The notes beneath the pieces were generated by a model that made no database searches, was not told the origin of the DNA, and worked only from the letters and a program-made list of their open reading frames with translations. DNA of 64,000 nt from Rhodopirellula sp. SM50 (GTDB lineage Bacteria; Planctomycetota; Planctomycetia; Pirellulales; Pirellulaceae): contig NZ_NTFY01000070.1 of assembly GCF_002289565.1 (NCBI RefSeq), positions 1-64,000 on the forward strand, written 5' to 3'. Numbering within the stretch: position 1 is the first letter of the stretch; each line of letters opens with the position of its first letter. Shown here piece by piece: positions 1-64,000 of the stretch. The translations under genes and the position numbers were made by a program.

Positions 1-70
1 GAAGCGACAAAAAGATGCAAAAAAAGGAAGCGTCATCACGCTCGACGCCCTTGACAATCCACGTTACATC

Positions 71-202
71 TTACGCGTCGCGGCTCACTAAGACGACAGA
101 CCGCTCGCGCCGTGCCGCTAACTGCTCCAAGGCCAAATGAGATGGCATTGGCCGTAAGGCCACCGGCAAGCATTGTGCCAGCCCTTCGGGGCCTGAGCGC
201 AG
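71..202. repeat. Mosaic fragment of palindromic repeats (families A, K and J)
   Basis: The left 223 bases hold no gene. This part contains pieces of dispersed repeats found elsewhere in the window: an arm with GCGTCGCGGCTCA (K family, compare 20656-20720), an arm ending in CTCGCGCCGTGCCGCTAA (A family, compare 9190-9215), and ACCGGCAAGCATTGTGCCAGC (J family, compare the reverse complement at 7362-7406). It lies at the 3' side of the response regulator gene, so it could act as a transcript end. That role is inference. Confidence 0.6.
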
Positions 203-223
203 GCATGACGTACGCTGAACCGT

Positions 224-619
224 TCAGTCCCTGTCGGGTAACGCTTCACGATGCAACAGGCGATTCAATTGGTCGGAGAATTCGTGTAGATCGAGTGGCT
301 TGACGAGCACGCAGTCCGGGTGGACGCCGGGCGGCAGCTCACGGCTTCCCATGTCGATGCTTCCGGTGATCACGATGACGGGCGTTGCCGGCACGATCTT
401 TTTGATCTCTTGAGTTAAAAGCAGACCGTTCATCTCGGGCATATTCATATCCGTGATGACCAGGTCGTAGTCTCCGTCGCGGACCATTTCCAAACCGGCC
501 GCCGCGCTTTCGGCACAATCAATCTGATAGCCTAGGGTTTGCATCAGCACCGTCAGCGACTTGAGCCCAAGGACGTCGTCGTCGATACACAGTAACTTGA
601 TACCGCCGTGTCGATTCAT
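224..619 (-). CDS. Response regulator, CheY-like receiver domain only
   Basis: A single receiver domain of about 131 residues. Visible motifs are the acidic cluster CIDDD near the N-terminus, the phospho-acceptor Asp in LVITDMNMPEMNG, the conserved Thr/Ser position in VIVITGS, and the Lys in VLVKPLD. There is no output domain, so it probably acts by protein contact or in a phosphorelay. I chose the ATG at 619 (MNRHGGIK), which immediately precedes the first beta strand. An in-frame start at 721 would add 34 residues unlike a receiver domain. The gene is divergent from the sulfatase at 1039. A histidine kinase at 5530 is nearby but not adjacent, so pairing is only possible. Confidence 0.85.
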   Translation of the reverse strand: MNRHGGIKLLCIDDDVLGLKSLTVLMQTLGYQIDCAESAAAGLEMVRDGDYDLVITDMNMPEMNGLLLTQEIKKIVPATPVIVITGSIDMGSRELPPGVHPDCVLVKPLDLHEFSDQLNRLLHREALPDRD

Positions 620-1038
620 CAGCTCAGCTGAATTTACCACCCCGAACTCCTGTCTCGGATCGATAGGTTCCGAATAAATGCGACCGCTTGAGAACGGCAG
701 CGGGGAAGCGGTTCCCGTCACCGAAACGTGATCGTGCCGAAGCGGTGATCATACCTTGTTTGCCACACGACGGCGCCAGTTTTTTTGATAATCACAGTCT
801 GCCATTGGACGGCTCATTCTGTTTGTTAATGCGTTCAACGACAACCGGTCGGCCATCATCGCAACTTGTCTTACTCATTCCGGGGGGAAATCATCGAGAG
901 GGCCTCGGGTCGATTGCGATCGACGTGGCCCCGTTGGTTGGACCGCCGGAGGAAAGCTTGTTCGCCGAGCAACTTTGCTATAGTGCAGTGGAATTGAATA
1001 CACCGCCGTCATTTCTTCGACACCTGTTCAGTGCCATC
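620..1038. other. Divergent intergenic region, no gene seen
   Basis: Spacer between the response regulator and the sulfatase. The sulfatase frame stays open upstream to 688, but this part has no recognisable domain and precedes a good signal peptide, so I treat it as non-coding. A TATAGT hexamer at 979-984 with TTGTTC at 958-963 resembles a promoter but the spacing is only 15 bases. Confidence 0.4.
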
Positions 1039-4000
1039 ATGATCATCTCCTCGTTTCGTCATCCCGCGGCCAATGGTCGGGTTTTCGATCACGCGGTCCC
1101 TGTGCGGTTTGGCATCGGGTTTGCGTTTGCATGCGTGATCTTGATGGCGACCGTTCTGCCCCAGGCCGCGCGCGGTGCTGATGCGGGAACTCGCCCGAAC
1201 GTCGTGGTGATCATGACGGACGATCAAGGGTATGGCGACATGTCGTGCCACGGCGACCCGCATCTCAAGACGCCGAACTTGGATACCCTTCACGCGCAAT
1301 CCATTCGATTCACCAATTTCCATGTCTCGCCGTATTGCACGCCCACGCGTGCGGCCTTGATGACCGGTCGCTATCCGGCTCGCACCGGCGCGTATCGCAC
1401 CTCGTCCGGTCTGACGTCGCTGCACCCGCGCGAAAAAACGTTGGCGGAACTGTTTTCGCAAAACGGTTACGCGACGGGGATGTTCGGCAAATGGCACCTC
1501 GGGGATTGTGCCCCGTCGCGTCCCATGGATTGCGGGTTCGATCGATCGGTTTGGCACCGTTGCGGCGGGTTGACTCAAATCTCTGACTATTGGACAAACG
1601 ACTACTTCGACGACACGTATCTGGTCGGAGATCGCTGGAAGCAATTCGACGGTTATTGCACGGATGTCTGGTTTGACGAAGCGATGGGGTTCATGAGCGA
1701 AGCCGCTCGCGATGCCGGCGGCAATAAACCGTTCTTCGTCTATCTGGCAACCAACGCGCCGCACGGTCCCTACCTGGTCGCAGACAAATGGAAACAGCCC
1801 TTTCTTGATGCGGGCTTGCCGGCAACCCAAGCGGCTTTCAAGGGGATGGTCGCGAATTTTGATTGGAACCTGGGGCGGCTGCTTCGCTGGATGGAGACCG
1901 AGCAACTCGCCGACAACACCGTGCTGATTTTCTTGACCGACAACGGCACCTCGGCCGGAACGATCTTTGGCAAGGGAGGACGCATCACCGGCTGGCCCGT
2001 CGACGCCCGCGAGAATGCCGGCCGGCGTGGCGGAAAAAGTTCCGCCTACGATGGCGGCCATCACGTGCCGTTGTTCCTACGCTGGCCGAAGGGCAACCTC
2101 GGCTCGCCACGAGGGATCGACACGCTGTCGGCACACCTGGATCTGACGCCCACCTTGATCGAGCTGTGCGGTCTGAAACGTCCAGCCCATTGGCCCGTAC
2201 TCGATGGACGCTCGTTGGTGCCCCTGATCCGACATCGCAAACCGGATTGGCCGGAGCGAGTGCTGCACAGCCAGATGCATGGCGGAAACGGCTACGTCAA
2301 ACCGGGCGATCCGTGGGAGATCGGTGTCGCGATGACCCAGCGATGGCATCTCGTCGAAGGCCGTGAACTGTATGACATCCAGAGCGACCCCACACAGCGA
2401 AACAATGTTGCCGAGGACTATCCGGACGTGTTCGCGAAACTCAACCAGGCCCACCTCGACTGGTTCGATTCGGTCAAGGCGGGCATGCAACCGACTCGCA
2501 TCTTGATCGGATCTGAGCGGGAGAATCCGACCCCTTTGACCAGCCAAGAATGGGTGATGCCCGGTGGAAACCCGCCGTGGGCGCACGCCCATGTCGTCAA
2601 ACGGATGATCGCCAATGGCCCCTGGTGGATCGAAGTGGCCGAGGCCGGCAACTATCGGTTTTCACTTTCGCGCTGGCCGGATTACCTGGAGCAACCGATC
2701 GATTCCACCGCGGCCGGAATCGAGATCGCTGGCCGAACGATGGAGCGGCCGATCGAGGATCCCGCAAAGACGACGTCGGCCGAGTTCGAATTGGAACTGC
2801 CGGCCGGACCGTGCAAACTGTCGACTTGGCTGGTCACGCCCGACGGCAAACGACACGGCGCCTATTTCGTGACGGTCACGCGTTTGCCCAACGCGGACGA
2901 TCAGACGCCGGCGGTCCTTTGGACCCAGTACGGATTGAGCAACCGCACCGTCAAATTGACCGCCCACACCGACGCAGATCCGCTCAATCCCAGCGATGCG
3001 ACCGTACGATTGCAACTTTATCGCGAGCATCAGTGGTCGACCGAAGCGGAGGCACGCGTTGATCCGCTCACCGCGATGGCAACGTTCCGGTTGGACGATT
3101 GGGATGCAACACAGAGCGTGCCGTATCGCGTCGTCAGCGGACAGAGCCGTTGGCAGGGGGTGATTCGAAAGGAACCGACGGACCAGCCGGTGTTGAAATT
3201 GATGGTCGTGGCCTGCGTCAACGACAAATTCTTTCCGTACACCGAAGCCGTCGCCCAAATGATCGGGCAAGACCCCGACCTGGTGTTCTTTGCCGGGGAC
3301 CAAATCTATGAAAGCAATGCGGGCGGCGAAGTGATCACGCCTCAAGACGAATCCGAAGTCCCCGCCGGCATGGCCAATTACCTGGCCAAGTGGCGAAAGT
3401 TCGGACTGATCTTTCGTGATCTGCTGAAAGATCGACCGTCGATCATGATCACCGATGACCACGACGTGTATGCCAATGATTTGTGGGGCGACGGTGGGCG
3501 TCGGATGACGGGCGACCGCACCACGGGCGGCTATCCGGCGGATCCGAGGTGGGTCAATGCCGCCGAGCTGACTCAAACCGCCCATCTACCCGACCCCGCA
3601 TCGCCCGGACCTTGGGGAGATGGCATCAACGCGTACTTCACGTCACTCGACTACGGCGGAGTCTCATTGGCGATACTTGAAGATCGAAAATTCAAATCTC
3701 CGCCGAGCGAGGTGCTTTCGGCGGCCATCAAGGATCCCGAATCCGACGCCCCCAATCGGACCCTGGAAGTCATCATGGATCCCGCCTTCGACGCGGCCAA
3801 GCTGGACCGCCCCGACCTGCAGTTGCTCGGCAAGGCTCAAGAAGACTTTGTCGGCGCCTGGGCCCGCCGGGTCGAGCAACGCAAACAGTTGGCAGCCGTC
3901 CTGAATCAGTCGCCGTTGGTCAACATCGCAAACTACGACACGCGCTTCGGCGACATGGATTCCAACGGTTGGCCGCAATCGGCTCGGGACCGGGCGTTGC

Positions 4001-4401
4001 GTGCGATCGCGCCGTCGCAGGCCGTGATGCTTTCCGGCGACATCCACTACGGAACTCTGGCGCAATTGGGAATTGATGACTGGGGGGATGGTCCGTGGTC
4101 GTTTTCTGTGCCCGCGTTTGCCTCCGAACAGAACCGTCGCTGGGGGCCGAGCGAGCCGGCCCAAGGCCGGGAGATCCCTGGGATCGAAGGCTCCGGGAAC
4201 CACCACGACCGCTTCGGCAACAAGCTGACCGTTGCCGCCACCGCGCCGGGCAAGCAAGGCTATGGAATGGTCCTGTTCGACAAACCCAACAGCCGGATCA
4301 CGCTACAATTACACACGCTGGATGCGGACCGCAATCCGGATCAGGAGCAAATCCCGGGATGGCCGCTGACCCTGGATGTCCGGCATCGAGAAGTGGAGTG
4401 A
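1039..4401 (+). CDS. Secreted sulfatase fused to a PhoD-like phosphatase/phosphodiesterase
   Basis: About 1120 residues in two enzyme modules. After a signal peptide (residues ~22-49), residues ~53-510 form an arylsulfatase: NVVVIMTDDQGYGD supplies metal-binding Asp residues, and CTPTR at 100-104 is the formylglycine site, with Cys100 the residue modified to FGly. A beta-rich linker (~600-700) is like those after planctomycetal sulfatases. Residues ~715-1115 are a PhoD-type metallophosphoesterase: ACVNDKFFP, FFAGDQIYE, MITDDHDVYAND and LSGDIHYG. The ATG at 1039 was chosen for the signal peptide. The reactions implied are hydrolysis of a sulfate ester and of a phosphate mono- or diester, outside the cytoplasm, perhaps on one sulfated and phosphorylated polymer. 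A fusion of the two families is unusual. I saw no internal stop or frameshift. Confidence 0.88.
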   Translation: MIISSFRHPAANGRVFDHAVPVRFGIGFAFACVILMATVLPQAARGADAGTRPNVVVIMTDDQGYGDMSCHGDPHLKTPNLDTLHAQSIRFTNFHVSPYCTPTRAALMTGRYPARTGAYRTSSGLTSLHPREKTLAELFSQNGYATGMFGKWHLGDCAPSRPMDCGFDRSVWHRCGGLTQISDYWTNDYFDDTYLVGDRWKQFDGYCTDVWFDEAMGFMSEAARDAGGNKPFFVYLATNAPHGPYLVADKWKQPFLDAGLPATQAAFKGMVANFDWNLGRLLRWMETEQLADNTVLIFLTDNGTSAGTIFGKGGRITGWPVDARENAGRRGGKSSAYDGGHHVPLFLRWPKGNLGSPRGIDTLSAHLDLTPTLIELCGLKRPAHWPVLDGRSLVPLIRHRKPDWPERVLHSQMHGGNGYVKPGDPWEIGVAMTQRWHLVEGRELYDIQSDPTQRNNVAEDYPDVFAKLNQAHLDWFDSVKAGMQPTRILIGSERENPTPLTSQEWVMPGGNPPWAHAHVVKRMIANGPWWIEVAEAGNYRFSLSRWPDYLEQPIDSTAAGIEIAGRTMERPIEDPAKTTSAEFELELPAGPCKLSTWLVTPDGKRHGAYFVTVTRLPNADDQTPAVLWTQYGLSNRTVKLTAHTDADPLNPSDATVRLQLYREHQWSTEAEARVDPLTAMATFRLDDWDATQSVPYRVVSGQSRWQGVIRKEPTDQPVLKLMVVACVNDKFFPYTEAVAQMIGQDPDLVFFAGDQIYESNAGGEVITPQDESEVPAGMANYLAKWRKFGLIFRDLLKDRPSIMITDDHDVYANDLWGDGGRRMTGDRTTGGYPADPRWVNAAELTQTAHLPDPASPGPWGDGINAYFTSLDYGGVSLAILEDRKFKSPPSEVLSAAIKDPESDAPNRTLEVIMDPAFDAAKLDRPDLQLLGKAQEDFVGAWARRVEQRKQLAAVLNQSPLVNIANYDTRFGDMDSNGWPQSARDRALRAIAPSQAVMLSGDIHYGTLAQLGIDDWGDGPWSFSVPAFASEQNRRWGPSEPAQGREIPGIEGSGNHHDRFGNKLTVAATAPGKQGYGMVLFDKPNSRITLQLHTLDADRNPDQEQIPGWPLTLDVRHREVE

Positions 4402-4428
4402 CGTGCAGTGTTCGCAACCCGCAGCTTC

Positions 4429-4558
4429 AACGCGGTGAAGCATTTTCCCCATGTGTTTCTTGAGGTTCTAGCGGCAGGGCGCGAGCCCTCCGGTTCTTCA
4501 TCTTTGCCAAAACACCGGAGGGCTCGCGCCCTACCGCTAACAAATGCTTCACAACGTT
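4429..4558. repeat. Family A palindrome, copy A1
   Basis: Nested inverted repeat. The outer arms are CGGTGAAGCATTT and AAATGCTTCAC; the inner arms are GGCGCGAGCCCTCCGGT and ACCGGAGGGCTCGCGCC, around a short spacer. It fills the spacer between the sulfatase-PhoD gene and the phosphoesterase. The asymmetric spacer (CCCATGTGTTTCTTG) lies on the left here and on the right in copy A8, so the two copies are in opposite orientation. Confidence 0.9.
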
Positions 4559-4592
4559 ACCGCAACGTGCGCGTAAAGGGAGTCAAAGCAGA

Positions 4593-5339
4593 ATGATGAG
4601 AGAATCGGAAACCACAAACGCTTATTTCGTCTCGGATCTGCATCTGTTCTCCAATCGGTCGACCGGAGACCTGATTCTGCCGGAGCTGCGTGACAGAGTT
4701 CGTCAGACGCACACGGTGGTTTTGGGAGGCGACATCTTTGATTTCAAATGGAGCACCCACGAGAGCGATGAGCGGTCGGTGGAAAAGGCGGTCGAGTGGA
4801 TCGAAGACCTGTTGGAGCAAAATGCCAATTGCGAGTACCACTACATCCTGGGCAATCATGATTCACGCCCCGAATTCGTCGAGCAATTGGACGCGTTGGC
4901 ATCGCGACATCCAAATTTCACGCGGCATCGCTACTTTGCCCGCCTGGACAACTGCCTGTTTTTGCATGGCGACGTCGCCGACGGACCGCTCGATCACGCG
5001 CGATTGGATTCACGGCGGCAGAAATTCGAGCGGAAGAAGAAAAAGACCGGGCTGTGGCACGTCGCCTATGACATGGCGATTCATGCGCGGCTGCATCGAT
5101 TGGTGGTGCTCTCGATCCGAGAGATGAAAGTGCTGCGGCGGATCAACGCGTACGTCGAACGAATCGGCCACGGGCTAGACGATGGCGTGACAGATGTCTA
5201 CTTCGGACACACGCATGTCGATCTGGATGGCATTCAGTACCAAGGGCTTTGCTTTCACAATGGCGGCGCGGCCATCCGCGGCATGAAGTTTCGAATCGTC
5301 GAAACAACGCTCAGTGCCCCGGCCACCGTACGCGCTTGA
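4593..5339 (+). CDS. Calcineurin-like metallophosphoesterase, LpxH-like
   Basis: 248 residues with the full metal-binding motif series of calcineurin-like phosphoesterases: SDLHL (Asp15, His17), GGDIFDF, LGNHDS, LHGDVADG and FGHTHVDL. The order and size resemble UDP-2,3-diacylglucosamine hydrolase (LpxH, lipid A synthesis), but LpxH-like proteins of other function are common, so substrate assignment is tentative. It has no signal peptide and is probably cytoplasmic or peripheral to the inner membrane. The start ATG at 4593 follows AGGGAG at 4577-4582. A second ATG at 4596 is equally possible. It stands alone, with repeat A1 immediately upstream. Confidence 0.85.
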   Translation: MMRESETTNAYFVSDLHLFSNRSTGDLILPELRDRVRQTHTVVLGGDIFDFKWSTHESDERSVEKAVEWIEDLLEQNANCEYHYILGNHDSRPEFVEQLDALASRHPNFTRHRYFARLDNCLFLHGDVADGPLDHARLDSRRQKFERKKKKTGLWHVAYDMAIHARLHRLVVLSIREMKVLRRINAYVERIGHGLDDGVTDVYFGHTHVDLDGIQYQGLCFHNGGAAIRGMKFRIVETTLSAPATVRA

Positions 5340-5452
5340 GCCCAAGCAAACGAACTCACGCCTGCTTGGTATGCCACGTGCACCACAACCAAGTCGCTGG
5401 CGTCAGATGATTAGGGATGCCTATCTCGCACATTAAGTCGAAGTTTTGTGCG

Positions 5453-5479
5453 TTGCTGCGCATCAAAGAGCGCTATAAT
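5453..5479 (+). promoter_or_regulatory. Possible sigma-70-like promoter of the histidine kinase gene
   Basis: A perfect TATAAT at 5474-5479 lies about 50 bases before the kinase start. The best upstream hexamer is TTGCTG at 5453-5458, only 15 bases away, so the -35 match is weak. Planctomycete promoters are poorly characterised. Offered as a candidate only. Confidence 0.3.
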
Positions 5480-5529
5480 CAACAGTCGCCGGTTTCGCTG
5501 GAAACAAACTACTGTCCCATGAGCATCCA

Positions 5530-6651
5530 ATGGCAGTTACCAACGCATTGAATGGTTCTACCCAGATCCATCCCAGCTTGGACTTGGCGGCAAAAGTGCT
5601 CGATTCGCTGACGGTGTCGTTGGCGGTGATTGATTCAACGGGGGCGATTGCTGCGACGAACCAGGCTTGGGACGATTTTGCGCTGCAAAACGGTGGCCGG
5701 CCCGCGGCAACCGGTGTCGGGGCAAACTATCTGGATGTCTGCCGATCGACTCAAGGGCCTGACGTGTTTTACGCCGAACAGGCCTTCCAGGGAATCAGCG
5801 ATGTACTGCACGGCAAGCGACAGGTGTTCACGCTCGAGTACCCATGCCATTCGCCGACACAGCAACGTTGGTTCATGCTGCATGCTTCGCCCTTGAAAAA
5901 CGATCCAGACAAGGCGGTGACGGCCCATCTGACGATCACCGATCGCAAACTGGTGGAAAACAAGTTGGTCGATTCAACGCGACTGGCAGCGATCGGTGAA
6001 GCGATGAAGGGGTTGAGCCACAAGGGCCGAAACTCGCTCCATGGCGCCCAAGGTTTTATCGATTTGCTGCGATATTCGATCAAGCAAGACGCCGAGGCGA
6101 CAAAGTTGCTTGACCGCATCGAACTCGCCCAACGACGCCTGGTCGGTATGTACCAAGAGGTCCAACACTATGCCGAGCCGATCCAACTGTCATTTTCGGT
6201 CGGCCGGTTGGACCACGTGGTCGACGAGGCTTGGGCATCCCTTTCCCCCTTTGACGATCGACTCAAACTGCAGCATCTGGTGCGCGGGATGGAGTTGGAT
6301 TGCGAAATGGACCGTGACGCGATCTGGCAAACCTTGAAAGTAATCTTTAGTAACGCGGCCGAATCCGGCCCTTCGACGACGCTGGTCGACGTTTCCTATC
6401 AACCGGCGCAATTGAACGGACGTCCGGCGATCACCATGGTCATCAGCGACAACGGCCCGGGGATCCCCGCAGCGGATCAGGAAAAAGTATTTGAGCCCTT
6501 CTACACGACTAAAATCGTGGGATCCGGCCTAGGCCTGGCCACGGCCCGTCGGATCGTGGAAGGGCACACCGGCCGACTGGTTGCCGGCGCATCCGTCTTG
6601 GGCGGTGCGTCCTTCTACTTGACGCTGCCAGTTCGTCAGATCGTTCGCTAG
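5530..6651 (+). CDS. PAS-domain sensor histidine kinase
   Basis: 373 residues and no membrane segment, so a soluble sensor. Residues ~20-140 form a PAS domain (LAVIDSTGAIAATNQAWDDF to ITDRK). The dimerisation helix holds the phospho-acceptor His164 in GLSHKGRNSLHG. The ATPase domain shows an N box (IFSNAAESG), a G1 box (DNGPGIP) and a G2 box (GSGLGLATARRI). The residue after the His is Lys, where most kinases of this class have Glu or Asp. That acidic residue normally helps catalysis, so activity may be altered. No response regulator is adjacent; the receiver-only protein at 224-619 is the nearest. The start codon lacks an obvious Shine-Dalgarno sequence. Confidence 0.9.
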   Translation: MAVTNALNGSTQIHPSLDLAAKVLDSLTVSLAVIDSTGAIAATNQAWDDFALQNGGRPAATGVGANYLDVCRSTQGPDVFYAEQAFQGISDVLHGKRQVFTLEYPCHSPTQQRWFMLHASPLKNDPDKAVTAHLTITDRKLVENKLVDSTRLAAIGEAMKGLSHKGRNSLHGAQGFIDLLRYSIKQDAEATKLLDRIELAQRRLVGMYQEVQHYAEPIQLSFSVGRLDHVVDEAWASLSPFDDRLKLQHLVRGMELDCEMDRDAIWQTLKVIFSNAAESGPSTTLVDVSYQPAQLNGRPAITMVISDNGPGIPAADQEKVFEPFYTTKIVGSGLGLATARRIVEGHTGRLVAGASVLGGASFYLTLPVRQIVR

Positions 6652-6707
6652 TGGCGTCGTGCTGCAGCAACTTTTAGATTGGTGTGTCGCATGATTCGTC
6701 AAACGAC

Positions 6708-7178
6708 TCAGATCGTTACAGATTCACCTTCACAGATTGCAAGCACCTTGCAGTCGCGAGTGATGATGTAGTAGCTCCGTACGCCCTCATATTCTTGAGT
6801 CCGCAAATCGAAGTACAATATCTCGCATTCACCGCCGTCTTCCGGGAGGTCGAGATGGTCTGTCGAATAAAAGTCGTAGATCATCTGAAAGTCTTTGTGA
6901 CCGGGAGGGATCACCTCGTCGGCAAGCATTCGCAGATCTACGATGGTCGATAAATCGTCGCCGATCTCTAATTTTCGGATCAGTTCACGCTCGCGTGGAT
7001 CCTGCAACGGTTCAATGTAGCCCGCAAGCGTCTTCGAGCCATCGTGATGATTCTCGTCACCAGGCCGGACGCACAGTATCCCCAAGACCCAACCGACAGC
7101 AAGCGAGATGACAGCGATCAAGGCTCCCACGCCGCGCTGAGGCTCATCGTTTTGCACTTGGCGTCCTTCGGCAAACAT
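6708..7178 (-). CDS. Membrane-anchored hypothetical protein
   Basis: 156 residues. A hydrophobic helix at ~17-36 (GVGALIAVISLAVGWVLGIL) is followed by an acidic soluble domain containing RELIRKLEIGDDLSTIVDLR and ending in a beta-rich stretch (CEILYFDLRTQEYEGVRSYYIITRDCKVLAI). The single N-terminal helix without a cleavage site suggests an inner-membrane anchor with the C-terminal domain exposed. I recognise no family. It is convergent with the histidine kinase, whose stop is 56 bases away. Codon use matches its neighbours, so it is probably a real gene. Confidence 0.65.
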   Translation of the reverse strand: MFAEGRQVQNDEPQRGVGALIAVISLAVGWVLGILCVRPGDENHHDGSKTLAGYIEPLQDPRERELIRKLEIGDDLSTIVDLRMLADEVIPPGHKDFQMIYDFYSTDHLDLPEDGGECEILYFDLRTQEYEGVRSYYIITRDCKVLAICEGESVTI

Positions 7179-7361
7179 TCAGAAGATTATGATACGCAAC
7201 CCACGGAGGGTAGAAGACGAACAGCGGTGCACCGCTCGGTTCACGCGTCCGGCCGCGACGACAGTTTGAGCCGTCGCCACTGTCCGCCAATGTACTCGAT
7301 CGGAAACGCCGTGGGCATCTCGCGACGATGGCGCGGCCGTTTTCGCTGGACATCCGCGATG

Positions 7362-7406
7362 AAGCCCGAGGGGCTGGCACCATGCTTGCCGGTGGTGTCA
7401 GCCCCA
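7362..7406. repeat. Family J hairpin
   Basis: An inverted repeat of GGGGCTGGCACCA with TGGTGTCAGCCCC around GCTTGCCG. Its reverse complement matches the fragment near 160-200. It lies in the 525-bp divergent spacer 7179-7704. The rest of that spacer holds repeat A2 and no gene I can support. Confidence 0.6.
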
Positions 7407-7440
7407 TTTCATCTCCTTTGACGCCAAGCGGGGTGTTTTT

Positions 7441-7521
7441 GTTAGCGGTAGGGCGCGAGCCCTCCGGTCTTTCACGATGTTTTTGAAGCGCGACCGGACG
7501 GCTCGCGCCGTTCCGCTAACA
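7441..7521. repeat. Family A palindrome, copy A2 (mixed arms)
   Basis: The left arm is the common type (GGCGCGAGCCCTCCGGT). The right arm is a second type (ACCGGACGGCTCGCGCCG). Pairing is therefore imperfect at several positions. It lies upstream of the esterase gene. Confidence 0.85.
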
Positions 7522-7704
7522 CCTTTAGAGCCAAAGTAAGTGGCCTTGGCTTTGGATGGGCACGCCGCCCACGTGAATTCGGGATGCGATGATCGCCCGC
7601 GAGTGGTTCTCATGGCGCGGTGGGCGTCGCGGGGTGTAAACTGTGTTTCGCATCATGTGCATCATGACAAACTAACAACTCTTCCACACTTTGGCATTCC
7701 TTTC

Positions 7705-8613
7705 ATGAACGTTGGATTTCGACTTTGTTGCCTGGCATTCCTTTCGATCGCGGTCTCTGTCTGCAGCGGAGCACCGCCTGCGGGCTCGACGACTGAATCG
7801 CTGTGGCCCGACTTGCCGCCAGGCACCACGCTCCGCGGGGAAGGCGACGTTCCGCAATTGATCGTGACGCGAGTCGAGTCGGAGACGCCGACCGCGGCGG
7901 TGGTGATTTTGCCAGGTGGCGGATACGGCGGGCACGCGATGGATCACGAGGGCTATCAATTCGCTGAATGGTTCAAATCCTTGGGCGTAAGCTCGGCAAT
8001 TTGCACGTACCGGTTGCGGGGAAAAGGCAATGCCGGCAAAGGGTACGGGCACCCCGCGCCGATGATGGATGCACAGCGGGCCATCCAAACCTTGCGGGCC
8101 CGCGCCGAGGAGTGGAACATCGATCCGCAGCGGATCGGCGTGATCGGATTCTCCGCCGGCGGGCACCTGTGTTCGACCGTCTCAACGCACTTCGCGGACG
8201 CCAATCCCGCAGCGGAAGACCCGATTGCACGCGTTTCGTCACGACCGGATTTCAGCATCCTGTGCTACCCGGTGATCGCGTTTGGCAAACCGTACACCCA
8301 CAAGGGCAGCCAACGAAATCTGATCGGTGCAGAGCCAGACGCGGCGCTGCTGGAATCGTTGTCAAACGAAAAACAGGTGACCGAGAACACGCCGCCGGCG
8401 TTTCTGTTCCATACCGGCGAAGACACGGCGGTTCCGGTCCAGAACAGTCTGGATTATTACCTGGCGTGTGTCCGCAACGGCGTTGCGGCTGAGTTACACG
8501 TCTTTCCGGAAGGCCGTCATGGATTGGGACTGGCGCAGCAGTTGCCAGGGGCGAAACAATGGCCCGATTTGTGCGCCGATTGGTTGCGGCGGTTGGGCGT
8601 GGTGACGATGTAG
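7705..8613 (+). CDS. Secreted alpha/beta hydrolase, acetyl-xylan-esterase-like
   Basis: 302 residues. The start ATG at 7705 opens a signal peptide (MNVGFRLCCLAFLSIAVSVC, Cys20 possibly a lipobox). The mature part is an alpha/beta hydrolase. VVILPGGGYGG provides the oxyanion-hole glycines. The nucleophile is Ser150 in GFSAGG, with the acid probably Asp240 (HTGEDTAVP) and the base His272 (EGRHGLGL). This order and the BD-FAE-like pattern fit bacterial carbohydrate deacetylases and esterases. The likely role is removal of acetyl or feruloyl groups from polysaccharide in the periplasm or outside the cell; the exact substrate is unknown. The gene is monocistronic and is followed directly by repeat D1, whose hairpin begins at the stop codon. 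Confidence 0.85.
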   Translation: MNVGFRLCCLAFLSIAVSVCSGAPPAGSTTESLWPDLPPGTTLRGEGDVPQLIVTRVESETPTAAVVILPGGGYGGHAMDHEGYQFAEWFKSLGVSSAICTYRLRGKGNAGKGYGHPAPMMDAQRAIQTLRARAEEWNIDPQRIGVIGFSAGGHLCSTVSTHFADANPAAEDPIARVSSRPDFSILCYPVIAFGKPYTHKGSQRNLIGAEPDAALLESLSNEKQVTENTPPAFLFHTGEDTAVPVQNSLDYYLACVRNGVAAELHVFPEGRHGLGLAQQLPGAKQWPDLCADWLRRLGVVTM

Positions 8614-8735
8614 AGTCTCTCCCTCTGGGAGAGACGGCGTTTGCGCAGCGAGCAAACGCCAGAGAGGGCCGGCGCTGCAAAAGTCTTGGCGCCTTGCGCT
8701 ACGATCAAATCCGTCGCTGATACAATTGACGTCCC
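8614..8735. repeat. Family D element, copy D1
   Basis: About 120 bp opening with a hairpin (TCTCTCCCTCTGGGAGAGA) and then GGCGTTTGCGCAGCGAGCAA and GAGAGGGCC. A near-identical element is at 57686-57803. It starts immediately after the esterase stop codon, so it may serve as its transcript end. Confidence 0.85.
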
Positions 8736-8818
8736 CAGGAATGACAGCGAGTCGCCGGAGGTCAGCGGAGCGCCGCCTCCGGGAAACGCGCCCCGACAAT
8801 CCCATCGTGATTCTTGAG

Positions 8819-9222
8819 GTTTTAGCGGTAGGGCGCCAGCGGTCTGTCGATTTAGGCGCGAACTGCGGAGTCAATGGTGAGCCGATGGCCGTAAGGCCTC
8901 GGGCGGGCGCCGCAATGCCCGGCCGCTTACGCGTCACGGCTCACAAAATCCACAGCCCGCGAGCTCTCCGGTCTTTCACGGTGCAACCGGACGGCTCGCG
9001 CCGTTCCGCTAACAAAAAGAGTTTTGGCGGTAGGGCGCGAGCGGTCTGTCGATTTAGTCGCGAACTGATGAGTCAATGGTGAGCCGATGGCCGTAAGGCC
9101 TCGGGCGGGCGCCGCAATGCCCGGCCGCTTACGCGTCACGGCTCACAAAATCCACAGCCCGCGAGCTCTCCGGTCTTTCACGGTGCAACCGGTCGGCTCG
9201 CGCCGTTCCGCTAACAACGGCG
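8819..9222. repeat. Two tandem ~202-bp copies of an A/K composite repeat (A3)
   Basis: Copy 1 is at 8819-9020 and copy 2 at 9021-9222, shown by an exact 202-base offset of TCAATGGTGAGCCGATGG (8871 and 9073). Each copy has A-family arms outside (GCGGTAGGGCGC, GCGCCGTTCCGCTAA) and a K-family palindrome inside, at 8878-8943 and 9080-9145. The copies differ by a few substitutions, for example GGACGGC against GGTCGGC near the right arm. No gene is present here. Confidence 0.9.
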
Positions 9223-9226
9223 TCAC

Positions 9227-12200
9227 TTACGCCGAGGCGGCGGCGCCGAAACCGAGTTCGATCAGGTGGTGCGAGGTGCGGGAGACGGCAAAGCGAATCT
9301 GCTCTTCGGAGTGTTCGCTGGTCAAGAAGAACCGCAGGCGGGCGGCGGATTCATCGACGGCCGGGTAGAGGATCGGCTGGACGTTGATTCCATCGGCTTT
9401 CAAGCGATTGGACAAACGCAAGGCGACCATCGAGTTGCCGGTGATCACGGGGACCACGGGTGTGCCCCCGCTGGCCCCGGTATCGAGTCCGGCTTCTTTG
9501 CAGAGCGTCAAAAACAATTCGCTTCGTTGCCGCAAGCGTTCGACGCGTTCGGGTTCTTTTTCCAGGGTTTCAATCGCCGCCAATGCCGCGGCGACTTGAG
9601 CCGGTGGCATGCCGACGCTGAAAACAAATCCGGGAGCGGTGTAGCGCAACAACTCGACCAAGGCGTTGGAACCGGCGATGTAACCGCCGCAGGACGCGGC
9701 CGATTTGGACAGCGTTCCCATCCAGATGTCCACGTCGCGGGCGTCGATGTCAAAGTGTTCGGCCATGCCGCGGCCATGCCGTCCCATGGTTCCGAAACTG
9801 TGCGCTTCGTCGACCATCAACATCGCCTGGTGCCGTTTCTTGACCGCGATAAATTCGGGCACGTTGCTGAAGTCGCCGTCCATGCTGTAGACGCCTTCGA
9901 CGATGATCAGCACGCGACGGTATTTCGAACGGACTTCTGCCAGGGTTCGATCCAGGGCTTCGTAGTCATTGTGCGGAAACGGCCGGCGTCGGGCACCCGA
10001 GAGCAACGCGCCTTGGACGATGCTGTTGTGTGACAGCGCGTCATGCAAAATCAAATCGCCTTCGCCGACCAGATGACCGATGGTCGTCTCGTTTGTGGCG
10101 TGACCGCCGACCATCAGAATCGAATTGTCGACTCCGATGAACTCCGCGATCTTCCGTTCCAACTGACCGTGAATCGGTTTTTCACCGGACACCAGTCGGC
10201 TGGCCGAGACGCTGGTGCCGTACCGTTGGACCGAATCGGCGGCGGCTTGGGAGACGTCTGGATGGCCGCTCAGCCCGAGGTAGTTGTAGCTTGCAAAGCT
10301 GATCAGTTTCTGTCCGTTGACGACCGTCGTGTCGGCGACAATGCTGTCGTGGACGGTGAAATACGGGTTGGGCACGCCCGTCATCCGCATCTGCTCCATC
10401 GTCGCTTTCAGCCGGCGATACTCGGCGAATTGCTCCACACGATCCTCCGGCTCGACGACCACTTCCTGCGGGGCCGGTCGTGATTCGGCGCCGGCGGAGA
10501 GGGTTTCGGTGGAAACGTCGGTGGTGCCGGAGAGCATGGCTTCGGCGCGTGCATCGGCACCCGGCGGCAAGTAACGCTGGACGGCCAGCGCGGTTTGGCC
10601 GATCGTCTCGATCTCGTCGAGGACCTGTTCGGGGAATCGCCCGCCGAAGGTTCGTTCGAGGTTGCGTGCGATTTCCAGTCGTTCCAGACTATCGAGCCCC
10701 AGGTCGAGCACGATGTTGGTGTCCAGTTTCAGCGACTTGGCGCGTTCACCGGCGACGCTCCGCACCTGATATTGAATGGCCGCGACCACCAGCGGATTGA
10801 CGTCGGCATCGCTGATGCTTTCGCCTCGCCCTCCGGCGGCGGCGGCTTGCATCATCGGCATCGCTTCGTTGACCGCCACACCGATCCCGGCGACTTCTTC
10901 CCAGCGGACCCATTTGGCGATCAATTTCAGTTCGTTGTCACGAACGGCGTGCAAGCAGGCATGTCGCTGAATTTTTCCGCTGCTGGTCTTCGGCACGCTG
11001 CTGTTGCGGACCAGATAGACCGCATCGGGCGGCAGATCGTGTTCGTCGGTGACGGCACGTCGAATGGATTGGATCTGGGCGTCCCAATCGACATCGCGAA
11101 CCCGGGCCGCTTCGGCAACGATCGCCAATTGTTCGCGACCGTCATGTTCCATCGCGAAGGCGCCGACCGCTCCGGCCTGGACGATGGAGCTGGCCCGCTC
11201 GACGGTTTCTTCGATGTCCTGGGGATACCGATTGACCCCACGGACGATGATCATGTCCTTGAGCCGACCGGAAACGTAGAGCTGACCGTCGAACAAGAAA
11301 CCCAAATCGCCGGTCCGCAAGAACGGGCCACGCCCGTCTTCGGTCATCGCTTTGAAAGTCCGCTCGGTCGCCTCTTTGCGCTGATAATACCCGGCGCCGA
11401 CCGAGGGGCTGTCCACCCAAATCTCACCGATCTGGTCATCGGCGAGCACCTGACGGGTGTCGGGGTCAACGATCAGCACCGTTTCGTTGGGAAGCACGGC
11501 GCCGCAACCGACCAATTTGCGCGCCGCGGGATCGTCTTCGGCACGCGGGACGACGTGTTTTTTATCGAGTTCAAAGCGATCAAAGCAGCGCATCACCGGA
11601 CGCGGATCGCTCGGGCCGCCGGTAACGATCAGCGTCGTTTCCGCCATCCCGTAACACGGCAAGCTCGCCGAGGATCGAAACCCGTACGGTTCAAACTTGC
11701 GCCGAAACGCTTCCAAGGTATTGGGGCGAATCGGTTCGGCACCGTTGAACGCGATCTCCAACGTGCTCAGGTCCAACCCTTCCATCTCCCGTTCGGCGAT
11801 CTTGTCGACACACAACTGATAAGAAAAATTGGGGCCGCCGGTGACCGTGACGCCGTATTCGGTGATCGCGCGCAACCATCGCACCGGCCGTTGCAGGAAC
11901 GTCATCGGACTCATCAGCACGTTGGTGCAGCCGAGGAACAGCGGCATCAGAATGCCGCCGACCAGCCCCATGTCGTGGTAGGTGGGCAACCAGGACAGTC
12001 CGATTGTTTGCGGCTTGGGTTCAAAGGCGTGCCAAATCAGTTCGGCGTTGGCGACCAGGTTCCGCTGGGTCAACATCACGCCCTTGGGCGATCCGGTCGA
12101 ACCGGAAGTGTATTGCAGAACACCCAGGGTGTTGCCGTCGATCGCCGGTTCACGATAACGATCCAGGTCGCGGCAACTGGGACTGTCGGTTCCCAGGATC

Positions 12201-12715
12201 TGCACGCCGACCAGGTCTTCGTGCCAGGTTTGGCCGGTCAGACGTTCGGCGATGCCGCACGTCGTCAACGCCCACTTCGCATCGGCATCGACGACGATCG
12301 AACGGATCCGCGACGCTTTACGATTGGATCGAGGCGGAAACGCCGGGACGGCGATCGCACCGGCGGCATGGCAGGCGAAGAAACCGACGATGAAATCCAG
12401 ACCGGGTGGGTACAACAACAAGACCCGATCGCCCGGCCGAATCCGACACTTGCCTTGCAGGTACCCCGCCAGCGCGCGGACTTCCGTCCACAGCTCATCG
12501 TAGGTGAGCGAGGTATCGTGTGTCTCGACGTCTGTGAAACGGAACGCCACCGAATCGCTGCGATGCTCGGCCCAATGCCGGAGAATCGCCACGTAGTGAT
12601 CCGTTGGGGGAACGACGCTGCCAAAAAATTGCTTAAAATCCACGAACCAAACCAACGCGTGAAAACGTTTTGTCGAACGGCCCTGGCATCCTGCCAGTGT
12701 CCCTTCCCGATCCAT
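9227..12715 (-). CDS. Fatty acyl-AMP ligase / acyl carrier protein / alpha-oxoamine synthase fusion
   Basis: About 1162 residues in three modules. An AMP-dependent ligase comes first, with YTSGSTGSPKGV at ~202-213, SWLPTYHDMGLVGG (typical of fatty acyl-AMP ligases) and LRTGDLG. It is followed by a carrier protein with the phosphopantetheine Ser in DLGLDSLE (~690). The last ~380 residues are a PLP-dependent alpha-oxoamine synthase of the KBL/AONS/serine palmitoyltransferase family: RYGTSVSASRLVSG, MVDEAHSFGTMG and Schiff-base Lys ~1004 in GTLSKS. The chain could activate a fatty acid, load it on its own carrier and condense it with an amino acid, giving a long-chain amino ketone. The product (sphingoid base, sulfonolipid precursor or signal) is unknown. 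The start is uncertain: ATG 12715, GTG 12643 and GTG 12772 are all in frame. Confidence 0.88.
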   Translation of the reverse strand: MDREGTLAGCQGRSTKRFHALVWFVDFKQFFGSVVPPTDHYVAILRHWAEHRSDSVAFRFTDVETHDTSLTYDELWTEVRALAGYLQGKCRIRPGDRVLLLYPPGLDFIVGFFACHAAGAIAVPAFPPRSNRKASRIRSIVVDADAKWALTTCGIAERLTGQTWHEDLVGVQILGTDSPSCRDLDRYREPAIDGNTLGVLQYTSGSTGSPKGVMLTQRNLVANAELIWHAFEPKPQTIGLSWLPTYHDMGLVGGILMPLFLGCTNVLMSPMTFLQRPVRWLRAITEYGVTVTGGPNFSYQLCVDKIAEREMEGLDLSTLEIAFNGAEPIRPNTLEAFRRKFEPYGFRSSASLPCYGMAETTLIVTGGPSDPRPVMRCFDRFELDKKHVVPRAEDDPAARKLVGCGAVLPNETVLIVDPDTRQVLADDQIGEIWVDSPSVGAGYYQRKEATERTFKAMTEDGRGPFLRTGDLGFLFDGQLYVSGRLKDMIIVRGVNRYPQDIEETVERASSIVQAGAVGAFAMEHDGREQLAIVAEAARVRDVDWDAQIQSIRRAVTDEHDLPPDAVYLVRNSSVPKTSSGKIQRHACLHAVRDNELKLIAKWVRWEEVAGIGVAVNEAMPMMQAAAAGGRGESISDADVNPLVVAAIQYQVRSVAGERAKSLKLDTNIVLDLGLDSLERLEIARNLERTFGGRFPEQVLDEIETIGQTALAVQRYLPPGADARAEAMLSGTTDVSTETLSAGAESRPAPQEVVVEPEDRVEQFAEYRRLKATMEQMRMTGVPNPYFTVHDSIVADTTVVNGQKLISFASYNYLGLSGHPDVSQAAADSVQRYGTSVSASRLVSGEKPIHGQLERKIAEFIGVDNSILMVGGHATNETTIGHLVGEGDLILHDALSHNSIVQGALLSGARRRPFPHNDYEALDRTLAEVRSKYRRVLIIVEGVYSMDGDFSNVPEFIAVKKRHQAMLMVDEAHSFGTMGRHGRGMAEHFDIDARDVDIWMGTLSKSAASCGGYIAGSNALVELLRYTAPGFVFSVGMPPAQVAAALAAIETLEKEPERVERLRQRSELFLTLCKEAGLDTGASGGTPVVPVITGNSMVALRLSNRLKADGINVQPILYPAVDESAARLRFFLTSEHSEEQIRFAVSRTSHHLIELGFGAAASA

Positions 12716-13040
12716 GGGACGATCGACGAAATGAAGATCGGTCGACCGTCGGTCTCCATCGGACTTCCCCACCCCGGTCGCCCAGATTCAATGGGCGACA
12801 GTGGAGTTCCCGGAGGGCGGAAGATCCAAATATGACGGTCGAACGGCTCCTGACGCGACGCTACAGGATAGTCTGTCGGCACCACCCTTTACGACGCCCC
12901 AATTCTACGAAAAATCACGAGCACTCGCCGCCGCGGCGTCATTGGCTGCATTTTCGGGGGGGATCCCCCACGCAATCGTCACTTCGGCCCCCTCAAGCGA
13001 TCCGCTCGCCCCACCTTCGGCATCCGTTCTGTTTCGCGAA

Positions 13041-14303
13041 ATGAAAACCATTGTTCTGCTGACCCTACTGTCTGTGACCGTTCCGACTGCACTCGGTGCA
13101 GCGGAACCCGCGGCGAACCTGGAAACCAAAATCGATCAGGCCTGGACGGTCCTTTGGGACCGATTCTTTCAGCCGGACTCGCAAACGTTCATGGATTACC
13201 TGAGCAGTTACGAGCCGGGCAAGGAATTGTCGCATCTGCCGACCGCGGACGAGGTCGCCCGGCAGTACCCCAATCCCTGCGGGTACGGCTCGGGGATGGA
13301 AGACGGCATGATTCTCGGTGGTGCGATGCTGAGCACGTTGTGCGATCGGTTTGCCGTCACGGCAGAAACGGAGCTGCGCGAGCGCGCCGCCGAAGTGTTC
13401 GCGGGGATGCGGCGCTGCGCGACGGTGCATGGGGTGCCGGGATTCATCGCCCGAAACGTCTGCCCGGAAGACCGCAAAAGCGTCTACATCAATTCGTCTC
13501 GGGATCAATACACGCACTTCGTCCACGGGCTCTGGAAGTATCATCGCAGCCCGCTGGCCGACGAGGCGACCAAGGTCGAGGTTCGCGAACTCTTGGCGGC
13601 GGTGGCCGAGCGGATGATCGAATTCGTCACACCGGAAAACAACTATGACTTCTGCCGGGCTGATGGCACGCGTTGCCCGCTGGGGATCTGTCGCATGTGG
13701 AATGTCCAGGCTCACGAGGCCGCCCGGCTGCCGATGATCTATGCCGCCGCCTGGGAGACGACCGGCGAGCCGCGTTACCGCCAACGGTGGCGGCAGTATG
13801 TCGCCGAGGCCGTGAAGCAATCGGCGACGCCGTCTCAACACAACCCGGCCTACGCGCTGCTGCAAATGCAATGTTCCCTGGAAGTGCTCTACGAACTGGA
13901 GCCCGACCGCGAAATGAAAGCCGAGATCCTTCGCACGATGGAACACGTCAGCTCGCTCGCCGCGCCACGACTCGCCCACGCCATGCAATCCATCGCCGGT
14001 AAAAGCAGTCAACAGCTGCGGATGCTCGGTCCCGATTGGCGACAGGTCAAGGATTGGATCAATCAAGCCGGCTACCCCAATCCACAATGGGGGCCGTATC
14101 GCGAGATTTGGCATCTGTTCCGCGAAGCCGGGGAGTCGGCACTGGTTCCGATGATGGTCCACGACGCCTCGATCGACGCGGCGCATCGGCAGCATTTGGA
14201 ACGTCTGATTCTGCAAACCGACTACCTGCACAATTCCAGCTGCGGCATCGTCTATCACCTGGCGGCCTATTGGAAAGCGCGACGCGCTGCGATGCTGCCA
14301 TAG
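13041..14303 (+). CDS. Secreted hypothetical protein, probably alpha/alpha-barrel
   Basis: 420 residues. The ATG at 13041 begins a clear signal peptide (MKTIVLLTLLSVTVPTALGA, cleavage before AEPAA). The body is helical and aromatic-rich, with paired helices (YGSGMEDGMILGGAMLSTL, ELRERAAEVFAGMRR, WDRFF) that recall alpha/alpha six-hairpin glycosidase-like proteins. I cannot name catalytic residues or a family. The frame is open upstream to 12801, but that part is low-complexity and precedes the signal peptide. It is divergent from the acyl-AMP ligase gene, so they may share a promoter region (12716-13040) but not an operon. A role in carbohydrate processing is a guess. Confidence 0.7.
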   Translation: MKTIVLLTLLSVTVPTALGAAEPAANLETKIDQAWTVLWDRFFQPDSQTFMDYLSSYEPGKELSHLPTADEVARQYPNPCGYGSGMEDGMILGGAMLSTLCDRFAVTAETELRERAAEVFAGMRRCATVHGVPGFIARNVCPEDRKSVYINSSRDQYTHFVHGLWKYHRSPLADEATKVEVRELLAAVAERMIEFVTPENNYDFCRADGTRCPLGICRMWNVQAHEAARLPMIYAAAWETTGEPRYRQRWRQYVAEAVKQSATPSQHNPAYALLQMQCSLEVLYELEPDREMKAEILRTMEHVSSLAAPRLAHAMQSIAGKSSQQLRMLGPDWRQVKDWINQAGYPNPQWGPYREIWHLFREAGESALVPMMVHDASIDAAHRQHLERLILQTDYLHNSSCGIVYHLAAYWKARRAAMLP

Positions 14304-14368
14304 TGTTCCATCTCGATTTGAATTTCATTCTGCGTTTGTCGGTCGGGAAGCGTCACGGCCTGTTGATT

Positions 14369-14454
14369 GAATCAGCCGTTTGGCGCGAGCCTACGGGCCC
14401 TGCTGCGTTTTCTTTGTACTGCAAGCCCGTACGCTCGCGCAAAACGGCTGATCC
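14369..14454. repeat. Family E palindrome, copy E1
   Basis: Inverted repeat with ends ATCAGCCGTTT and AAAACGGCTGAT and inner arms GCGCGAGCCTACGGGC and GCCCGTACGCTCGCGC. A second copy is at 39544-39618. It sits in the 385-bp spacer 14304-14688. The rest of that spacer has no gene or clear site. Confidence 0.8.
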
Positions 14455-14688
14455 CACGTGTGATCGGATTCAATCGACAGGCCGGTCAGTCGGGTCGTCG
14501 AGACGCAAGGGGCGAGGCGGCGACTTGATTGCGGGTTTTGTCGCCGCGATAGGGCGGGTTCAAGGCGGCGGAGCCCACCGCTACTCTGGAAACCGCGGCC
14601 GGCTGTAATGACAAAGATTTCACTGGCCGCCACATTTGAGTCTGATTCTGCCTGATCCCCGTCACTTTTGTCCGATTCGGAAGGACTT

Positions 14689-16362
14689 ATGGAACTCTGG
14701 ACGATTCTTCGAGACATCGTGGTGCTGTTGGGGGCATCCCTGATGGTCGGCGGCGTGTTCTCACGATTCGGGCAGAGTCCGATTGTCGGTTACCTGTTCG
14801 CGGGCATGATGCTGGGCGGACCGGGAAGCCTTCACGCGGTCGGTTCAGAACATGAGATCGAGGCGATCGCGGAATTGGGGGTCGCGTTGCTGCTATTCAG
14901 TTTGGGGCTGGAGTTTTCGGTCCAGCGGCTGAAGAAGCTGGGGACGAAGCCGTTAATCGGTGGAGCCTGTCAGGTCATGCTAACGATCGTGTTGGCGTTT
15001 GCCGGTGCTCGTCTGTTCGGTTTGGGTGGCAAAGAATCGGTCGCGTTCGGTGCGATGGTCGCGCTCAGCAGCACGGCGGTGGTGCTGAGGATTTTGTCGG
15101 AGCGCGGTGAAGTGGAGATGCCGCATGGCCGGAACTGTTTGGGCGTGTTGCTGACCCAGGATATTGCGGTGGTGCCGTTGGCCTTGTTGATGACGATCAT
15201 GGGCGGGGAGGGCAGTGCCGGCGAGGTCCTTTGGAACATCGGCCGTTTGCTGTTGATGGCGGGCGGATTGATCGTCGGTTTGATGCTGTTGACCAAAATC
15301 GCAGTGTTGACGCTGGGCACGTTGACCTTGCACCGCAATCGCGAACTGACGGTGATCTTCGCCGTCGTGACTGGCTTGGGCGCCGCCTGGGCCTCCCACG
15401 CGGCCGGGATCTCGCCGGCGCTGGGGGCGTTTGTGGCGGGCATGCTGCTGGGCAGTTCCGCATTCGCCACACAGATTCGCGCCGACATCTCTCCCTTGCA
15501 AGTCGTCTTGTTGACGTTGTTCTTTGGCGCCGCCGGGATGGTCGCCGACCCGATTTGGATCGTGACGAACGGTCACGTCGTTGCGATGGTCGTCGTCGCC
15601 TTGATCGTCGGAAAGCTGTTGGTGATCTGGGTGATCTTTGCCCTGTTGGGACAAACCACTCGCGTGTCTGTGGCGTCGGGGCTGTGCTTGGCCCAGGTCG
15701 GTGAGTTCGCCTTCGTGCTGGGAAGTATTGGTCGCACCAGCGGGGTGGTCAGCGAAGACACCTATGCGCTGGTCGTCTCCGCGTCGATCGTTTCGTTTTT
15801 CCTGAGCGCGTTCCTGGTGCCGGCGGCGCCGCGGCTAGGGAATTGGGTGGCCAACCTGACCGGGGCGCAGCGGCAAAGTCCGGACGAGACCAGCGAACGC
15901 ACGCCGCCACCCGATGTTGCGATCATCGGCTTCGGCCCGGCCGGCCAGATCGCGGCACGACCACTGGTGGACAAAGGATTGCGGGTCACGATCGTCGAAT
16001 TGAACCAAGTCGGCGTCCGCAAGGCCCAGCAGCTGGGTTTTCACGCGGAGATCGGCGATGCCACACAGAGTGACGTGCTCGAACACGCACGGTTGAATGA
16101 ATGTAAAGCCATTGTCATCACCGTTCCCCATCACCAATCCGCGATGACCATTCTGAAGCATGTCCGCCGCAACGCACCGTTCGTTCACGTGATCGTTCGG
16201 TCCCGCTATGAAGTTCACACCGACGACTTTGTGTCCGCCGGTGCCCACGTGGTCACGGGCGACGAACAGCAAGTCGGTGAAAGCCTCGCCGGCCATCTTC
16301 ATCAATGGCTGGTGACTCGGGAACCCGGATTCGAACCGCCGAGCAGCGACTCAGTTCTTTGA
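14689..16362 (+). CDS. CPA2 cation:proton antiporter with RCK domain, Kef/YbaL type
   Basis: 557 residues. About 12 hydrophobic helices (residues ~5-390) include GYLFAGMMLGGPG and the antiporter core LGVLLTQDIAVVPLALL with its conserved QD. The C-terminal ~140 residues form a Rossmann RCK_N/TrkA-N domain beginning DVAIIGFGPAGQIAARPL, a nucleotide-binding glycine motif. This is the layout of Kef/YbaL K+ or Na+/H+ antiporters of the inner membrane, gated by bound ligand; which ion is moved cannot be told. The ATG at 14689 was chosen because GGAAGGA ends at 14685, and the TTG at 14668 is less likely. The last 12 bases overlap the 3' end of the convergent sulfatase gene. Confidence 0.92.
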   Translation: MELWTILRDIVVLLGASLMVGGVFSRFGQSPIVGYLFAGMMLGGPGSLHAVGSEHEIEAIAELGVALLLFSLGLEFSVQRLKKLGTKPLIGGACQVMLTIVLAFAGARLFGLGGKESVAFGAMVALSSTAVVLRILSERGEVEMPHGRNCLGVLLTQDIAVVPLALLMTIMGGEGSAGEVLWNIGRLLLMAGGLIVGLMLLTKIAVLTLGTLTLHRNRELTVIFAVVTGLGAAWASHAAGISPALGAFVAGMLLGSSAFATQIRADISPLQVVLLTLFFGAAGMVADPIWIVTNGHVVAMVVVALIVGKLLVIWVIFALLGQTTRVSVASGLCLAQVGEFAFVLGSIGRTSGVVSEDTYALVVSASIVSFFLSAFLVPAAPRLGNWVANLTGAQRQSPDETSERTPPPDVAIIGFGPAGQIAARPLVDKGLRVTIVELNQVGVRKAQQLGFHAEIGDATQSDVLEHARLNECKAIVITVPHHQSAMTILKHVRRNAPFVHVIVRSRYEVHTDDFVSAGAHVVTGDEQQVGESLAGHLHQWLVTREPGFEPPSSDSVL

Positions 16363-17841
16363 TCGAAGCTGGCGATTGAACTGCACCTGGACACGTCGGC
16401 TGCCCGCGGGAACGGCGCCCGCTTGTTCGATTCGGTCGCGCAAGTGTGCTGCCAGTCGACGGCGTTGCGTTTCGTACGACGGATCGTCGGCCACGTTGTT
16501 CATTTCGGCAGGGTCCTTGGACACGTCGTACAGCTCGACGCCACCGCTGCCATCATTTCCCCAACTGGTGTAGCGAAAGCCCGGTGTTCGGATGCTGTAG
16601 CCGATGTCGTACTGGGTGAAGGCTGATTCACGCACGATCGCGTTGGGATCTTGAAGCGCCGGCACCAGGCTGACCCCGGAGACCGAGGGGGGAACCGGCA
16701 GTCCGGCCAGCTCGGACAGCGTGGGATAGAAGTCGACCATTTCGGCCATGGTCTCGGCAACGCCACCGGCATGCACGCCGGGTCCGGCGATCACCAAGGG
16801 GACGTGCGTGGCGTTTTCAAACAACGTCGTCTTTTGGTAGTGGCCATGTTCGCCCATGTGATAACCGTGGTCGGACGTGAACAGGACGATGGTGTTGTCG
16901 TCGAGTCCGGTTTGCCGGAGCGCGTCGAGAATCGATCCCAATTGTGCGTCGGCAAATGAGATCGATGCGTAGTAGGCTTGAATGGCTTGCCGGGCAACGC
17001 TGGGGTCCAGGTTGAGCTGTTCCTTTTTCCGACTCAGCGACTTTGCCGCAGGCTTGGGGATCGTTTCCAAATAACCCTTCGGCACGGTCGGCACATCGAT
17101 CTGATCGATCGGGTACAGGTCGAAGTATTGCTTGGGCGCGACGTAGGGCGTGTGGGGACGATACAGCCCGACGGCCATGAAGAAGTTTTCGCCGGTTTGG
17201 GCGTACCGTTTCAATCGTTTGATCGTTTCGGCCGCCGCGATACCGTCGGTTTGTTCGGCATCGGTGCCTTCGGCGGCAAGCCAGCTGAGCGTCCCGCCGT
17301 ATTGCCCCGGTCGCAACGTGATCACTTGGTCTTGATCGATCACGTCGCGTCCGCGTGGATTGATGGTTTCGTTCCACGAATAGGGATCATCGTGGCCGCC
17401 GGTGCCGATGTGCAGCGGCACGTTGTAGTGATAGATCTTGCCGATCCGTGTGGCGAAGTAATCGGCGTCACGAAAGTGCTGGGACAAGGTGTTCACGTTG
17501 GGGGCGCGCTCGCGAAGATGGATCGCGTTGCGGTGGATCAGTGTTTGATCCGGATACCAGCCGGTCATGAAGGAGGCTCGGCTGGGGCCACAGAGCGGAT
17601 ATTGGCAATGCGCATTGGCGAAGCGGACTCCGCGCTCCGCCAGCGCGTCGATGTGCGGCGTTTTGACTTGGTCGTGGCCATAACAACCGATGTCGCAATT
17701 CAAGTCGTCGCAAATCAGAAACAAAACGTTCGGCCGCTGGGCGGCTGGGCACGTGGCTGCGAAAGAAAGACCGTATGCGAGGCCGCAAGCCAGCCAGGCT
17801 GCCGCGATGGCCAACGCCGGTCGGAATCGAAAGTGGTTCAT
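16351..17841 (-). CDS. Secreted sulfatase, iduronate-2-sulfatase-like
   Basis: 496 residues with a signal peptide (residues ~8-34, to TCPAAQ). NVLFLICDDLNCDIGCYG supplies the metal ligands and Cys84 in CGPSR is the formylglycine site, followed by SFMTGWYPDQ. Later motifs VGLYRPHTPYVAPKQYF and FTSDHGYHMGEHGHY are typical of iduronate-2-sulfatase and choline-sulfatase-like enzymes. Predicted role: exo-hydrolysis of sulfate from algal or animal sulfated polysaccharide in the periplasm. It needs a formylglycine-generating enzyme, not encoded in this window. It converges on the antiporter gene with a 12-base overlap at the stops, so the two 3' ends may form antisense pairs. Confidence 0.92.
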   Translation of the reverse strand: MNHFRFRPALAIAAAWLACGLAYGLSFAATCPAAQRPNVLFLICDDLNCDIGCYGHDQVKTPHIDALAERGVRFANAHCQYPLCGPSRASFMTGWYPDQTLIHRNAIHLRERAPNVNTLSQHFRDADYFATRIGKIYHYNVPLHIGTGGHDDPYSWNETINPRGRDVIDQDQVITLRPGQYGGTLSWLAAEGTDAEQTDGIAAAETIKRLKRYAQTGENFFMAVGLYRPHTPYVAPKQYFDLYPIDQIDVPTVPKGYLETIPKPAAKSLSRKKEQLNLDPSVARQAIQAYYASISFADAQLGSILDALRQTGLDDNTIVLFTSDHGYHMGEHGHYQKTTLFENATHVPLVIAGPGVHAGGVAETMAEMVDFYPTLSELAGLPVPPSVSGVSLVPALQDPNAIVRESAFTQYDIGYSIRTPGFRYTSWGNDGSGGVELYDVSKDPAEMNNVADDPSYETQRRRLAAHLRDRIEQAGAVPAGSRRVQVQFNRQLRSKN

Positions 17842-17969
17842 GGTGAATTCGCTGCGGGCGGTATCGGTGGGGAGGGTCTGGAGCGTCGTCAGCCAATTAT
17901 TGCAGAATCCGTGCTATGATGCGGGAACACGGCAACCGAGGATCGCGCGCAGGCGAGAGAGCGGATCGG

Positions 17970-18034
17970 AACCATGGGATTGGCTTCCAGGCTCTTGATG
18001 GCTGCATCGACAGGCTGGAAGCCTATCCCACTTG
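17970..18034. repeat. Family C palindrome, copy C1
   Basis: An arm like GGGATTGGCTTCCAGGCTC is followed by GACAGGCTGGAAGCCTATCC, forming an inverted repeat. The second arm recurs at 27922, 37188 and 50235. It lies in the 5' leader of the FG-GAP gene. Confidence 0.75.
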
Positions 18035-18067
18035 TTTTGTGCCCCCTTTTGACCAGGATCAACCGTC

Positions 18068-19228
18068 ATGTGGAAATTCTCGCTCGCCTTCTTCTGCCTG
18101 ATCGCGTCGACCGCGTTTGCCGAGCCGATACCAGAGTTTTCGTGGAAGGCTGTGGAGATCGACCAGATCCAAATCGGCTACGGCATCCAATTAGCCGACG
18201 TCAACGGGGATGAAAAAACCGACATCGTGCTGGCCGACAAGAACACGATCCAGTGGTACGAGAACCCGAGTTGGACCAAACATGTGATCGCACGCGACCT
18301 GACCCAACGCGACAACGTGTGCGTGACCGCGCGCGACATCGACGGCGATGGCAAGTGTGAAATCGCAGTCGGCGGTCAATGGAATTATCGCGAGAGCGTC
18401 AAAGACGGCGCCGTGTTCTACCTTGTTCCGCCGCAGGACCGGACGGAAATCTGGCGGGCGGTCAAGCTGCACAACGAGCCGAGTACCCATCGCATGCACT
18501 GGGTACGCGGGACGGACGACGAGTACCAATTGGTGGTCAAACCCTTGCGTGGCAAAGGCAGCGTGGACGGAGACGGCCCGGGGTTGAAGGTGTTGGCCTA
18601 TTCCAAGCCCGAAGATCCCGACGCGCCCTGGCGTTACGACGTTGTCTGCGATTTCCTGCACCTTTCACACAACTTTCATCCGGTCAATTGGGACGACGAT
18701 GTCGAAGAGGAACTGATCATCGCGGCCAAAGAAGGTGTTTGGCATTTCGACCGGCAGCGTGACGGTTGGAAGTCGACTCAGCTGACCGACCAGTTTGCCG
18801 GCGAGATTCGCGACGGGCAACTGCCCGGCGGCCAACGTTTTATCGCCACCGTCGAGCCCAAGCACGGTCAACGCTGTGCCGCGTACCGCCAACCCGATCA
18901 AAAGGGAGACCTTTGGACTCCGCTTCCGGTGCTGAGCGATGAACTCAAAGACGGGCATGCACTGGCGGTCGCCGATTACCTGGGCGTCGGGTCCGATCAG
19001 ATCGTCGTCGGCTGGCGAGCGATGAATGAGCCGGGCGTGCCGGGAATCATGATGTTTACGCCGACCAACGATGACGGAACCGAATGGCGTCAAACGCGGA
19101 TCTCCGGTGAACGGATCGCCGTCGAAGATCTAAAAGCAGGGGACTTGAACGGCGACGGCAAGGTCGATCTGGTCGCCGCGGCACGGCAGACGAAGAATCT
19201 GGTGATCTTCTTCAACGAAACGAAATAA
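18068..19228 (+). CDS. Secreted FG-GAP/VCBS repeat protein
   Basis: 386 residues. Signal peptide MWKFSLAFFCLIASTAFA, cleaved before EPIPEF. Several FG-GAP repeats with calcium-binding D-x-(D/N)-x-D/N loops are visible: LADVNGDEKTDIVLAD, ARDIDGDGKCEIAVGG and KAGDLNGDGKVDLVAAA at the end. This predicts a seven-bladed beta-propeller acting outside the cytoplasm. Such proteins are numerous in planctomycetes; ligand or enzyme activity is unknown. The start ATG at 18068 follows family C repeat C1. It is in the same direction as the ROK gene 220 bases downstream, but I have no evidence of a shared transcript. Confidence 0.85.
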   Translation: MWKFSLAFFCLIASTAFAEPIPEFSWKAVEIDQIQIGYGIQLADVNGDEKTDIVLADKNTIQWYENPSWTKHVIARDLTQRDNVCVTARDIDGDGKCEIAVGGQWNYRESVKDGAVFYLVPPQDRTEIWRAVKLHNEPSTHRMHWVRGTDDEYQLVVKPLRGKGSVDGDGPGLKVLAYSKPEDPDAPWRYDVVCDFLHLSHNFHPVNWDDDVEEELIIAAKEGVWHFDRQRDGWKSTQLTDQFAGEIRDGQLPGGQRFIATVEPKHGQRCAAYRQPDQKGDLWTPLPVLSDELKDGHALAVADYLGVGSDQIVVGWRAMNEPGVPGIMMFTPTNDDGTEWRQTRISGERIAVEDLKAGDLNGDGKVDLVAAARQTKNLVIFFNETK

Positions 19229-19447
19229 AAATCGCACCATGGGGCGAAACGTAGGACGTCGATCGAACGTTTCCACCATTGGGTTTGGAAACTTCCGTCT
19301 AAACGTCTATGCTTGCCGATCATCCTTCCGCCGGGATGCTTGAAAATCGACCGGCAGAAGTCTCCTCGGAATGACACGCCGGGTGAGGACGGAGTATTTT
19401 TCCCGTCCAAGCCACGACGCTGGCCTTTGCAAACGGACACCGAAGCA

Positions 19448-20506
19448 GTGAAGTATCGTATCGGCATTGATGTTGGTGGCACGACAACGACGATCGCCAT
19501 CGGAAATGACGCACGCGAAGTCGTCGTGGTTTCGGAGCAGTTTGAGTCGCTGACAGCGGCTGGCCCCCAGTCCACCTCCCAAGCCATCTTGAATCAGATC
19601 GAAACGAGTCTGACCGAGATCGGCGGAACGACCGCCGACATCATTGATGTGGGATTGGCGACCCCGGGACCGGCGACACTGGACGGTGTGCTCCGCAATA
19701 CGCCAAACTTGGACCCCGCGTTGTGGAACGGATTTCCCTTTCGAGCCACCCTGGAAGAACAGATTCGCCAGTGGTCTCCCCGCGCTTCGGTTCATTACAT
19801 CGGCGATGGCCAGGCGGCGGCTTACGGCGAGTATTCGATTCGCAGCGGTGCGGTGACCTGGGACCGCGTCGGACCGATGGCCGCCGGCCTCAAGCCGCTG
19901 TCCTCGCTGTTCATGTTGATCGTCGGCACGGGACTGGGCGGTGGACAGGTCCAAGACGGCCGCGTGGTGCGTGGAAAAGAAGGTCGAGCCGGGCACGCGG
20001 GTCACCTGCTGCTTCCCCCCTATGCCTTTCGATACGAACATGACCAACAACTGCGCGTCGGCAACGCGATGTGCACCGCCGAGTCGGCGATTTCACTGAC
20101 CGGATTGACTCACCAGTTGGAGTATCGGTTGACGCTACCGCAATGGGCTGACCATCCGCTGCAATCGGTTGCCGGATCAACGCGTGACAAAGCCAAATCC
20201 TTGCGGGGGCTGGCATCCCAAGGCGACTCCTTGGCGATGGAATTGTTTGATGACCAAGCCCGTGCCCTCGGAATCACGCTGTTGGACCTCAATTACGTCG
20301 GCGATTTCGATTTGCTGATTATCGGCGGCGGCGTGTGCGACCTCTCCGCCGACGTCAAAACGCGTTACAAGCGGATCGCCGAAGATGCGTATCGAGAATA
20401 CGCGCTTGATGGATTCAGGGACCTGGATTGCCTGGAGTTTTCGAGCTGCGGTGACGAGTCCCCCGTGATCGGCGCACTCGCATTTGCGTATACCGCGGCG
20501 CTGTAA
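19448..20506 (+). CDS. ROK family sugar kinase or regulator-like protein
   Basis: 352 residues. The phosphate-binding motif YRIGIDVGGTTTTIAIG at the N-terminus and MLIVGTGLGGGQVQDGRVVRGKEGRAGHAGH in the middle match the ROK (repressor, ORF, kinase) family. There is no N-terminal helix-turn-helix, so a sugar kinase such as glucokinase is more likely than a repressor. The usual zinc-binding CxCGxxGCxE motif of ROK kinases is not evident after the GHAGH stretch, which weakens the glucokinase assignment. The GTG at 19448 was chosen because it sits directly before the first beta strand; the frame is open to a TTG at 19313. Predicted cytoplasmic. Confidence 0.82.
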   Translation: MKYRIGIDVGGTTTTIAIGNDAREVVVVSEQFESLTAAGPQSTSQAILNQIETSLTEIGGTTADIIDVGLATPGPATLDGVLRNTPNLDPALWNGFPFRATLEEQIRQWSPRASVHYIGDGQAAAYGEYSIRSGAVTWDRVGPMAAGLKPLSSLFMLIVGTGLGGGQVQDGRVVRGKEGRAGHAGHLLLPPYAFRYEHDQQLRVGNAMCTAESAISLTGLTHQLEYRLTLPQWADHPLQSVAGSTRDKAKSLRGLASQGDSLAMELFDDQARALGITLLDLNYVGDFDLLIIGGGVCDLSADVKTRYKRIAEDAYREYALDGFRDLDCLEFSSCGDESPVIGALAFAYTAAL

Positions 20507-20557
20507 CGCCGCAACAAACGGGGTGGTGCTTGTTTGGTGTCCATGCCCCCGAACGGC

Positions 20558-20777
20558 AACGCTGTGAAGCATTTTTTAGCGGCAGGGCGCGAGCCCTCCG
20601 GTGTTTGGAGGTGTTTTTGAAGCGTAACCGGACGGCTCGCGGGCTGTCGTTTTTGTGAGCCGCGACGCGTAAGCGGCCGGGCACTGCGACGCTGCCCGAG
20701 GCCTTACGGCCAGCGGCTCACCATTGACTCAGCAGATCCCGACTCAATCGACAGCCCGCTCGCGCCGTTCCGCTAAT
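20558..20777. repeat. Family A palindrome with inserted K palindrome, copy A4
   Basis: Starts with AACGCTGTGAAGC and the arm GCGCGAGCCCTCCGGT. The second arm (CGGACGGCTCGCG) is followed by GGGCTGTCG, then a K palindrome at 20656-20720 (TGAGCCGCGACGCGTAAGCG to GGCTCA), then CGACAGCCCGCTCGCGCCG. The pairs GGCTGTCG/CGACAGCC and the K arms are nested inside the A arms, as if one repeat inserted in the loop of another. It fills the spacer between the convergent ROK and sulfatase genes. Confidence 0.85.
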
Positions 20778-20795
20778 ACCCTTCGCCCCGGACCG

Positions 20796-22358
20796 CTACA
20801 GCTTATCTTCGGGCACGATCTTTTTGTTTTCCCAGTAGAACCCGTCGGCACGCTTTTCAAGGATTCGTGCCGCGCTGCCCGGTGCCAAGGGGGCTTCCTG
20901 CTCGGGCAGAGACGCACTCAAACGGTCGATTACTTTTCGGTAACGCTTCGACTGCTGATCGCTGATGTCGCTTTGGGCCAACAGGTTGGTGTACTCAAAG
21001 GGATCCGCGACGGTGTCGTACAGTTCTTCGGCACCGTCGGCGTAGATCACGTAGCGCCAACGGGTGTCACAGACCGAGTGGTTGCCGGCGTTGTGGGTGC
21101 AAATGGCGGGGCGCTCGCGTGGCTGGTCGGGATTGACGAGCTGCGGCACCAAGCTGAGCCCTTGCTGCCCCTCGGGGATCGGTAATCCGGTCAACTGAGA
21201 AAGCGTCGCGTACAGGTCCAACAACTCGGCCGGCTGATTGCACTTGGCCGCTTCGGGGACGTCAAACGCGGTCAATCCGTCGGGCACCGAGATGATCAAC
21301 GGGACGCGAGTGCTGTGACGCCACAGACTGTTCTTTCCGGAGATCGCTTTTTCGCCCATGTGATAACCGTGATCACTCCACAAGACAACGATCGTGTTGT
21401 CGGCCAAACCGGAGGCGTCCAACTGATCCAAGATGCGTCCCACTTGGCTGTCGACGAAGCTGACCGACGCCAGATACGAACGCGTCAGGTTCTTCAGCTG
21501 GTTGTTTTCCCGCAACCAACTCGTTCTGGGCTCAGGCAAGTACCAGTGGATGTACCAAGACGATTCAGACGTGTCGTCGCGATCACCTTTCAAGATCGGC
21601 GGCAAGATCAACGATTCTTCCGGGTACATGTCGTACCACTTTTGTGTCACGTAACAGGGCACGTGTGGCAAGAAGAATCCGGCGGCCAGAAAGAACGGTT
21701 GGTCGGGTGTTTTGGACAACTCATCGAGCTGGTCGACCGCCCAGCTGGCGATCGCCCAGTCGCCCTTGTCTTCGTCCTTGTGCGGAAACGTTCCCCAGTC
21801 CATCAGCGGGTTGTTGCCGCCGGGGGTGGGTCCGATCAGTTTCTGTTTGGGCCGCGCACCGACCGACGACGGCGGTCCCCAAACGTCGGCCTCTTGTGCG
21901 GGCTTGTTGCGACGTCCGTTTGCCCCGTGGTGAATCTTGCCACCGAGCAAGCTTTTGTAGCCATGGGCGCTGAAGTGTTGCGGCATGGTGACCAACCCGG
22001 ACAATTCGTCAACGTCGCGTATCCAGGGCCTCAACCCGTAGACGCCGGTCGTGGTCGGACGACGCGCGGTCATGATGGCGGTTCGACTGGGATTGCACAG
22101 CGGAGCCTGACAATGGGCGTTGGTGAACGTGACGCCGCGGGATGCCAGTCGAGCCATAGCGGGTGTTTTGACCTGCGGATGGCCGCCGAGTGGTTCGACC
22201 CAATCGTTCAAGTCGTCGATGGCGATCATCAACACGTTGGGCCGCGCCGATGGCGTTTGACCGGCGTCCGGGTCTGCGGACGACGCCACGCTGTAGCTGA
22301 CGAAAACAATGCAGGCGACCTGCAGGAACGATATCAGGGACGATCGAAAAAGATTCAC
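20796..22358 (-). CDS. Secreted sulfatase, iduronate-2-sulfatase-like
   Basis: 520 residues from a GTG start at 22358, which opens a signal peptide (VNLFRSSLISFLQVACIVFVSYSVASSA). The frame continues upstream to 22604 without sulfatase character. Motifs: NVLMIAIDDLNDW for metal binding, formylglycine site Cys88 in CNPSR, FFLAAGFFLPHVPCYVTQKWY and LWSDHGYHMGEKAISGKNSLW. The last is characteristic of iduronate-2-sulfatase-like enzymes. It acts on sulfated glycans outside the cytoplasm. It is divergent from the ABC ATPase gene at 22506. It is the third sulfatase in the window, and the two IdS-like enzymes differ substantially in their FGly context (CGPSR against CNPSR), implying different substrates or lineages. 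Confidence 0.9.
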   Translation of the reverse strand: MNLFRSSLISFLQVACIVFVSYSVASSADPDAGQTPSARPNVLMIAIDDLNDWVEPLGGHPQVKTPAMARLASRGVTFTNAHCQAPLCNPSRTAIMTARRPTTTGVYGLRPWIRDVDELSGLVTMPQHFSAHGYKSLLGGKIHHGANGRRNKPAQEADVWGPPSSVGARPKQKLIGPTPGGNNPLMDWGTFPHKDEDKGDWAIASWAVDQLDELSKTPDQPFFLAAGFFLPHVPCYVTQKWYDMYPEESLILPPILKGDRDDTSESSWYIHWYLPEPRTSWLRENNQLKNLTRSYLASVSFVDSQVGRILDQLDASGLADNTIVVLWSDHGYHMGEKAISGKNSLWRHSTRVPLIISVPDGLTAFDVPEAAKCNQPAELLDLYATLSQLTGLPIPEGQQGLSLVPQLVNPDQPRERPAICTHNAGNHSVCDTRWRYVIYADGAEELYDTVADPFEYTNLLAQSDISDQQSKRYRKVIDRLSASLPEQEAPLAPGSAARILEKRADGFYWENKKIVPEDKL

Positions 22359-22505
22359 GGTGGATCGGGCGGATACGAGGTGGGAAGTGATGGACTGGGG
22401 ACGACGAAACGGTCCGCGTGGCTCATATTGTACAAGCTGCACGCGGGCACTTGTGGATTTGATTCCGTCTTGCGTTTTTCGTTTTTTCTGGAGCAGACAC
22501 CCATC

Positions 22506-23333
22506 TTGGACACACCACTGATTGAAATCGAAAACGTATCGGTCTTTCGCGAACAGACTCACATTCTGCGTGGGGTCTCGGTCCGCATCCCGCGCAAACG
22601 CCACACCGCGGTGCTGGGGCCCAACGGGTCAGGAAAAAGCTCGTTGCTGAAACTGCTGACGCGGGACTTTTATCCATCCGTCGAAGCGCAGGGGCACCAG
22701 GGCACGGTCCTCATTCTGGGGGAATCTGATTGGGAGGTCAGCCGGCTGCGTCGTCGCATGGGAATTGTGACGCCGGCACTGGATTACGAGTTCAGCTCCG
22801 GCCGGACCGGTCGCATGACGGTCACCGAGGCGGTCGCCAGCGGATTCACGGCGACACGTTTGAAAGAATTTGGCCCCAGCGTGGATCAAGCCATGGCCGA
22901 TGCCATCGCCGGCGCGATCGAGACGGTCAAGATGTCGGACCTGAGCCGTCGCACGCTGAGCACGCTGTCCACCGGTGAACGGCGACGAGTGATGATCGCC
23001 CGAGCCATCGTGCACGATCCAGATATCTTTGTGCTCGACGAGCCGACCAACGGATTGGACATGACCGCCCGCGCCCTGTTTTTGGAGATCCTCGATTCGA
23101 TCACCAAGCAAGACGCGATGACGATGGTCTTGGTCACCCACCACATCGACGAGATTCCGCCGGCGATGAATCATGTCATCTTGCTCGATCAAGGACGCGT
23201 GACGTTCGACGGCCCCAAGGCGGACGGGCTGACCGCTCCGCGGATCTCGTCGTTATTCCGCGCCAATGTGCACGTCGATGCGCGAGCCGATGGATGGTAC
23301 CGCTCGGAGATGCAGGGGTTGCCGAAGGGATGA
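22506..23333 (+). CDS. Orphan ABC transporter-type ATP-binding protein
   Basis: About 275 residues with one complete ABC cassette: Walker A GPNGSGKSS, Q-loop region near GIVTPALDYEF, signature LSTGERRRVMIARA, Walker B IFVLDEPTNGLD and switch His in LVTHHIDE. No permease or binding protein is encoded next to it. The sequence resembles stand-alone cassettes of the ModF/YlmA kind, so it may serve a distant transporter or a non-transport role. The start is uncertain; I propose the TTG at 22506 because LDTPLIEIENVSV begins the first strand and no ATG is available nearby. It is divergent from the sulfatase gene. Confidence 0.85.
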   Translation: MDTPLIEIENVSVFREQTHILRGVSVRIPRKRHTAVLGPNGSGKSSLLKLLTRDFYPSVEAQGHQGTVLILGESDWEVSRLRRRMGIVTPALDYEFSSGRTGRMTVTEAVASGFTATRLKEFGPSVDQAMADAIAGAIETVKMSDLSRRTLSTLSTGERRRVMIARAIVHDPDIFVLDEPTNGLDMTARALFLEILDSITKQDAMTMVLVTHHIDEIPPAMNHVILLDQGRVTFDGPKADGLTAPRISSLFRANVHVDARADGWYRSEMQGLPKG

Positions 23334-23350
23334 CGCATTGACACGAACGT

Positions 23351-23424
23351 AAGACCGGAGGGCTCGCGCCCTGCCGCTAACAATCAATTGAAGAGGTTGG
23401 CGGAACGACGCGAGCCGTCCGGTC
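23351..23424. repeat. Family A palindrome, copy A5 (arms in inverted order)
   Basis: Here ACCGGAGGGCTCGCGCC comes first, then a TTCAATTG-like centre, then GGCGGAACGACGCGAGCCG and TCCGGT. The order of arms is the reverse of A1 to A4, so GCCGCTAA and its partner face inward. It starts the 340-bp spacer 23334-23674, which has no gene. Confidence 0.75.
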
Positions 23425-23440
23425 TCAGCAACCGATCACA

Positions 23441-23513
23441 CCCACCGATGGCAGCGCGGCCCCACGGATCCCTGGCTGCTTTTATCCGTGGGTTCGCGCT
23501 GCCATCGGTGGGT
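23441..23513. repeat. Family F palindrome, copy F1
   Basis: Arms CCCACCGATGGCAGCGCG and CGCGCTGCCATCGGTGGG with inner CCCACGGAT and ATCCGTGGG. Second copy at 32844-32917. Confidence 0.88.
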
Positions 23514-23603
23514 TCATTCATATCGGGCACTGGTCGCTATCCTCAGACTGGCGTTTCCAGCGTCGCACGGCAGCCGGCCGGTTTGAGTCCGCGATCGAGA
23601 TCC

Positions 23604-23654
23604 TTGGCATGCACAGCATGCCCTACTCGGATTGGCATGCACAGCATGCCCTAC
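23604..23654. repeat. Direct 28-bp repeat of a GCATGC hairpin (family H)
   Basis: TTGGCATGCACAGCATGCCC occurs at 23604 and again at 23632. Each unit is itself a small palindrome (GGCATGC/GCATGCC). It sits just beyond the 3' end of the DUF1080 gene. Confidence 0.8.
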
Positions 23655-23674
23655 CCAGCGCCAACACGGTCGCG

Positions 23675-24361
23675 TTACAGCGTCTTGATCTTCAAGTTGC
23701 GCCAGCGGACTTCGTAGGTCTCTTTCTTTTTGCCGATCCCGTGGACCTGCAATCCGATCATTCCCTTGGGATGGGTCTTGTAGATTTCATCGTCGGTCAA
23801 ATCAGCGATCATTTCGCCGTTGATCCAGACTTTGATGTTCGGCCCTTGGGCGATGACCAGGTACTGATTCCATTGGCCGTTTTTGAAGTGGTCATGCTGG
23901 TTAACCGCTGGGTCTTTCGACTGGGGCTCGGGTGACAACCAACCCCGTCCGGTGGCTTCGCCATAGATGAAGCCGGCTTGTCCCGGTCCGGATTCGATTT
24001 CGACTTGCGGTCCGTACAGACGACCGCCGTAGGAGTTCTTGGCGTCGGCATTTTTCAGCAGCGAACGGATCTGGACGCCGGAGTTGAGTCCGTCATCAAC
24101 TTTGACTTCGAACCTCAGTTCAAAATCGCCGTAGTGCTTGTCGCTGGTCAAGAACGTGTTACCGCTGCCCGCGGCGGTTTTACCGACGATCACCCCGCCG
24201 TCTTCGACTTTGTACGTCGCATAGCCACTTTTGACGGACCAGCCGTCCAAGGTTTTTCCATCGAACAATTCCGTCCAACCGTCTTCGGCATGGGACACGG
24301 TGGTGGACAACAGAGAGAAAACGCAAACGGTCAGCAGGGACGTGAAGGATCGGCGAAGCAT
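23675..24361 (-). CDS. Secreted DUF1080 (3-keto-disaccharide hydrolase-like) protein
   Basis: 228 residues. The ATG at 24361 opens a signal peptide (MLRRSFTSLLTVCVFSLLSTTVSHA). The mature chain has the DUF1080 pattern: WTELFDGKTLDGW at the start, SDKHYGDFELRFEVKV, LNSGVQIRS, YGPQVEIE and IKVWINGEMIADL near the end, a concanavalin-like beta sandwich. Members of this family act on or bind oxidised sugars and are abundant in planctomycetes; some are 3-keto-glucoside hydrolases. Predicted periplasmic or extracellular. A TTG at 24388 would add nine residues. It is convergent with the ABC ATPase gene across a repeat-rich spacer. Confidence 0.88.
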   Translation of the reverse strand: MLRRSFTSLLTVCVFSLLSTTVSHAEDGWTELFDGKTLDGWSVKSGYATYKVEDGGVIVGKTAAGSGNTFLTSDKHYGDFELRFEVKVDDGLNSGVQIRSLLKNADAKNSYGGRLYGPQVEIESGPGQAGFIYGEATGRGWLSPEPQSKDPAVNQHDHFKNGQWNQYLVIAQGPNIKVWINGEMIADLTDDEIYKTHPKGMIGLQVHGIGKKKETYEVRWRNLKIKTL

Positions 24362-24429
24362 CAGGTGTCTCAAAAAAGGTAGGTACAAAAGGAGAGGGCC
24401 AGATTATAGATCAACGGATTGCAGCCGGG

Positions 24430-26580
24430 TCAAAACTTTCTGGTCAACGAAATCCGCTTTCGGGGGATGTCCACCTCCAGCACTTTGACCCTGACCACGT
24501 CTCCGACCGAAACGACGGCGTTCGGGTCGGAAACAAATTGATCGGCCAACTGGGAAATGTGGATCAGTCCATCCTGGTGGACACCGAGATCGACGAACGC
24601 GCCGAAGTGCGTCACGTTGGTGACGACGCCTTCCAAGACCATGTTGGGTTTGACGTCACCGATTTCGCTGACCGAATCATCGAATTTGACCGCCCGAAAT
24701 TCGCTGCGTGGATCACGGCCGGGTTTGCCCAATTCCGCCAAGATGTCTTTGACCGTCGGAATGCCAAACGTTTGATCGGCAAAATCTTCGGCCCGCACCT
24801 TCTGACAAACCTGTGGATTTCCGATGATCGCCGACACGTCAGATTTCAGTTGCTTGGCGATTCGCTGCACCAACGGGTAGCTTTCGGGGTGAACGGCAGA
24901 CTGGTCCAACGGTTGGTCACCACCGCGGATCCGCAAAAAGCCGGCCGCTTGTTGGAACGCTTTCTTGCCCAGCTTGGGGACCGACGTCAGCTCCGATCGA
25001 CTGCAAAATCGACCATGGGAATCGCGATAGTCCACGATCCGCTCGGCCAGCTTCGGTCCGATCCCGGCGACGTGCGACAGCAGCGAAACACTGGCCATGT
25101 TCAGATCGACACCGACTTGATTGACACAGGATTCGACCGTTCGGTCCAGGCACTTTCGCAACTGCGTTTGATTGACGTCGTGCTGGTACTGTCCCACACC
25201 GATGGATTTCGGATCGGTTTTGACCAGTTCGGCCAACGGATCTTGCAGACGCCGGGCGATACTGATCGCGCCGCGGACGGTGATATCTAAGTCGGGAAAC
25301 TCCTTCACCGCGATCTCGCTGGCCGAATAGATCGACGCCCCCGATTCGCTGACGGTCGCCTTGGTGATGTCCAGTTGATGGTCTCGAATCAAAGCGGTGA
25401 CAAACGCATCGGTTTCGCGTGATGCCGTCCCATTGCCGATCGCGATCAGTTCCACGCGATGCTTCTTGATCAACGCCAACAGTTTGTCGCCGGCGGCCTT
25501 GGTATCGCTCTTCGGTGGCGTGGGATAAATCGTGGCGTTCTCAATAAACTTTCCCGTCCCGTCGACCACGGCGACTTTGCAACCGGTTCGAAACCCAGGA
25601 TCAATCCCGATCGTCACGCGCGGGCCCGCTGGTGGAGCCATCAGCAGCTCACGCAAATTTTTGCCAAACACTTCGATCGCTTCGGCATCGGCTCGTTCTT
25701 TCAATTGTCCCAAGACCGACGATTCGGTGGCCGGCATCAACAATCGCTCGTAGCAATCTTCGACACATTGGTTGAGTTCGGCAGAGAATTCCGAGTTCCG
25801 GTTGGGCACCAGCTTTCGCTTCAAATCCGTCAGCTCTCGATCGCCTTCCAGTTCCACGCCCAGACGCAGAATCCCTTCGGCGGAGCCCCTCAGCATGGCC
25901 AACAGCCGGTGACCGGGGATGCGATTGACGGATTCTTGTCGTTCAAAATACTGGTCGAACTTCTCTGCACCTTCGGCAGATTTTTTCCCTCGTTTGACGA
26001 CCGAAGTGACCTTGCCAAACTTGCTGGCCTGGTCAGCCAGCCAGGTCCGCGTTTGAGGGTCTTCCGACCACTGCTCGGCGATGATGTCCATCGCGCCGGC
26101 GAGTGCGGACTGGCCATCGGGGACTTCGTTGTCCGGGGCGACGAAGTCTTGCAGGACGTCCTGCTTGGAACGATTTAATTTTTTCTGGCTGAGGATCAGA
26201 TCGGCAAGCGGTTGGAGGCCGCGTTCGCGTGCGATCGTGGCCCGCGTGCGTCGTTTCGGTTTAAACGGCAGATAAATGGCTTCGAGTGTGCGAAGGTCGA
26301 CGCATTGTTCGATCTGCTTTCGCAAGGCGTCGGTCAGGTGCCCCTGTTGATCGATGGTTTTCAGCACCGTCTCCTTACGGGCCGCCAGCGCGTTGGCTCG
26401 CTCGAGCGCGTCTTCGATCGCCCGCAACTGGATTTCGTCGAGCGTGCCGGTCGCTTCTTTTCGATAGCGTGCGATAAAGGGGATGGTGTTGCCGGCTTCG
26501 AGCAATTCGATCGCCGCACGGACCTTGTTGAGCGGCAGATCGAGTTCGTCGGCAATTCGTTTCAGAGTTTGTTCGTCCAT
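24430..26580 (-). CDS. tex: Tex-family S1 RNA-binding transcription accessory protein
   Basis: 716 residues and collinear with Tex/YhgF. The N-terminal helical region contains NTIPFIARYRKEATGTLDE. A YqgF/RuvX-like domain starts at VTIGIDPGFRTGCKVAVVD. Helix-hairpin-helix segments follow (ASVSLLSHVAGIGPKLAERI). The C-terminal S1 domain reads GVVTNVTHFGAFVDLGVHQDGLIH. Tex binds RNA and affects transcription, virulence gene expression or ribosome-related functions depending on species. It is cytoplasmic. The ATG at 26580 is the first residue of a typical Tex start (MDEQTLKRIADELDL). It is in the same direction as the NHL gene upstream, 78 bases away, and could be cotranscribed with it. Confidence 0.95.
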   Translation of the reverse strand: MDEQTLKRIADELDLPLNKVRAAIELLEAGNTIPFIARYRKEATGTLDEIQLRAIEDALERANALAARKETVLKTIDQQGHLTDALRKQIEQCVDLRTLEAIYLPFKPKRRTRATIARERGLQPLADLILSQKKLNRSKQDVLQDFVAPDNEVPDGQSALAGAMDIIAEQWSEDPQTRTWLADQASKFGKVTSVVKRGKKSAEGAEKFDQYFERQESVNRIPGHRLLAMLRGSAEGILRLGVELEGDRELTDLKRKLVPNRNSEFSAELNQCVEDCYERLLMPATESSVLGQLKERADAEAIEVFGKNLRELLMAPPAGPRVTIGIDPGFRTGCKVAVVDGTGKFIENATIYPTPPKSDTKAAGDKLLALIKKHRVELIAIGNGTASRETDAFVTALIRDHQLDITKATVSESGASIYSASEIAVKEFPDLDITVRGAISIARRLQDPLAELVKTDPKSIGVGQYQHDVNQTQLRKCLDRTVESCVNQVGVDLNMASVSLLSHVAGIGPKLAERIVDYRDSHGRFCSRSELTSVPKLGKKAFQQAAGFLRIRGGDQPLDQSAVHPESYPLVQRIAKQLKSDVSAIIGNPQVCQKVRAEDFADQTFGIPTVKDILAELGKPGRDPRSEFRAVKFDDSVSEIGDVKPNMVLEGVVTNVTHFGAFVDLGVHQDGLIHISQLADQFVSDPNAVVSVGDVVRVKVLEVDIPRKRISLTRKF

Positions 26581-26658
26581 CGCGTCGCGGCCTATTCCTT
26601 GTGCGTCTGGGGCGGTATTCGAAGCGTGATTCCTTGGATCGGCATTTATAGCGAAACT

Positions 26659-27756
26659 TTACCGGCCGGCCAGCACGCGGTGGTTTTCTGAATCGGAAAC
26701 GAAATACACGTCGTTGTTGCCTTCCCGCGACAGCACGGCGGTTCCGTGGGGGCGTTTCATTTTGAAGGGAATCTTCATCGTATCGATCACGTTGTTTCCC
26801 AAGTCGACGTAGCGCATCGCTTGGTTTTCGGTGTCCACCACCAACAGGTTGCCCGCCGAATCCACGGCGATGCCCTTGGGGCCCCGGAACGTCGCCGACA
26901 ACGGATCGCCGCCGTCGCCACTGTGTCCCTGTTTTCCCGTTCCCGCGACACGACGGATCCGGCCTGATTGACGATCAATTTTCCACACGCTGTTGCCTTC
27001 GCGCAGCACCAACCAGATCGCCTGCTCGTCGATGGCCAGCGATCGCGGACCGAAGACCGAAACGTCGGATGCCAACTTGCCTTCTTCGGGAAGCTTGCGC
27101 TGACCGTTGCCGGAGACGGTGGTCACGATCCGGGTTTCCAAATCGATTCGCCGCAATCGGTGATTGGTCGTGTCAGCAACCAACAAACCTCCGTCGCCAT
27201 CGAGCACAATGCTGTGGGGCTGGCTGAATCGGGCCATGTCCCCGGTCTGCCCGTCGCCACGAAACCCTTCGACTCCGTCACCGGCGAGGGTCTCGATCAC
27301 TCCGCTGGCCGCATCGATTCGGCGGATGCAATGATTGCGTGTATCGGCGACAAACAAGTTGCCGTCACGATCGGCACGGATTTCGTGCGGCGCGTTGAAC
27401 GTCGCTTCGATTGCCGGGCCGCCGTCGCCGCTGAGTCCCTTTTTTCCGGTGCCGGCGATCCGCCGAATCGTCGTGCCGTCATGATCCGACTTCCATATCG
27501 AATGGTCGTCGACGGTGCTGAAAAAGATCCCATCGTCGGTGACCTCGATGCCATAAACATTTTGCAATGCAACCGTCGTGGGATCCGAGGGTCGCACGGC
27601 GATCGGCGAATCCGGTTTTCCGGTTCCGGCGAAAACCGACCAGGATCGGGAATGAGACGTTTGCGCGTGGAGCGAGGATCCGGCGGAGGCGAGTTGAAAG
27701 AGAAAGACCGAGGTAACGAAAAGTCCGAAGGAAGGGAACCGATTGGCAAATCTCAC
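26659..27756 (-). CDS. Secreted NHL-repeat beta-propeller protein
   Basis: 365 residues from a GTG at 27756 preceded by AGGA about ten bases upstream; the frame extends to a TTG at 27795. The signal peptide runs to SSLHAQ. At least five NHL repeats can be seen, for example GDGGPAIEATFNAPHEIRAD, GNLFVADTRNHCIRRID, GLLVADTTNHRLRRID and GDPLSATFRGPKGIAVD. This is a six-bladed propeller of the kind used for protein or glycan binding in the periplasm; no catalytic motif is visible. It lies between rtcB upstream and tex downstream on the same strand, but the palindrome at 27844-27921 probably separates it from rtcB. Confidence 0.87.
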   Translation of the reverse strand: MRFANRFPSFGLFVTSVFLFQLASAGSSLHAQTSHSRSWSVFAGTGKPDSPIAVRPSDPTTVALQNVYGIEVTDDGIFFSTVDDHSIWKSDHDGTTIRRIAGTGKKGLSGDGGPAIEATFNAPHEIRADRDGNLFVADTRNHCIRRIDAASGVIETLAGDGVEGFRGDGQTGDMARFSQPHSIVLDGDGGLLVADTTNHRLRRIDLETRIVTTVSGNGQRKLPEEGKLASDVSVFGPRSLAIDEQAIWLVLREGNSVWKIDRQSGRIRRVAGTGKQGHSGDGGDPLSATFRGPKGIAVDSAGNLLVVDTENQAMRYVDLGNNVIDTMKIPFKMKRPHGTAVLSREGNNDVYFVSDSENHRVLAGR

Positions 27757-27843
27757 GGAGCTTGAATCCTGAAAGCGATGTGATGGGCGGGGCAAGATCG
27801 CCGCCCATTCTAGTGCTTTGTCAACGTTTAGATTGAGGGTGCC

Positions 27844-27921
27844 GCGGAAAAGGGGTCAGGTACCAAAAATGCGAAGCACCCGTTGGGCCATTTGGTTTTT
27901 GGTACCTGACCCCTTTTCCGC
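27844..27921. repeat. Long perfect palindrome (family G) between rtcB and the NHL gene
   Basis: A 26-bp perfect stem: GCGGAAAAGGGGTCAGGTAC plus CAAAAA at 27844-27869 pairs with its exact complement at 27896-27921, around a 26-base loop. The KpnI-like GGTACC sits in each arm. It lies directly after rtcB in transcription order and contains T-rich arms, so it could terminate or stabilise the rtcB transcript. Single copy in the window. Confidence 0.9.
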
Positions 27922-27945
27922 TGACAGGCTGGAAGCCTATCCCAC
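27922..27945. repeat. Family C arm, copy C2
   Basis: TGACAGGCTGGAAGCCTATC directly follows the G palindrome. It is a single arm, without its partner. Other copies are at 17970-18034, 37017-37211 and 50235-50259. Confidence 0.8.
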
Positions 27946-27961
27946 TTGTTTTCCGCCCAGT

Positions 27962-29452
27962 CTAGTCGTCGGCGGCCGCGCCGTCTTTGATCACAAATTT
28001 CGCTTTCAACCGAGCAACCTCTTCGGCCAAGCCGGCCTGACGCACGCTCCGGAGCACCTCTTGAAAATCCTTGTACGCATCGGGTGCTTCGTCGCGGGGA
28101 TAGGCACTGCAATTGCTGATCACGTCATGCTCGGCGAGGCCTTGATCGATTTCGTGTTGCAGCAACTGTTTCTTGGCCTTGGTGCGGCTGAGCCGACGTC
28201 CGGCGCCGTGATTGACGCTAAACGCCGCGGCCGCCGCTCCCGCCTTTGCCACCATCACACTGGACCCATCGCGTGGATTTCCCGGCAACAGGATCGGGTG
28301 TCCGGTCGATTCAAACCGCGTGCCGACCAGTTGTGAATGCCCGGCCGGCAACGCGCGGGTGGCGCCCTTGCGATGGACCCATTGGACCTGTTCATCGATC
28401 GGTTCTTGACGGGCAATGTTGTGCGAAATGAAATAAACCAATTCACCGCGCACCCCGGGAAAGACTTCGCGGAACGCCTCCAGAACCAAGTCGTTGATCA
28501 GCAGATGATTGACGGTGGCGAAGTTGGCTCCCATTGCCATGTCACACAGATAGTCACGGCCTGCGGGTGAATCCACCGGCGCATAGACCAGTTGGGGGTC
28601 ACCGGCGGGGAACGCCAAACCCTGTTTTTGAAACACGGTTTTTAACGCACGGAACTGCGCAACGGCCAAGTCGTGCCCGAATCCACGTGAGCCGCAATGC
28701 GATAGAAAGGCGACGCAGCCATCTTTGAGTCCGAAGGCTTCGGCGATGTCGCGTTGCGAGTGGACCAGCTGGACCACCTCGGCTTCGCCGAAATGATTGC
28801 CGCCACCGTAGCTGCCCAGCTGACGATACTTGGATTCAATGCGATCGAGTTTATCGCGGGTCCGCCCCATCCATTCCAGCCGCGCCGCCAACGTGTCGCA
28901 GCTGCCATCGGGTGCCGTGTGAGACGCATCCTCGCAAGCATCGGCCCAGGATTTTGAGATCCCGAGTTTCTTCAGCACCTGTTTCGACGCCCCCTCGGTG
29001 GCGATTTGAAACCCGAGTTTGCCATCGACGCGGCGTGACTTGGGGGCATGGCGTTGCCCGCGTCCGGCACCGGTGGGGACACGTTTGCATATGGCGCGAA
29101 TCAGTTTTTTTCGAACCGGCAACGAATCGATCGCGTCGGCGGGCAAATCCATCTGCAACAGACTCATGCTGCACTTGATGTCGACGCCCACCGGACCGGG
29201 ATAGATGTGTGTGGGCGAAACCATCACACAGCCGACCGGCGCGCCGTAGCCGACATGGGCGTCGGGGTTGAGCACGACGCGTGACACACCCGGTGCGCGG
29301 CGGCTGTTGATCGCCTGGGCCAGTGTCTCGCCGCCGAACGATTGACGAATGGGCTCGGTACCAATCACGGTGATCGGCGATAGGTCATCGCCAACCGGAA
29401 GGGTCGCCAAGGCGTCCCCCGTGACGGTCATCATCTCGTGCGTCGTGTCCAC
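27962..29452 (-). CDS. rtcB: RtcB-type RNA 3'-phosphate ligase
   Basis: 496 residues. The RtcB motifs are all visible: metal-binding NPDAHVGYG and GVDIKCSM (Asp and Cys), SHCGSRGFGHDLA, FISHNIARQEPI, and the guanylylated His in SVNHGAGRRLSR. RtcB joins RNA 2',3'-cyclic phosphate or 3'-phosphate ends to 5'-OH ends using GTP and Mn2+, in RNA repair or tRNA splicing. No archease or RtcA is seen here. The GTG start at 29452 lies 3 bases after the TAA of the upstream CHAT gene, which suggests translational coupling; the ATGs seven and eight codons in are alternatives. Predicted cytoplasmic, whereas its operon partner has a signal peptide. Confidence 0.95.
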   Translation of the reverse strand: MDTTHEMMTVTGDALATLPVGDDLSPITVIGTEPIRQSFGGETLAQAINSRRAPGVSRVVLNPDAHVGYGAPVGCVMVSPTHIYPGPVGVDIKCSMSLLQMDLPADAIDSLPVRKKLIRAICKRVPTGAGRGQRHAPKSRRVDGKLGFQIATEGASKQVLKKLGISKSWADACEDASHTAPDGSCDTLAARLEWMGRTRDKLDRIESKYRQLGSYGGGNHFGEAEVVQLVHSQRDIAEAFGLKDGCVAFLSHCGSRGFGHDLAVAQFRALKTVFQKQGLAFPAGDPQLVYAPVDSPAGRDYLCDMAMGANFATVNHLLINDLVLEAFREVFPGVRGELVYFISHNIARQEPIDEQVQWVHRKGATRALPAGHSQLVGTRFESTGHPILLPGNPRDGSSVMVAKAGAAAAAFSVNHGAGRRLSRTKAKKQLLQHEIDQGLAEHDVISNCSAYPRDEAPDAYKDFQEVLRSVRQAGLAEEVARLKAKFVIKDGAAADD

Positions 29453-29455
29453 GCG

Positions 29456-32416
29456 TTAATTCAGCGGTGCGGCGTGCAGGTAAGTGGACCAGAAAAACGG
29501 TTCCTCTCCGGTCAGTGTCTCCCGTTCTTGATCGGATCCGGACAAGGTAGGTTCGCCCAAAGGCGAAATTTCACTACGGCGGAGGACACTCTTGGCTCGC
29601 GCAAAAGCATCGGCGGCGCCCAAAAACGGCAACTCTTGGACATATTCACGCAACAGGGTCGCCGTCGATTCTCCGCCCACCGCCCAGCGGCTGAGGATCA
29701 CATCGCGGACACCGCTGTACTGAAACGCGGCGATCGTGTGCATGATCTCGTGGCCCGAGACCCCCTGGCTGGTGTCCAGGTTGGAACGAAAACCGGGCAA
29801 GAACACAGTGGTGGGCGTTCCCGGGGGATACCCCAACCAGGATCGCAGTCGGCCTTGTCGCAAGGACGCTTCGTACGCGGCAAGCGGCGAATCGAGCACC
29901 GAAGCGGGGTTGGGCGTCACCGGTTCGCCGACCAGCAGATGCCCCGCAACGTCGCCACTACGGCTGGTGGGGATCGACGCATCGGCGGGCAAACGGACGG
30001 CGGCACCGGCGTGAATGGAATCGAGGATCGATTTCACCAAGGATGCATTGGTTTCCGCGTCGCGTGGGGCGAAGAATTTTCCGGCCGTCATGGCGATGAC
30101 GGGGTTGGTGGTTTTCAAAGCCGTCGGATAGATCGCCAGCGAAGGTGTGGCGGCGTAAGAGACTTTGATCGAATCGCCCAGCAACGGCGAATCTCGATCG
30201 TCTGTCGGCAGCAGTTCAAAGGGCAGGTACCAAAGCAGCGAATCGGGGATCACGACCAGATGTTTGATTCCCGCCAATCGCCCGGTGACCAGCGGCCCGG
30301 TGCCGGTCGCGATCAGACGGTCGCGCAAGGCGACCGCGTCGTCTCGCCAGCGATCGTCTTCGGGCAGCCGGGCGCCACGCGTCGGTGCCGCCCCGATCCC
30401 GCGCGTCAGCTTGGCGATTTCGCCGGCGATGCGGCTGGAACCCTTGATCGGCCAATAGGTGGATTTCTGTTTGGTGCACAGCACGACGTGGAGCACATTT
30501 CCGTCCTCGTAAAACGCCAGGATGCCGACATCGTCGGCCAGCACCGCTGTGGGTTGTTTGTCATCGAGCGGATGAGGCATCACGACGGGCAGCTCGTTGC
30601 GGTCGATGGCAATCGCCCACGCTTGAGCGTCGAGTTGATCGATGCGGTTTTGCACGAGCGCCGGATCGGCGCCGGCGGCGGGCTTGGCATCCAAACCGGC
30701 TTTGGCGGCGTTGCGGAGGTCACGAATGGATTTATCGGCGGCGTTGCGAAATTCAACGACCTTCTTTTCCAGCAGTTCGTCCGGCATTCGCGAGAGCGCA
30801 CGCACTTGCATCACGCGTCCGCCCAACGGCAACTGGCTGCGGATCCGTCCCGCCTGCAGGTCTTCGATGCGGGCGAGCACGTCTTGGCCGCTGTCACGTG
30901 AGGCCGCGGTACGCAATCTGGCCAGCCGCAGCATCTCGCGATCGGCGATCACGCCGGCGATGGCATCGACGGGGTCACGCCGCCAAACTTCGATTCCGGG
31001 ATCATCGGCATAGCGAGACAACAAGACATCGGCGGACTGGCCATCCAGATTTCGGCCCAACGCCAACCGCACACGCTGCAATTGATACAGTCGCGGCATC
31101 GAGATCAGCGACCGTTTTCGCAACCGGCTGTTGGTCGCAAACTGAAAGATCTGTGACAAGCTTTCGTCCCAGGGACGGGCCGCACCGGAATCAGCCGATG
31201 TGTTGGCCGCGCGGGTGGCCAAGCGGGCCGCGACATAGGCGCCATAGGCATCCAGCCGGGGTTGAAAAACGTCGCGCCGCATCGCGATCGATTTCGCTTC
31301 GCCCAATCGCGCCTGGGCCGAGGCAAAATCGCCCGCCGTGACGGCGGCATCCGCCGAAGCGATCAGGCAGTGCAGGGCGGCCAGTCGCGATTTCCGCAGC
31401 AGGTTGGTCGCGGCGACTTGCCCGGCCTGTTGGACCACCGCGGCGTCTTTGGCCGTCGCGCAACCGGCAGCCAACTGCAACGCTTCGCCGACCCATTCGA
31501 AATAATCCATCGACGCGGCCTGGTTCGTGATCGCCAAACACAATGGAATCGCCGCGGCGGGTTTGTCCGATCCGGCCAGCGCCGATGCGGCGCACAGCCC
31601 GGTGATCGGCGTGATCGGGTGAACGCCCCCGTTGTACATCGCCTTGGTCGCGGCATCGGTCACGGCGTCTTCATCTTGCATCGCGCCGAAACGCTCGGCC
31701 GCCCGCATCGCACCGATCAAACTTCGCGCGATCGGCAATTGCAGCCCCGCAGGATACTTGGTGCTATCGAGCAACTGCGTCGCCAACGCGTCGCCTTCGG
31801 CAAGCGGCCCCAGAATGATGCGGCGACGGTAGGACGCGATCGCCAGCCCGCGCAAGATTTCAATCGCGTCGATCGGCTTGATGTTCAACTCTTCGATGTT
31901 GCCGCCCAGGGCCAATCGGGCTTCGGTCAATTGCTCACCGGAGTAAAATTTAATCGTTCGGGTGACGGGCAATCGATTGACCGCGTTGGCCTCAGGCCAC
32001 AAGTACTGCTTCGGTGCGTTTTTGAACTGCGACATCAAGACTTCCGACCACACCGGTCGCCCCAGCCAACCGCGATATCGAATCGCGATTTTCAACGACA
32101 TATCCAGACTCTGCATCGCGCCTTCCAAGTCGCCGAGTCGGTACTGGCATTCGCCCATCATTGCGAACACCGGAATCGCATCGATCCAATGCCCGTTGAT
32201 GTCTTTGCGGGTCCGCGCGATCGCAACGTCAAAGGCGTCCATCGCCCGTTCCAAATCGCCGCTGCGGTAAACTTCCAAGGCGAAGTAATACTCCGGCGAC
32301 GGATAACCGCTGCCCATCGGTTCGCGACCCAAGCTCGGTCCCAGCCCCGCGCCTTGGCCGAACGCCGTCTCCGAGACAGCGAGCGACACGACCAACAACA
32401 ACATTGCGGAAAACAT
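29456..32416 (-). CDS. Exported TPR and CHAT-domain protein
   Basis: 986 residues. Start ATG at 32416 with signal peptide MFSAMLLLVVSLAVSETAFG. Upstream open frame to 32596 is only translated repeat A6. Residues ~50-170 hold TPR-like repeats (SPEYYFALEVYRSGDLERAMDAFDVA, GECQYRLGDLEGAMQSLDMSL), followed by long helical repeats to ~600. The C-terminal ~300 residues are a CHAT (caspase-like) domain: VVIPDSLLWYLPFELLP, VILSRWAVGG and FFWSTYLHAA. The strand that normally ends in the catalytic Cys (VVLSACET type) reads VFLPGFRS, with Phe876 at the Cys position, so protease activity is probably lost. A candidate His is in AGHLLVG. The rtcB gene follows 3 bases downstream. Function unknown; a scaffold role is inferred. 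Confidence 0.82.
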   Translation of the reverse strand: MFSAMLLLVVSLAVSETAFGQGAGLGPSLGREPMGSGYPSPEYYFALEVYRSGDLERAMDAFDVAIARTRKDINGHWIDAIPVFAMMGECQYRLGDLEGAMQSLDMSLKIAIRYRGWLGRPVWSEVLMSQFKNAPKQYLWPEANAVNRLPVTRTIKFYSGEQLTEARLALGGNIEELNIKPIDAIEILRGLAIASYRRRIILGPLAEGDALATQLLDSTKYPAGLQLPIARSLIGAMRAAERFGAMQDEDAVTDAATKAMYNGGVHPITPITGLCAASALAGSDKPAAAIPLCLAITNQAASMDYFEWVGEALQLAAGCATAKDAAVVQQAGQVAATNLLRKSRLAALHCLIASADAAVTAGDFASAQARLGEAKSIAMRRDVFQPRLDAYGAYVAARLATRAANTSADSGAARPWDESLSQIFQFATNSRLRKRSLISMPRLYQLQRVRLALGRNLDGQSADVLLSRYADDPGIEVWRRDPVDAIAGVIADREMLRLARLRTAASRDSGQDVLARIEDLQAGRIRSQLPLGGRVMQVRALSRMPDELLEKKVVEFRNAADKSIRDLRNAAKAGLDAKPAAGADPALVQNRIDQLDAQAWAIAIDRNELPVVMPHPLDDKQPTAVLADDVGILAFYEDGNVLHVVLCTKQKSTYWPIKGSSRIAGEIAKLTRGIGAAPTRGARLPEDDRWRDDAVALRDRLIATGTGPLVTGRLAGIKHLVVIPDSLLWYLPFELLPTDDRDSPLLGDSIKVSYAATPSLAIYPTALKTTNPVIAMTAGKFFAPRDAETNASLVKSILDSIHAGAAVRLPADASIPTSRSGDVAGHLLVGEPVTPNPASVLDSPLAAYEASLRQGRLRSWLGYPPGTPTTVFLPGFRSNLDTSQGVSGHEIMHTIAAFQYSGVRDVILSRWAVGGESTATLLREYVQELPFLGAADAFARAKSVLRRSEISPLGEPTLSGSDQERETLTGEEPFFWSTYLHAAPLN

Positions 32417-32431
32417 GCGGCCCGAGCGGCT

Positions 32432-32560
32432 ACGCTGTGAAGCATTCTTTAGCGGTAGGGCGCGAGCCCTCCGGTGTTTTGGCAAAGATGAAGAACCGGT
32501 GGGCTCGCGCCCTGCCGCTAAAACCTCAACCAACACATGGAAAAAATGCTTCACAGCGTT
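32432..32560. repeat. Family A palindrome, copy A6, in the CHAT gene leader
   Basis: Arms ACGCTGTGAAGCATT and AATGCTTCACAGCGT outside, GGCGCGAGCCCTCCGGT and ACCGGTGGGCTCGCGCC inside. It ends 16 bases before the CHAT start codon, so a transcript from further upstream would carry it as a large 5' hairpin. The 552-bp spacer 32417-32968 also holds copy F2 and no gene. Confidence 0.88.
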
Positions 32561-32843
32561 ACCCGAGCGGGTCGAAGAGAAGAATCGCGCCATCATGCTG
32601 GTGTGCCTTTTGGGATTTCAGCTGGGGAGAATTCGGTTCACCGACTCAATCCGGGTCGATGGCCCAGGAACGAGAGCGGCACGTGCGCGTGCGAGGCAAC
32701 ACGGCGCGGGGGCTTTTAGTTTACGCCACGGTTAGGCTGCGGTCGAATCTCTGGACTCGGGCTGGCGCGGAGATCGCGATGTGAGAGATGGGTTTGCCAA
32801 ACCGACGGCCCCCCCTAGAAAAACGGGGATTCTGAAAAAATGG

Positions 32844-32917
32844 CCCACCGATGGCAGCGCGAACCCACGGATATCGGTCGGAAGGACTATCCGTGGGTTC
32901 GCGCTGCTATCGGTGGG
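32844..32917. repeat. Family F palindrome, copy F2
   Basis: CCCACCGATGGCAGCGCG pairs with CGCGCTGCTATCGGTGGG; inner arms ACCCACGGATA and TATCCGTGGGT. It sits downstream of the UxaA-family gene stop. Confidence 0.85.
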
Positions 32918-32968
32918 TTTCTTTCCGTAGCGACGGCCCCTGAAGTGAACGGCCCCCAAGACTCCCCG

Positions 32969-34531
32969 TCACAGGGTGGGGCCGACGGTCCAGGGGACAA
33001 ATTCATGGTCGCCGAAGCCGTTTCGCTCGCTGGCCGTTCGTTCGCCACTTGCCACCCGCAAGGCGAATTCAAAGAATTCGTCGCCGAGTTGCTCGATCGA
33101 TTTGCCGGCGATCGCTTCGCCGGCGTCCAGATCCATGTCGTCGCGCATGCGGTGAAACAGTTCGCTGTTGGAGGCGACCTTGATCACCGGGGCCGGCTTG
33201 CAGCCGAAACAACTGCCGCGGCCGGTGGAAAACATCACCAAATTCGCTCCGCCGGCGACCTTTCCGGTCACGCTGGCGGGGTCAAACCCCGGCGTGTCCA
33301 TCACCGTCAGCCCCTTGGCGGTCACACGTTCGGCATAGTCATACACCGCTTCCAAGGCCGTCGAGCCGCTTTTGGAAACCGCACCGAGCGATTTTTCGGT
33401 GATCGTCGACAGCCCGCCCGCTTTGTTTCCGACCGAAGGGTTGTTGTTCAGCTCGCCGCCGTAGTGGGCCACGTACCGCTGCCACCAGTGCAACAAGTCG
33501 ACCAGTTTCTGCGCGACCTCTGGCGACCGACTGCGATCGCACAGCAAGTGCTCGGCGCCATACAGTTCGGTCGTTTCCGAGATGATCGACGTACCGCCGC
33601 AAGCCACCACTCGATCGGAAACGATTCCGATGGCCGGATTGGCGGTGATTCCGGAATAGCCGTCACTGCCGCCACATTCGACGGCGATTGACAGCGCCGA
33701 GGCATCGGCGGTGGTACGGGTGGCTTGATTGGCCAAATCCAACACCTGCTCGAGCATCCGTTCGCCGCGGGCGATGGTGGCCTGCGATCCGCCTTCGGTT
33801 TGCATGGTCAACATCGGCACACCGTCGTCACGGGTCAAGGGCCGGCCGTCGGGAGCATACAGCGGAACGATCCCATGGTGCCCGGCGAGATAGGCGGGCG
33901 TGTTTTGCTCGCACCCCAAGCCGATGATCAGCCGTCCGCCGACGTTGGGATGGTCGGCATAACCGGCCATCGTTCGCGCGATCATCTGATGTTTGCGGCC
34001 GTCGTACTCGATCGCACAGCCGGTGGTGTGCGAGGCCGCGAACACGCCGTCGACATTGGGCCAACGTCGCAGACGCTGTTCGTCAAATCGCGCCACGATC
34101 TTGTGACAAACCGTCGCGCTACAATTGACCGTTGACAAGACGGCCACGTAGTTGCGTGTGCCGATTCGCCCATCGGGTCGAACGTAACCCTGGAAAGAAC
34201 GTCGCAGGGGCAAAGGTTTCGCGGGCGGGTTGGTCGACGCGATCGTCTCGGCAACGCGGTGCCGGTCTTGCAAATTATGGGTGTGGACGTGGCACCCTGG
34301 TTGGATGGATTCCCGAGCGATCCCGATCGGTTGGCCGTACTTGCGGACCGGCGTCTGGGCGGGGATGGGGCGAATCGCAAACTTGTGCCCGGTCGGAATC
34401 GGGCCGGCCAGCGTGATCGGGTTTCCGTCGACCCGCAGCACCTGTCCGGCGACGAGCGGGTTGGTCGCAATGACCACGTTGTCGTCGGCGTGCAATCGAA
34501 GGTAGTCGGGCATTTCTTTGACGTTGCTCAT
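32969..34531 (-). CDS. UxaA-family (altronate/galactarate) dehydratase
   Basis: 520 residues. The N-terminal ~90 residues form a SAF-type domain (LRLHADDNVVIATNPLVAG), and the rest matches the altronate dehydratase family: GYVRPDGRIGTRNYVAVLSTVNCSATV, HTTGCAIE, GLGCEQNT, ECGGSDGYSGITANPA, MFSTGRGSCFGCKPAPVIKV and EFVPWTVGP at the C-terminus. The Cys residues probably bind iron. The reaction class is dehydration of a hexonate or hexarate to a 2-keto-3-deoxy sugar acid in uronate catabolism. The ATG at 34531 (MSNVKEMPDYLRL) was chosen; upstream frame to 34690 lacks conservation. No other uronate pathway gene is adjacent, so the exact sugar acid is open. Confidence 0.88.
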   Translation of the reverse strand: MSNVKEMPDYLRLHADDNVVIATNPLVAGQVLRVDGNPITLAGPIPTGHKFAIRPIPAQTPVRKYGQPIGIARESIQPGCHVHTHNLQDRHRVAETIASTNPPAKPLPLRRSFQGYVRPDGRIGTRNYVAVLSTVNCSATVCHKIVARFDEQRLRRWPNVDGVFAASHTTGCAIEYDGRKHQMIARTMAGYADHPNVGGRLIIGLGCEQNTPAYLAGHHGIVPLYAPDGRPLTRDDGVPMLTMQTEGGSQATIARGERMLEQVLDLANQATRTTADASALSIAVECGGSDGYSGITANPAIGIVSDRVVACGGTSIISETTELYGAEHLLCDRSRSPEVAQKLVDLLHWWQRYVAHYGGELNNNPSVGNKAGGLSTITEKSLGAVSKSGSTALEAVYDYAERVTAKGLTVMDTPGFDPASVTGKVAGGANLVMFSTGRGSCFGCKPAPVIKVASNSELFHRMRDDMDLDAGEAIAGKSIEQLGDEFFEFALRVASGERTASERNGFGDHEFVPWTVGPTL

Positions 34532-34814
34532 CACGTAATCACGCTGCCTATGGTTCCGGCGCCCGCGGCGCGAACGTATATTCGCGGACCCGTAGCCGCA
34601 GCACCAGGGTACAGCATTTGCTGGGATGTTTGCCGCAGGGACAGTCTTCCTTTGCGAAGGGCGTCTGTCGCTGACGACCTGTCCTTGCAATCAAGCTTTG
34701 GGGCTCACAGGCTTCGGGGCGTCTCGGCAGCTGGAGCTGTCGGGAACTGGGGTTCGGGCTGACGAAGCCGTCCCACCGATACATCGTCTTCCACGCACGC
34801 GGATCGAAACCTCG

Positions 34815-36002
34815 ATGAAAATCCACGAATACCAAGGCAAAGAACTTTTCCGACGGGCCGGTGTGCCGGTCTTGGACGGCGTCGTCGCCACCACGCCCGA
34901 TGAAGCTGCCGCGGCGTATGAGAAACTGGGTGGCCCGATCGCAGTGGTCAAGGCACAGATCCACGCCGGTGGACGGGGCAAGGGCACGATCATCGACAAC
35001 CCGAAACAGCACGGTGTGGTGCTGGCCAAAAGCGCCGACGAAGCTCGAGCGGCCGCGGCCGGATTGCTGGGAAAAAAACTGGTCACCATCCAGACCGGAC
35101 CGGCTGGCCAGACCGTCAACAAGGTGTTCGTCGAAGCCGGCTGTGACATCGCCCGCGAACTGTACTTGGGAATCGTGCTCGATCGCGCCGTCGCCAAACC
35201 CGTGCTGATGGTCAGCACCGAAGGCGGCATGGAGATCGAAACGGTTGCCGAAAAGACACCCGGACTGATCCACAAAGAACACTTCGACCCGGCCGTCGGT
35301 CTCGAAGCCTATCAAGTGCGAAAGCTCTGCAAGAAGTTGGGCATCGGCGGCGCGGCAGCCAAGGCGGCGGCGAAGTTCATGCCGGCGATGTGCCGATTCT
35401 ACGTCGATTCCGATTGCGAATTGGCCGAAGTCAACCCGCTGGTCATCACCGGCGATAACCAAATGATCGCCCTGGACGCCAAGATCACCTTCGACAACAA
35501 CGCCCTGTTCCGCCATCCCGACTACACCGACCTGCGTGACCTGGCCGAAGAGGAAGAGAGCGAACTCCGCGCCGGCAATGCCGGACTGAGCTATGTGAAA
35601 CTGGAAGGCAACATCGGCTGCCTGGTCAATGGTGCCGGGTTGGCGATGTCCACCATGGACATCATCAAGTACCACGGCGGCCAGCCGGCAAACTTCTTGG
35701 ACGTCGGCGGCAGCGCCAACACCGAACAAGTCACCGAAGCGTTTCGGATCCTGTTGTCCGACCCCAACGTCAAAGGCGTGCTGGTCAACATCTTTGGCGG
35801 AATCGCCCGCTGCACCACCATCGCCGGTGCACTGATCGAGGCCAGCAAGACCGTCGGCTTTGACGTCCCACTGGTGGTTCGCTTGGAAGGCACCGAAGTC
35901 GAAGAGGGACGCAAGATGTTGGCCGAAAGCGACGTCGATGTCATCAACGCAACCGACATCACCGACGCGGCAAAGAAGATCGTCGCCGCGACCGGGGTTT
36001 GA
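34815..36002 (+). CDS. sucC: Succinyl-CoA synthetase beta subunit
   Basis: 395 residues starting [19 protein letters not shown], the standard SucC N-terminus. ATP-grasp features include [12 protein letters not shown], and the CoA-ligase part has [13 protein letters not shown] and [14 protein letters not shown]. With SucD it converts succinyl-CoA to succinate with nucleoside triphosphate formation in the TCA cycle. The start at 34815 gives the usual length; upstream frame is unrelated sequence. sucD begins 126 bases downstream. The spacer contains no family A to F repeat, consistent with an intact operon. It is divergent from the UxaA-family gene. Confidence 0.96.
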
Positions 36003-36128
36003 TCCCAATTTTGAAACCCGAGCGCTCAAGTTTCATCTGGAAAGCTTGAGAGCTGAAATCCGAAGTGCTGCACTTCGTTTCACCATTCAACCAATCGCAC
36101 ACCTGACTCGACTGAGACGAACCTTCCG

Positions 36129-37001
36129 ATGAGTATTTTGATTGACGCGAGTACGAAAGTCATCTGCCAGGGCATCACCGGCAGTGCGGGCAAATTCCAC
36201 ACCCTGGGCTGCCGCGATTACGGCACCCAGTTGGTCGGCGGCGTGACGCCGGGCAAAGGCGGCCAAGACGTCGAGGGGATCCCCGTTTTTGACACCGTCG
36301 AAGAAGCCGTCGCTGAAACCGGCGCCGACGCGACCATGATCTTTGTCCCCCCGCCGTTCACCGCCGATGCCATCCTGGAAGCGCTCGATGCCGGCATCAA
36401 GGTGATTGCCGCGATCACCGAAGGCGTGCCGGTCATCGACATGGTGCGGGTCTACGAAAAGGTCCGGGCCAGCGACGCGGTGCTGATCGGCCCCAACTGC
36501 CCCGGCTTGATCACCCCCGGCCAGTGCAAGATCGGAATCATGCCCGGCTACATTCACAACCCCGGCAAAGTCGGCGTGATGAGCCGCAGTGGGACGCTGA
36601 CTTACGAAGCCGTTTGGCAAACCTCCGCGCTCGGACTCGGGCAAAGCACCTGCGTCGGCCTGGGTGGGGACCCGATCGTGGGAACCAGCTTTATCGATCT
36701 GCTGAAACGCTACCAGGCGGATGATCAGACCGAAGCAATCCTGATGATCGGCGAGATCGGCGGATCGGCCGAAGAAGAAGCCGCTGCGTTCGTCAAGGAA
36801 CACGTCACCAAACCGGTCGCGGCGTTCATCGCCGGCCGGACCGCACCTCCCGGAAAACGCATGGGCCACGCCGGTGCCATCATCAGTGGCGGAAAAGGCA
36901 CGGCGACGGAAAAGGTTGCCGCACTGGAAGCCGCCGGCATCACCGTCGCCCCGACCCCGGCCGACATGGGCCAAGCGGTCGTCGATGCGATGAAAGGCTA
37001 A
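36129..37001 (+). CDS. sucD: Succinyl-CoA synthetase alpha subunit
   Basis: 290 residues and normal family length. It begins [24 protein letters not shown], a CoA-binding Rossmann domain. [19 protein letters not shown] and [14 protein letters not shown] are family hallmarks, and the phosphorylated catalytic His lies in [16 protein letters not shown]. It forms the succinyl-CoA synthetase heterodimer or tetramer with SucC from the gene upstream. Family C and B repeats follow the stop codon and may mark the end of the operon. Confidence 0.96.
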
Positions 37002-37016
37002 ACGCGCGGACAAAAA

Positions 37017-37211
37017 AGTGGGATAGGCTTCCAGCCTGTCGATGCTGAAATGACTTGCCGCCCACCTCGTTCCCCGGCTCCCGCCTGGGAACGCGAGGCC
37101 ACGGAGGCTCCCGCCTCCGGCAGAGGCCAGGCAGAGCCTTGTCACGAGTCGAAGTGGGATAGGCTTCCAGCCTGTCGATGCTGAAATGACAGGCTGGAAG
37201 CCTATCCCACT
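37017..37211. repeat. Family C copies C3 and C4 flanking a family B element
   Basis: GTGGGATAGGCTTCCAGCC occurs at 37019 and again near 37155. The second is followed at 37188-37211 by its exact complement, giving a 24-bp perfect inverted repeat with loop GATGCTGAAAT. Between them (about 37069-37150) lies a diverged family B element with GGGAACGCGAGGCCACGGAG. Sits between the 3' ends of sucD and the arrestin-like gene. Confidence 0.85.
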
Positions 37212-37221
37212 GGCGGCCCGC

Positions 37222-37647
37222 TTACTGTGAGGGGCGACTTCGGCGTTCATCGCCGACGACGATGGCGGAACCGTTGTGAATCGACTGCGGGGCGACGAGA
37301 TAGAACGGCTGGTCGGCAACGATTTCTCGGCCGTCAGTGAGGAATAATCGCATCCGGACACACCACCGCAAACGGATCAGCCGGCCGTGATAGCTCAACG
37401 GTGTCGCCGGCAGCAAGCAGGAGAGCGAGTGTTTGTCGGCCAGCCCGAAGCGGCGAATCCGCTCTTCCTCATAACGCTCAAAATGATGCACATGCAGGTC
37501 GGTGTCGCCCTTGCCCTCGGAATACCAGAGCACGGAGATCTCGATCGCACTGAGCGAGTCCAGCGTGACGCGGGACACTCGCCAGGTCGCCGAAAGCTCC
37601 TTTCCGCCCTCGTAAATGCCGTCCTCGCGGCATAACGACACGCTCAC
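37222..37647 (-). CDS. Small beta-rich protein, third gene of the alpha-CTD operon
   Basis: 141 residues from a GTG at 37647 that overlaps the TGA of the preceding gene (GTGA), the pattern of translational coupling. An ATG at 37752 in the same frame would overlap that gene by 109 bases and adds Arg/Ser-rich sequence, so I reject it. The chain is beta-rich: IYEGGKELSATWRVSR, LSAIEISVLWYSEGKGDTD and RLIRLRWCVRMRLFLTDGREIVADQPFYLV. It looks like an immunoglobulin-like or arrestin-like half domain, similar in character to the C-terminus of the preceding protein. There is no signal peptide or membrane segment. Function is unknown. Confidence 0.72.
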   Translation of the reverse strand: MSVSLCREDGIYEGGKELSATWRVSRVTLDSLSAIEISVLWYSEGKGDTDLHVHHFERYEEERIRRFGLADKHSLSCLLPATPLSYHGRLIRLRWCVRMRLFLTDGREIVADQPFYLVAPQSIHNGSAIVVGDERRSRPSQ

Positions 37648-38744
37648 CGCGGGCTGCGTTTCGGAGGCAAGCCTGGAGGATGAACGACGACGGGATAGCT
37701 TCGGCAGAACGATGGCCACGGACGGGCTTCTCCAGAGACGATCACTTTCCATCGCACCGCATTATGCGATGCCACAAAGGAATGCATCACATTGGATGGA
37801 AGGTCGATGGTGAATTGTTGCTCCCAAGGTGCCTGCGGGTCAACTCGAACATCGCGTTCGGCACACAATTCTTGCGTGAAAACTTCATATCGCTCCACCC
37901 GGACATCTGTCCCCTGACGATAAACCGTCTCTTCCTCGCACGCGACACGCACGCGCAACCGCCGCAGCCGTAGCCGCCCGGATTGTGAAACGAACAGGCG
38001 GTATTTGCAGCCTGGGTAGAGCGGATGGTCGCTGATTTCGACAATCGTCGGCCCGATCCCCGCCGATCGACGCAACTGGGCCAAAAAATACCGAAACGAC
38101 CAATAACCGACCCCGCCAAACGGTAGGAGCAGTCCGGTCAGAATATAACGCGGACTTGAATGCCAGAATCCGAGCACGACCACGGCCAGCAAGACGAACC
38201 AGACCGCGTTCCAGAGCAGTGCCAGCAGCGCGGGGCCGACCAGTTCATTGCCCGACGTCCCCTCGGCGGCCAAACGGTACGTCAAACGCTCGCCCGGACT
38301 GTCCGTCAGCGCGTTGCCGCGTGGCACCGATGGCATCTTTTCGATCTCAGTCGCCGACGGAACGATGATCTCGATCGACGACGCCCGCTTGGCCATGGCC
38401 GACCGGCGCTCATTGCTGGCCCCCACGCGAACCAGGCGATAAATCAATCCGCCCGCGCCGGACCCGATCGCCGCGACCCCCAAGACGCCGAAAATCCAGC
38501 TCGCCAAGCCGCCCCCGTCAAGCTCTTCAGGCGTCACGGCTTCGGGCTGGATTTTCGTTAACTCTTTGAGTGTCTCCAGCTGGTCCCAGGATGACAGCTG
38601 GCTGATCACCACCAACGACACGACAAACACGCCGACCAGGAAGACGCCGCTGTAAAAGGCGGTTTCCCAGAGCAGGCTGCGGAGCTCCGTGCCGATGAAC
38701 CGCTTTCCCCGTTTCTTGCTCCAGGGTCGAAGAAAGCGCGCCAT
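37644..38744 (-). CDS. Four-helix membrane protein with C-terminal beta domain
   Basis: 366 residues from an ATG at 38744, one base after the stop of the alpha-CTD gene. Hydrophobic helices lie at ~28-50 (AFYSGVFLVGVFVVSLVVI), ~84-106 (ASWIFGVLGVAAIGSGAGGL), ~172-193 (LALLWNAVWFVLLAVVVLG) and ~198-218 (YILTGLLLPFGGVGYWSF). The C-terminal ~130 residues are beta-rich (YRLFVSQSGRLRLRRLRVRVACEE to WKVIVSG), possibly arrestin-like. No family recognised. Start chosen by coupling and because MARFLRPWSKKRGKR gives a positively charged N-terminus. It is the middle gene of a three-gene operon, so it probably forms a complex with the 141-residue protein. Confidence 0.75.
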   Translation of the reverse strand: MARFLRPWSKKRGKRFIGTELRSLLWETAFYSGVFLVGVFVVSLVVISQLSSWDQLETLKELTKIQPEAVTPEELDGGGLASWIFGVLGVAAIGSGAGGLIYRLVRVGASNERRSAMAKRASSIEIIVPSATEIEKMPSVPRGNALTDSPGERLTYRLAAEGTSGNELVGPALLALLWNAVWFVLLAVVVLGFWHSSPRYILTGLLLPFGGVGYWSFRYFLAQLRRSAGIGPTIVEISDHPLYPGCKYRLFVSQSGRLRLRRLRVRVACEEETVYRQGTDVRVERYEVFTQELCAERDVRVDPQAPWEQQFTIDLPSNVMHSFVASHNAVRWKVIVSGEARPWPSFCRSYPVVVHPPGLPPKRSPR

Positions 38745-38745
38745 A

Positions 38746-39021
38746 TCAACGGGGTTGCTGAGGTCGTCGGCTGGGGCGATAGAACCCAAGCTCTTCCAAC
38801 GCGGTGTAAACTTCACCGAGAGTCTTCTCGCCGAAGTTGCTGATCGACAGCAAACGCTTGGGCGTCGCGCCCAACAGATCACGCACCGTCAGGATACCGG
38901 TTTCTTCAAGACAATTCGTCGTGCGAACCGACAACCCCATCTCGGCGATACTCAAATCCAAACGCTCGTTGCGCAGACGGGCTTCCTCGTCGGCGCGGCT
39001 CAGTGGAATTCGCGTGCTCAT
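38746..39021 (-). CDS. Free-standing RNA polymerase alpha C-terminal domain protein
   Basis: 91 residues. Residues ~21-83 match the RpoA C-terminal domain: LSVRTTNCLEETGILTVRDL and LLSISNFGEKTLGEVYTAL. By eye alignment to Escherichia coli alpha, the DNA-contacting residues Arg265, Asn268 and Lys298 correspond to Arg33, Asn36 and Lys66, so UP-element-like DNA binding is plausible. The alpha N-terminal domain that assembles with polymerase is absent. The ATG at 39021 is fixed by AAGGAG six bases upstream; an earlier start at 39045 is less likely. It heads an operon with two membrane/beta proteins, with a one-base gap to the next gene. It could act as a transcription regulator or a DNA or protein adaptor. 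Function inferred. Confidence 0.85.
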   Translation of the reverse strand: MSTRIPLSRADEEARLRNERLDLSIAEMGLSVRTTNCLEETGILTVRDLLGATPKRLLSISNFGEKTLGEVYTALEELGFYRPSRRPQQPR

Positions 39022-39027
39022 TCCAAA

Positions 39028-39033
39028 CTCCTT
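39028..39033 (-). promoter_or_regulatory. Ribosome binding site deciding the alpha-CTD start
   Basis: AAGGAG on the minus strand, six bases before the ATG at 39021. It favours this start over the one at 39045. Confidence 0.8.
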
Positions 39034-39222
39034 TTGGTCGGGCAAATGAAGGGTGGCAAGATTTGTCGAGAGAGTAAGCGATGTTCACGCGGTTGGCAAA
39101 GAGCCTGAATCGAAAATCCAACGTTTTGCGGGAATCACTCTTGGCTTGTGGGTGCTACGGTTTGCAAGCAAACGTACTGCAGGGCAACCCGGAACCTGCT
39201 GACTCGTACGTTTGCTGTGTCG

Positions 39223-39420
39223 ACTTGTTCCCAGGCTCCGCCCTACGCCGTGAACGACTTTTTAGCGGTAGGGCGCGAGCCCTCCGGTGTGTTGGCAAAG
39301 ATGCGGGACCGGAGGGCTTGCGCCCTGCCGCTAAAACCTCGTCAACCACAGGAAATAAATCGTTCACGGCGTAGGGCTCCGCCTGGAAACACAATGCCTT
39401 GAAGGCTCCGCCTTATCGCT
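39223..39420. repeat. Family A palindrome (A7) inserted inside a family B element
   Basis: The B element begins TGTTCCCAGGCTCCG at 39226-39240 and resumes CTCCGCCTGGAAACAC at 39377. Between them, CCCTACGCCGTGAACGA at 39241-39257 pairs perfectly with TCGTTCACGGCGTAGGG at 39360-39376, enclosing the usual A arms. The outer A arm is TGAACGA/TCGTTCA here where other copies have TGAAGCA/TGCTTCA, so both sides changed together. The 815-bp spacer 39022-39836 has no gene. Confidence 0.85.
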
Positions 39421-39543
39421 GCGAGGCGGAGCCTGGGCTGTGCAAAGTTGCCGTCTCGCGCCATCGCTAGATTTCTGCCGAATCGATTCTGCGATGGACC
39501 ATCGATGAGCATGGAGCGGTTGGGCATCAAAAACACGATGGAC

Positions 39544-39618
39544 ATCAGCCGATTCGCGCAAGCGTTCGGGCCTCGGCAACCACGGAGGGCCCGTAGGCTG
39601 GCGCCAAACGGCTGATCC
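39544..39618. repeat. Family E palindrome, copy E2
   Basis: ATCAGCCGATTCGCGC on the left, GCGCCAAACGGCTGAT on the right, with GGGCCCGTAGGC inside. It is diverged from E1 at 14369-14454 but shares both ends. Confidence 0.7.
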
Positions 39619-39720
39619 CACGAAGCCCCCAAGGGAATGGAAACCGCCAAAATCCTGCGAAGGAATGCACGTTTCAACGGAGAGATTTTGCACAGCCCAG
39701 GCGTAGCCTCCGGCGAAGCC

Positions 39721-39842
39721 CGTTCCAAGGCGGAGCCTTGGAACGAGGTGGTAGGCGGAGCCTTGAAACGAGGTGGTGCCCCACGCCCTGCGCCCTACGC
39801 CCTGCGCCCCACGCCCTGCGCCCCACGCCCTGCGCCCTACGC
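39721..39842. repeat. B-like arms followed by a 14-bp minisatellite
   Basis: CGTTCCAAGGCGGAGCCTTG at 39721 and a partial second copy GGCGGAGCCTTGAAACGAGG are B-family-like. From 39779, CCCCACGCCCTGCG and CCCTACGCCCTGCG alternate for about 4.5 units of 14 bp. This reaches the stop codon of the large ATPase gene (39837-39839) and slightly into its coding end. Confidence 0.8.
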
Positions 39843-42800
39843 CGCGACCAATTCGCGACTGAGCGCCGCGTACTGAATCCACTCGGTGACCTCCTCCAGA
39901 TCCGGCAACTGGCCCCCGCGGATGATCCGCTTGCCCTCGTTGCTTCGGGCGACCGGGTCGATCAACGCGAACAATTCACTCGGGTCATACTCCGCAACTT
40001 CCTCCGCCGTCGTGACATCCGCAGCCACCAACAACTGCGCGTCGTGCCCACGCAGCATCGGGACTCGGCAAACCAAGATCGCCTGGTTCTGCCACGCCGT
40101 GATCACCTCTGCGTCGATCCGTCGGTGATCCAAGCGGTCGGCCAAGTCGGCCGCGTCGGCACGGAGCAGGTCTTCCACGGTGACGATGTCGACCGCTTCA
40201 AGTCGTTCAGCCATCCGTGCTCCGATCGACGGCGCGTCCACGATGGGACTGTCGCGTTGGAGATAAAAACGAAGTTCCTTGTCGCCGCTTTCGGAGTCGA
40301 ACGACCGAGTCTCATCACGCATCCGCTCCCGTCGTCGCGAACGATCCGACGACGAGCGTTCGGATCCGCGTCGTGACGAGCGGCTGCTTGAACGTCGCGA
40401 CCGCGACTCACCGTCGCGACGGCTTCGCGTGCGCTCGCTCCGCTCGGTTTCAGAGTCGCTGGTTCGGTAGCCCTGATCCGCGGTTTGCGACGAATCCGCG
40501 TCGCGGCGTGATCCCGACTCACCGACGCGACGGCTGCGTCCGTCGGAACCGATGTCGTGACTGCGGGCGGTGCCGCTGATGGATCGGCTGCCGTTTCGAG
40601 CCCGATTGGATTGCCCATTGGCTCGACCATTGGACCGACCGGACAGTCCGCCACTGCGTTGCCGCGAACTGGACGAACGCCGGTTTGACCGGGATCGGTT
40701 GGATGAGGCACGGACAATGTTTCCGTTGTCATCGACGAATTCGTATTCATAACGATCGTCGTCCAGTTTGGCATCAACCGGTTTGCGATCGCGTTGCTGG
40801 CGGAGCACCCGACCGTCGACCGTCTGGTGATCTCGCACCATGCCCAGCGGGTTGTCGTCGGTGTCCACGTTTGCCGCCGCGATCCAGCTGGTGATCCGCG
40901 ATAGTTCGTAACTGGTGCCGCTGAGCAGGATCCGCTGCCCGCGTTCGGTCGCCAGAAACGCTTCCACGCGATCGAGCAGATCGGCCGGGTCGATCGATGC
41001 CAGGTGCCCCGCATCGGCGATTCCGCATCCGACCAGCACCCGGGCGTCAAATCCACGCAACTGGGGGACATGACAAACCAAGCGGCTCTCGGCCTGCCAA
41101 CGCCGAATCGTCGCCGCGGTCACGCCGGCCAGCCCGAGCGAATCAGCCAGCCGGTTGGGATCTTGATTCATCAGATGGTTGATGTGCGTGACCTGCAATC
41201 TGCGCAGACGCGCTGCGGCGACCGCGTCGATCGAAGGCGCTTGATCGATGGGGCTATCGACGGACAGGAAAAACGGAGACACCGGTCCGCGCTGGCTGGC
41301 CGCCGGATCGCCTGACGGCTTGGATTGCGGGTGCTCCGCCGACGACCGAGACGCGGCCGCTGGTGCACTGTGGCTGTGCAGCGTTTGTGCACGGTGAGCC
41401 GATTGCGCAGCCGGCGCGGTCGTGTAGGAATCGGCGAAATAATATCCGTCGTGCCAATGACCCGCATCGTGTTGAGATCGATCACCGGACGTCGGATCCG
41501 GAGATCCCGCCGGCATCGACGCCGGGTAGGCCGTCGCCTGCGTGGCGGGAGCAACCGGTGCGGCTGACGCCGCCGGCCCCATGTAAGCAGACCCCAGAGA
41601 GTGAGACCCTGCATAGGGTGAAATCCCGTACGCTTCCTGCCAAACAGCGTCCAGATTGCGATTGATATCGGCCAGTGAGGCACCGATCGGCAGGTGATCA
41701 AAGTACTCGTCGTGATAGCGGTCGACGAAGGCATCGCTGTGCGGCATCGGGTCGTTGGAAGCTACACCGTTGGAAGCCAGACCATTGAAAGTCGGCGGCA
41801 AGTGCGACGGCGCGTGGGGACCGGCGTAACCTTCGTCCGAAAAATGCGGGCTCCAAAGCGGTCGGTGCTCGTGTCGGACGCGTTGACCATGGATCGTGAA
41901 CACCTGGCCTCCGTGGCGAGCGACTTGGTCCGCGAACATCGAATCGCTGGCCAACAAGACGACTTGTCGTCCATTTTTGGCAAAGTCGTCCAGTGCCGCG
42001 AGCACCGAAAGGTTGACGCCCGCGATGGGCGAACCGCCGGCATGGACGGGGTAGTCTGCGTCCGTTGCGTGAATCGCCCCCAACGTCTCCCCGACTTCTT
42101 GATGGCGCAACAGTTCGCGCGGAACTTCGATCACCAGCGGGATGGCGCGTCCGGTTCGGGCCAGCAAGTCGGCTGCGGCCATGCGTAGCGCCAGTGCCGC
42201 CAGCGCCCGATCGGCCGCGGGGCAATTCGCTTCTTCACGCCCATCGATCTTGGCAAACCCGATTCGCGTCGCCGTCTCGATCTGGCCGGGGGCGGTGGTG
42301 AAATCTGCGTCGTTCCAATCCAGTCGCGACAACCGGCCACCGGAGAGACGGACCAACCATTGGCTCGCTTCATCAGCCAACGGAGACGCCGAGCGGGAGA
42401 CCGCTCGGGGCACGCCGAGCATTTTGATCAATTCGGCGCGACGACGTTTCAGCCATTTCACCCGTGGCGTCTCGCCCAAGCTCGGCTCGGCAAGCGAGTC
42501 GAGTGCACGCAATTCGGACTCCACCGCGTCGATCTCCCGTTGCAGCGTCGCGGGTTCCCACGTGACGCCGTTTCGCCCCGGATAGCCGCGGCCGGTGTAG
42601 CCGACGTCAACGCCAGCCCATTGGGAAGCATCCAGCCCAGGGTAGGCGGATTGCGGTGCGGCGACGGGGCTCATCGGCTGGGCCAACATCTGACGACGCA
42701 GCCGCGCCGCCCGGGCGACACAGCGATCGAGTTGTGCGGTGACTTGATCGAGTTCTTTGCTCCGCGCGATCGCTTCACCATCAAGGTGATTGATGTACCA

Positions 42801-44495
42801 GGCCGACCAGGTTTGCCGATGATAGGCGTCGTCCAACCAAGACGGATAGCGGAGCCGTTCTGCCAACTGGCGATCGCGAACCAAGCCTTCGCGATAGGCC
42901 AACAGCCGCTCGATCGTCGCGACGACCCACTGCTCGCTGCGTCGCAAATCGTACAACTCGTGGTCTCGACGCACGGCCAGGGCGTGCTCGGCGGCGCGTG
43001 CTTCGCGCAACGGCTCGGTCGTGGAATAAGCAAACCGGAATCCGTGCCGGCGAACGTTTTGCAAGTCGTCTCGGATCGCGCGGAGCGAATGCGCCAGCGA
43101 GTGGCTTCCCCGATAAGCCAGATCCGCAGGCAGATCGCGATACCAGACCGGAGTGGCCGAGTGTGGGTGATCGTAGCGGGCCGCAAGCCAATCGACTTGG
43201 CGCACGATCGCTTCGATCCGCAGATCGATTTCGTCTGGCCAACGCGACGGACGGGCGGCGGCGGAAAACGCCGACCACGACGCTGCCATCGAAGGGTCGT
43301 CGGCGTAGTGATCCAGCGAGGAAAGGAAGTGATGCATGCGCTGGCGGCGCAGCATGTGTTCCGACATCGGCAACGCCCCCGTCTCACGCAACGGCCGATC
43401 AAAGGTGTCGCGGTGAACGGCGGACGAGATGATTTCGCGCAGACCGGACAACTCCGTCATCACGCGACGCCAGCGTGTGATTTGGGCATCGACGTCGATT
43501 AATTTTCGCCGCAACTCGGCGTCGACGTCCAATGCCGCGCCGTGGCTGAGCGCCCGCCCGCCGGCCAGTTCGGCACTCGCGTCGCGGGCATAGGGCGACG
43601 CGGTGATCGGTGCGGTGTAGCGAACGCGATTGCGATCGAATTGCAGATGGGCCAGCCAACGCGACAGCTCGCTGTGCCGGACACGAAGCTGCCAAATCTG
43701 ATCGTGAAGCTCGGACAGCTCGGCACCGATCGGTGCGCTGTGATCGGGCCACTGTGCGGATTGCTGGGCCGATTGCAGAGCCGACTGCAGGTCCGCCAGC
43801 CGGGACTGCAGCTGTCGTCGCCGCACGGCGATGGATTCGGCGTCCAACAGGGAGCAATGCGGGCCGGCGGAGGTCTGCCGAATCGATGCCAATTCGGCTT
43901 CGATGCGGGCCAGTTCATCGCGCATCGCACGTCGTGGTGCGTGCTGGTCGGACGATGCTGCCGGCGAGAGCCCGCTGACGGTCGAACGATTGACCGGCAA
44001 TCCGGCGAACAAGGCGGGATCGCCCAGTCCGCTGCGGAGGCAGGCGGCGATGACTCGGGAAATGCTGATCACGGCAGTGTCGGTGACGATGCCGTCGACG
44101 ATCGATTCGGGGATGCGAATCGATTCCAAGGCACGGGTCGCGTCGGTCGAATCGGCGATCCCGTTGATCCAGCTGCCGTGCAGCCAATCGAATCGATGCG
44201 AGGCCTCGCCGCGGGATTCGAATTCGATGGTCCGTCGTCCGCTGGGCGTGCCGTCGTGCTCACGCCGGCAATGGATTTTCCCGTTGCGGTCAGCCCAGAC
44301 CACGCGGCCGGCCGAGGAGCTCATCATCCCCAGCGGGTAGTCGCGTCGGATCAGCGAGTCCCGGATGAAGCGGACGATCGCCGTTTTCCCAGAACCCTCC
44401 GGCGTGCAAATCACGTTCAAGCATTCTGAGAAGGGCCCCAGCTCGACACGAGTCAGGGGGCCGTGAGTGTCGATATCGATCCGGTCCAACAACAT
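39837..44495 (-). CDS. Large P-loop ATPase with RS-rich linker and two DUF4332 domains
   Basis: 1552 residues. The N-terminus resembles SbcC/RecF-type AAA proteins: VICTPEGSGKTAIVRF gives Walker A at ~31-38, with Thr in place of the first Gly. Long Arg-rich helices follow, with many RRQLQ/ELSRW stretches suggesting coiled coil. A second ATPase-like half comes at ~700-880 (WLVRLSGGRLSRLDW, RQVVLLASD). Its expected Walker B strand reads IPLVIEVPRE, where Asp is typical. A Pro/Ala/His-rich linker precedes DUF4332 copy 1 (~1075-1209). Then comes an Arg/Ser-rich, likely disordered stretch (1262-1409) and DUF4332 copy 2 (1410-1552). DUF4332 is a helix-hairpin-helix-like domain, so DNA binding is inferred. 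Start set by AAGGAGGAG seven bases before ATG 44495. Confidence 0.85.
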   Translation of the reverse strand: MLLDRIDIDTHGPLTRVELGPFSECLNVICTPEGSGKTAIVRFIRDSLIRRDYPLGMMSSSAGRVVWADRNGKIHCRREHDGTPSGRRTIEFESRGEASHRFDWLHGSWINGIADSTDATRALESIRIPESIVDGIVTDTAVISISRVIAACLRSGLGDPALFAGLPVNRSTVSGLSPAASSDQHAPRRAMRDELARIEAELASIRQTSAGPHCSLLDAESIAVRRRQLQSRLADLQSALQSAQQSAQWPDHSAPIGAELSELHDQIWQLRVRHSELSRWLAHLQFDRNRVRYTAPITASPYARDASAELAGGRALSHGAALDVDAELRRKLIDVDAQITRWRRVMTELSGLREIISSAVHRDTFDRPLRETGALPMSEHMLRRQRMHHFLSSLDHYADDPSMAASWSAFSAAARPSRWPDEIDLRIEAIVRQVDWLAARYDHPHSATPVWYRDLPADLAYRGSHSLAHSLRAIRDDLQNVRRHGFRFAYSTTEPLREARAAEHALAVRRDHELYDLRRSEQWVVATIERLLAYREGLVRDRQLAERLRYPSWLDDAYHRQTWSAWYINHLDGEAIARSKELDQVTAQLDRCVARAARLRRQMLAQPMSPVAAPQSAYPGLDASQWAGVDVGYTGRGYPGRNGVTWEPATLQREIDAVESELRALDSLAEPSLGETPRVKWLKRRRAELIKMLGVPRAVSRSASPLADEASQWLVRLSGGRLSRLDWNDADFTTAPGQIETATRIGFAKIDGREEANCPAADRALAALALRMAAADLLARTGRAIPLVIEVPRELLRHQEVGETLGAIHATDADYPVHAGGSPIAGVNLSVLAALDDFAKNGRQVVLLASDSMFADQVARHGGQVFTIHGQRVRHEHRPLWSPHFSDEGYAGPHAPSHLPPTFNGLASNGVASNDPMPHSDAFVDRYHDEYFDHLPIGASLADINRNLDAVWQEAYGISPYAGSHSLGSAYMGPAASAAPVAPATQATAYPASMPAGSPDPTSGDRSQHDAGHWHDGYYFADSYTTAPAAQSAHRAQTLHSHSAPAAASRSSAEHPQSKPSGDPAASQRGPVSPFFLSVDSPIDQAPSIDAVAAARLRRLQVTHINHLMNQDPNRLADSLGLAGVTAATIRRWQAESRLVCHVPQLRGFDARVLVGCGIADAGHLASIDPADLLDRVEAFLATERGQRILLSGTSYELSRITSWIAAANVDTDDNPLGMVRDHQTVDGRVLRQQRDRKPVDAKLDDDRYEYEFVDDNGNIVRASSNRSRSNRRSSSSRQRSGGLSGRSNGRANGQSNRARNGSRSISGTARSHDIGSDGRSRRVGESGSRRDADSSQTADQGYRTSDSETERSERTRSRRDGESRSRRSSSRSSRRGSERSSSDRSRRRERMRDETRSFDSESGDKELRFYLQRDSPIVDAPSIGARMAERLEAVDIVTVEDLLRADAADLADRLDHRRIDAEVITAWQNQAILVCRVPMLRGHDAQLLVAADVTTAEEVAEYDPSELFALIDPVARSNEGKRIIRGGQLPDLEEVTEWIQYAALSRELVAA

Positions 44496-44502
44496 GGTCG
44501 GG

Positions 44503-44511
44503 CTCCTCCTT
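44503..44511 (-). promoter_or_regulatory. Strong ribosome binding site of the large ATPase gene
   Basis: AAGGAGGAG on the minus strand, seven bases before the ATG at 44495. It rules out the longer frame beginning at 44555. The divergent spacer 44496-44798 holds nothing else I can identify. Confidence 0.85.
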
Positions 44512-44798
44512 GGCCACAGCAACAATACATTTTCAGCGGCCCGAACGACGGCCAAAATTCATTTCGACGTTGCGGGAAACGGGCAGCTGGGATGCGGGAT
44601 CGGGGCACTTTAGTGAAAGTCGTGTTTCACGAAAAGAGGAATCTGCGGCCGCCTTGTCTTGACGCGCCGCCCGCAAAAACCGTAGTCCAGGGGCGTGAAA
44701 CGACGTCTGATCGCGGTCGCCGACGTTCGCATGACGCTGACGGGCCGATGCCGTGTTTGGCCCCCGACACATCCGATTTCTTCGCCGATACTCTGCCC

Positions 44799-45740
44799 AT
44801 GCCGCGATGCCACCTCCCGCCGCGATCGATTCGACAGCCCGGCAATCCCCGCCGTCGTTACTCACTGGCGATGCCCCTGTGGCTTGCCGCTCCCCTTCTC
44901 GCCGCCCCGATCTTGCTGGCCGGATGTGCGTCCTGGTCCAGCTGGCCCAGCCATGACGATCCGCATCAAGAACCCCGCGCGGCCGCGCTACCGCTGAAAA
45001 AAATCCCACGCTCGATCGAGCTGGAAACGCGTTTTGTCCAGATCCGCTTCGACCCGACCGATCCCGACCAGCTGCAATCGATGTGGCAATGGGTGGACGA
45101 AACCGTGCTGCCGCCGGAAACCCGAAAGGTGCTCTATCACAACGGGTTACGGATCGGGAAAGCGGCTCAGCTGGACCGGCTGGTGGGCAAACTCGATTCG
45201 CTGCAATCGGCCCAACCGCCCGACGTCGTCGCCGAATTCCTCAGCTCGGTCTCGGTTTCCAGCCACCAATCCGAAGGCTCCAAGACGATCCCGATGCGGC
45301 TGGGAAAACGCTACGAATTGCCGGTCCGATTGCCGGTGCAAGGCGACCAGGTGGTGATCATCCACGAGGAACCGCAACCGGTCGGCCAGACGCTTCGAGA
45401 CCCCCAGTTTCTGTTGGCGGTCACTCCCCAACCGGGCAGTTCCGCCGCACAAATTCGCCTCCGGGTGCGCCCCGAAATTCAGCACGGCGACATGCAGCAA
45501 GACTGGGTCCAGGGGGATGCGGCCTTGCGGATCGACGTTCGCCGTCAATCCTGGTCACTCGATGCGATGGAATTTGAACTGATCGGCGGCGAGGGCGATC
45601 TATTTGTGATCTCGGAAACCGCCGACCGAAAGGGGCTGGGCACGGAGATGTTTGGGGGCAAAAACGTCGACCAAATGGAGCAACAAACGGTTTTGCTGAT
45701 TCGCATCGCCAACGTCCCGACGCCCGCGGAAAAGCTGTAA
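44799..45740 (+). CDS. Hypothetical lipoprotein
   Basis: 313 residues from ATG 44799, or 289 from ATG 44871. The longer form gives a positively charged n-region (RRRYS) before the hydrophobic core MPLWLAAPLLAAPILLAGC, whose LAGC is a lipobox, so the mature protein is probably lipidated at this Cys. The mature part starts RSIELETRFVQIRFDPTDPDQ and contains DETVLPPETRKVLYHNGLRIG and later beta-rich stretches (PVRLPVQGDQVVIIHEE, AQIRLRVRPEIQHGDMQ). No family recognised. It is in the same direction as alaS, 78 bases upstream of it. Predicted periplasmic, membrane-anchored. Confidence 0.75.
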   Translation: MPRCHLPPRSIRQPGNPRRRYSLAMPLWLAAPLLAAPILLAGCASWSSWPSHDDPHQEPRAAALPLKKIPRSIELETRFVQIRFDPTDPDQLQSMWQWVDETVLPPETRKVLYHNGLRIGKAAQLDRLVGKLDSLQSAQPPDVVAEFLSSVSVSSHQSEGSKTIPMRLGKRYELPVRLPVQGDQVVIIHEEPQPVGQTLRDPQFLLAVTPQPGSSAAQIRLRVRPEIQHGDMQQDWVQGDAALRIDVRRQSWSLDAMEFELIGGEGDLFVISETADRKGLGTEMFGGKNVDQMEQQTVLLIRIANVPTPAEKL

Positions 45741-45818
45741 CGCTCCGCCTACGAGAAATCGGATCCATCCGATATCATCGGCGGCACTGCACTTCTTTCA
45801 ATCTCCGTGCGTTGACCC

Positions 45819-48650
45819 ATGAAAACCGACGAACTCCGCGAAAAATATCTCGAATTCTTTGAATCCAAGGGCTGCGTCCGAAAGCCCAGCGATGTGTTGG
45901 TCCCCACCTGGGACCCCTCGGTCCTGTTCACCCCGGCCGGGATGAACCAGTTCAAGGATCACTTTCTGGGCAAAGTGAAACTCGATTTCACCCGCGCGAC
46001 GACCTGTCAAAAATGCCTTCGCACCGGCGACATCGATAACGTCGGCCGGACCGCTTATCACCACACCTTTTTTGAAATGCTGGGGAATTTTTCCTTCGGC
46101 GACTATTTCAAAAAGGAAGCCATCGCCTGGGCCTGGGAGTTCTTGACGGCGAAAAAGTGGCTGGCCATCGACCCCACGAAATTGTCCGTGACGGTCTACA
46201 AAGACGATGACCAGGCCTATGAGATCTGGAAACAGTCGATCGGGTTGCCGGACGATCGGATCGTGCGAATGGACGAAGACGAAAACTTCTGGCCCGCCTC
46301 GGCACCCAGCGAAGGCCCCGACGGAGTGTGTGGTCCGTGCAGCGAAATCTACTATCACCTCGACGACGGCAGCGACGTCGAAATTTGGAACCTGGTGTTC
46401 ACCCAGTTCAATCGCGTCGGCGACCCGCCGGACAATCTCAAACCCCTGCCGAGTCAAAACATTGACACCGGCATGGGACTGGAACGAACCGCCAGCGTCC
46501 TGCAAGGCGTTTCGACCAACTTCCACATCGATTCGCTGCGTCCGATCGTCGATGCCGCCGCCGACGTCGTCGGGGTGCACTACGACCCCGATAGCGACAA
46601 CGGACGACGGTTGCGACGGATCACCGATCACGCTCGGGCCTGCGCGTTTTCGATCCACGAGAACGTCTACCCCGGTCGTGACAAGGCCAAGTATGTCGTC
46701 CGTCGTCTGATCCGACGCGCGGTGTTGGATGGTTACCAAATGGATCTCCGCGAGCCCTTCCTGCACAAGCTCGTTGCCGCAGTCGCCGACGCCAGCCGGA
46801 CCGCGTACCCCGAACTGAGCGAAACCGTCGAGCGTGTCAGCGAAGTCATCGAGTCCGAAGAGAACGCCTTCTTCGGAACCATCGACGGCGGCATGAAACG
46901 CATCGGACAACTGTTCGAGGAGATGAACGACGAAGACGCGGTGATGGTGCCCGGCAAAGAAGCGGCCGAGCTGAACACGACCTATGGCGTCCCGCCGGAA
47001 TTGTTGCAAACCCTCGCCGCCGAAAAGAATTTCACCTTCGATTGGCCGGGCTATCGCGACGCGATGCACGAACACGCGATCGCCAGCGGTGCCGGACAAG
47101 TCGAACTGTTCCAGACCGGTCCCCTGGAAACACTCAAAGAAGCACTGCGTGAAACACCCTTCGTCGGCTACGACACGACCGAGTCGACTGCGACGATCAA
47201 GGGCATCATCACCGGCGACGGCAAAGACAAAGACGACGAAGGACAGTTGCTCAGCCGCATCAGCCGTCCCGGCGACGCTGAATTTCGTTTGGTGCTCAGC
47301 GAATCCCCGTTCTATGGCGAATCGGGTGGCCAGGTCGGCGATACCGGTGTCATCCGCTCGGATGATTTCGAATTCATCGTCCACGATACCCAGAAACATG
47401 GCGGCCTGATCGTCCACCACGGCACGCTGACCAAGGGTGAAATCAAAGAAGGCGCGAGCTGCAATGCCGTCGTCGATACCGAGCGACGCGGCGCACTCGC
47501 CCGCGCCCACTCCGCCACCCACATCCTGCACCACGCGCTGCACACCAACATCGGCGACCACGCCCAACAACAGGGCAGCAAAGTCGAAGAGGATCGCCTG
47601 CGTTTCGATTTCACCAACCAGAAACCGATTCCCGACGACGTCTTGGTCAAAATCGAAAGCGACGTGATGACGCGGATCGACGAAGACGCCGAGGTCTCGT
47701 GGCAGACCATTCCGCTGGCCGAAGCTCGCAAGGCCGGTGCGATGATGTTGTTCGGTGAAAAGTACCCCGACCCCGTCCGCATGGTCTCCATCGGCGATTA
47801 CAGCAAAGAGCTATGCGCGGGGACGCACGTGCCCCGTTCCAGCAGCGTCCAAACGTTCGAATTGATGGCCGAAGAAAGCGTCTCGGCAGGCACGCGCCGA
47901 ATCGTTGCCCTGACCGGCGCCCGCGCCGAGCAGCATCGTCAACAGACGCAAACGTTACTCGGTGACATCGCCGCGCGACTCGGTACCGACCCGGCACATG
48001 CCGGCGGTGCGATCGAACAGTTGGCCGGCGAAGTCCGACAACTCAAGAAGGAACTCACCAGCGGTAAACCGTCCGAGCATGCCGACACGTTTTCCGTCGC
48101 CAAGGATTGCCCCGCCGCGGACGTCAGCGATTATCCCAGCGTCCGCGCCAGCGTCCGTGAGATCACGCGGCGGTTGAATGTCTCTCAAGACGAAGTGCTC
48201 GCGCGGATCGATTCGATGCTCGCCGACCGCGCCAGCTTGGTCGCGCAATTGAAAGAAGCCACCGCCGGCGGAAAGATCACCGCGGATGACTTGATCGGCA
48301 AAGGGGAAAAGGTCGGCGACGATTTGATTGTCGTGGCGGAAGTCCCCGGTGCGAACCCGAACGTGATGCGAGGCTGGATCGATCAGATCCGCAAAAAATC
48401 CTCCGGCGGATCGGCGGTACTGCTCGGTACCGTCCAAGGCGACAAGGTGGTCCTGGTGGGAGGCCTCAGTCACACCCTGGTCGACAAAGGCTTGAAAGCC
48501 GGCCAGTGGGTCGGCGCCGCGGCCAAGATGGTCGGCGGTGGCGGCGGTGGTCGCCCCGACATGGCCCAAGCCGGCGGCAAAGACCCCAGCAAACTGCCCG
48601 CCGCACTCGACGCCGCGAAGACGTCGATGCGAGAGCAACTCGGCGCGTAA
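45819..48650 (+). CDS. alaS: Alanyl-tRNA synthetase
   Basis: 943 residues with the complete AlaRS order. The class II catalytic core begins MKTDELREKYLEFFESKGC with KFTPAGMNQF-like VLFTPAGMNQFKD and GNFSFGDYFK. The editing domain has HSATHILHHAL (HxxxH) and LCAGTHVPRSS (CxxxH). A C-terminal DHHA1 domain (GSAVLLGTVQGDKVVLVGG) ends in a Gly-rich KMVGGGGGGRPDMAQAGG. It charges tRNA-Ala and hydrolyses mischarged Ser or Gly tRNA, in the cytoplasm. Somewhat longer than the Escherichia coli enzyme. No T-box or leader is apparent. The family B repeat array starts only 6 bases after its stop codon. Confidence 0.97.
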   Translation: MKTDELREKYLEFFESKGCVRKPSDVLVPTWDPSVLFTPAGMNQFKDHFLGKVKLDFTRATTCQKCLRTGDIDNVGRTAYHHTFFEMLGNFSFGDYFKKEAIAWAWEFLTAKKWLAIDPTKLSVTVYKDDDQAYEIWKQSIGLPDDRIVRMDEDENFWPASAPSEGPDGVCGPCSEIYYHLDDGSDVEIWNLVFTQFNRVGDPPDNLKPLPSQNIDTGMGLERTASVLQGVSTNFHIDSLRPIVDAAADVVGVHYDPDSDNGRRLRRITDHARACAFSIHENVYPGRDKAKYVVRRLIRRAVLDGYQMDLREPFLHKLVAAVADASRTAYPELSETVERVSEVIESEENAFFGTIDGGMKRIGQLFEEMNDEDAVMVPGKEAAELNTTYGVPPELLQTLAAEKNFTFDWPGYRDAMHEHAIASGAGQVELFQTGPLETLKEALRETPFVGYDTTESTATIKGIITGDGKDKDDEGQLLSRISRPGDAEFRLVLSESPFYGESGGQVGDTGVIRSDDFEFIVHDTQKHGGLIVHHGTLTKGEIKEGASCNAVVDTERRGALARAHSATHILHHALHTNIGDHAQQQGSKVEEDRLRFDFTNQKPIPDDVLVKIESDVMTRIDEDAEVSWQTIPLAEARKAGAMMLFGEKYPDPVRMVSIGDYSKELCAGTHVPRSSSVQTFELMAEESVSAGTRRIVALTGARAEQHRQQTQTLLGDIAARLGTDPAHAGGAIEQLAGEVRQLKKELTSGKPSEHADTFSVAKDCPAADVSDYPSVRASVREITRRLNVSQDEVLARIDSMLADRASLVAQLKEATAGGKITADDLIGKGEKVGDDLIVVAEVPGANPNVMRGWIDQIRKKSSGGSAVLLGTVQGDKVVLVGGLSHTLVDKGLKAGQWVGAAAKMVGGGGGGRPDMAQAGGKDPSKLPAALDAAKTSMREQLGA

Positions 48651-48655
48651 TCCCA

Positions 48656-49203
48656 ACTCGTTCCCAGGCTCACGCCTGGGAACGCAAGCCCCCGGAGGCT
48701 CCGCCTCCGACCGATGCGAACGCGAGGCGGAGCCTCAAGAACATTGCGTTACGAGGCAGAGCCTCGTAACGAGTAAACCAAACTCGTTCCCAGGCTCACG
48801 CCTGGGAACGCAAGACCCCGGAGGCTCCGCCTCCGACCGATGCGAACGCGAGGCGGAGCCTCAAGAACATTGCGTTACGAGGCGGAGCCCCGTAACGAGT
48901 AAACCAAACTCGTTCCCAGGCTCCCGCCTGGGAACGCAAGACCCCGGAGGCTCCGCCTCCACCCGATGCGAACGCGAGGCGGAGCCTCAAGAACATTGCG
49001 TTACGAGGCAGAGCCCCGTAACGAGTACACTGAACTCGTTCCCAGGCTCACGCCTGGGAACGCAAGGCCCAGGAGGCTCCGCCTCCGACCATGAAAGCAA
49101 GATGCCTGAGACGTATGTCTCTGGGGATTCTCGTCACGAGAACGATCCCGCTCCTAGGTTTCCGCCTAGGAACGTGAGGTCGCTGAGGCTCCGCCTCTCC
49201 CGC
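48656..49203. repeat. Family B repeat array upstream of the RAYT gene
   Basis: Three complete 126-bp units (TTCCCAGG at 48661, 48787 and 48913, each exactly 126 bases apart), a truncated fourth from 49039 and a degenerate fifth at ~49150-49203. Each unit carries three small palindromes: TTCCCAGGCTCACGCCTGGGAA, GGAGGCTCCGCCTCC and CGTTACGAGGCAGAGCCTCG. Units are almost identical in sequence, suggesting recent duplication. Confidence 0.92.
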
Positions 49204-49295
49204 GATATCGGATGCGCTGATGAAACAAGGTTGCATAGCACACTTATGCAAATTCAACAGCTCATTCTTTACTGTAATCGCGTAGGAGAAATTCA

Positions 49296-49832
49296 ATGGG
49301 CCGATCACGTTACAGATTCGGTGAGGATCATTATCCCCATTTCTTGACATGCACCATCAACGCATGGCTACCGGTTTTTTCCAATCCAGACTTTGTGGAG
49401 ATCACGCTTGATTCTTGGCGGTTCCTGCAGCGGGAACGCGACATTGAAATCTTAGGTTGGGTCGTCCTCGAAAACCACCTGCACTGGATCGGTGTGGGAC
49501 CGTCACTTGGCAAGCGTGTGGGGGAATTCAAGTCTTACACCGCAACACGAATTCTTCGTCAGATGCAGAAACGAGGCTACCAGACTTTGCTCGACCAACT
49601 CCGTTTTTTCAAGCGGCGTTACAAGCAGGATCAAGACCACCAACTCTGGCAAGAAGGGAGTCATCCCAAACGCATCGATACCGACGAGATGATGTGGCAG
49701 AAACTGGATTACATCCACCACAACCCGGTCAAGCGAGGTTATGTCGACGACCCGATTCATTGGCGATACTCCAGCGCACGAAGCTATGCTGGAAAGCCAG
49801 GGCTTTTAGAGGTCTGCAGAGATTGGCGCTAG
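49296..49832 (+). CDS. REP-associated tyrosine transposase (RAYT), Y1/HUH family
   Basis: 178 residues. The HUH motif is HLH at 61-63 (VVLENHLHWIG). FKSYTATRI at 78-86 and WQKLDYIHHNPVKRGYV at 134-150 are RAYT signatures; by comparison with Escherichia coli TnpA_REP, Tyr139 in LDYIHHNPVK is the catalytic Tyr. The end DDPIHWRYSSARSYAG is also typical. These enzymes cut single-stranded DNA at REP hairpins, and the family is domesticated rather than part of an ordinary insertion sequence. No terminal inverted repeats or target duplications bound it. Arrays of family B palindromes flank it on both sides, the expected arrangement for a RAYT and its REPs. Start ATG at 49296 chosen by position before the first strand. 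Confidence 0.93.
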   Translation: MGRSRYRFGEDHYPHFLTCTINAWLPVFSNPDFVEITLDSWRFLQRERDIEILGWVVLENHLHWIGVGPSLGKRVGEFKSYTATRILRQMQKRGYQTLLDQLRFFKRRYKQDQDHQLWQEGSHPKRIDTDEMMWQKLDYIHHNPVKRGYVDDPIHWRYSSARSYAGKPGLLEVCRDWR

Positions 49833-49869
49833 CCGCCAACAGACACGAGAGCCTCGCCAATGGTAGACC

Positions 49870-50225
49870 CAACTCGTTCCCAGGCTCCGCCTGGGAACGC
49901 AAGGTCACGGAGGCTCCGCCTCCAACCGATTTGAGGCGGAGCCCCAAGAACAGTGCGTTACGAGGCAGAGCCTCGTAACGAGTAGACGAGTAGACCCAAC
50001 TCGTTCCCAGGCTCCGCCTGGGAACGCAAGGTCACGGAGGCTCCGCCTCCAACAGATGCGAGGCGGAGCCCCAAGAACAGTGCGATACGAGTAGACGAGT
50101 AGACCGAACTCGTTCCCAGGCTCACGCCTGGGAACGCAAGGTCACGGAGGCTCCGCCTCCAACAGATGTGAGGCGGAGCCTCAAGAACAGTGCGTTACGA
50201 GGCAGAGCCTCGTAACGAGACACAA
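49870..50225. repeat. Family B repeat array downstream of the RAYT gene
   Basis: Three units, with TTCCCAGG at 49877, 50004 and 50113. Spacing is 127 and 109 bases, so the middle unit is internally shortened. The units carry TTCCCAGGCTCCGCCTGGGAA in the first hairpin instead of GGCTCACGCC, so the downstream array is a sub-variant of the upstream one. The direct tract AGTAGACGAGTAGACC joins the units. Confidence 0.9.
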
Positions 50226-50234
50226 CGAGACCCA

Positions 50235-50259
50235 TGACAGGCTGGAAGCCTATCCCACT
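50235..50259. repeat. Family C arm, copy C5
   Basis: TGACAGGCTGGAAGCCTATC directly after the B array and just before the 3' end of the TM2 gene. Single arm. Confidence 0.8.
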
Positions 50260-50268
50260 TTCCCAACC

Positions 50269-50712
50269 CTACTCCCAGGCATTCAATTCATCGATCTGCT
50301 CGTTCAGGGTCAGCAGGTCATAGACGAACCCGACGCCCAGTAGTCCTCCGGTCAGCAGGTACAGCACACCGGTGAAGATCTTGCCCAGGTAGAAACGGTG
50401 CACGCCGAACAGACCCAAGAAGGTGTGCAGCACCCAGCAAAGCGTGTAATCGATCCGCCCCCTGCGGTACCGCCTTGAGGCGTCTTCGGCCATCGACGGG
50501 ATCAGAAACAGGTCCACAATCCAGCCAATCAAGAACACGCCGCCGGTGAAAAACCAAAGCACCCCCGTGATCGGTCGGCCGAAGTAAAACCGGTGAGCAC
50601 CAAAGATGCCGAGGATCCAGTAGAGATATCCGATCAGCACCGGGTGGGTCGGCGACATTTCAGAGACCACATTGTGACCGGGGTGGGGATAACTGTCAGT
50701 AGCAGCGTGCAT
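50269..50712 (-). CDS. Double TM2-domain membrane protein
   Basis: 147 residues from ATG 50712, or 129 from ATG 50658 (MSPTHPVLIGYL). Two TM2 modules are present, each a pair of helices joined by a short loop: YLYWILGIFGAHRFYFGRP then GVLWFFTGGVFLIGWIVDLF, and WVLHTFLGLFGVHRFYLGK then GVLYLLTGGLLGVGFVYDLL. The G-x-H-R-F-Y-x-G loop is the TM2 hallmark. Four membrane helices in all. A duplication of the usual single domain is visible. TM2 proteins have no agreed bacterial function. It is divergent from the HD protein gene. Confidence 0.88.
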   Translation of the reverse strand: MHAATDSYPHPGHNVVSEMSPTHPVLIGYLYWILGIFGAHRFYFGRPITGVLWFFTGGVFLIGWIVDLFLIPSMAEDASRRYRRGRIDYTLCWVLHTFLGLFGVHRFYLGKIFTGVLYLLTGGLLGVGFVYDLLTLNEQIDELNAWE

Positions 50713-50876
50713 GGCTCGGCGATGCGGTGGAAAGGACGATTGTGTGACAGCGGCAGGTCTTTTTGGCACAACACTCGCCGCGGTTGTTGTGATTCGCAAA
50801 TCGTGTTCCAGTCTTGGCAACGGCCGACACCGTTTCACTCAACTTACCTTACCCCAACCGTAGGGAATTCCACATC

Positions 50877-51350
50877 ATGCCTGCGACACTCGAAGACGCC
50901 ATCGCTCTGGCGGCAAAACACTTCGCCGGAATCACCGACAAGGCGGGTCAGCCCTACATTTTGCACTGCATCCGTGTGATGATGGGCGTCGACCCGCTGG
51001 ACGCTAAAATGATCGGCGTGATGCATGACCTGGTCGAAGACACACCAGTCACATTGGACGATCTTCGATCACACGGGTTCAGTGACCCCGTGGTCCGCGG
51101 CGTCGATCTGATGACCCACCGCAGCGAGACGTCGTACCAGGACTACGTGATTCGGTTGCAGGAAAACGAGCTCGCCCGGCAAGTCAAATTGTCCGATTTG
51201 CGAGACAACCTCTCCCCGAATCGGGTCTTGCTCCGCGGTGAACGCTTCGAACGAGACCTCGCTCGGTTGGGCAAGTACGTGGCGACCTATCGCTTTCTGA
51301 CCGACGAAATCGACGAAGCCGCCTACCGCGGGATCATGCAGCGGTTGTAA
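50877..51350 (+). CDS. Small HD-domain protein, alarmone-hydrolase-like
   Basis: 157 residues. The HD motif is clear: His30 in YILHCIRV and His50-Asp51 in VMHDLVEDTPVT, followed by KLSDLRDNLSPNR, which resembles the KLADR-x-HN motif of RelA/SpoT hydrolase domains. VRGVDLMTHR matches the position of the ppGpp-hydrolase GVTKL motif. The length matches single-domain small alarmone hydrolases (MESH1-like), with no synthetase, TGS or ACT domain. It would remove the 3'-pyrophosphate of (p)ppGpp, but a different nucleotide substrate is possible. Start ATG at 50877. Confidence 0.8.
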   Translation: MPATLEDAIALAAKHFAGITDKAGQPYILHCIRVMMGVDPLDAKMIGVMHDLVEDTPVTLDDLRSHGFSDPVVRGVDLMTHRSETSYQDYVIRLQENELARQVKLSDLRDNLSPNRVLLRGERFERDLARLGKYVATYRFLTDEIDEAAYRGIMQRL

Positions 51351-51453
51351 GACGTAGCGGATCGACCGTACCGGCGGGGCAAAACGAGCGGATTTCTGCT
51401 AGGATGCTCCGTCCCCCTTTTTGACCGGTCAATCGCTTGGTGAGACAGCTTTG

Positions 51454-52452
51454 ATGAATGGTTTTCCGGGATCCGCGACGTTCGTGATCCCCACAATGGA
51501 CGAACAAGACACCGTGGGCACGTTGGTCGAAAAAATCGGCGAGGCGTGTCGCGGCATCGACTTGCCCCACGACGTGCTGTTTATCGACGACGGGTCCACC
51601 GATCAAACGTGGGCCCGGATCGAATCGCTGGCCGACCAACATGATCACGTTCGCGGCATCCGGTTCCGAAGAAACTTCGGCAAAGCGGCGGCGCTCTCGG
51701 CCGGGTTTGCGCAAGCCACCGGCGAGGTCGTGTTCACGATGGACGCCGATTTGCAAGATGATCCGGTGGAGATCCCCGCGTTCATCGACAAGCTGAACGA
51801 GGGCTTTGATGTCGTCAGCGGCTGGAAACAGAAACGCAAAGACGCGCTCGACAAAACGCTGCCCAGCAAGGTCTTCAATTGGCTGGTCAGCCGGATGACC
51901 GGCGTGCACTTGCACGACCACAATTGCGGGTTCAAAGCGTACCGCGGGCCGGTCACCAAAGACGTCACGCTGTACGGCGAGCGACATCGCTTCGTTCCCG
52001 TTTTGGCCGCCGCCCGGGGCTGGCGCGTCGCCGAGATCCCCGTCGTTCATCATGCCCGCCAATTCGGCCGATCCAAGTACGGCGTCTCGCGTCTGGCCAA
52101 AGGGTTCCTGGACCTGCTGTCCATCTTTTTCTTGACGACGTTCGGCAAGCGGCCCTTCCATTTCGTCGGGGCGATCGGCTTGCTGTTCTTTTTGACCGGC
52201 GGCTTCGGGCTCGTCTACTTGTCCGCGATGTGGGTGATCTCGCGACAATTGGAATCGATGAAAGATGTTGATCTGCACGCCTCGGCACTGTTTTACTATT
52301 GCATCACCGCGCTGCTGCTGGGGGCACAGATGTTCCTGGCCGGGCTGCTGGCCGAGCTGATCGTTTCCTTGTCCGAACAGTCCAAGCACCCCTACAGCAT
52401 TCTGCAAGACACCGACGCGGCCGCGGGATCGGTCGGTGGAGGTCAGCGATGA
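51454..52452 (+). CDS. GT2 family glycosyltransferase, polyprenyl-phosphate type
   Basis: 332 residues from ATG 51454; a TTG at 51421 is possible. The GT-A domain starts TFVIPTMDEQDTVGTLVEK. IDDGSTDQTW and the DXD-like FTMDADLQDDP bind the sugar nucleotide. FRRNFGKAAALSAGF and FGRSKYGVSRLAKGFLDLL match DPM1/ArnC-like transferases. Two or more helices at the end (HFVGAIGLLFFLTGGFGLVYL and a later one) anchor it in the membrane. Predicted reaction: transfer of a sugar from a nucleotide sugar to a polyprenyl phosphate. The next gene overlaps it in an ATGA arrangement, indicating translational coupling. Confidence 0.92.
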   Translation: MNGFPGSATFVIPTMDEQDTVGTLVEKIGEACRGIDLPHDVLFIDDGSTDQTWARIESLADQHDHVRGIRFRRNFGKAAALSAGFAQATGEVVFTMDADLQDDPVEIPAFIDKLNEGFDVVSGWKQKRKDALDKTLPSKVFNWLVSRMTGVHLHDHNCGFKAYRGPVTKDVTLYGERHRFVPVLAAARGWRVAEIPVVHHARQFGRSKYGVSRLAKGFLDLLSIFFLTTFGKRPFHFVGAIGLLFFLTGGFGLVYLSAMWVISRQLESMKDVDLHASALFYYCITALLLGAQMFLAGLLAELIVSLSEQSKHPYSILQDTDAAAGSVGGGQR

Positions 52453-54017
52453 AGGACGCCAGCGAAAAAGGGATTCCGATCGCCGGTGTCTACACGCTGT
52501 TGATCGTGATCGCACTGTCGGTCGTCTCGGGCCGCATTGCCACGGTCATCAGCCGGGAAGGCGACACGCCGTTCTTGAGCGCGAACGATCGATCCCGCTG
52601 GTGCACGATCGCCGCGTTGGTGGAGAACGGAACCTATCAAATCGATCCGTTCCTGGAACGTCGCGGGATCAAACAGAACCGCCGTCCCTGGGCGACGATC
52701 GACCTGGTTCGGCACCGCGGCCGCGACGGGCAGATGCACTACTACAGCAGCAAGCCACCGCTGTTGCCGACGATCTACGCCGGGGTCTATTGGTGTGTGT
52801 CGCGGACCATGGGAATGTGGCTGAGCGATTACCCGATCTATGTCGGCCGAGTGATCCTTTGGCTGGTCAACGTCCCGACGCTGTTTGTGTTCTTGATCTG
52901 CACCATTCTCGCCCTCGACCGCGTCACGCACTCGGTTTGGGCAAAGTGTTTTCTCGCCGCATCGGTCTGCTTCGGCACGATGTTGCTGCCGTTTTCGATC
53001 GCCCTGAACAATCACTTGCCGGCGGCCGCGTCGGCCGCGGTGGTGCTGTACGTCTTCGTGCGATCGCTCCAGCAGCCGACTGGCCACGGATGGTGGTTGC
53101 TGGCCGGACTGGCGGGCGGATTCACCGCCGCCAATGAACTGCCAGCGCTGTCGATGACCGTTTTCTGGGGCGGACTGTTGTTGCTGGTCCAGCGGCGGTC
53201 ACTCCCGGCCTACTCCGCCGGCGTGCTCGTTGTCGCGGCCGCTTTTTTTGCGACCAATTGGATCGCCCACCAAAGTCTGCGGCCGCCGTACACGCACCGC
53301 GGCGACGGCGAACTGATCACCACACTCGACCACTCCGAACCGACGGACGATCAATTGCGATCGGCATTGGCGGCGCACGATTTGGCCTCGGCTCAATCCC
53401 AGATCGAAACCGGCCCGTCACGCGATCCCCAGCGGACCCGGGTGGTCGTCGATGGCAAACAACAATTCGGCCTGATTCGCAGCGTCGACGGACCGTTGCA
53501 GCTACGGCATTGGGACGATTGGTACGACTATCCGTCCAGCTACTGGGTCGACGGGAAACGCCGGGGCGTCGACGTCGGCGAACCGTCGCGTCTGGTCTAC
53601 GCCGCCAACATGACGGTGGGCCACTACGGGATCTTCTCGCTGACCCCGATCTGGTTGCTGATGCCGATCGGATTGATTGGATTGCTGTCATCACGCTCCA
53701 CCGAACTGCGTCTGCTGCTCGCCGTGATCGCGCTGGCGACCGTTGTTTGTGCGGTGTTTTATGTGCTTCGGCCAGAGATCGACCGCAATTACGGCGGGGT
53801 CAGCGTGAGTTTTCGTTGGATGCTGTGGTTTGCACCGCTGTGGTTGTTCGCGATCGCCGGTCCTGTCGAGTGGCTCGGTGATCGTCCGTGGGGGCGGTGG
53901 CTGGCGTACGTTTTGCTAGCAGCCAGTGTGACCTCGATGTCAATCTCGCTCGACGGTCCCTGGCAGTCTCCTTGGCTTTACCGTTTTTGGCAGTATTTGG
54001 GCTGGCTCGCCCCGTAA
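52449..54017 (+). CDS. Polytopic membrane protein, possible GT-C-like transferase
   Basis: 522 residues with about 11 hydrophobic helices, beginning GVYTLLIVIALSVVSG. The first large loop reads SANDRSRWCTIAALVENGTYQID, a position where polyprenyl-sugar-using GT-C enzymes have an acidic motif; here the acidic residue would be Asp in NDRSRW. A long hydrophilic loop (HRGDGELITTLDHSEPTDDQ to YWVDGKRRGVDVG) lies in the middle. The gene overlaps the GT2 gene by 4 bases (ATGA), so it likely uses the polyprenyl-phosphate sugar made by GT2. That assignment is inference; I cannot name a subfamily. Confidence 0.78.
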   Translation: MKDASEKGIPIAGVYTLLIVIALSVVSGRIATVISREGDTPFLSANDRSRWCTIAALVENGTYQIDPFLERRGIKQNRRPWATIDLVRHRGRDGQMHYYSSKPPLLPTIYAGVYWCVSRTMGMWLSDYPIYVGRVILWLVNVPTLFVFLICTILALDRVTHSVWAKCFLAASVCFGTMLLPFSIALNNHLPAAASAAVVLYVFVRSLQQPTGHGWWLLAGLAGGFTAANELPALSMTVFWGGLLLLVQRRSLPAYSAGVLVVAAAFFATNWIAHQSLRPPYTHRGDGELITTLDHSEPTDDQLRSALAAHDLASAQSQIETGPSRDPQRTRVVVDGKQQFGLIRSVDGPLQLRHWDDWYDYPSSYWVDGKRRGVDVGEPSRLVYAANMTVGHYGIFSLTPIWLLMPIGLIGLLSSRSTELRLLLAVIALATVVCAVFYVLRPEIDRNYGGVSVSFRWMLWFAPLWLFAIAGPVEWLGDRPWGRWLAYVLLAASVTSMSISLDGPWQSPWLYRFWQYLGWLAP

Positions 54018-54042
54018 ATCAGGCACTACTATCGAGACGTCG

Positions 54043-54098
54043 GACGGACCGCCAATCCGTCTGGCACCCAACAGAAAGACGGATTGGCGATCCGTCCC
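54043..54098. repeat. Family I palindrome
   Basis: Arms GGACGGACCGCCAATCCGTC and GACGGATTGGCGATCCGTCC flank CTGGCACCCAACAGAAA. It lies in the 117-bp gap between the polytopic protein and the AsmA-like gene, so the AsmA-like gene is probably not on the same uninterrupted transcript. Single copy. Confidence 0.85.
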
Positions 54099-54134
54099 CA
54101 TGCTGGCTCACATTCCACCGGGGCTAGAGACTCT

Positions 54135-57100
54135 TTGAGCGGCAAGGAAGCCGAATCGAAAGACATTGCACCATCGGGAAAGTCCTCTCGATGGATGGTC
54201 GTTGCGCTGTTGATTGCGGCGATCGTTTTCATCTTTCGCTTCATCGCCCCGCAGACCGTGGGGGAACAGGTCCGACGTCATGTCGAGCAGACGTTTCGCG
54301 ACCACTATCCCGATCTGGAAATCTCGATCGGCCGGGGCCGTGTCGAACCCAACATCGGATTGATCCTGGATGACATCCGGATCTTGCAGCCGAAGAAATC
54401 CGAGTCGGCTGCGACGCGGCGGGCGCGCACCTTGAGTGATCGTCTGGGCATCACCGCGGACGCTTCGCGCGAGTTGGTGCGGATCGGTCAGATTGTGGTG
54501 GTGGCCAGCGCCGACATCTCAAAACTGCTTGAAAAGGAAAACCCGCTGGTCACGCGCCGGATCGTGATCAGCGGCGTTCGCGCCCACGCCTGGCTGGATG
54601 AAGACGGCAAGCTTTCACTGGAATCGCTGTGGCCGCTGCCGACGTTTGGCAAAGTCGCGTGCCCCAGGATGGAGGTCCGCAACGCGAAACTTGTGTTGGC
54701 CAACGAGTCCGCGGATTCACGCCCGATCGAAATCGATGTCACCCAAGCGGTGATCTTGAAGCATTTCGCTTGCGAGACCGATCCCGCCGGATCAGTCGAC
54801 ACCGGGTCTTCGGCTGAAGCTGCCGGTTCGTGCTCCTCGACGATCACCGCCAATGGCACCGCGGCCTTTGCCGAGCATTTTGCTTTGCAGATCACCAGCG
54901 ACGGCAAGCAAACCGATGTGCGGGGTGAAGTCCGCGGCGGAAAACTGACCGGCGAACTGATCGATCGTTTGCCGGCGCAACTGCAGGAAAAACTAAAACC
55001 GCTTCGAGGTCTGGAATTGCTGGCCGACACGACGGCGATCGCGCGGATTCAGCCCGACCGTCCGATCAACTTCGCGACCCGCAGCCGCATTCATGACGGC
55101 AGGTTTCGGCACCCCAAGTCATCGATGCCGGTGAAAGAGATTCGTGGCGTGCTGAGTTGCCGTCCGAGCGGCGTGCAACTGGAATCCTGCCAGGCGTTTT
55201 GGGGCGACGCGCGGATCAAGCTGGACGGCTACACCGTTGGTTATTCCGACCCCATCGAAGCTCATCTTGATGTTTCGGCCTACAACCTGTTGCTGGACCA
55301 GCGGTTCGCCGCCGTGATCCCCCAGCGGTTGGAAGCCGGCTGGAAAAAATTCGAGCCGCGCGGATTGATCGACGTCACCAACGCACACTTTGACATCGTC
55401 GGTGACCAGATCGAAACGACCGCTGAAATCACCTGCAAGGGCGTCGAGCTGAACTATGAAAAATTCCCCTACCCGGTGCGGCAGATCACCGGAGAGTTGT
55501 TGATCAAGGATCAGCGCGTCCAAACGAAACTGGCCAGCGGGCGGATCGGCGGCCAGCTGATGCAGTGTGTGTTCGATCTGCCGCTGCGTTCCGATTCGCA
55601 ACAACAACGTGTGTTTTCGGTGGCGATGGCCGGGCCGATTGCGATTGACGGCGAACTGTTGCACGCGCTGTCACCGCGCGGGGGCGAGGTCACGGCGCTG
55701 GAGCGTTTCATTCGCTCGCTGAACCCGCTCGGAGCGATCCATCTGGTCCGTGGCACGATGCGGACCGACGCGGATGGAGTCAAACATCAGGACATGGAAT
55801 TAAAAGTCAGCGATGCGACGCTGCGATTCGACGCGTTTCCGTATCCGCTGTACAACGTCACCGGCGACATTCGCGTCGTCGATGATCACGTGACACTGAC
55901 GGGATTCCAAGGCTCCAATGCCAACGGCGGCGTGATTCGGTGCGAGGGCGACTACCGAATTCCTGCCCGCCGCGACGAACCGGCAAAACCAGAATCGATC
56001 GCGTTCACTTCGGGACCGTCGTTGGTCTTACAGTTCGATGCCGCCCGGATTTCGCTCGACGAAGCGCTTCGCAGTTCGCTTCCGCCGGCATCGCAACAGA
56101 CCTGGGACAACCTCGCTCCCAGTGGAGTACTCGATTCGCTGAGCATTCAATTGGTTCGCGACGCCAACGATCGCCCGTTGAAGCTGAACGTCGCCGCAAA
56201 TCAATTTGATTCCAAGCGAATCGGCTCGGACACCTTGCGATTGCAACCGATCGCCCTGCCGTATCGATTGGACATCGTCGAAGCCGCGGTTCGATACGAA
56301 GGCGGACGTGTCATGATCGACGCGATTCGGGCCGAGCACGGTCGATCGGCAGTCTCCGCCGACGGTGGCTGTTGGCAGCTCAAGGATGGTCGCTGGTTGC
56401 TGAGTGTCGACGTGCACAACGGCAGTCGATTGATTCCTGACGCCGAATTGATCAACGCGTTGCCCGAACAGATGCGTGGCGCCATGCGCGGATTGAACCT
56501 CCGCGGGCCGGTCGGCCTGAGCGGACTGACCGAAACGCTGCTCTCCGACGACAGCCACCCCGATCCGATCTTTGGCTGGGACCTACAGCTTCAGCTGGAA
56601 GGCAACCGAATCGGCGACGTCGGGCCGGTGCACGGGCTGCGTGGGGAACTGTCGGTCAAGGGTCGCAAGGACGCCCGTGAGATCGCCGCCGAGGGCGAAG
56701 TCCGGATCGATTCGCTGCACATCAATGATCTGCAAATCACCCGGCTCCGCGGCCCCTTTCAAATGCGCGACGATCGTCTTCGGCTGGGAGGCATGGGCCG
56801 CAACGGCGAGTTCCAACAACCGATCGAAGGCCGATTGTTCGACGGGACGATTCGCATGGATGGCAACGTGACCCTGTCAGACGCCAATTTTGATGTGCGG
56901 CTGGCGCTGATCCAGGCCAAGCTGCCGGTGTTGCTGGCCGAATTGGGCCATGGGATGAGCGATTTGACCGGCTCGCTGGTCGGCAGCATGAACCTGGAAG
57001 GCGTGCTCGGGACCACCGACCTGCTGCGTGGCCAAGGCCATGCCGTCATCACCGATGCAAACCTTTACCAGGTCCCGGTGTTGATGCAATTGTTGAACGT

Positions 57101-57500
57101 GCTCTCGATCACGCCGACCGAAGACGTCGCGTTCACCAACGCCGACATCACCTACCGGCTCAGCGAAAACGAGATCTTTTTTGAGGACTTGAAACTCTGG
57201 GGCAGCCTGATCGCGCTGCACGGAAACGGCATGCTCGATCGCCGCCGCGAACTCGACCTGACCTTCAACACCCGCGTCTCCCCCCGCAACACCTTCACCC
57301 GGATCTTGCGTCCGCTGATGGACCAGCGTTACACGTTGTGGACGGTGGACGTGTCGGGACCGCTGGATGACCCCAACATCGAACGCCGGGCGCTCGACGG
57401 CGTCGGCCAAACCATTGAGCGGTTGTTCCAAGGCATGAACACCGCCCCCGACGCGAAACGCAAAGACCGCTCGGCCGGCATCGGTCGGATGTTGCAATAA
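54135..57500 (+). CDS. AsmA-like/TamB-like membrane-anchored protein
   Basis: About 1121 residues from a TTG at 54135; ATG at 54195 and TTG at 54084 are alternatives. One N-terminal membrane helix (WMVVALLIAAIVFIFRFIA) anchors a long beta-strand-rich periplasmic chain with repeated GVxLESC and LQLEGNRIGDVGPVHGLRG strands. The last ~200 residues match the AsmA C-terminal region: ANFDVRLALIQAKLPVLLAE, GSMNLEGVLGTTDLLRGQG and LKLWGSLIALHGNGMLDRRRELDLTFN. AsmA-like proteins of diderms are thought to form lipid-transfer bridges between membranes. Planctomycetes are diderm, so a role in outer-membrane lipid transport fits. It follows the GT2/membrane protein pair. Confidence 0.82.
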   Translation: MSGKEAESKDIAPSGKSSRWMVVALLIAAIVFIFRFIAPQTVGEQVRRHVEQTFRDHYPDLEISIGRGRVEPNIGLILDDIRILQPKKSESAATRRARTLSDRLGITADASRELVRIGQIVVVASADISKLLEKENPLVTRRIVISGVRAHAWLDEDGKLSLESLWPLPTFGKVACPRMEVRNAKLVLANESADSRPIEIDVTQAVILKHFACETDPAGSVDTGSSAEAAGSCSSTITANGTAAFAEHFALQITSDGKQTDVRGEVRGGKLTGELIDRLPAQLQEKLKPLRGLELLADTTAIARIQPDRPINFATRSRIHDGRFRHPKSSMPVKEIRGVLSCRPSGVQLESCQAFWGDARIKLDGYTVGYSDPIEAHLDVSAYNLLLDQRFAAVIPQRLEAGWKKFEPRGLIDVTNAHFDIVGDQIETTAEITCKGVELNYEKFPYPVRQITGELLIKDQRVQTKLASGRIGGQLMQCVFDLPLRSDSQQQRVFSVAMAGPIAIDGELLHALSPRGGEVTALERFIRSLNPLGAIHLVRGTMRTDADGVKHQDMELKVSDATLRFDAFPYPLYNVTGDIRVVDDHVTLTGFQGSNANGGVIRCEGDYRIPARRDEPAKPESIAFTSGPSLVLQFDAARISLDEALRSSLPPASQQTWDNLAPSGVLDSLSIQLVRDANDRPLKLNVAANQFDSKRIGSDTLRLQPIALPYRLDIVEAAVRYEGGRVMIDAIRAEHGRSAVSADGGCWQLKDGRWLLSVDVHNGSRLIPDAELINALPEQMRGAMRGLNLRGPVGLSGLTETLLSDDSHPDPIFGWDLQLQLEGNRIGDVGPVHGLRGELSVKGRKDAREIAAEGEVRIDSLHINDLQITRLRGPFQMRDDRLRLGGMGRNGEFQQPIEGRLFDGTIRMDGNVTLSDANFDVRLALIQAKLPVLLAELGHGMSDLTGSLVGSMNLEGVLGTTDLLRGQGHAVITDANLYQVPVLMQLLNVLSITPTEDVAFTNADITYRLSENEIFFEDLKLWGSLIALHGNGMLDRRRELDLTFNTRVSPRNTFTRILRPLMDQRYTLWTVDVSGPLDDPNIERRALDGVGQTIERLFQGMNTAPDAKRKDRSAGIGRMLQ

Positions 57501-57685
57501 TGGGAGTCCGGGCGCTCGTTCGCCCCCGTTGCTCCGCATCCGCGGATTCATCGCAATTCGTTGGTCGCGACTTGAGCAGTTGTTTGACGATTGATGACCA
57601 ATCGCGGCCGGAACGGTAAAGAACAGTCCCGTCGACCCCGAGGCACGTCGATTCTTTTGTTGCGGGATTTGGCCACCCATTTAGA

Positions 57686-57803
57686 TTCTCTCCCTCTGGG
57701 AGAGACGGCGTTTGCGCAGCAAGCAAACGCCAGAGAGGGCCGGAGCTGCGTAGGTCTTGGCGACTTCCGCTACGATTCACTCCGCCACTTAGACAATCGA
57801 CGA
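57686..57803. repeat. Family D element, copy D2
   Basis: Repeats D1 (8614-8735) almost base for base over the hairpin: CTCTCCCTCTGGGAGAGACG and GGCGTTTGCGCAGCAAGCAA; the trailing third is more diverged. D2 is followed within 15 bases by family A copy A8. The 520-bp spacer 57501-58020 has no gene. Confidence 0.88.
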
Positions 57804-57815
57804 CCCCGCAGGGGC

Positions 57816-57945
57816 AACGCTGTGAAGCATTTCTTAGCGGCAGGGCGCGAGCCCTCCGGTGTTGTGGCAGAGATGAAGAACCGGAGGGCTCGCGCCCTGC
57901 CGCTAAAACCCCAAGAAACACATGGGGAAAATGCTTCACAGCGTT
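57816..57945. repeat. Family A palindrome, copy A8
   Basis: The longest and most complete copy: AACGCTGTGAAGCATTT pairs with AAATGCTTCACAGCGTT, and GGCGCGAGCCCTCCGGT with ACCGGAGGGCTCGCGCC, about 130 bp in all. The asymmetric spacer (CAAGAAACACATGGGG) is on the right here. Confidence 0.92.
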
Positions 57946-58020
57946 TTCCGGGAGGGTTATTCAAAAATGTGTCGTTACCAACGCCTGCCCGATCGGGGAA
58001 GTTGATTCACCCTGAGCACA

Positions 58021-58836
58021 TTACTGCTCCCCAACGCTCACCATTGTTTTTCGGTTCTCCGTGTCGCCGAAGTACTCATCGAAGTCTGCCAGTACCTGAT
58101 CTTCACTTTGATCCTGGTCGATCAGGTCGATGGCGAAGACGTCTTGTTCGTGATCCAAAACACGTTTGGCAACCGCCAGTCGCATTTCGATCTGCTGCAG
58201 CAACTGATCGGCTTGGGACAGTTCGCTGCCGTCGACGCGGATGCCGGATTCCAACTTGGACGCTTGGACCAGGCGAGCTTGCGCGGCCAGCGACTCGACC
58301 TGCTGCTCCAATTCGGCTTTCCGGTGTCGCATCGAATCCAAGGACGCCAGCGCCGCGGCCAGCGACTCCTTGCGTTTTTCCAACAGTCGTTCCTTGCTGG
58401 CCAGCGCGAGCTGTCCGGTTTTGTAACGGTCCAGCCGCCGGGAGAGTTGTTCGGTGATTTGGGAACGGGTCCAGCTGCGACCACCGGCTTGGAAGGACAC
58501 GGTCTGCGTCCGCAATTGTTCACGCAATTGGGAGAGCGTGGCCAGTTCGTTTTCCAGACGTTTTTCGGTTTCCGAAACGTCTCGCTGAAGTGCCGCGATC
58601 TCGACTTCTTCCTGTGCGATGGTTCGCACTTGGGCCTGCAAATCGGGCAGGATGGCTTCGATCAGATCGCGGGCGCGTCGCAGTTCGAATTCGACAGGCA
58701 CGTGTTCGTTGACCGAATCGCGAACCGAACGCGCCGACGTGCGGACATAGCTGAAAAAACCGGGTCCCAGCAACAAGACGCCGCCGATCAGGACCGCCAG
58801 GAATGCGGCGACGGAATATTTGACCGCTCGTAACAT
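58021..58836 (-). CDS. Membrane-anchored coiled-coil protein
   Basis: 271 residues from ATG 58836, preceded by AAGGT at about 8 bases. One N-terminal helix (YSVAAFLAVLIGGVLLLGPGFF) anchors a long alpha-helical region rich in Glu, Gln, Arg and Ala (EVEIAALQRDVSETEKRLEN, LATLSQLREQLR, LASKERLLEKRKESLAAALA), a probable parallel coiled coil to ~240. The acidic C-terminus (DLIDQDQSEDQVLADFDEYF) may be a binding tail. It resembles PspA-like or scaffold proteins in layout but I cannot name a family. Divergent from the CRTAC1-like gene. Confidence 0.75.
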   Translation of the reverse strand: MLRAVKYSVAAFLAVLIGGVLLLGPGFFSYVRTSARSVRDSVNEHVPVEFELRRARDLIEAILPDLQAQVRTIAQEEVEIAALQRDVSETEKRLENELATLSQLREQLRTQTVSFQAGGRSWTRSQITEQLSRRLDRYKTGQLALASKERLLEKRKESLAAALASLDSMRHRKAELEQQVESLAAQARLVQASKLESGIRVDGSELSQADQLLQQIEMRLAVAKRVLDHEQDVFAIDLIDQDQSEDQVLADFDEYFGDTENRKTMVSVGEQ

Positions 58837-59081
58837 GACAACCAACCTTCAAAGAGGGAATGCGACCTGAAAATGACCGATGGCACGGTGCTCAACAGGG
58901 CAGTCGTTGGTTTGCGAACAATGTGACAGAGAAATTGAAAAAGTTTTTTGCCGCCGCCAAATGGTCGTCCGGTCACCACCGATTCGGCATCACGAAAATC
59001 AACGATCGCGCCATCCGGGTGGATGTGTCGTTCAAAGAGCGATCCATTACACTGCGGCACGCGACACACTCCGCACGCAAC

Positions 59082-59132
59082 GACACTGCCGCGGCGGTGA
59101 CACTGCTGCGGCGGTGACACTGCTGCGGCGGT
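59082..59132. repeat. 17-bp tandem repeat, three units
   Basis: GACACTGCCGCGGCGGT at 59082 and then GACACTGCTGCGGCGGT twice, at 59099 and 59116. It lies in the 328-bp divergent spacer 58837-59164, 32 bases before the lipoprotein start, so it may affect its promoter or leader. No gene is seen in the rest of the spacer. Confidence 0.9.
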
Positions 59133-59164
59133 GCAATTAGAAGCTCGACCCCCGATTGCAAACG

Positions 59165-62100
59165 ATGGCCTTTCTCAAGCGTCTTTACCGAACCCCGCCG
59201 ACGCGCGGCGGCCTACGACTGGCTCTGCTGTTGGGCTTGGTGCTGGTGTTCAATGGGTTACCGGGATGTGGGCCGGCCGGTTCGGATGGGGCGAATGATT
59301 CTCGGTCCCCGGTCCGCCATGCGACCGATGACGCCCCGAACGAGACTGGCAATGACTCCGGCGGTCGACAGCACACTGCTTCGGAGTCGTCGCGGTCAAA
59401 CGGCGACGATGGTTTGGCCGCAGCCGACGCGGCGTTGCGAACGGGGGATCTGGATGTTGCGTTCGATTTGTTATCGAAGCAATTGATCAAAACGCCGGAG
59501 GATCCCGCGACGTTGCTGCTTGCCAGCCGAGTCGAAAGTGCACGGGGCAACCGATCGACCGCGATCGAATTGGCCGAGGCCATTGAGCCTAAGTCACCCG
59601 AGGCCAGCGAGGCGACGAAGTTCCTGGTGCAGCAGTACCTTGAAGCGAGCCGTCCCGAAGACGCGATCGATCGGCTGACCAAGGCGTTGGCCCAAACAAA
59701 CATAGTGTCCGACCAGACCGTCCAATGGCGGCATCAGCTTTGGGCACTCCTCAATCGCACCGGACGTCGCCAAGAAGCTTCCGCTCATGCGGATGTGCTC
59801 TGCCGGTCCGGCGATTTCAACCGTGCACTGTTGATTTCGTTGTTGCGTCGAAACGAAGCCTATCCGATGGCGTTAAAGGACAAGTCGCCGCAAAGCATTT
59901 TCTATCCGGGGTTGGGACTGGCACGCTGGCATTTCTCACAGGGAGAATTCGAACAGGCCCTGGACCAATTACAGAACCCGGCTCCCGCAACCTTTTCGTC
60001 CGCAGCGGCCCGTGCGCTTGTCGGCCGACTGTTGGCCGAGACTCAAGCGACCGAGGCGTTCGTCCAATGGTATTCCCGTTGCGATGACGCGACGATGCAG
60101 TTCAGTGATTATTGGGTTGCCTTGGGGATTTACCTTTTTGATCAGCATCAATTCCAGGCGTCTGCCCGAGCGTTGCTGGAAGGGATCGCGATTGACCCAA
60201 CCGACGATGACGCCTGCCACCGTTTGTCGCGCGTCCTGGCGGCATTGAATCGAGCGGAAGACGCCGCGGTGATGAGGGAGCACGCGATTCGCGTCGCGTT
60301 GCTCAGAGCCGTCGCCAAGCAACTCGCAGTGCAACCGGCCGAACCCGATCTGGTCGAGACGCTGCCCGAAAAACTGTTGACCCTCGGCAGGCCTTTTGAA
60401 TCCATCGGTTGGGCGCTGCTGGACGTGTCGCGTTCCAATCACGCGAAACAGAACGCGTTGCTGCAACAGCGTGAGATGTTGCGCAACAAGCCTGAGGTTT
60501 TACGGATGCCGACCGAGATCGCACTCGCGGAAATCGATCGCAACGAGTTTTCCATGTCCGAGGCGATCGACGCATTGGTTGCAGCGGCGTCCTCGTCGAC
60601 AACCGCTGATCCACCGGATCTGGCGGGCGACAAACGGTACGAAACGCCCCAGGCGATTCCTGCGGCGGCGCCGGTCCCGACACTGGAAAACGTTGCGGCG
60701 CAGGTCGGCATCGATTTCCAGTGGTATCACGCCCCCGAGGTCGATCTGGCGTCGATACCGCTGCACCAGATGATGGGCGGTGGGATCGCCGTGTGCGACT
60801 ATGACCTGGACGGGGATCCGGACATTTATTTCGGTCAAGGTTCCGGTGATCCGCCGAGTGGGCGGAGCACGCGTTCGAATCAGCTGTATCGAAACCTCGG
60901 CGGACATTTCACGAACGTCACGGCGGATTCCGCCGTCGAAGATGATCGGTATTCCACCGGCATTGCGGCTGGCGATGTCAACCAAGATGGCTTTCCCGAT
61001 CTGTTCCTCGGTGCGTTGGGGGACAATCGGTTGTTGCTTAACTGTGGTGATGGAACTTTTCGCGATGCGACCGCGGCGCTCGGCACGTGCAGCCCCCAAT
61101 TCACCAGCTCGGTCGCCATTGCTGATTTGACCGGCGATGCGATTCCGGAATTGTTCGAATGTGTGTACGTGGAAATGGAAGGGGGCTTTCGGCTTCCCGA
61201 ACGAGATCCCCAGGGACGCGAGCTGGTGCCGAATCCGAACGACTTTTTTGCCGAAGCAGATCGCTGGTATGCGGGACGCGGCGACGGCAGTTTTGAACGG
61301 AGAGAACTGGACCGCAGCCAGATCGAACCGGGGACATCGTTGGGATTGGTGATCACCGATATCGATTCCGACGGACAAAACGACGTGTTTGTTGCCAACG
61401 ATGCGCGGCCGAATCACTTGTTGGTCCATTTTGGCGAACGGTCGGTCCGCAACGTCGCTGTCCTCAAAGGACTTGCGTTCGGTTTTCGAGGTTACAGCAA
61501 TGCCTGCATGGGGATTGCCACCGGAGACTTCAACCGGGATGGACGTTTTGACTTGGCAATCACCAATTACGCCGACGAACCGAACAACCACTTTCTGCAA
61601 GGCGACAGCGGAGTGTTCAGCGACTTTGCCACGCGATACCAGATCAATCAATCGAGCGAACCCTATGTCGGGTTTGGAATCAAAGCGATCGACCTTCATC
61701 GCAACGGCTGGCTCGATTTCTTAGTCACCAACGGACATGTGTTTGATCAGCGCGACCGCGGCAAGCCGTTTCAGATGCCCCCGCAGGTGCTGCTTAATCA
61801 GGCGACGAAGTTTGTCGCCAGTGACGTCACCGACTCCTCGGGGTATTGGCAAGGTCGCTACGTCGGACGGTCACTGGCCAAAATTGACTTCGATGGAGAT
61901 CACGATGTGGACTTCCTCGTCGGGCACCTGGACGCCCCGACCGCACTGCTGGCCAACAAAACCGAGCGGATGGGAAACGGGATCCAGTTGGAATTGGTCG
62001 GAACGCACAGCGAACGCGATGCGATCGGCACCCGCGTGGTCGTGACTGCGGCGGGGCAAACGTGGACGGACTGGGTGACGGCCGGAGATGGCTACTTTTG

Positions 62101-62284
62101 TTCGGACCAACCGGTGTTGGATTTCGGCATTGGCAGCGCCGAGCGAATCGATGCGATCGAAGTTCACTGGATCTCCGGCCACCGGCAGGTGTATCGCGAT
62201 CTCGCGGTCAATCAACGACTTTTGCTCGTCGAAGGCTGTGGCGAGCGATGGGGACGGGACGGTGCGGTTCGTTCCGATCACTGA
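59165..62284 (+). CDS. CRTAC1-like lipoprotein: TPR, FG-GAP and ASPIC/UnbV
   Basis: 1039 residues from ATG 59165. A lipoprotein signal ends LVLVFNGLPGC. Residues ~75-480 carry TPR-like helical repeats (AADAALRTGDLDVAFDLLSK). A beta-propeller of FG-GAP repeats follows with calcium-binding motifs: CDYDLDGDPDIYFG, DVNQDGFPDLFLGALG, DIDSDGQNDVFVAND, DFNRDGRFDLAITN and DFDGDHDVDFLVG. The C-terminal ~80 residues match ASPIC/UnbV (GTRVVVTAAGQTWTDWVTAGDG). The TPR plus CRTAC1 layout is common in planctomycetes; substrate or partner is unknown. Probably on the outer membrane or periplasmic face. Confidence 0.87.
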   Translation: MAFLKRLYRTPPTRGGLRLALLLGLVLVFNGLPGCGPAGSDGANDSRSPVRHATDDAPNETGNDSGGRQHTASESSRSNGDDGLAAADAALRTGDLDVAFDLLSKQLIKTPEDPATLLLASRVESARGNRSTAIELAEAIEPKSPEASEATKFLVQQYLEASRPEDAIDRLTKALAQTNIVSDQTVQWRHQLWALLNRTGRRQEASAHADVLCRSGDFNRALLISLLRRNEAYPMALKDKSPQSIFYPGLGLARWHFSQGEFEQALDQLQNPAPATFSSAAARALVGRLLAETQATEAFVQWYSRCDDATMQFSDYWVALGIYLFDQHQFQASARALLEGIAIDPTDDDACHRLSRVLAALNRAEDAAVMREHAIRVALLRAVAKQLAVQPAEPDLVETLPEKLLTLGRPFESIGWALLDVSRSNHAKQNALLQQREMLRNKPEVLRMPTEIALAEIDRNEFSMSEAIDALVAAASSSTTADPPDLAGDKRYETPQAIPAAAPVPTLENVAAQVGIDFQWYHAPEVDLASIPLHQMMGGGIAVCDYDLDGDPDIYFGQGSGDPPSGRSTRSNQLYRNLGGHFTNVTADSAVEDDRYSTGIAAGDVNQDGFPDLFLGALGDNRLLLNCGDGTFRDATAALGTCSPQFTSSVAIADLTGDAIPELFECVYVEMEGGFRLPERDPQGRELVPNPNDFFAEADRWYAGRGDGSFERRELDRSQIEPGTSLGLVITDIDSDGQNDVFVANDARPNHLLVHFGERSVRNVAVLKGLAFGFRGYSNACMGIATGDFNRDGRFDLAITNYADEPNNHFLQGDSGVFSDFATRYQINQSSEPYVGFGIKAIDLHRNGWLDFLVTNGHVFDQRDRGKPFQMPPQVLLNQATKFVASDVTDSSGYWQGRYVGRSLAKIDFDGDHDVDFLVGHLDAPTALLANKTERMGNGIQLELVGTHSERDAIGTRVVVTAAGQTWTDWVTAGDGYFCSDQPVLDFGIGSAERIDAIEVHWISGHRQVYRDLAVNQRLLLVEGCGERWGRDGAVRSDH

Positions 62285-62295
62285 TCCGCCCGGCG

Positions 62296-62317
62296 ACGCC
62301 CCACCTCACCGGGGCGT
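62296..62317. terminator. Weak hairpin after the CRTAC1-like gene
   Basis: ACGCCCC at 62296-62302 pairs with GGGGCGT at 62311-62317 around an 8-base loop, just after the stop. No T tract follows, so it may be a pause or a Rho-dependent end at most. Confidence 0.35.
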
Positions 62318-62553
62318 TGCTTGGACGAGTGCGTTAGTACTTGAGAGGGGGTCGCATCGAGTTCTCTGCTCGATTTTTTAGATTTTTTTGAAAGAAGTTG
62401 CCCAGCAGCACGTGCCTCGGTCTCAGCCTGCGCATACTGGGCGTCAGGTCAGGTTTGTCACAGTTTGTGTCATCCCCATCGTTTGGCTTTAGGGGCGTCT
62501 GATTTATCAGTGTTTGTTCTTGGTGTTTTTACTTCTTTTTGAGTGAGGTGTAC

Positions 62554-63813
62554 ATGTTTTCTCGAAAACGGGGCTCGCGGGGTTTCACCCTTGTTGAGTT
62601 GTTGGTGGTGATTGCCATCATCGGAATTTTAGTCGGATTATTGCTTCCCGCTGTTCAAGCAGCGCGTGAAGCGGCTCGTCGAATGAGTTGCAGTAACAAT
62701 TTCAAGCAGCTTGGGATTGCGATGCACAATTACCATGCCGCGTTCAAGCAGCTGCCGCTGCAAGGTGCCGGCACGGGGATCGGGATCAATACACCCAATT
62801 GGTGGCAGCAGGGCAATGACGCCAGTAAGCAGTGCCTGAGCGCTCTGGTCGGTTTGGCGCCGTTCTTCGAACAGCAAGGATTGTGGGACAACATCTCCAA
62901 TCCCAGCACGCAGACGGTCACGGGGGCAGCTCCGCCTTCGAACACCAATTTGACCAACCCGCAACGGTGGCCCGCGATGGGGCCGAGCCCACGGAACTTC
63001 TCGACGAGCCCGGGCTACATTCCGTGGGCGACCGAGATTCCGATGCTGCGTTGCCCGAGTGATCCGGGTGTCGGGTTGCCCGCTTTGGGACGAACGAATT
63101 ACGCACTCTGCATGGGTGATTCGCCAAGTCCTTGGCACAACAGTTTCAAGAACGGAAATCTGACGGATTCTGGCTCATGGGCACACCGCGCGGCCCGGTC
63201 GGTCAATCGCGGGATGTTCATGAACCGTCGCGCGTCGAAATTTCGTGATGTGCTCGACGGGTTGGCCAACACGATTGCCATGGGCGAGATTCGCACCGAT
63301 TTGGGCGACCGTGACATTCGGTCGGCCGCTTCGTGGCGTGCACGGGGCAGTCAGGACGTCAATGACAACCCATCGTTCTGCCGGGACGCCGATGAAATCG
63401 ATCCCGACAAGCCGACCAAGTGGTGTAGCGGTGGAAACTGCACCAACCCACAGCAACTGGTCAGCGACAGCAACAGCTCTCGAGGCGCCAGTTGGGCCAA
63501 TTTCCGCGCGATCATCACACAGACGTTTACGGTGCTGCCACCGAACAAAGAAGTCTGTGTCGGTCAGTGGATCGACGGCCCCGGCACTTGTCCGCCCAGT
63601 AGTAATCACCAGGGTGGAGCACACGTGCTGATGGGTGACGGTGCGGTCGTCTTTATGACCGACTCGGTCGAAGCGGGTGATCCCCGAGCCGGCGGTGTAC
63701 GGTTGGGCCAAACCGGTCCTCGTTCGCCGGGGGCGGAAAGTCCCTATGGTCTGTGGGGCGCCCTCGGCACCAAGGCCAGTGGGGAGACGATCGAAGAGCA
63801 ATTGAACCAGTAA
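62554..63813 (+). CDS. DUF1559 prepilin-like protein with N-methylation signal
   Basis: 419 residues. The ATG at 62554 follows GAGG and gives the type IV pilin leader [19 protein letters not shown], cleaved after Gly10 with Phe methylation, then hydrophobic [20 protein letters not shown]. The next segment [22 protein letters not shown] and the C-terminal [14 protein letters not shown] are DUF1559 hallmarks. This family is expanded to dozens of copies in planctomycetes and seems to be secreted through a type II-like pathway; function unresolved. It is preceded by a ~270-bp spacer without an array repeat, and a clear terminator follows it. Confidence 0.94.
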
Positions 63814-63844
63814 GCGGTTCGATTCAACCGAATTCTTCAATGCG

Positions 63845-63878
63845 ACCTCGCCCACCGAAACGTGGGCGAGGTTTTTTA
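63845..63878 (+). terminator. Rho-independent terminator after the DUF1559 gene
   Basis: ACCTCGCCCAC pairs perfectly with GTGGGCGAGGT around CGAAAC, followed by a T-rich run (TTTTTT). A strong intrinsic terminator, starting about 30 bases after the stop codon. Confidence 0.92.
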
Positions 63879-63924
63879 GTATTGCGAACGGTTCGACGGT
63901 TGGTGTGCAGGCTTTAGCCGCTCA

Positions 63925-63986
63925 TCTACTCGTTCCAAGGCTCCGCCTTGGAACGAGCTGATGGTGTGGCTCCGCCACACGCGGTG
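63925..63986. repeat. Family B-like hairpins at the window edge
   Basis: CTCGTTCCAAGGCTCCGCC with GGAACGAG, then GTGTGGCTCCGCCACAC. It resembles the family B first hairpin and the arm at 39721. The window ends inside it, so the complete element cannot be judged. Confidence 0.65.
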
Positions 63987-64000
63987 TGCCAGTAGGAGGC

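Follow-up and report, generated by a model that had tools for sequence, protein, structure and literature searches.

The gene studied here lies on the reverse strand of the window, that is, the whole stretch of 64,000 nucleotides of Rhodopirellula sp. SM50 DNA that was analysed. Its open reading frame runs from an ATG at position 44495 to a stop codon at 39837-39839 and encodes 1552 aa; AAGGAGGAG is found immediately upstream of the ATG. The initial annotation had proposed a large protein in which two DUF4332 modules flank an Arg/Ser-rich segment, and this layout was borne out by Pfam, a domain HMM and residue composition (Table 1). Sequence comparison and structure models suggested that the product is likely a planctomycete SMC-like protein whose ATPase head is altered and which carries, twice, a module that likely binds nucleic acids. 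A Pfam scan of four neighbouring proteins in the window left three of them without a match.

The relatives used for comparison were 63 distinct two-copy proteins, with loci taken from among the matches listed. Loci L010 and L069 encode an identical protein, which was counted once. L008, which has frame breaks in copy 2, was excluded from the linker and motif counts and was used in head alignment A2. A further eight long ORFs, in which a single copy was detected, entered the head analysis only.

Table 1. Coordinates of the gene and of the features of its product
Feature	Position	Strand	Basis or remark
Whole gene, 1552 aa	39837..44495	-	SMC/RecF-like head, predicted coiled coil, two DUF4332 domains, RS-rich linker
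SMC/RecF-like head halves and intervening helical region (about residues 1-890)	41826..44495	-	hhalign, residues 3-848; predicted long helices, low model confidence
Altered Walker A, TPEGSGKT (residues 31-38)	44382..44405	-	Motif alignment
Walker B place, PLVIEVPR (residues 786-793)	42117..42140	-	Acidic pair replaced by E-V; aligned to PVLLNDLF of relative L061
DUF4332 copy 1 (residues 1075-1211)	40863..41273	-	Domain HMM limits; Asp where the first hairpin Gly belongs
Inter-copy linker (residues 1212-1407)	40275..40862	-	R 22%, S 21%, K 2%
RS-rich core (residues 1262-1409)	40269..40712	-	Limits from the initial annotation
DUF4332 copy 2 (residues 1408-1552)	39840..40274	-	Domain HMM limits; hairpin glycines retained

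The two DUF4332 copies

The Pfam family DUF4332 (PF14229) matched the whole protein with an E value of 1.5e-34, scoring 119.2 bits against a cut-off of 23.2 bits. The match fell into two stretches, which scored 90.4 and 39.7 bits singly and were the only DUF4332 matches in the whole-genome search at E <= 0.001. Two such copies had been placed at the C terminus beforehand; this Pfam match was significant, and the domain HMM limits differed from those proposed by at most 2 residues. Mean pairwise identity among the relatives was 50% for copy 2, 41% for copy 1 and 22% for the heads. The first hairpin glycine was found in 61/63 second copies and in 3/63 first copies among the matches listed. DUF4332 is also mentioned in a paper on heliorhodopsin.

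The AF2 model of copy 2 was all helical, with a pLDDT of 90.3. VIA-align matched model residues 17-81 to chain D of a RAD51-paralogue complex (9q23; Z 8.4, rmsd 2.4, 62 aligned) and residues 68-153 to the NusA C-terminal domain 1u9l (Z 7.7, rmsd 1.6, 68 aligned), Z values of 7-8 being moderate for helical folds. Foldseek with the same model returned no match at E <= 0.001, and the sole match of phmmer for copy 2 against PDB sequences was DNA polymerase IV (E 0.37). Copy 2 is predicted from its model to consist of two tandem Rad51-N/NusA-AR-like HhH units, and copy 1, which is 34% identical to copy 2, presumably has the same tandem HhH fold. The fold predicted for both halves of copy 2 is that of the Rad51/RadA N-domain and NusA AR-type units; unlike in those proteins, each DUF4332 here fuses two units, and this pair occurs twice, on either side of a linker. 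The HHH_5 family (PF14520) scored 23 bits in this protein against a cut-off of 27. Among eight relatives scanned, four exceeded this cut-off (L053 41.7, L054 40.6, L065 57 and L080 28.2 bits) and L061, L069, L097 and L106 stayed under it. The overlapping Pfam family Cdd1 (PF11731) was passed at residues 1420-1457 within copy 2 (30.6 against 25.5 bits), a match that spans 38 residues of the 86-position model.

The SMC/RecF-like head

Profile-profile alignment of the head with six relatives by hhalign (99.9%, E 1.8e-37, 658 columns) agreed with the SMC/RecF-like assignment made in the initial annotation. The protein alone stayed under the Pfam AAA_23 cut-off (11.9 against 27 bits), and AAA_27 was absent from its Pfam matches at E <= 1. 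Four of the six relatives were scanned with Pfam, and all four exceeded the AAA_23 cut-off (L061 56.7, L080 59.1, L065 39.5 and L097 35.0 bits); relative L069 exceeded that of AAA_27 (40.0 against 22 bits). Relatives also matched SMC models, with scores under the cut-offs of those models. The AF2 model of the head was poor (pLDDT 46), with long helices predicted. The protein resembles the SMC/Rad50/RecF-type ABC ATPases (AAA_23, AAA_27; YhaN-like) in its split head with an N-terminal Walker A and a Walker B place after long helices. It differs from them in scoring under the Pfam cut-off, in its non-canonical Walker B and signature residues and in its two DUF4332 domains.

The ATPase had been suspected to be atypical, with Thr for the first Gly of Walker A and no visible Walker B Asp, and alignment with the relatives supported each of these points. 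The sole departure of TPEGSGKT from [AG]xxxxGK[ST] was its first residue, T31. The Walker B place read PLVIEV, with E and V where motif-rich relatives carry D/N and D, and the LSxG signature was absent at its aligned place, which read CPAADRA here against LSRGTRD in L061. Among the matches listed, the standard P-loop occurred in 37/71 heads and GK[ST] with a different first residue in 8/71. Neither form was found in 26/71 heads, two of which were cut by contig ends and four of which retained GK without S/T. The GK[ST] state changed at least 10 times on the tree (61 readable rows). Judged from these motifs, the SMC/RecF-like head decays repeatedly across the family; since the motif states come from a single alignment of very divergent heads, some of the losses may be misalignments.

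In the clade of this protein, GK[ST] was present in 17/17 readable rows and Glu at the Walker B place in 18/18, which favours some retained nucleotide function. These counts also bear on the idea that the protein is a Rad50/RecN/YhaN-type ATPase for recombination or repair, whose unusual site still works and cycles ATP. Such an enzyme would fit the Ala or Gly at P-loop position 1 of many clade members and relatives such as L061, L080 and L104, in which the P-loop is complete, the signature reads LSRG and Walker B has an N-D pair. Nevertheless, we consider it unlikely, given that this protein has no Walker B D/E pair, CPAAD for an LSxG-type signature and T at P-loop position 1, and that the P-loop was lost outright in other branches.

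A role in defence, as an SMC-like protein comparable to the LmuB subunit of Lamassu, was also considered. PADLOC LmuB models matched relatives L069 (E 3.1e-16) and L061 (E 2.3e-15), but the sole PADLOC match of this protein at E <= 0.01 was a weak one to PtuA (E 3.1e-4, 18.2 bits), with none to LmuB. In addition, alaS was the divergent neighbour in 7/8 named relatives, unlike a mobile defence gene. We regard a defence role as highly improbable, although the Pfam scan of four neighbouring proteins leaves room for a partner. The head may also be compared with the archaea-specific SMC-related proteins (ASRP/ClsN/Sph): NF045487 was the best NCBIfam match of relative L061 (E 2.5e-19, 69.3 bits where 300 are needed), and this protein had no match to it at E <= 1. 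The two share a coiled coil with terminal Walker motifs. The published account of ASRP describes zinc hooks and Walker motifs and does not contain the term helix-hairpin-helix (PMC9389158).

The arginine- and serine-rich linker

Residues 1262-1409 contained S 27.7%, R 26.4%, G 10.1%, D 7.4% and E 6.8%. The segment had been described as almost wholly composed of these residues; its richness in R and S was evident, and because the five residues total 78%, the wording was a little strong. The richest 100-residue stretch of the protein held 55 R+S and 19 RS/SR steps. We compared this stretch with 876 ORFs of at least 100 aa from 1,184,942 bases of this genome, chosen mechanically with the longest first. 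The value of 55 was the highest of all, the runners-up reaching 40 R+S and 10 RS/SR steps. Several runner-up ORFs had a codon-position GC atypical of coding, and L174, with 40 R+S, appeared to be coding. Among 765 coding-like ORFs, the best 100 residues averaged 19.9 R+S (sd 4.9). The 196-residue linker had 27 RS/SR steps, compared with 18.6 when fully shuffled (p 0.011). Local shuffling gave 23.0 +- 3.6 steps and reached 27 in 86/500 runs; thus, order adds little beyond composition in this one protein. With 41% charged residues, a net charge of +13 and an NCPR of 0.07, the linker is a polyampholyte rather than a strong polycation, and we infer from its composition that it is disordered.

Three further readings of the linker were rejected. 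A frameshift or shadow frame was ruled out, as both DUF4332 copies lie in one frame that homologs share and synonymous exceeded non-synonymous change throughout the linker. Codon-position GC of the linker was 0.64/0.61/0.65, flatter than in the domains, a pattern that alone is no proof of coding. Expansion of DNA-level repeats was ruled out by Tandem Repeats Finder, which returned two short low-score arrays in the linker of this gene, and by the use of four codons for Arg and six for Ser. Replacement of Lys by Arg was rejected as a linker-specific signal, with R/(R+K) at 0.84 in the linker and 0.88 in the rest; Lys is scarce throughout the protein.

An RS domain is usually defined as at least 50 aa with more than 40% RS content. 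One 50-residue stretch of the linker (residues 1349-1398) passed this threshold, with 0.46 of its residues in RS/SR steps and 68% R+S, and RS content fell to 0.38 in the best 60 residues. In this stretch the linker resembles the RS domains of eukaryotic SR proteins. It differs from them in lacking long alternating RS runs, in having more acidic residues and glycine and in being bacterial. SR proteins carry one or two RRM domains, whereas no RRM, KH or S1 domain was found in the Pfam scan of this protein at E <= 1. No SR kinase is known to accompany it. Among the open-access papers listed on arginine-rich or RS/SR disordered proteins of bacteria, judged by titles and abstract openings, no bacterial RS domain was reported.

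The passage of the RS threshold would fit an RNA-side factor, with RNA polymerase or RNA as the partner of the NusA-AR-like HhH units and with an RS linker that contacts RNA in the manner of SR tails. The alignment of the second half of copy 2 with NusA C-terminal domains and the solo RNA-polymerase alpha-CTD gene that follows in 5/8 named relatives point the same way. However, the protein lacks the RNA-binding domains named above and its SMC-like head belongs to a mostly DNA-associated group, and a fold match alone proves no function; such a role is very unlikely.

Linker length ranged from 8 to 275 aa in the 63 two-copy proteins among the matches listed. The 61 linkers of at least 30 aa held 17.8% R and 14.8% S, compared with 11.9% and 7.5% elsewhere in the protein. 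R+S reached at least 30% in 37/63 proteins (linkers of at least 30 aa) and at least 40% in 16/63. Long linkers of 159-275 aa with 27-48% R+S were found in 15/18 members of the clade and in scattered others. In deeper clade members little of the linker sequence was conserved, and its composition and short motifs persisted. The expectation that homologs would conserve length and composition while varying in sequence held for composition and sequence within the clade and failed for length. Homologs without an RS linker, an outcome named beforehand as counting against the idea, were found to some extent: the linkers of L054 (8 residues) and L087 (17 residues) are nearly absent, and those of L066 and L086 contain 2% and 4% R. 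Because some linkers are short or arginine-poor and only the above 37 reach 30%, the RS linker is, as judged by these comparisons, a clade-level elaboration with parallels elsewhere rather than a family-wide feature. As 2 of the 63 proteins make do with such short linkers, the linker is dispensable for what the family does.

These short linkers also favour a passive spacer, in which composition drifts, a short ancestral tether containing Arg lengthened in one clade and in a few other lineages, and only flexibility and length matter. On the tree, the state of at least 30% R+S switched at least 17 times, and at least 9 changes separated long from shorter linkers. Simple peptide repeats (GSGSGS, SRSSQ) were present in the linkers of several relatives, and 20 loci from other families within the class, selected because two DUF4332 copies were listed, had linkers of 33-109 aa with R 7-29%. 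Against drift, the linker was under purifying selection (dN/dS 0.22-0.42), and R exceeded the rest of the protein in 50/61 linkers and S in 56/61. Pooled relatives had 580 RS/SR steps against 484 +- 18 after local shuffling, reached in 0/500 runs, a contrast that relatedness inflates. Embedded motifs argued in the same direction: V[DN]GR occurred in 13/18 clade members and 0/45 others, and a DVVxM-like motif in 12/63 proteins against 0.36 after shuffling. The scarcity of DNA repeats in the linker of this gene, with only two weak ones, likewise fits drift poorly. A mere spacer is possible, but we consider it doubtful.

A possible DNA-associated scaffold

The reading that we tentatively prefer, with somewhat less than even confidence, is that of an SMC-like scaffold associated with DNA, in which the RS linker would provide multivalent contacts based on charge. 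The protein would be a chromosomal SMC/RecF-type protein of Planctomycetia. Its head probably binds ATP, hydrolyses it poorly and holds or switches a dimer. Copy 2, with hairpin glycines intact, may be the module that chiefly binds nucleic acids, and copy 1 may be structural or protein-binding. The linker, presumably disordered, would let the two HhH blocks contact separate DNA (or RNA) segments, and its many weak arginine contacts may favour bridging, local crowding or condensation. The Rho protein of Bacteroides offers a partial parallel, as a bacterial nucleic-acid protein whose charged disordered insert, with short conserved motifs, is reported to govern RNA-dependent condensation (PMC13269538). 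In contrast to the RS-rich linker here, the Rho insert is KE-rich; Rho is a helicase, and its condensation has been shown, whereas condensation by the present protein is conjectural.

It is distinctly unlikely, but conceivable, that the linker is a true bacterial RS domain, phosphorylatable at serine, by which an SMC-like protein with a failing head tunes multivalent DNA/RNA condensation in the planctomycete nucleoid, and which evolved repeatedly as an ancestral Arg-containing tether between HhH modules expanded. To our knowledge, no protein has been established behind the condensation of planctomycete nucleoids. The nucleoids have been reported to be condensed (PMC8567305).

RS domains are commonly regarded as a eukaryotic hallmark. 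A bacterial R/S segment at the compositional threshold, under selection and between likely nucleic-acid-binding modules, would offer a test of R/S composition without splicing. The family also spans a natural gradient, from SMC-like heads rich in motifs to ones without a recognisable P-loop, and therefore could reveal which SMC functions survive without ATP.

Gene, start and chromosomal neighbourhood

The window belongs to a Stieleria-like genome, and the closest named record of the gene was found in Planctomycetes bacterium TBK1r (89% identity in the best segment). AAGGAGGAG was located directly upstream of the ATG at 44495; thus the TTG start of a longer open reading frame (ORF) is unlikely to be the true start. 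Pfam matched DUF4332 twice in the protein (E 1.5e-34), in agreement with the two modules proposed in the initial annotation, and these two copies were the only matches in the genome at E ≤ 0.001.

Features of the gene and its surroundings in the window
Feature	Coordinates	Strand	Description
Gene with two DUF4332 copies	ATG 44495 to stop 39837	minus	1552 aa
RS-rich stretch	40269-40712	minus	residues 1262-1409
Solo RNA polymerase alpha C-terminal domain (alpha-CTD)	38749-39045	minus	99 aa; PF03118, E 8.2e-20
Two adjacent proteins	37222-37752 and 37644-38882	minus	no Pfam match at E ≤ 0.01
Divergent neighbour	44463-45740	plus	no Pfam match; lipoprotein-like signal LLAGC

The divergent neighbour was alaS in 7/8 named relatives and the solo alpha-CTD gene lay downstream in 5/8, so that, from gene order, the gene looks to occupy a stable chromosomal place. 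The solo alpha-CTD protein was 93-99% identical in six named relatives. In the metagenome-assembled genome HKST-UBA42 (L009), this gene and its neighbours lay across alaS from their position in the other named relatives, which may reflect a rearrangement or an assembly error. The two adjacent proteins were conserved close to the gene in relatives, and 40%-identical counterparts lay close to a distant homolog (L096). In the window, the listed GTG start of the divergent neighbour overlaps the start of the gene; therefore, its true start is probably further in.

The SMC-like head

Although the window head alone fell under the Pfam AAA_23 cut-off, its profile matched that of six relatives (E 1.8e-37, 658 columns), four of which were scanned and exceeded the cut-off. 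These results supported the assignment of an SMC/RecF-like head, and PADLOC LmuB matches to relatives probably reflect this common head. The atypical first residue of Walker A was also confirmed: 37 of 71 aligned heads carried the P-loop [AG]xxxxGK[ST], eight, including the window, carried GK[ST] with a different first residue, and 26 carried neither (two truncated by contig ends, four with GK but no S/T). The aligned heads diverge strongly (mean pairwise identity 22%), so single rows may be misplaced. The tree (61 readable rows) required at least 10 changes of the GK[ST] state, most of them probably losses, because a lost P-loop is unlikely to return. Four long homologs (L053, L062, L081 and L085) had no recognisable P-loop but intact C-terminal domains, and their heads are therefore candidates for naturally occurring SMC-type pseudo-ATPases. 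All 17 readable rows of the window's clade retained GK[ST], and an E occupied the Walker B position in 18/18, which speaks against full decay of the window's head.

Composition and probable history of the RS-rich linker

The RS-rich segment between the two copies proved to be real and unusual. It contained 26% R and 28% S (R+S+G+D+E 78%), and its R+S count per 100 residues (55 vs. 40 in the runner-up) was the highest among 876 ORFs (≥ 100 aa, picked mechanically) from 1,184,942 bases (~12%) of the same genome. The linker dN/dS was 0.22-0.28 among the window and homologous loci L003 and L005, and 0.42 between the window and L004; for the same four pairs, copy 1 gave 0.00-0.02 and copy 2 gave 0.07-0.17. 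The linker values were below one yet above those of both copies, indicating from substitution patterns that the linker is under constraint, more loosely than the neighbouring domains. Pooling 63 linkers gave 580 RS/SR steps vs. 484 ± 18 in local shuffles, an excess inflated by kinship; the window linker alone showed no clear excess (86/500 local shuffles reached its count).

DUF4332, in any protein type, occurred in 78/100 sampled genomes of the family (55/68 genera) and in 55/148 genomes across the class. Two copies were present in 64 long ORFs (63 distinct) drawn from the window, from the named loci and from 78 retrieved stretches, with linkers of 8-275 aa. Where the linker had 30 aa or more (n = 61), its R content was above that of the remaining N-terminal part of the protein in 50 cases and its S content in 56 cases; relative to the 100 residues preceding copy 1, R was higher in 56 and S in 49. 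R+S reached 30% in 37/63 linkers and 40% in 16/63. Two homologs without an RS linker (L054, 8 aa; L087, 17 aa) and eight linkers with R below 10% count against the RS-linker reading as a family-wide property. Twenty loci belonging to other families within the class, selected for having two listed copies, shared this domain order, with linkers of 33-109 aa and 7-29% R.

On the 63-row tree built from the two DUF4332 domains, the window fell in an 18-row clade (support 100/99), of which 15 rows had a long linker (159-275 aa, R+S 27-48%); the exceptions, L086, L045 and L051, had linkers of 70-97 aa with R+S of 14-19%. Outside this clade, nine linkers were 140 aa or longer. The long-linker state changed at least 9 times and the R+S ≥ 30% state at least 17 times. 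The linker probably descends from an ancestral tether that contained arginine and became longer and richer in serine in several lineages. The expectation of kept composition with variable sequence was supported within the clade: ten deeper long-linker clade members were 26-40% identical to the window linker, near the 28-35% of shuffled sequences, but alignment scores exceeded shuffles by more than 2 sd in 8/10, and short motifs persisted. V[DN]GR occurred in 13/18 clade members and 0/45 others, YE..DD.G in the window's nearest relatives, and a DVVxM-like motif in 12/63 linkers (0.36 expected).

DUF4332 copies and proposed mechanism

The AF2 model of copy 2 was confident (pLDDT 90.3) and entirely helical. 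By VIA-align, the first half resembled N-terminal domains of the Rad51 type (9q23 chain D: Z 8.4, rmsd 2.4, 62 aligned). The second half resembled C-terminal domains of NusA (1u9l: Z 7.7, rmsd 1.6, 68 aligned; 5lm9: Z 8.1, rmsd 3.4, 80 aligned); a Z of ~8 is moderate, and a fold match does not equal function. Foldseek alone gave no match for this model at E ≤ 0.001. HHH_5 was above the cut-off in 4/8 scanned relatives and slightly under it in the window protein. The model suggests, in our reading, that copy 2 comprises two tandem HhH units. The two copies were 34% identical. The first hairpin glycine was kept in 61/63 proteins in copy 2 and 3/63 in copy 1, where Asp was commonest (42/63); this asymmetry suggests copy 2 as the nucleic-acid-binding copy and copy 1 as structural or protein-binding.

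In the assembly of Rhodopirellula baltica BR-MGV (L008), the reading frame breaks within copy 2, at the gene's end, which may be a real frameshift or a sequencing error. A second kind of DUF4332 protein, with one C-terminal copy, was found at L106 (2103-4091), where the region ahead of the domain gave a sub-threshold match to zinc-dependent phospholipase C (24.8 vs. 26.8 bits).

Among the open-licence literature matches listed, we found neither a bacterial RS domain nor an account of this DUF4332 family. The proposed mechanism starts from the observed architecture, conservation pattern, motif changes and composition: the protein would dimerize through its helical region, copy 2 would hold nucleic acid, the flexible charged tether would let the HhH blocks bind separately, and weak arginine-based contacts would favour bridging or condensation. 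For the proposed condensation, Bacteroides Rho offers a precedent: its RNA-dependent condensation is governed by a disordered, charged insert that carries short conserved motifs (PMC13269538), but that insert is KE-rich. The protein is best described, from its sequence, as a putative SMC-like protein that combines HhH units with an RS-type linker. Mean pairwise identity was 41% for copy 1, 50% for copy 2 and 22% for the heads; since the C-terminal domains are much better conserved, the family's conserved function seems to lie at its C terminus.
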